Below the pieces are notes generated by a model. It worked only from the letters and a program-made list of their open reading frames with translations. It was not told where the DNA came from and ran no database searches. A program made the translations under genes and the position numbers. A DNA stretch of 10,913 nt from Candidatus Iainarchaeum sp. (GTDB lineage Archaea; Iainarchaeota; Iainarchaeia; Iainarchaeales; JAXPJC01): NCBI GenBank assembly GCA_018304445.1, contig JAGVWD010000016.1, positions 1 to 10,913 of the forward strand, written 5' to 3'. Shown here in pieces: positions 1 to 10,913 of this stretch. How positions within the stretch are numbered: the first letter of the stretch is position 1; each line of letters starts with the position of its first letter.

Positions 1-404
1 ATATCGCCATATTCTGCGCGGACCCACCATGGAGTTAAGACTGCTAAAAGAATCAATATGAAAAATACGAGGTTTTGAGAGCGAAAGGCGCCCATTGCTT
101 GAAGGCGGGAGTGGTTTATTAAGTCTAAACCTTTGCCTTTTGGAAAGACCTTAATTATTGGAGCGTTGTCGTCAATTGCATTATGAAAAGATAGCACATC
201 TTCGAGTTTTTCTTTTGGGAGCAGCTCCGCTAGCGCTTGGCCGGTTAGGCTCTTTCCAGTACCTGGATCGCCGATAAGAAGAACGTGCCTGCGCTGCCTG
301 GATGCTTTTTTGATTATGTTAACTGCTTCGTCCTGGCCTATTATTTGGTCGGCGAGCTTTTTGGGGATCTTAATTTCAGATGTATTCTTGAACTTGAGGG
401 TCAT
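1..404 (-). CDS. lonB: Archaeal membrane-type Lon protease (LonB), N-terminal part, cut by window edge
   Basis: ATP-dependent protease that degrades unfolded and regulatory proteins at the inner face of the membrane; in archaea LonB is the membrane-bound AAA+ protease. Only the first 134 codons are present. The protein begins with the typical entry segment (IPKKLADQIIGQDEAV, residues 13-28), followed by a Walker A motif GDPGTGKS at residues 45-52. A hydrophobic segment at about 110-128 fits the first of the two membrane helices that archaeal LonB carries inserted between Walker A and Walker B. Walker B, sensor motifs and the Ser-Lys protease domain lie outside the window. The ATG at 404 is preferred because a TATA-like sequence lies about 27 nt upstream. 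It lies 47 bases after the PRC-barrel gene on the same strand. The family call is firm; intactness cannot be judged. Confidence 0.9.
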   Translation of the reverse strand, partial: MTLKFKNTSEIKIPKKLADQIIGQDEAVNIIKKASRQRRHVLLIGDPGTGKSLTGQALAELLPKEKLEDVLSFHNAIDDNAPIIKVFPKGKGLDLINHSRLQAMGAFRSQNLVFFILILLAVLTPWWVRAEYGD

Positions 405-423
405 GGTAATCTCTTAGGATTGA

Positions 424-437
424 TATGTTTAAAAAAG
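424..437 (-). promoter_or_regulatory. Possible lonB promoter (TATA-like)
   Basis: On the minus strand the sequence reads CTTTTTTAAACATA, centred about 27 nt before the lonB ATG. That is the archaeal TATA-to-start distance of a leaderless or nearly leaderless mRNA. The T-run could equally serve as the terminator of the upstream PRC-barrel gene, so this is tentative. Confidence 0.35.
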
Positions 438-451
438 TTAGCTTTATGGGA

Positions 452-715
452 TTATGCGACGTCATCTTCTGATACTACTACGAAGTCGCCTATCGCGATA
501 ACTGACGAGAAGGGTATTAATAACTCTCCATTTGGGTCTTTTTCTAGCTCTAACCCCTCAGTATATGTTGTTGGGTTTCTTAAGATTATATGGATGAGCT
601 CGCCAGTTCTTGTTTCGAATGTGACATTACCTACTTCACCAAAGCGTTTACCTGATTTTGTGACAACTGTTTTGCCAAGAATCTGTTTTGAATATTTCTT
701 TTCTTCTTCTGACAT
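452..715 (-). CDS. PRC-barrel domain protein
   Basis: Small 87-residue protein made of a single PRC-barrel fold. After a charged start (MSEEEKKYS) it shows the family pattern: LGKTVVTKSGKRFGEVGNV (residues 13-31), then a strand pair around LIHIILRNP and the closing LIPFSSVIAIGDFVVV. It has no signal peptide or membrane helix, so it should be cytoplasmic. Stand-alone archaeal PRC-barrel proteins are mostly of unknown function; some in haloarchaea (CdpB proteins) take part in cell division, and bacterial relatives bind RNA-processing partners such as ribosomal proteins. Nothing here assigns one of those roles. It is divergent from the cdc6 gene and has a good TATA box about 30 nt before the ATG. 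The domain call is solid, the role unknown. Confidence 0.85.
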   Translation of the reverse strand: MSEEEKKYSKQILGKTVVTKSGKRFGEVGNVTFETRTGELIHIILRNPTTYTEGLELEKDPNGELLIPFSSVIAIGDFVVVSEDDVA

Positions 716-737
716 GTTGGTTTAAGCTACTACCTCG

Positions 738-756
738 TTGTTTATAAATCTTTCCG
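738..756 (-). promoter_or_regulatory. Promoter of the PRC-barrel gene (BRE and TATA box)
   Basis: Minus-strand reading GGAAAGATTTATAAACAA: a purine-rich BRE-like element followed by a TATA box (TTTATAAAC) centred near 745, about 30 nt before the ATG at 715. This spacing predicts a leader of only a few nucleotides. Confidence 0.6.
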
Positions 757-1091
757 AAGAGAAAATATTAGATATATTTGTTGAATTTTTGATGGGGGTG
801 ACACCTTGTTTTCTTATGGAGGTTGTTTTGTTTGTTTTGTGTTTTATTGGGGTATAGATTGTGATTGTTGTTGAAATTGAGAATTTTTATTTTTTTATTA
901 TTTATATTACTTTATAAGTATTTCTATATATTGTTATATGTATTATAAAGTTAGCTTTTTTTCTCAGTTTATTATGCTTATTTGGTTTTTTGAAGATAGA
1001 GGAATATCTCGGTTATTATATTCTGATTATTATATTTTATGATATACATATTTTAATTTAGATATTCTATTTGGTTACTGAACAATTTTCA

Positions 1092-1109
1092 AAAATTCTG
1101 AAGAATTTT
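1092..1109. repeat. Perfect palindrome
   Basis: AAAATTCT-GA-AGAATTTT, two 8-base arms around a 2-base centre, placed between the AT-rich core and the ORB-like boxes. It may be a binding site for a dimeric DNA-binding protein. It lies too far upstream of the cdc6 ATG and TATA box to be a terminator of that gene. Confidence 0.6.
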
Positions 1110-1113
1110 AGTC

Positions 1114-1142
1114 TCCATCGGAAATATAGGTGTCGGTTTCCA
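1114..1142. promoter_or_regulatory. Pair of ORB-like sites in opposite orientation
   Basis: TCCATCGGAAA at 1114-1124 on the plus strand matches the dyad-like core of archaeal origin recognition boxes (TCCAnTGGAAA type) with small differences. GTTTCCA at 1136-1142 is its half-site TGGAAAC on the minus strand. The pair lies just upstream of the cdc6 TATA box, so Orc1/Cdc6 binding here could both mark an origin and repress its own gene. The match is by eye against a remembered consensus. Confidence 0.4.
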
Positions 1143-1157
1143 TATTCTACTTACACA

Positions 1158-1171
1158 ATCCTTAAATATTT
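1158..1171 (+). promoter_or_regulatory. cdc6 promoter (TATA box)
   Basis: ATCCTTAAATATTT: the TATA element CTTAAATATT is centred about 27 nt before the ATG at 1193. This predicts a leaderless cdc6 mRNA, and it is the main reason for choosing that ATG over the in-frame TTG at 1175. Confidence 0.6.
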
Positions 1172-1192
1172 TCATTGAACTTTCAAAGACCC

Positions 1193-2416
1193 ATGACAAA
1201 AAAACTTACTGAATTCTTAGAAAGTTACATCAACAAACAGTCGATTTTCAAGGATAAAAGAGCATTACAGAGCAACTATACACCAAAACGAGCGCCATAT
1301 CGAGGCGAGCAGATAAACCAGCTAGCCAGCATACTTGCACCGTCCTTGCGAATGGAGAAGCCTTCAAATGTGTTTGTTTATGGAAGGCCAGGCACTGGAA
1401 AGACGTTGGTTGCAAAGTATGTTACGCATAGCATAACAAAGATTGCTGAAAAGAACAAGAAGAATGTAACTATTGTTTATTTAAACTGCAAGATGAAAAG
1501 GGTTGCAGACACAGAATACAGGCTTGTGGCACAGCTGCTTAAAGGTCTTGGGGTAAGCGTGCCCGATACCGGGTTGCCCACAGACGTGCTTTATCACAAA
1601 CTCTTCGAAAAAATAGACGAGAAAAGGCAGCACATCATAATCGCACTAGACGAAATAGATTCGTTGGTCAGAAAAACAGGAGACGGGTTCCTTTACAGCC
1701 TTACGCGCATGAACAGCGAACTGAAGAACGCAAGCATAACTACCATCGGCATAACAAACGACGTCTTGTTCTTGGAAGGACTGGATGTTCGCGTCAGGTC
1801 TTCTTTGAGTGAAGAAGAGCTTGTGTTCAAGCCGTACGATGCGGTACAGTTGCAAGACGTACTACAGGAAAGGGTCTTCGAGGGTTTCCGCGAAGACGTG
1901 GTTAGTCCAGAAGTTGTAAGCCTCTGCGCAGCCATAGCAGCCCAGGAACACGGCGACGCAAGAAGAGCACTGGACCTTCTAAGAATAGCAGGAGAAACAG
2001 CCGAAAGAAACAACGACAACAAAGTAACCGATCTTCATGTAAATGAGGCGCAGGATAAAATTGATGTTGAAAGAACGATCGAGGTTATAAAAGGCCAACC
2101 AAAACAGTCGCAGGCCGTTCTAATAACGATAATAAAACTCATAGAAGCACAGAAAAAACAGGGCAGATGGACTGACAAAAGACTGCTCACAGGCAGCGTA
2201 TACGAGTCTTACAGGGAAACGTGCGGGAGAAACAACTTAAAACCGCTCACACAAAGAAGGGTCGGCGACCTGATCAGCGAACTTGACATGCTGGGCATCA
2301 TTTCTACCAAGGTCATCTCAAAAGGCAGATACGGAAGAACACGGGAAATATCGCTCGCGCTTAACGAAACGATAGCCCACAAAGCTGAGAGAATACTAGC
2401 AGATAAATTCTATTAG
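1193..2416 (+). CDS. cdc6: Orc1/Cdc6 replication initiator (AAA+ ATPase)
   Basis: Binds origin recognition boxes and loads the MCM helicase at archaeal origins. The 407-residue product has the standard length and order: an N-terminal segment with the conserved YTPKRAPYRGEQI (30-41), an AAA+ domain with Walker A GRPGTGKT (64-71), Walker B ALDEID (151-156), sensor 1 around TIGITND (184-190), an arginine-rich VRVRSSL (199-205) and sensor 2 GDARRALD (254-261). A C-terminal winged-helix domain from about residue 290 ends in RYGRTREISL, the DNA-contacting wing region. All ATPase motifs are intact. The ATG at 1193 fits a leaderless promoter; a TTG at 1175 would add six residues. It is the first gene of a run with DP1 (12-base gap), and ORB-like sites upstream suggest autoregulation and a nearby origin. 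Confidence 0.95.
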   Translation: MTKKLTEFLESYINKQSIFKDKRALQSNYTPKRAPYRGEQINQLASILAPSLRMEKPSNVFVYGRPGTGKTLVAKYVTHSITKIAEKNKKNVTIVYLNCKMKRVADTEYRLVAQLLKGLGVSVPDTGLPTDVLYHKLFEKIDEKRQHIIIALDEIDSLVRKTGDGFLYSLTRMNSELKNASITTIGITNDVLFLEGLDVRVRSSLSEEELVFKPYDAVQLQDVLQERVFEGFREDVVSPEVVSLCAAIAAQEHGDARRALDLLRIAGETAERNNDNKVTDLHVNEAQDKIDVERTIEVIKGQPKQSQAVLITIIKLIEAQKKQGRWTDKRLLTGSVYESYRETCGRNNLKPLTQRRVGDLISELDMLGIISTKVISKGRYGRTREISLALNETIAHKAERILADKFY

Positions 2417-2420
2417 GCTC

Positions 2421-2426
2421 GTGATC
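2421..2426 (+). promoter_or_regulatory. Ribosome binding site of DP1
   Basis: GTGATC two bases before the ATG at 2429 is complementary to the 3' end of archaeal 16S rRNA. Internal genes of this run thus use Shine-Dalgarno initiation, while the first gene looks leaderless. Confidence 0.5.
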
Positions 2427-2428
2427 AC

Positions 2429-3523
2429 ATGGAAGATATTGTAACAAGGCTTTTCAAAAAAGGCAAGCTCGTTACTCCCGAAGCCCTTGACTACATAAAC
2501 TCCAAGAAACTGGAAGAGGTACTTCTTAGTGATATCACGGAAACAGTAATAACAAAAGTGGCAATAGAAAAAGCATCAGACATACGGATATTGAAAAACC
2601 TTACAAGCAAGAAAAAGGAACTCACGGCAGAAGACTTTACAAACTTCTACAACATCAAACTAGAAAAGATAAGAGAAATAATTTTACAGCGCATACAGAA
2701 GAACTTTGTATCAATCAATAAGCTTGACACAACTAGGCAGGAAGTTTATGTAGTAGGTATTGTCAAGGACATTAAGAATAAGGAAAAAACAATAGTGGAA
2801 TTAGAAGATGTTACAGGCACAGTACAGGTCATACTGGAAAAAACCGCCGACATCGAACTCGACGATGTAATCGCAGTAAAAGCGATCAGCGGCGGGAAAG
2901 TGCTTTTTGGCCAACAGGTTATTTATCCTGAAATACCTCTCAGGAAACCCAATACAGGCCATGGCAAGGCATGCTTCATATCAGACCTGCATTTGAATGA
3001 AACTCCGCCCCCGGCGTTCGAAAAACTGTTGCAGTGGCTCGAGACGCAGCCAATAGACGCAATTTTTGTTGCAGGCGATATCGGCGAAAAAGATAAATTT
3101 GAAGACATGATATCACAATATTGCGCTGAAAAGACAGTATTTGTGATTCCAGGAGAATTAGACAAGGAAGAAGAATACCCCCAGACACCCCTGGAATTTA
3201 CAAAACGCAACATCATATCATTAAGCAACCCCGCAATGATAGAATTTGGCGGCATAAATATCCTTATTATACACGACATGGAGATGCAAATGCTGAAAAA
3301 AAGGTACCTTGGCAAATCAAAACAAATAACACACAGCGATCATCTTGTTTTGGATATAGTACCCGATATTGTCCACTTCGGTCACAGCCATGAACCGCAG
3401 GTAACCAACTACAAATCAGTAACCATGGTGAATTCCGGCTCCCTGCTCGGAAAATTTGCCCCGGTCATTATAGACCTTGCTACAAGGGAATCTTTCCAGG
3501 ATACGTCATGGGACAAGAGTTAG
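2429..3523 (+). CDS. dp1: DNA polymerase II (PolD) small subunit DP1, with altered catalytic motif
   Basis: DP1 is the small subunit of archaeal PolD, with a calcineurin-like phosphodiesterase domain that gives 3'-5' proofreading and a domain that binds the large subunit DP2. The 364-residue product has an N-terminal helical region (1-95), an OB-fold (about 104-170: EVYVVGIVKDI to VIYPEIP) and a phosphodiesterase domain (about 178-364). Visible motifs are DLH (186-188), GD (217-218), IHD (281-283) and GHSH (318-321). Motif III, normally GNHD, reads GELD (242-245), so the metal-binding Asn and catalytic His are missing. This could reduce or abolish nuclease activity, as in the eukaryotic B subunits. 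At 364 residues it is short for DP1 because little linker separates the N-terminal and OB parts. No DP2 gene is in the window; a family-B polymerase follows instead. Confidence 0.9.
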   Translation: MEDIVTRLFKKGKLVTPEALDYINSKKLEEVLLSDITETVITKVAIEKASDIRILKNLTSKKKELTAEDFTNFYNIKLEKIREIILQRIQKNFVSINKLDTTRQEVYVVGIVKDIKNKEKTIVELEDVTGTVQVILEKTADIELDDVIAVKAISGGKVLFGQQVIYPEIPLRKPNTGHGKACFISDLHLNETPPPAFEKLLQWLETQPIDAIFVAGDIGEKDKFEDMISQYCAEKTVFVIPGELDKEEEYPQTPLEFTKRNIISLSNPAMIEFGGINILIIHDMEMQMLKKRYLGKSKQITHSDHLVLDIVPDIVHFGHSHEPQVTNYKSVTMVNSGSLLGKFAPVIIDLATRESFQDTSWDKS

Positions 3524-3661
3524 AAAAAGATATGGCTATAGTTGCCCAGCTTAATTCAGGATATTATACAAATTGGCCAGATACAGCTAGCCGAAATCTA
3601 ATACCTGTTTGTTTGGTTAGCTATAAAACCGTTCCAAACACAAAGATTCCAGTGATTGCAA
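3524..3661 (+). promoter_or_regulatory. DP1-PolB intergenic region with internal promoter and ribosome binding site
   Basis: This spacer carries a TATA-like sequence CTATAAAACC (3621-3630) about 35 nt before the polymerase start, and GTGATT (3652-3657), a ribosome binding site four bases before the ATG at 3662. A wobble-containing inverted repeat (AGCTAGCC 3585-3592 with GGTTAGCT 3615-3622) lies just upstream of the TATA. The polymerase is therefore probably expressed from its own promoter as well as by read-through. Confidence 0.45.
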
Positions 3662-6331
3662 ATGCGCATGCAAATTATCGATGTCGACTATATTTTCAAC
3701 GGATCAAAACCCGTCATAAGAATTTTTGGCAAAACTGAAAACGGCAATTCTGTTTGCGTCATGTATGACAAATTTCTCCCCTATTTTTATGCGAAAATAG
3801 ACACGACAGAAAAATTGAAGAAATTGCAAGACATAAAAGAGATAAAATCCGCCGACCAAACAGAAATGTTCACACCACTTGGATACGCGGCACAACCAAT
3901 GGAACTGGTAAAGATAACGGTTCTTAACCCGCAAGACGTCCCGAAAATAAGAGAGTTAATTGAACAGGAAGGCATGGAAACTTTCGAGTCTGATATAATG
4001 TTCAAGTACAGGTTCATGGTTGACCACAAACTAAAAGGAATGCAATGGATAGACGTCAATGCAACAAGGTCGCTGGCAACGACTGTAAAGATCCCGGGAT
4101 ATTACGCCAATTCACTTGAACCGACTGAAAAAATAGAAAATGCCAGCCTAAAGACGATGGCCGTGGACATCGAGTGCCTATTAACGGACAGCACAAAACC
4201 AATGGATTCGAAACGCGACCCCATAATCATGATAGCAATGGCGTTCGAGCCGGAATTCAAAGGCAAAAAAACACTGGTTCTGACGGCAAAGCCTACAAAG
4301 GAAGCAGACACGTTGGGGTTCCAGGACGAAAGGGAAATGCTTTCAGAATTCTTGAAAATTATCGATGAATACGACCCTGATGTTCTGACAGGCTACAACA
4401 TCAACGGCTTCGACATGCCGTACATGTTTGACAGACTAAAGAAATTCAACCTTCCCAACACGTTCGGCAGGTGCAAAAACAAAGGCGCGTATACAAGATC
4501 GGTCGGGATGCAAGAAAGCAAAGAAACTTCCGTCCCCGGCAGGATTGTGGCGGATTCTTACCAAATAATCAAGCGCGACCCGTGGGTAAAATTCCACAGG
4601 TACAACCTGAACACAATAGCACAGAAGCTTCTTCAAGAACAAAAACACGACGTCTCTTTCAAAGAAATGTTTGGATTGTGGAACGGGGACAGGAACGATC
4701 TCAAAAGATTCATTGAATACGCAAGAAAAGACGCCGAGCTCGCGCTCAGACTTCTTACTGAAAAAGGGCTTCTGGGCAAATTCTTCGAGCTTTCCAAGAT
4801 TTCAGGACTCCTGGTGCAAGACTGCCTAGGCGGGCAGGCGCCGCGCGTTGAGATGATGCTGTTGCACGAATTCAAGACAAAAGGTTTTGTAATGCCGTCA
4901 AAACCTTCAAAGGCAGAGATGATAAAAAGATCAAAAGAACGAGAGAAAAAAGAACTAAAAGGTGCAACAGTTCTCGAGCCTTACAAAGGCTTGCACGCAG
5001 ACGGGTGTGTTCTTGTTTTGGACTTCAAGTCGCTTTATCCAAGCATCATGCGAACATACAACATATCGCCAGACACATTACTAAAAACAGAGCAAAACCT
5101 GGAGCACACGGAGTCCCCAACCGGCACGAAATTTGTCGTGCCGGCAGTACGTGAAGGCATACTCCCGCATCTTCTGCGCAGGCTGCTTGATGCCCGCGCA
5201 AACGCGAGAAAGGAGATGAAATCTTCTCAGGGTGAAACCAGGCGCATACTCAACGCGAAACAACTTGCAATCAAAGACCTGTCAAACAGCGTGTACGGCT
5301 ATACAGGCTACATAAGGGCCAGGCTTTACATGATCGACGTTGCAAATTCGATAACAGCATATGGGAGAGAAAACCTCGTCAAGACAAAAGGACTTATCGA
5401 GGACAGCACCAAGTTCAAGATAATTTATGCAGACACAGACTCGACGTTCATAAAAACGGATTTTACAAATCTTGAAGAAGCAAAAGAGGCCGGAGAAGCC
5501 ATAGGGAGCTTTGTTACAAAAAATCTCCCCGGCGATTTGGAATTGCAGTTTGAAAAGGTTTACAAGAGTTTCCTAATTCTTTCAAAGAAGCGCTACGCCG
5601 GATGGTGTTTTGTTCAGGAAAATGGCGAATGGAAGGACATAATAGAAATGAAAGGGATAGAAACGGTCCGCAGAGACTGGTGTGCGCTCGTTTCAGAGTC
5701 TATGGAAGATGTTTTGAAAACAATCCTTAAAGAAGGCGACGTCCACAAGGCAATAGCCTCAATCAAAGATATTGCAGAAAAAATAAAAACAGGCTCAGTG
5801 CCGCTGGAAAAACTGACAATTGTAAAAGGAATCACGAAAAGCCCCGAAAATTATGAAGGCATGTTGCCTCATATAGAGCTTGCAAAAAAACTCAAACTCA
5901 GAAACCCGCATGAACCGCCAAAAATAGGAGACAGGCTTGGATTTGTTATAATTAAAGGAAACCAACTGCTTTCAAAACGCGCAGAAGACCCCGATTATGT
6001 AATCGCCAACAAGCTTCAGATAGACTCTGATTACTACATACAAAGCCAGCTATTCCCGCCGCTCGAGAGGATATTTTCTTCAATGGGTATCGAGAAAAGC
6101 GAGATATTTGGCGGCGGAAGGCAAATAACTCTCGGAGAAATCATGAAAGGATTTGTGAAAAAACACGCAGTTGTGGAGCCGGACAACGGGATAGAAGGCT
6201 GGGAAAATTTTGTATGTAAAAAATGCAACAAATCTCACCGGAGAATTCCGCTTCAAGGAATATGTGACTGTGGCGGCGAGATACTCATGAGCTACCACGG
6301 CTCTGCCAGCGACAAGGTTTTGCTGAAATGA
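3662..6331 (+). CDS. polB: Family-B DNA polymerase with C-terminal zinc ribbon
   Basis: Replicative or repair polymerase with 3'-5' proofreading. Numbered from the ATG at 3662 (889 residues): the N-terminal domain opens with QIIDVDYI, the usual archaeal PolB start; exonuclease motifs are Exo I DIE (169-171), Exo II YNINGFD (245-251) and Exo III YARKD (353-357); polymerase motif A is DFKSLYPSI (454-462), motif B is KQLAIKDLSNSVYG (533-546), motif C is YADTDS (589-594), and KKRY is at 642-645. All catalytic aspartates are present. RQITLGEIM (820-828) aligns with the family's usual C-terminal PCNA-box region but lacks its aromatic residues. About 45 further residues carry C852-x2-C855 and C868-x-C870, a zinc ribbon rare in short archaeal PolB. 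ATG 3662 is favoured by ribosome binding site spacing; ATG 3668 and TTG 3656 are alternatives. The last bases overlap a hairpin. Confidence 0.95.
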   Translation: MRMQIIDVDYIFNGSKPVIRIFGKTENGNSVCVMYDKFLPYFYAKIDTTEKLKKLQDIKEIKSADQTEMFTPLGYAAQPMELVKITVLNPQDVPKIRELIEQEGMETFESDIMFKYRFMVDHKLKGMQWIDVNATRSLATTVKIPGYYANSLEPTEKIENASLKTMAVDIECLLTDSTKPMDSKRDPIIMIAMAFEPEFKGKKTLVLTAKPTKEADTLGFQDEREMLSEFLKIIDEYDPDVLTGYNINGFDMPYMFDRLKKFNLPNTFGRCKNKGAYTRSVGMQESKETSVPGRIVADSYQIIKRDPWVKFHRYNLNTIAQKLLQEQKHDVSFKEMFGLWNGDRNDLKRFIEYARKDAELALRLLTEKGLLGKFFELSKISGLLVQDCLGGQAPRVEMMLLHEFKTKGFVMPSKPSKAEMIKRSKEREKKELKGATVLEPYKGLHADGCVLVLDFKSLYPSIMRTYNISPDTLLKTEQNLEHTESPTGTKFVVPAVREGILPHLLRRLLDARANARKEMKSSQGETRRILNAKQLAIKDLSNSVYGYTGYIRARLYMIDVANSITAYGRENLVKTKGLIEDSTKFKIIYADTDSTFIKTDFTNLEEAKEAGEAIGSFVTKNLPGDLELQFEKVYKSFLILSKKRYAGWCFVQENGEWKDIIEMKGIETVRRDWCALVSESMEDVLKTILKEGDVHKAIASIKDIAEKIKTGSVPLEKLTIVKGITKSPENYEGMLPHIELAKKLKLRNPHEPPKIGDRLGFVIIKGNQLLSKRAEDPDYVIANKLQIDSDYYIQSQLFPPLERIFSSMGIEKSEIFGGGRQITLGEIMKGFVKKHAVVEPDNGIEGWENFVCKKCNKSHRRIPLQGICDCGGEILMSYHGSASDKVLLK

Positions 6332-6383
6332 TATGCTCTTAATACCCCCACGACCAAAGTCGTGGGTTTCTTGAGCATGTCAT
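6328..6383. repeat. Hairpin 1, overlapping the polymerase stop codon
   Basis: Outer stem ATGATATGCTC (6328-6338) pairs with GAGCATGTCAT (6373-6383) with one G-U wobble. The inner stem CCCACGAC (6347-6354) pairs perfectly with GTCGTGGG (6359-6366) around a CAAA loop. The outer left arm includes the TGA stop of the polymerase gene. Confidence 0.75.
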
Positions 6384-6444
6384 CCAGAAAGCATTGAGTT
6401 TCATCTGCTGCCTAAAGGCAGCAGTTTTCAATGCTTTCTCGGAT
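6382..6444. repeat. Hairpin 2, long imperfect palindrome
   Basis: AGAAAGCATTGA (6386-6397) pairs perfectly with TCAATGCTTTCT (6428-6439). Flanking ATCC (6382-6385) pairs with GGAT (6441-6444), leaving C6440 bulged. Inside, CTGCTGCC (6405-6412) pairs with GGCAGCAG (6417-6424) around TAAA. The internal loop is 7 nt on the left and 3 nt on the right. Confidence 0.8.
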
Positions 6445-6456
6445 AAATATATATAG
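6443..6456 (+). promoter_or_regulatory. Promoter of the 68-residue protein gene (TATA box)
   Basis: ATAAATATATATAG, centred about 28 nt before the ATG at 6478, predicts a leaderless transcript. It directly abuts the right arm of hairpin 2. Confidence 0.55.
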
Positions 6457-6477
6457 TTCTCCAGTGAAGAATAAATT

Positions 6478-6684
6478 ATGTCAAACAGGCACATCAAGAT
6501 AATAAACGGCAGAAGATATTACTACGAGTCTATCAGAAGAGGCAAGAAAGTTACCAGCAGATATTTGGGCCCAGTTGACGAAAGAAAAAGAAAGCCAAGA
6601 AAAGTGAATATTCAGCAAACCGAGGAAATAAAACAAGAGAGTCAGCCAGAGAAGCCACAAGAAGAGCAGGAGTACATAGGATAA
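6478..6684 (+). CDS. Small basic conserved hypothetical protein
   Basis: The product is 68 residues. Residues 1-35 form a compact basic unit that predicts two or three beta strands (IKIINGRRYYYESIRRG, then KVTSRYLGPV). This strand-turn pattern ending in YLGP recurs in small archaeal proteins and in the N-terminal segment of some transposases, where it is thought to contact nucleic acid; that comparison is from memory. Residues 36-68 are a hydrophilic, Lys/Glu/Gln/Pro-rich tail, probably disordered. It has no membrane segment or signal peptide. It stands alone, with its own TATA box after the double hairpin, and converges on the subtilase gene. I do not know its function; nucleic-acid binding is a reasonable guess from charge and fold pattern. 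Confidence 0.7.
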   Translation: MSNRHIKIINGRRYYYESIRRGKKVTSRYLGPVDERKRKPRKVNIQQTEEIKQESQPEKPQEEQEYIG

Positions 6685-6755
6685 ACTTTTCTCAATAAAT
6701 GAAAATCTCAGTTACTCTTGAAGATTCAAAACTTCGCATTCCACTATTTTTAAAA

Positions 6756-8657
6756 TCAGTCAGTTATGGTAACTGTATTGTCGGTTTCATTCTGTTCCAG
6801 ATAAATATTTGTCGGGTCAACCATGGCTCTTACCGTCTGAGTGCCTTGGTTGACATACTGGTATTCAACGTATATAAAAGCCGTCTCGTTTTTAGCCAGA
6901 GTAAGAGGAATAACACTGCTAACTTCTGATTCATTTGTGGCATTAAGCTTCCAGTAAACGTCGCTTATTCCGAGTGTGCTGTTGTTTTCTATCCAGAACT
7001 CGAAAATCCTTTTAAGTCCGGCGGAATTGAGTATCGTGAGATTCTTCGCGCGAAGATTGTACTTATCTACGGTTATTGTAATCGCCTGTGACCTCACGCT
7101 TCCCTGCGTCGAAGTTATTGAGGCATTAACCGTATATGTCCCGGGATTGGTGTAGAAATGCTCGACGTAGACAAGCGTCTCGTTGTAAGGTCCCAGCGAA
7201 ATATTCTGAGTGCCGTTTATCACTGTCCCGTCGCCAGTGGTTAGGTTCCAAGTAACGTTTATCGCGGAATTAAGGTCGTTGAAGATGCTAAACTCGAATA
7301 TATGGCGACCAGTAAGGTTTACGTGGATAGCAGATAAATCACTCACAAAGACGTCGTAAAGAACCGCCATGACGCTCCTGTAGGCGTCTATGCGCGGAAA
7401 CGTAAGGCGTGTGGCATGGTCGTATATTGGCTTCCCCGTGCGCTTCATTATTGCTTCAATCTGAGACGGTGTCAGCGATGCACCGCTCAGGTTCGCCGCC
7501 TGCAGCATTAAGGCTGCGATGCCGGCTACGTGGGGGGCTGCTGCGGAGGTGCCAGTACCTTCAGAATAACCGCCAGAAACATTTGTTGTGTTGATGTTTA
7601 CTCCTGGGGCCAACAAACCAAGTATACTGCCTCTATTACTTAAAGTATACAAACTATTATAGTCATCAGTCGCACCAACAGAAGTCACATTTGATCCACA
7701 TGCCGGTGATGTTATGCCTGTGATATTGCCAGAATTTCCAGAAGCAGCATCTACAAAAATATCATATTGAGCTGCAGTATTTGCTATGTCAACCACTGTA
7801 TCACTACCATCACATGTAGTTGAAGATATAAAATTTGTCTTTCCAAGACTAACAGTAATAACGGAAATGTTATAAACGGTTCTGTTTAAAATACATCGCT
7901 CAATACCACTACCTATTATTTCGAAAGTGCCGCCACCAGTCGAATTTGTAACTTTCATAACTACTAGCTTTGCTTCAAAAGATACGCCTCTATATTTAGA
8001 ATCGTTAGAGGCAACAATGCCAGAAACTGCGGTGCCGTGGCCGTCTCTGTCCATTGGGTTCATGTTGTTTGTTGTACATTGTTCATTAGCACAAAAATTA
8101 AAGCCACCTATAACCTTATTACAATTGCCAGCTAAAAATTGAGATTCTGTACAACTTCCTAAAGAAGGATGTGTATAATTAATTCCAGTATCAACAATAC
8201 ATACAACTTGCCCAGAACCACTATAGCCTAAATCCCACAACTTAGGAGTTTCTAATAGTGAGGCACTATTGTCAAGAAGTTTCTCAGATTCGCCTACCAA
8301 TGTAATACGTTTAACAAGAATATTTTTGCGCAGTTTTTCCAATCCTTGTTGTGTTATAAAACCTGAATAAGAAGGTACTATGCTAAATTTATATACAGGT
8401 AAAAAATCTGCATTAGTTAAATAGCGCTCGAATTCTCTTTGAATTAAATTAATTTTGTCTACATTCCACTTTAAATCTCCATATTTTAATTCGCTTGTAT
8501 TAATCCTTAAATCAATAAATACACGTACTATATCAGTTTTTATAAGCTGTTTTTCGACTAATGGATCGACATATGGTACTTGATTTTCAGAAATAGACTG
8601 AGCGTATGCAATATTGATGAAAAGTAACAATACCAATAATTCATTTAGTTTATGCAT
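6756..8657 (-). CDS. Secreted S8 subtilisin-like serine protease with propeptide and two C-terminal beta-sandwich domains
   Basis: An extracellular endoprotease of 633 residues. It has a signal peptide (hydrophobic LLVLLLFINIAYAQ at 7-20), an inhibitor-I9-like propeptide (about 40-122), then a complete S8 domain: Asp156 in IVDTGIN, His207 in DGHGTAVSG, oxyanion Asn308 in ASGNSGN and Ser371 in GTGTSAAAPHVAG. Eight cysteines, all between 153 and 320, suggest disulfides. Two CARDB-like beta-sandwich repeats follow (about 434-530 and 534-633). About two dozen N-x-S/T sequons indicate heavy surface glycosylation. No C-terminal membrane anchor is seen, so it is probably released or held by its anchored neighbours. 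Its ATG directly follows the TAG of the upstream gene. Base composition changes sharply near 7600: the part encoding residues after about 350 is much richer in G+C. Function firm, substrate unknown. Confidence 0.93.
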   Translation of the reverse strand: MHKLNELLVLLLFINIAYAQSISENQVPYVDPLVEKQLIKTDIVRVFIDLRINTSELKYGDLKWNVDKINLIQREFERYLTNADFLPVYKFSIVPSYSGFITQQGLEKLRKNILVKRITLVGESEKLLDNSASLLETPKLWDLGYSGSGQVVCIVDTGINYTHPSLGSCTESQFLAGNCNKVIGGFNFCANEQCTTNNMNPMDRDGHGTAVSGIVASNDSKYRGVSFEAKLVVMKVTNSTGGGTFEIIGSGIERCILNRTVYNISVITVSLGKTNFISSTTCDGSDTVVDIANTAAQYDIFVDAASGNSGNITGITSPACGSNVTSVGATDDYNSLYTLSNRGSILGLLAPGVNINTTNVSGGYSEGTGTSAAAPHVAGIAALMLQAANLSGASLTPSQIEAIMKRTGKPIYDHATRLTFPRIDAYRSVMAVLYDVFVSDLSAIHVNLTGRHIFEFSIFNDLNSAINVTWNLTTGDGTVINGTQNISLGPYNETLVYVEHFYTNPGTYTVNASITSTQGSVRSQAITITVDKYNLRAKNLTILNSAGLKRIFEFWIENNSTLGISDVYWKLNATNESEVSSVIPLTLAKNETAFIYVEYQYVNQGTQTVRAMVDPTNIYLEQNETDNTVTITD

Positions 8658-9143
8658 CTAATCGCCTAGTTTCTCTGTTTGCCCAGATAATTGTACCTTG
8701 TTGGCATACCATTTTTTATTTAGAGTTTCAATAATGTCTTCTGTCAGGTTGTTCAATTCATCACTCGAGAGCCTGCTGTCATATAAAAATATCAAAGAAG
8801 CAGAATCTATTACCTTTGCCCAATAGAGAACTTTGAACTCGTAAAGTCCTCTTTCCTTGTCAACAAGTCTGTTAAGATTTTCGTAGAAATACTTCTGAAA
8901 CTCAGAATTCTCAATAAAATTTACATCGGGTGATCTGTTAAGTACAGTGACAGCTGTTACATAATCATATTGTTTACCATTAAATGATATTAATAATTCT
9001 CGAGATTCTGATAATGTAATGTTTTCTGATTGTGACGAAACTTGATAATTAATTCCAAGAATTACGAGTATTAACATAATTACTCCTATAACATAAACCC
9101 AGTGTTTCCTTTCCAATTTCACCTTTCGTCTCATTCTTATCAT
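8658..9143 (-). CDS. Membrane-anchored hypothetical protein, paralogue of the N-terminal half of the 314-residue protein
   Basis: The product is 161 residues: a basic start, one membrane helix (about 15-32, after ERKHWVYV) and an outward-facing domain of about 120 residues that I do not recognise. That domain matches residues 37-153 of the 314-residue protein in this cluster: LLISFNGKQYDYVTAVTVLNR aligns with FWITFNEKVKDNLIAITAFNR, and KKWYANKVQLSGQTE aligns with EKWYTLDSDVSLFGTR. The N-terminal anchor also matches two neighbouring genes. Its ATG overlaps the stop of the PrcB-like gene (ATGA), and its TAG touches the subtilase ATG, so the three are probably made in fixed proportion. An in-frame ATG at 9134 has a better ribosome binding site (GATGAT) and is an alternative start. 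A role in subtilase anchoring or control is inferred from context only. Confidence 0.75.
   Translation of the reverse strand: MIRMRRKVKLERKHWVYVIGVIMLILVILGINYQVSSQSENITLSESRELLISFNGKQYDYVTAVTVLNRSPDVNFIENSEFQKYFYENLNRLVDKERGLYEFKVLYWAKVIDSASLIFLYDSRLSSDELNNLTEDIIETLNKKWYANKVQLSGQTEKLGD
9052..9122 (-). repeat. Anchor-coding repeat, copy in the 161-residue gene
   Basis: Plus-strand landmarks ATTCCAAGAATTA and ATAACATAAACCCAG recur in the same order, with changes, in copies at 9568-9625 and 10540-10592. Each encodes a basic start plus a membrane helix with W-V-Y. Confidence 0.55.
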
Positions 9144-9631
9144 CTCATTTCTTCGAATTTCACTTCTTCTGTAATTTTATCTAATTCTACTATGTGATAG
9201 GGTCTTGTAACAAGAAGACCTACCGTGCCACTGCCAGGACGACTTGTTTTGTACTGCACATTTATAGATTGATTAATTCTAATTATGTTATCAATAGTTA
9301 TCGAATAGCCTGTTGATGGTTTTTCTCCAAAGAAAACCGCTATAACTGTCTTGTTACTGAAGTCAACTATAGGCATATCTGGAGGCGGTCTGAATCCAGA
9401 GTACATCCCTTTCCAGAGTGATTCGAATTCATTTCCATTCTGTACAACTAAAGCATCAAAAGTTGTATGTGATGAACTTACGCCTTCTGCTAGAGTTTTA
9501 AATGTTATTTCAGCGAATTGCTGTTGCTTTTCGGAAGTAGAATATTGATTAAGATAAATACCAATGGAACCAAGAATTATAATCACCACTCCAACATAAA
9601 CCCAGCATTTTCTTTCAATTTTCATCTTCAT
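9140..9631 (-). CDS. Membrane-anchored PrcB-like protease complex subunit
   Basis: The product is 163 residues with one N-terminal membrane helix (about 9-27), a short linker and a domain with the PrcB C-terminal pattern (about 58-150). The pattern is a FESLWKGMY segment, then PIVDFSNKTVIAVFFGEKPS (87-106) with TGYSITIDNI, then a later RPGSGTVGLLVTRPYHIVEL (131-150). PrcB was named in Treponema denticola, where it belongs to the same complex as the subtilisin-like protease PrtP (dentilisin). Here too a subtilase is encoded in the same unit, two genes downstream. The domain probably faces outward and binds the protease or its substrate. ATG 9631 gives the longest form; ATG 9625 is possible, with GGATGA as ribosome binding site. 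The domain call is from memory of the pattern; the partnership is inferred from adjacency. Confidence 0.75.
   Translation of the reverse strand: MKMKIERKCWVYVGVVIIILGSIGIYLNQYSTSEKQQQFAEITFKTLAEGVSSSHTTFDALVVQNGNEFESLWKGMYSGFRPPPDMPIVDFSNKTVIAVFFGEKPSTGYSITIDNIIRINQSINVQYKTSRPGSGTVGLLVTRPYHIVELDKITEEVKFEEMR
9568..9625 (-). repeat. Anchor-coding repeat, copy in the PrcB-like gene
   Basis: Contains AACCAAGAATTATAA and CCAACATAAACCCAGC. It encodes the membrane segment KIERKCWVYVGVVIIILG, very like that of the 161-residue protein (ERKHWVYV). Confidence 0.55.
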
Positions 9632-9647
9632 CCTGCCTTCGTCGTGT

Positions 9648-10592
9648 TTATGAATATGTTGTATTTTCTCCGGTAATATTTAGAGAACTTATTTGAAGCT
9701 TCCACACCAAATACGCTTTTATTAAAGATACAGTATCTTGAAGGGCTGTAGTGGTTTTTCCAGTGTTATAATATATTTTTATAACGTGTGGATTAGTTTC
9801 AAGTTTATTTATTGCGGCCTTTGATGCATTACCAGCAATAATAGGTGATGATTGTGATTTCTCTTCTAATTTAAACTCATCTGTAGATAAAAACAAGAGT
9901 ATTAAATCTATGCTTTCTCTTTTATCCAAAGTTATAATTATAGAAGCGTATGAAATTTCGTCAAGTTGTTTTTGAATTGGTTCTTTCCAGATATCTACTA
10001 TTTTTGTGATATTATCAACAAACCTTGACTTATTTATAAAAATACTGTCTGTTACATTAGTTATGTTATTCATAGGTTGTTGGATTATAGTTTTATTTCC
10101 CTCGACCATCTCGAAAGACTTATTATTGGCAATATCACGGGTCCCAAATAGGCTTACATCAGAATCTAGAGTATACCATTTTTCTTTAAATATATTAATT
10201 AGCTTGTACAAAGTTATATTCTTTTCATAGTCAGTAATTCCTGGTTGATAATCAATAAAGATATTTACGCCATCTATTGTTGAATAGAATTTTATATTAA
10301 GATTTTCTATTCCGGCTATTTTTGTTGAGGAAATTTCATCCTGTAAAAGTTCTATGAATTTTTGATTAGGTTCTCCGCTGGGATTCTCCTTAGTTCGATT
10401 AAAAGCCGTTATGGCTATTAAATTATCCTTTACCTTTTCATTAAATGTTATCCAGAACGAACCCAGAGTATAATTATAAGTTACATTTATTTCTTTATTT
10501 GTTTGGATTTCTGTAGAAAGAGAAGATAAATAAATAACTATTCCAAGAATTAAGATTAATCCAATATAAACCCACTGCTTCTTGATTTTCAT
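9648..10592 (-). CDS. Membrane-anchored protein: paralogue domain fused to a subtilase-propeptide-like domain
   Basis: The product is 314 residues with one N-terminal membrane helix (about 7-23), an outward domain (37-153) shared with the 161-residue neighbour, an Asn-rich linker with several N-x-S/T sequons (155-200) and a C-terminal domain (about 204-303). The last resembles the propeptide of the subtilase in this cluster: PIQKQL then ASIIITLDKR aligns with PLVEKQL then IVRVFIDLR. NKLETNPHVIKIYYNTGK aligns with EKLRKNILVKRITLVGES, and LQDTVSLIKAYLVWKL aligns with LDNSASLLETPKLWDL. No catalytic domain follows. It could act in trans as a folding helper or inhibitor of the subtilase, held at the membrane. 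It has a GGTG ribosome binding site (10598-10601) and lies 16 bases before the PrcB-like gene. Function is inferred; the homology is by eye. Confidence 0.75.
   Translation of the reverse strand: MKIKKQWVYIGLILILGIVIYLSSLSTEIQTNKEINVTYNYTLGSFWITFNEKVKDNLIAITAFNRTKENPSGEPNQKFIELLQDEISSTKIAGIENLNIKFYSTIDGVNIFIDYQPGITDYEKNITLYKLINIFKEKWYTLDSDVSLFGTRDIANNKSFEMVEGNKTIIQQPMNNITNVTDSIFINKSRFVDNITKIVDIWKEPIQKQLDEISYASIIITLDKRESIDLILLFLSTDEFKLEEKSQSSPIIAGNASKAAINKLETNPHVIKIYYNTGKTTTALQDTVSLIKAYLVWKLQISSLNITGENTTYS
10540..10592 (-). repeat. Anchor-coding repeat, copy in the 314-residue gene
   Basis: Contains ATTCCAAGAATTAAGATTAA and CCAATATAAACCCACTG. It encodes MKIKKQWVYIGLILILGIVI, the shortest version of the shared anchor. 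Confidence 0.55.
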
Positions 10593-10597
10593 TCTAG

Positions 10598-10601
10598 CAC
10601 C
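10598..10601 (-). promoter_or_regulatory. Ribosome binding site of the 314-residue protein gene
   Basis: GGTG on the minus strand, five bases before the ATG at 10592; it supports that start. Confidence 0.45.
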
Positions 10602-10632
10602 TTATGCTGTCATGACGATTCTGTAAGCATGA

Positions 10633-10913
10633 CTACCCAATTTTCGTACCGTCTATGAACACTTCAACCTTTTCAGTTATCTCGCTTGAACTGAGGTTCT
10701 GCATTTCCAGAATGTATAAAGAAGGCGTCAGGTTTCTCATGTTAGTGGAGCTTTCTCCTATTGTAACATAATTGAAAGCCCACCTCTGGTTGCCGGAAGA
10801 TGTCACCTTGTCGAACTTTCCGGTCGTCTGGTTTCCTGTGAGGTTGTAAATTAAAAATAAAAATAAAAAAGCTGCCAAAATTTATAGGAATCAGATATCT
10901 CTTCCTTTTATTG
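10633..10913 (-). CDS. Partial membrane-anchored hypothetical protein, apparently frameshifted near its N-terminus
   Basis: The gene enters from the right window edge. The frame ending at the TAG (10633-10635) reads back through LTPSLYILEMQNLSSSEITEKV and a hydrophobic LAAFLFLFLIYNL to a TAA at 10884-10882. In the next frame, from 10912 to about 10883, the sequence reads NKRKRYLIPI, the basic start expected before a membrane helix. Dropping one A within 10883-10881 joins the two as KRKRYLIPI-ILAAFLFLFL. Either one base is extra (mutation or sequencing error) or the true start is elsewhere. An internal TTG at 10878 would give an 81-residue product with no basic leader. The rest has no family I recognise. 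It lies 40 bases before the 314-residue gene, on the same strand, and is another one-helix surface protein. Confidence 0.55.

Follow-up and report, generated by a model that had tools for sequence, protein, structure and literature searches.

What does a subtilase-propeptide-like domain do on a membrane anchor when a complete subtilase, with a propeptide of its own, is encoded in the same gene cluster? This question is raised by a 314-residue protein, here called p314, which is encoded in a 10,913-nucleotide stretch of archaeal DNA (the window). A first-pass annotation had noticed the likeness of residues ~204-303 to the propeptide and first mature residues of the neighbouring subtilase, and had taken p314 to be a membrane-anchored regulator dedicated to that protease, possibly produced by partial duplication of its gene.

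The reading frame of p314 is real. It starts at an ATG and stays open for 314 codons at ~30% GC, whereas the longest stop-free run in any of the six frames of 2000 first-order Markov simulations of window 9000-10913 was 189 codons. A protein search with p314 returned p314 itself as the sole match. The protein can be divided as follows:

9648..10592, minus strand: p314 as a whole, i.e. anchor, ferredoxin-like ectodomain, linker, propeptide-like domain and short 'mature-start' tail (ORF, profiles, fold)
10521..10583, minus strand: N-terminal membrane anchor, residues 4-24 (predicted helix; hydropathy peak 8-26)
10137..10475, minus strand: ferredoxin-like ectodomain, residues ~40-152, paralogue of a 161-aa neighbour (BLASTP E = 2e-6)
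9993..10136, minus strand: linker, residues 153-200, low confidence (predicted model; sequons)
9762..9986, minus strand: subtilase-propeptide (I9-type) domain, residues ~203-277 (profiles, predicted fold, fold matches)
9651..9761, minus strand: tail like a propeptide/mature junction and first mature residues (profile alignment up to residue 312)

The anchor assumed in the first-pass annotation is borne out as a prediction, by both the helix and the hydropathy peak. There are 13 NxS/T sequons in p314, six of which lie inside the linker. The frame ends at residue 314, before the catalytic-Asp strand, and gave no PF00082 match, i.e. no protease domain follows the propeptide-like region.

Plain BLASTP draws the same pairing as had been made by eye, residues 206-303 of p314 with residues 34-147 of the neighbouring subtilase at 26 identical positions out of 115, which is not significant (E = 1.4), and profiles were therefore needed. 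We used an HMM of 12 subtilase N-termini, from which the subtilase of the window was excluded. These 12 were drawn from 19 subtilases found among 31 matches; L014 was left out as its N-terminus is that of L033, L016, L022 and L034 as they have no alignable propeptide, and L026, L035 and L027 as the motif was absent by the search pattern. With this HMM p314 scored 48.9 bits (E = 1e-13; domain score 48.7 bits over residues 205-312) and the neighbouring subtilase 50.8 bits, while the top score among 2000 shuffles was 12.7 bits, so chance was rejected as the source of the match. When the two relatives matched by p314 itself were also removed the score was 41.5 bits (E = 1.8e-11), and without four relatives it was 36.1 bits. 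A 25-row profile gave 62.2 bits, a value that is partly circular because the profile was gathered using an alignment that included p314. In a profile-profile comparison, the kind of check that the first-pass annotation had proposed, hhalign matched the C-terminal 124 residues of p314 alone to subtilase propeptides over 101 columns (96.7%, E = 3e-10). The Pfam Inhibitor_I9 model (PF05922) did not match p314, which is therefore not filed as a member of that family; the model is insensitive here, because the neighbouring subtilase's own propeptide was missed too. As judged from these comparisons, the C-terminus of p314 is a true homologue of subtilase propeptides. The extent first given (~204-303) needs adjusting: the propeptide fold takes up residues ~203-277, and residues 278-312 correspond to the propeptide/mature junction and the start of the mature enzyme.

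The predicted structure supports an I9-type fold for this domain; the first-pass annotation had named a different fold, or no significant profile similarity, as counting against its reading, and neither was found. The top VIA matches to residues 214-286 were the Tk-subtilisin propeptide (2z57, 2z58) and other subtilase propeptides; these were also matched in sequence by the family profile A2, in which p314 is one of 13 rows. The predicted fold and the sequence homology are not separate lines of evidence, because the AlphaFold input alignment included three propeptide rows (the mixed alignments A3 and A5, which set rows of the NTD, i.e. the ferredoxin-like domain, against the wrong domain, were kept out of the fold prediction). 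The propeptide region is predicted with confidence and has kept its frame at no more than 30% identity to every aligned row. The C-terminal tail, the part expected to enter an active site, has a pLDDT of 29-36, and the ferredoxin-like part reaches only 43-69 in the model of p314 itself. A Foldseek search with the whole model gave no row at E 0.001, and its two top rows were ferredoxin-like monooxygenase-type proteins covering both domains, not propeptides. At the helix-capping positions, as aligned by eye, Asn276 stands in the place of BPN' Asp71, like Asn148 in SUB1-ProM, but Tyr274 in that of BPN' Glu69.

Residues 278-312 can be aligned with the stretch of subtilases in which the propeptide gives way to the mature enzyme, ending LNITGENTTYS in p314 and LNITGRNQTICIVDTG in genome G034. 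The similarity thus extends into the start of the mature part but is lost before the strand of the catalytic Asp, which indicates that the domain came from a truncated subtilase gene; on this alignment it looks like the product of such a gene, not a convergent mimic. The suggestion of a partial duplication stands to that extent, mature residues having been kept, and fails to find support for the neighbouring gene as the parent. Pairwise z-scores of the C-terminal domain (300 shuffles each) were 17.6 with G034, 13.3 with G018, 12.1 with G022 and 4.0 with the neighbouring subtilase, and the NITG loop common to p314 and these subtilases of other genomes is GYSGSGQ in the neighbour. A recent copy of the neighbouring subtilase is disfavoured by these scores and by the junction loop; the 31-row propeptide tree, in which only 5 of 28 inner branches have good support and resolution is poor, does not reject p314 as sister to the neighbour (p-AU 0.465).

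The minus-strand cluster comprises, in order of transcription, an 81-aa ORF relic, p314, a PrcB_C protein, a 161-aa protein and the subtilase. The genes downstream of p314 are:

9140..9631, minus strand: membrane-anchored PrcB_C-domain protein, 163 aa (PF14343 46.3 bits, cut-off 24; hydropathy peak 9-27)
8658..9143, minus strand: 161-aa protein, anchored and ferredoxin-like; paralogous to the p314 N-terminal half (BLASTP, predicted fold)
6756..8657, minus strand: 633-aa secreted subtilase, made up of a propeptide of its own, a catalytic domain (147-408) and a C-terminal part (PF00082 134.7 bits)

From p314 onward, the first two genes are 16 bases apart, the next pair overlap by 4 bases and the last pair abut directly; this tight spacing suggests one operon, and the four genes look like one. 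The subtilase residues D156, H207, S371 and N308 are invariant across 11 sequences; the first three make up the catalytic triad. The PF00082 score and this triad place the protein in family S8, and p314 shares an apparent operon with a subtilase whose triad is intact, in line with the first-pass annotation's placing of the two in one cluster. The C-terminal part of the subtilase gives PKD/CARDB matches slightly under their cut-offs.

Residues 1-150 of p314 are paralogous to the 161-aa protein and to two genes of the nearest genome (G001). AlphaFold2 predicted a helix (13-36) and a ferredoxin-like domain in the 161-aa protein (pLDDT blocks of 80-97 over 51-150), for which the fold matches are generic only; dN/dS is 0.34, at a dS of 0.44, between this protein and its 154-aa counterpart in G001. 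Among the 156 genomes of the class the ferredoxin-like NTD was found convincingly only in G001, and a protein search with the family returned four proteins, i.e. three already known from the window and G001 together with P0007. An 18.3-bit match in G007 was dropped because it sits in a protein read as an AAA-type ATPase, and a match of p314 in G078 because it crosses five stops. We do not claim the NTD as a second propeptide: the topology is the same, yet there was no profile match (hhalign 0.1%). The 50 VIA rows listed for it were varied ferredoxin-like folds, headed by eEF1B (9.0), and included no propeptide, although a gap in such a list is no ground for exclusion. A KxWVY-type anchor start is common to p314, the PrcB_C protein (9140-9631) and the 161-aa protein; the presence of two ectodomain kinds on similar anchors suggests recombination of 5' ends.

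We propose that p314 is a membrane-tethered mimic of a subtilase propeptide that acts in trans (as inhibitor or escort), most likely on the subtilase of the same operon, and give this reading a probability of roughly 0.5. The N-terminal helix would hold the protein in the membrane, and the ferredoxin-like domain and glycosylatable linker would display the propeptide-fold domain outside the cell, where it would act in trans on the exported subtilase of the operon. If it bound as known propeptides do, its beta-sheet face would dock on two surface helices of the catalytic domain, while the C-terminal strand and tail would occupy the active-site cleft. The subtilase would be kept inactive and/or held at the cell surface until the tether was cleaved, and the tether would restrict the action to the surface of the membrane, where the enzyme comes out on export. 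The evidence does not separate inhibition, retention and chaperoning; inhibition with retention is our first choice, because the neighbour has a full propeptide of its own and needs no second foldase. The partner, the inhibition and the role of the tether are inferred, and p314 may be the dedicated regulator that had been suggested.

The propeptide profile gave 61 matches in 50 of the 156 class genomes, of which two were identified as stand-alone (G001 and G115). The eight matches in frames below 500 aa were all opened, and the other 53 (at least 541 aa) were taken as subtilases by length. Among the short ones, the G108 frame belongs to a subtilase interrupted by a stretch of N, the G043 and G140 frames to subtilases that run off their contigs, and the G148:C32 and G154 frames to subtilases; that in G032 starts at a contig end and was not counted as stand-alone. 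In G001:C4 a 134-aa anchored protein, a 90-aa protein consisting of signal peptide and propeptide, and a 154-aa anchored protein follow one another with 4-base overlaps. The 90-aa protein scored 19.6 bits with the propeptide profile and ends before the last propeptide strand; it shows no direct similarity to the p314 domain (z about 0), and the fused p314 and the split G001 pair have the same two kinds of domain in comparable places. In G115 a 238-aa protein (P0002; L075 6679-7425) with signal peptide, propeptide, Cys-rich region and transmembrane segment lies directly upstream of a ~1440-aa subtilase (2357-6691), the start of which its end overlaps; it is recorded as a 'hypothetical protein' of Candidatus Aenigmarchaeota. 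Its propeptide resembles that of the adjacent subtilase (z = 22). P0003, the only relative of P0002 found, has the same plan and passes Pfam Inhibitor_I9, and in the tree the propeptides of P0003 and the G115 subtilase fall together (support 99/94). One open frame of G014 (L062 823-1800) encodes a signal peptide, a propeptide-like domain, a transmembrane segment, a second signal-like helix, a propeptide and a subtilase, the last three making up a complete pre-pro-subtilase; the extra domain scored 22.4 bits against 8.0 for the best shuffle and gave no Pfam I9 match. Separately, a 113-aa protein with a hydrophobic N-terminus and, by eye, a ferredoxin-like strand/helix order lies directly upstream of the G034 subtilase (L001 1926-2267).

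The strongest case for a function is recurrence: four further proteins carry such a domain, on varied anchors, and in two of them it adjoins a subtilase or is fused to one. A broader and more tentative idea, which we hold at rather less than even odds, is that the Aenigmatarchaeota have a modular, fast-reshuffling system in which spare propeptides, cut from subtilase genes on more than one occasion, are mounted on a membrane anchor at either terminus, or fused between helices that precede the enzyme, as surface-bound trans brakes or escorts for exported subtilases. Several observations count against the mimic reading of p314: its domain and the neighbouring subtilase are not an unusually similar pair (z = 4.0), PF05922 misses it, the tail is predicted poorly and the top Foldseek rows are not propeptides. 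In addition, the NTD and 90-aa genes of G001 persist though the adjoining subtilase is reduced to a relic (the genome has two other subtilases), and the 90-aa form is short.

The strongest rival is that repeated tandem rearrangements in a subtilase cluster joined the broken 5' end of a subtilase gene to an anchored gene and that the C-terminal half of p314 is a decaying relic with no role. Relics surround the gene, and the cluster sits on an island:

6693..10890, no strand assigned: island with the whole cluster (absent at the matching site in the nearest genome)
10633..10878, minus strand: 81-aa ORF, relic of the 3' end of a large protein that follows the G115 subtilase (44% identity, E = 2e-17)
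10611..10628, minus strand: AYRIVM, suggested relic of a subtilase catalytic-domain end just upstream of p314 (6 residues, E = 7.6)

The 81-aa ORF aligns over 62 aa with the last 62 of the 574 residues of the large G115 protein, which is not a conserved partner (2 of 156 genomes) and whose copy in G144 has no subtilase within the 9.4 kb examined. AYRIVM is not significant alone; its sole support comes from the matching place in G001:C4, just upstream of the 134-aa gene, where 15 residues of a window-type subtilase survive as a relic (93% identity; E = 1.2e-7, valid for that small comparison). The nearest genome shares 25% of sampled 31-mers with the window, and window 1484-6692 is collinear with G001:C1 at 94-96%; at the matching site there the cluster is replaced by ~295 bp, and the right edge of the island is marked by a short match (10891-10911 exact, 77% over 10855-10911). 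Third-position GC is 0.18-0.32 in the genes for p314, the PrcB_C protein and the 161-aa protein and over the opening two thirds of the subtilase gene; for the C-terminal part of the subtilase, and for the two core genes that were compared, it is 0.49-0.51. Within the subtilase gene it forms a mosaic (propeptide 0.20, catalytic domain 0.32, C-terminal part 0.50, the last like the core genes). The cluster looks as if it has gone through several rounds of cutting and recombination. This also speaks for the relic explanation, as does the end of p314 just before the catalytic strand, where a chance truncation could equally fall, and the still shorter G001 form. We nevertheless regard a roleless relic as unlikely, since the p314 frame far outruns the simulated ones, the propeptide region keeps both its frame and a confident predicted fold at low identity, and similar extra-propeptide forms recur in other families of the class.

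Less probable still is that p314, the PrcB_C protein and the 161-aa protein dock the secreted subtilase on the membrane, as an assembly factor like that of dentilisin in which the propeptide would not inhibit. Excerpts of PMC8167434 describe the prcB-prcA-prtP operon of a subtilase and a PrcB_C-type anchored protein, as here, and report that PrcB of T. denticola is required for PrtP and that lipoproteins are proposed to anchor the complex. The apparent operon of the window does combine a PrcB_C domain with a subtilase, with weak matches to the PrcB and PrtP models, but both fall far under the equivalog cut-offs (55 against 125 bits for denti_PrcB, 61.7 against 300 bits for PrtP), and no NCBIfam match suggested PrcA in p314 or the 161-aa protein. 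Moreover, PrcB_C matches were found in only 6 of the 156 class genomes, none on a contig with a propeptide-profile or subtilase-search match (the latter search covered 40 genomes), so the pairing of PrcB_C with a subtilase does not look conserved. The excerpts describe no propeptide-like protein in dentilisin, whereas p314 carries such a domain.

A foldase in trans, i.e. a domain that helps the exported subtilase of the cluster to fold and does not inhibit it, would fit propeptides in general, which both fold and inhibit according to excerpts of PMC6993865, but is improbable because the neighbour's own propeptide scores equally well and should need no help in trans.

The tethered-mimic reading, to which we return, has its closest known counterpart in SUB1-ProM of Plasmodium, a stand-alone propeptide-like gene beside subtilase genes whose product inhibits SUB1 (excerpts of PMC6993865). 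Inhibition was measured for SUB1-ProM and is inferred for p314; the excerpts describe no membrane tether or second ectodomain in SUB1-ProM, and p314 is predicted to have both. The same excerpts list further stand-alone I9 inhibitors from Pleurotus ostreatus, yeast (peptidase B inhibitor) and Arabidopsis (propeptide-like inhibitor 1), and TgMIC5, all eukaryotic, and suggest that stand-alone propeptide inhibitors may reflect convergent evolution. Like these MEROPS I9 inhibitors and TgMIC5, p314 has a free-standing propeptide fold; unlike them, it keeps mature-subtilase residues, is predicted to be membrane-anchored and is archaeal. The propeptides of Tk-subtilisin and other subtilases act in cis on their own enzymes, whereas that of p314 is separate. 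P0002 and P0003 share with p314 a membrane-anchored stand-alone propeptide domain, which in G115 directly precedes a subtilase, but their transmembrane segment is near the C-terminus, a Cys-rich region replaces the ferredoxin-like domain, and their propeptides are close to that of the G115 subtilase. No archaeal or membrane-tethered stand-alone propeptide appeared by title in the open-access literature listed, which is weak evidence of absence. p314 appears to retain the scar of its parent enzyme, in the form of the first mature residues, and so may show how a truncated protease gene can give rise to an inhibitor-like module, here in an archaeon and on a predicted membrane tether. It offers a way to test how archaea with small genomes might keep a surface protease under control, and the sister architectures in the phylum are available for testing it.

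The plus strand of the window encodes a Cdc6/Orc1-like ATPase, a DNA polymerase D small-subunit-like protein and a family B DNA polymerase (PolB), names that are a reading of the ORFs with no family scan. A plasmid origin was rejected, as there was no match in the plasmid collection. A MITE-like element of ~100 bp with inverted repeats (window 6325-6450) adjoins the left edge of the island and has, among the matches listed, dozens in G001 and G002. A second repeat (3532-3633), in the gap ahead of the PolB gene, matches one place in G002:C4 on both strands (79% and, in part, 91%). Finally, G001 and G002 each have at least three copies, at 96%, of the 26 bases just past the 3' end of the subtilase gene (6729-6754).
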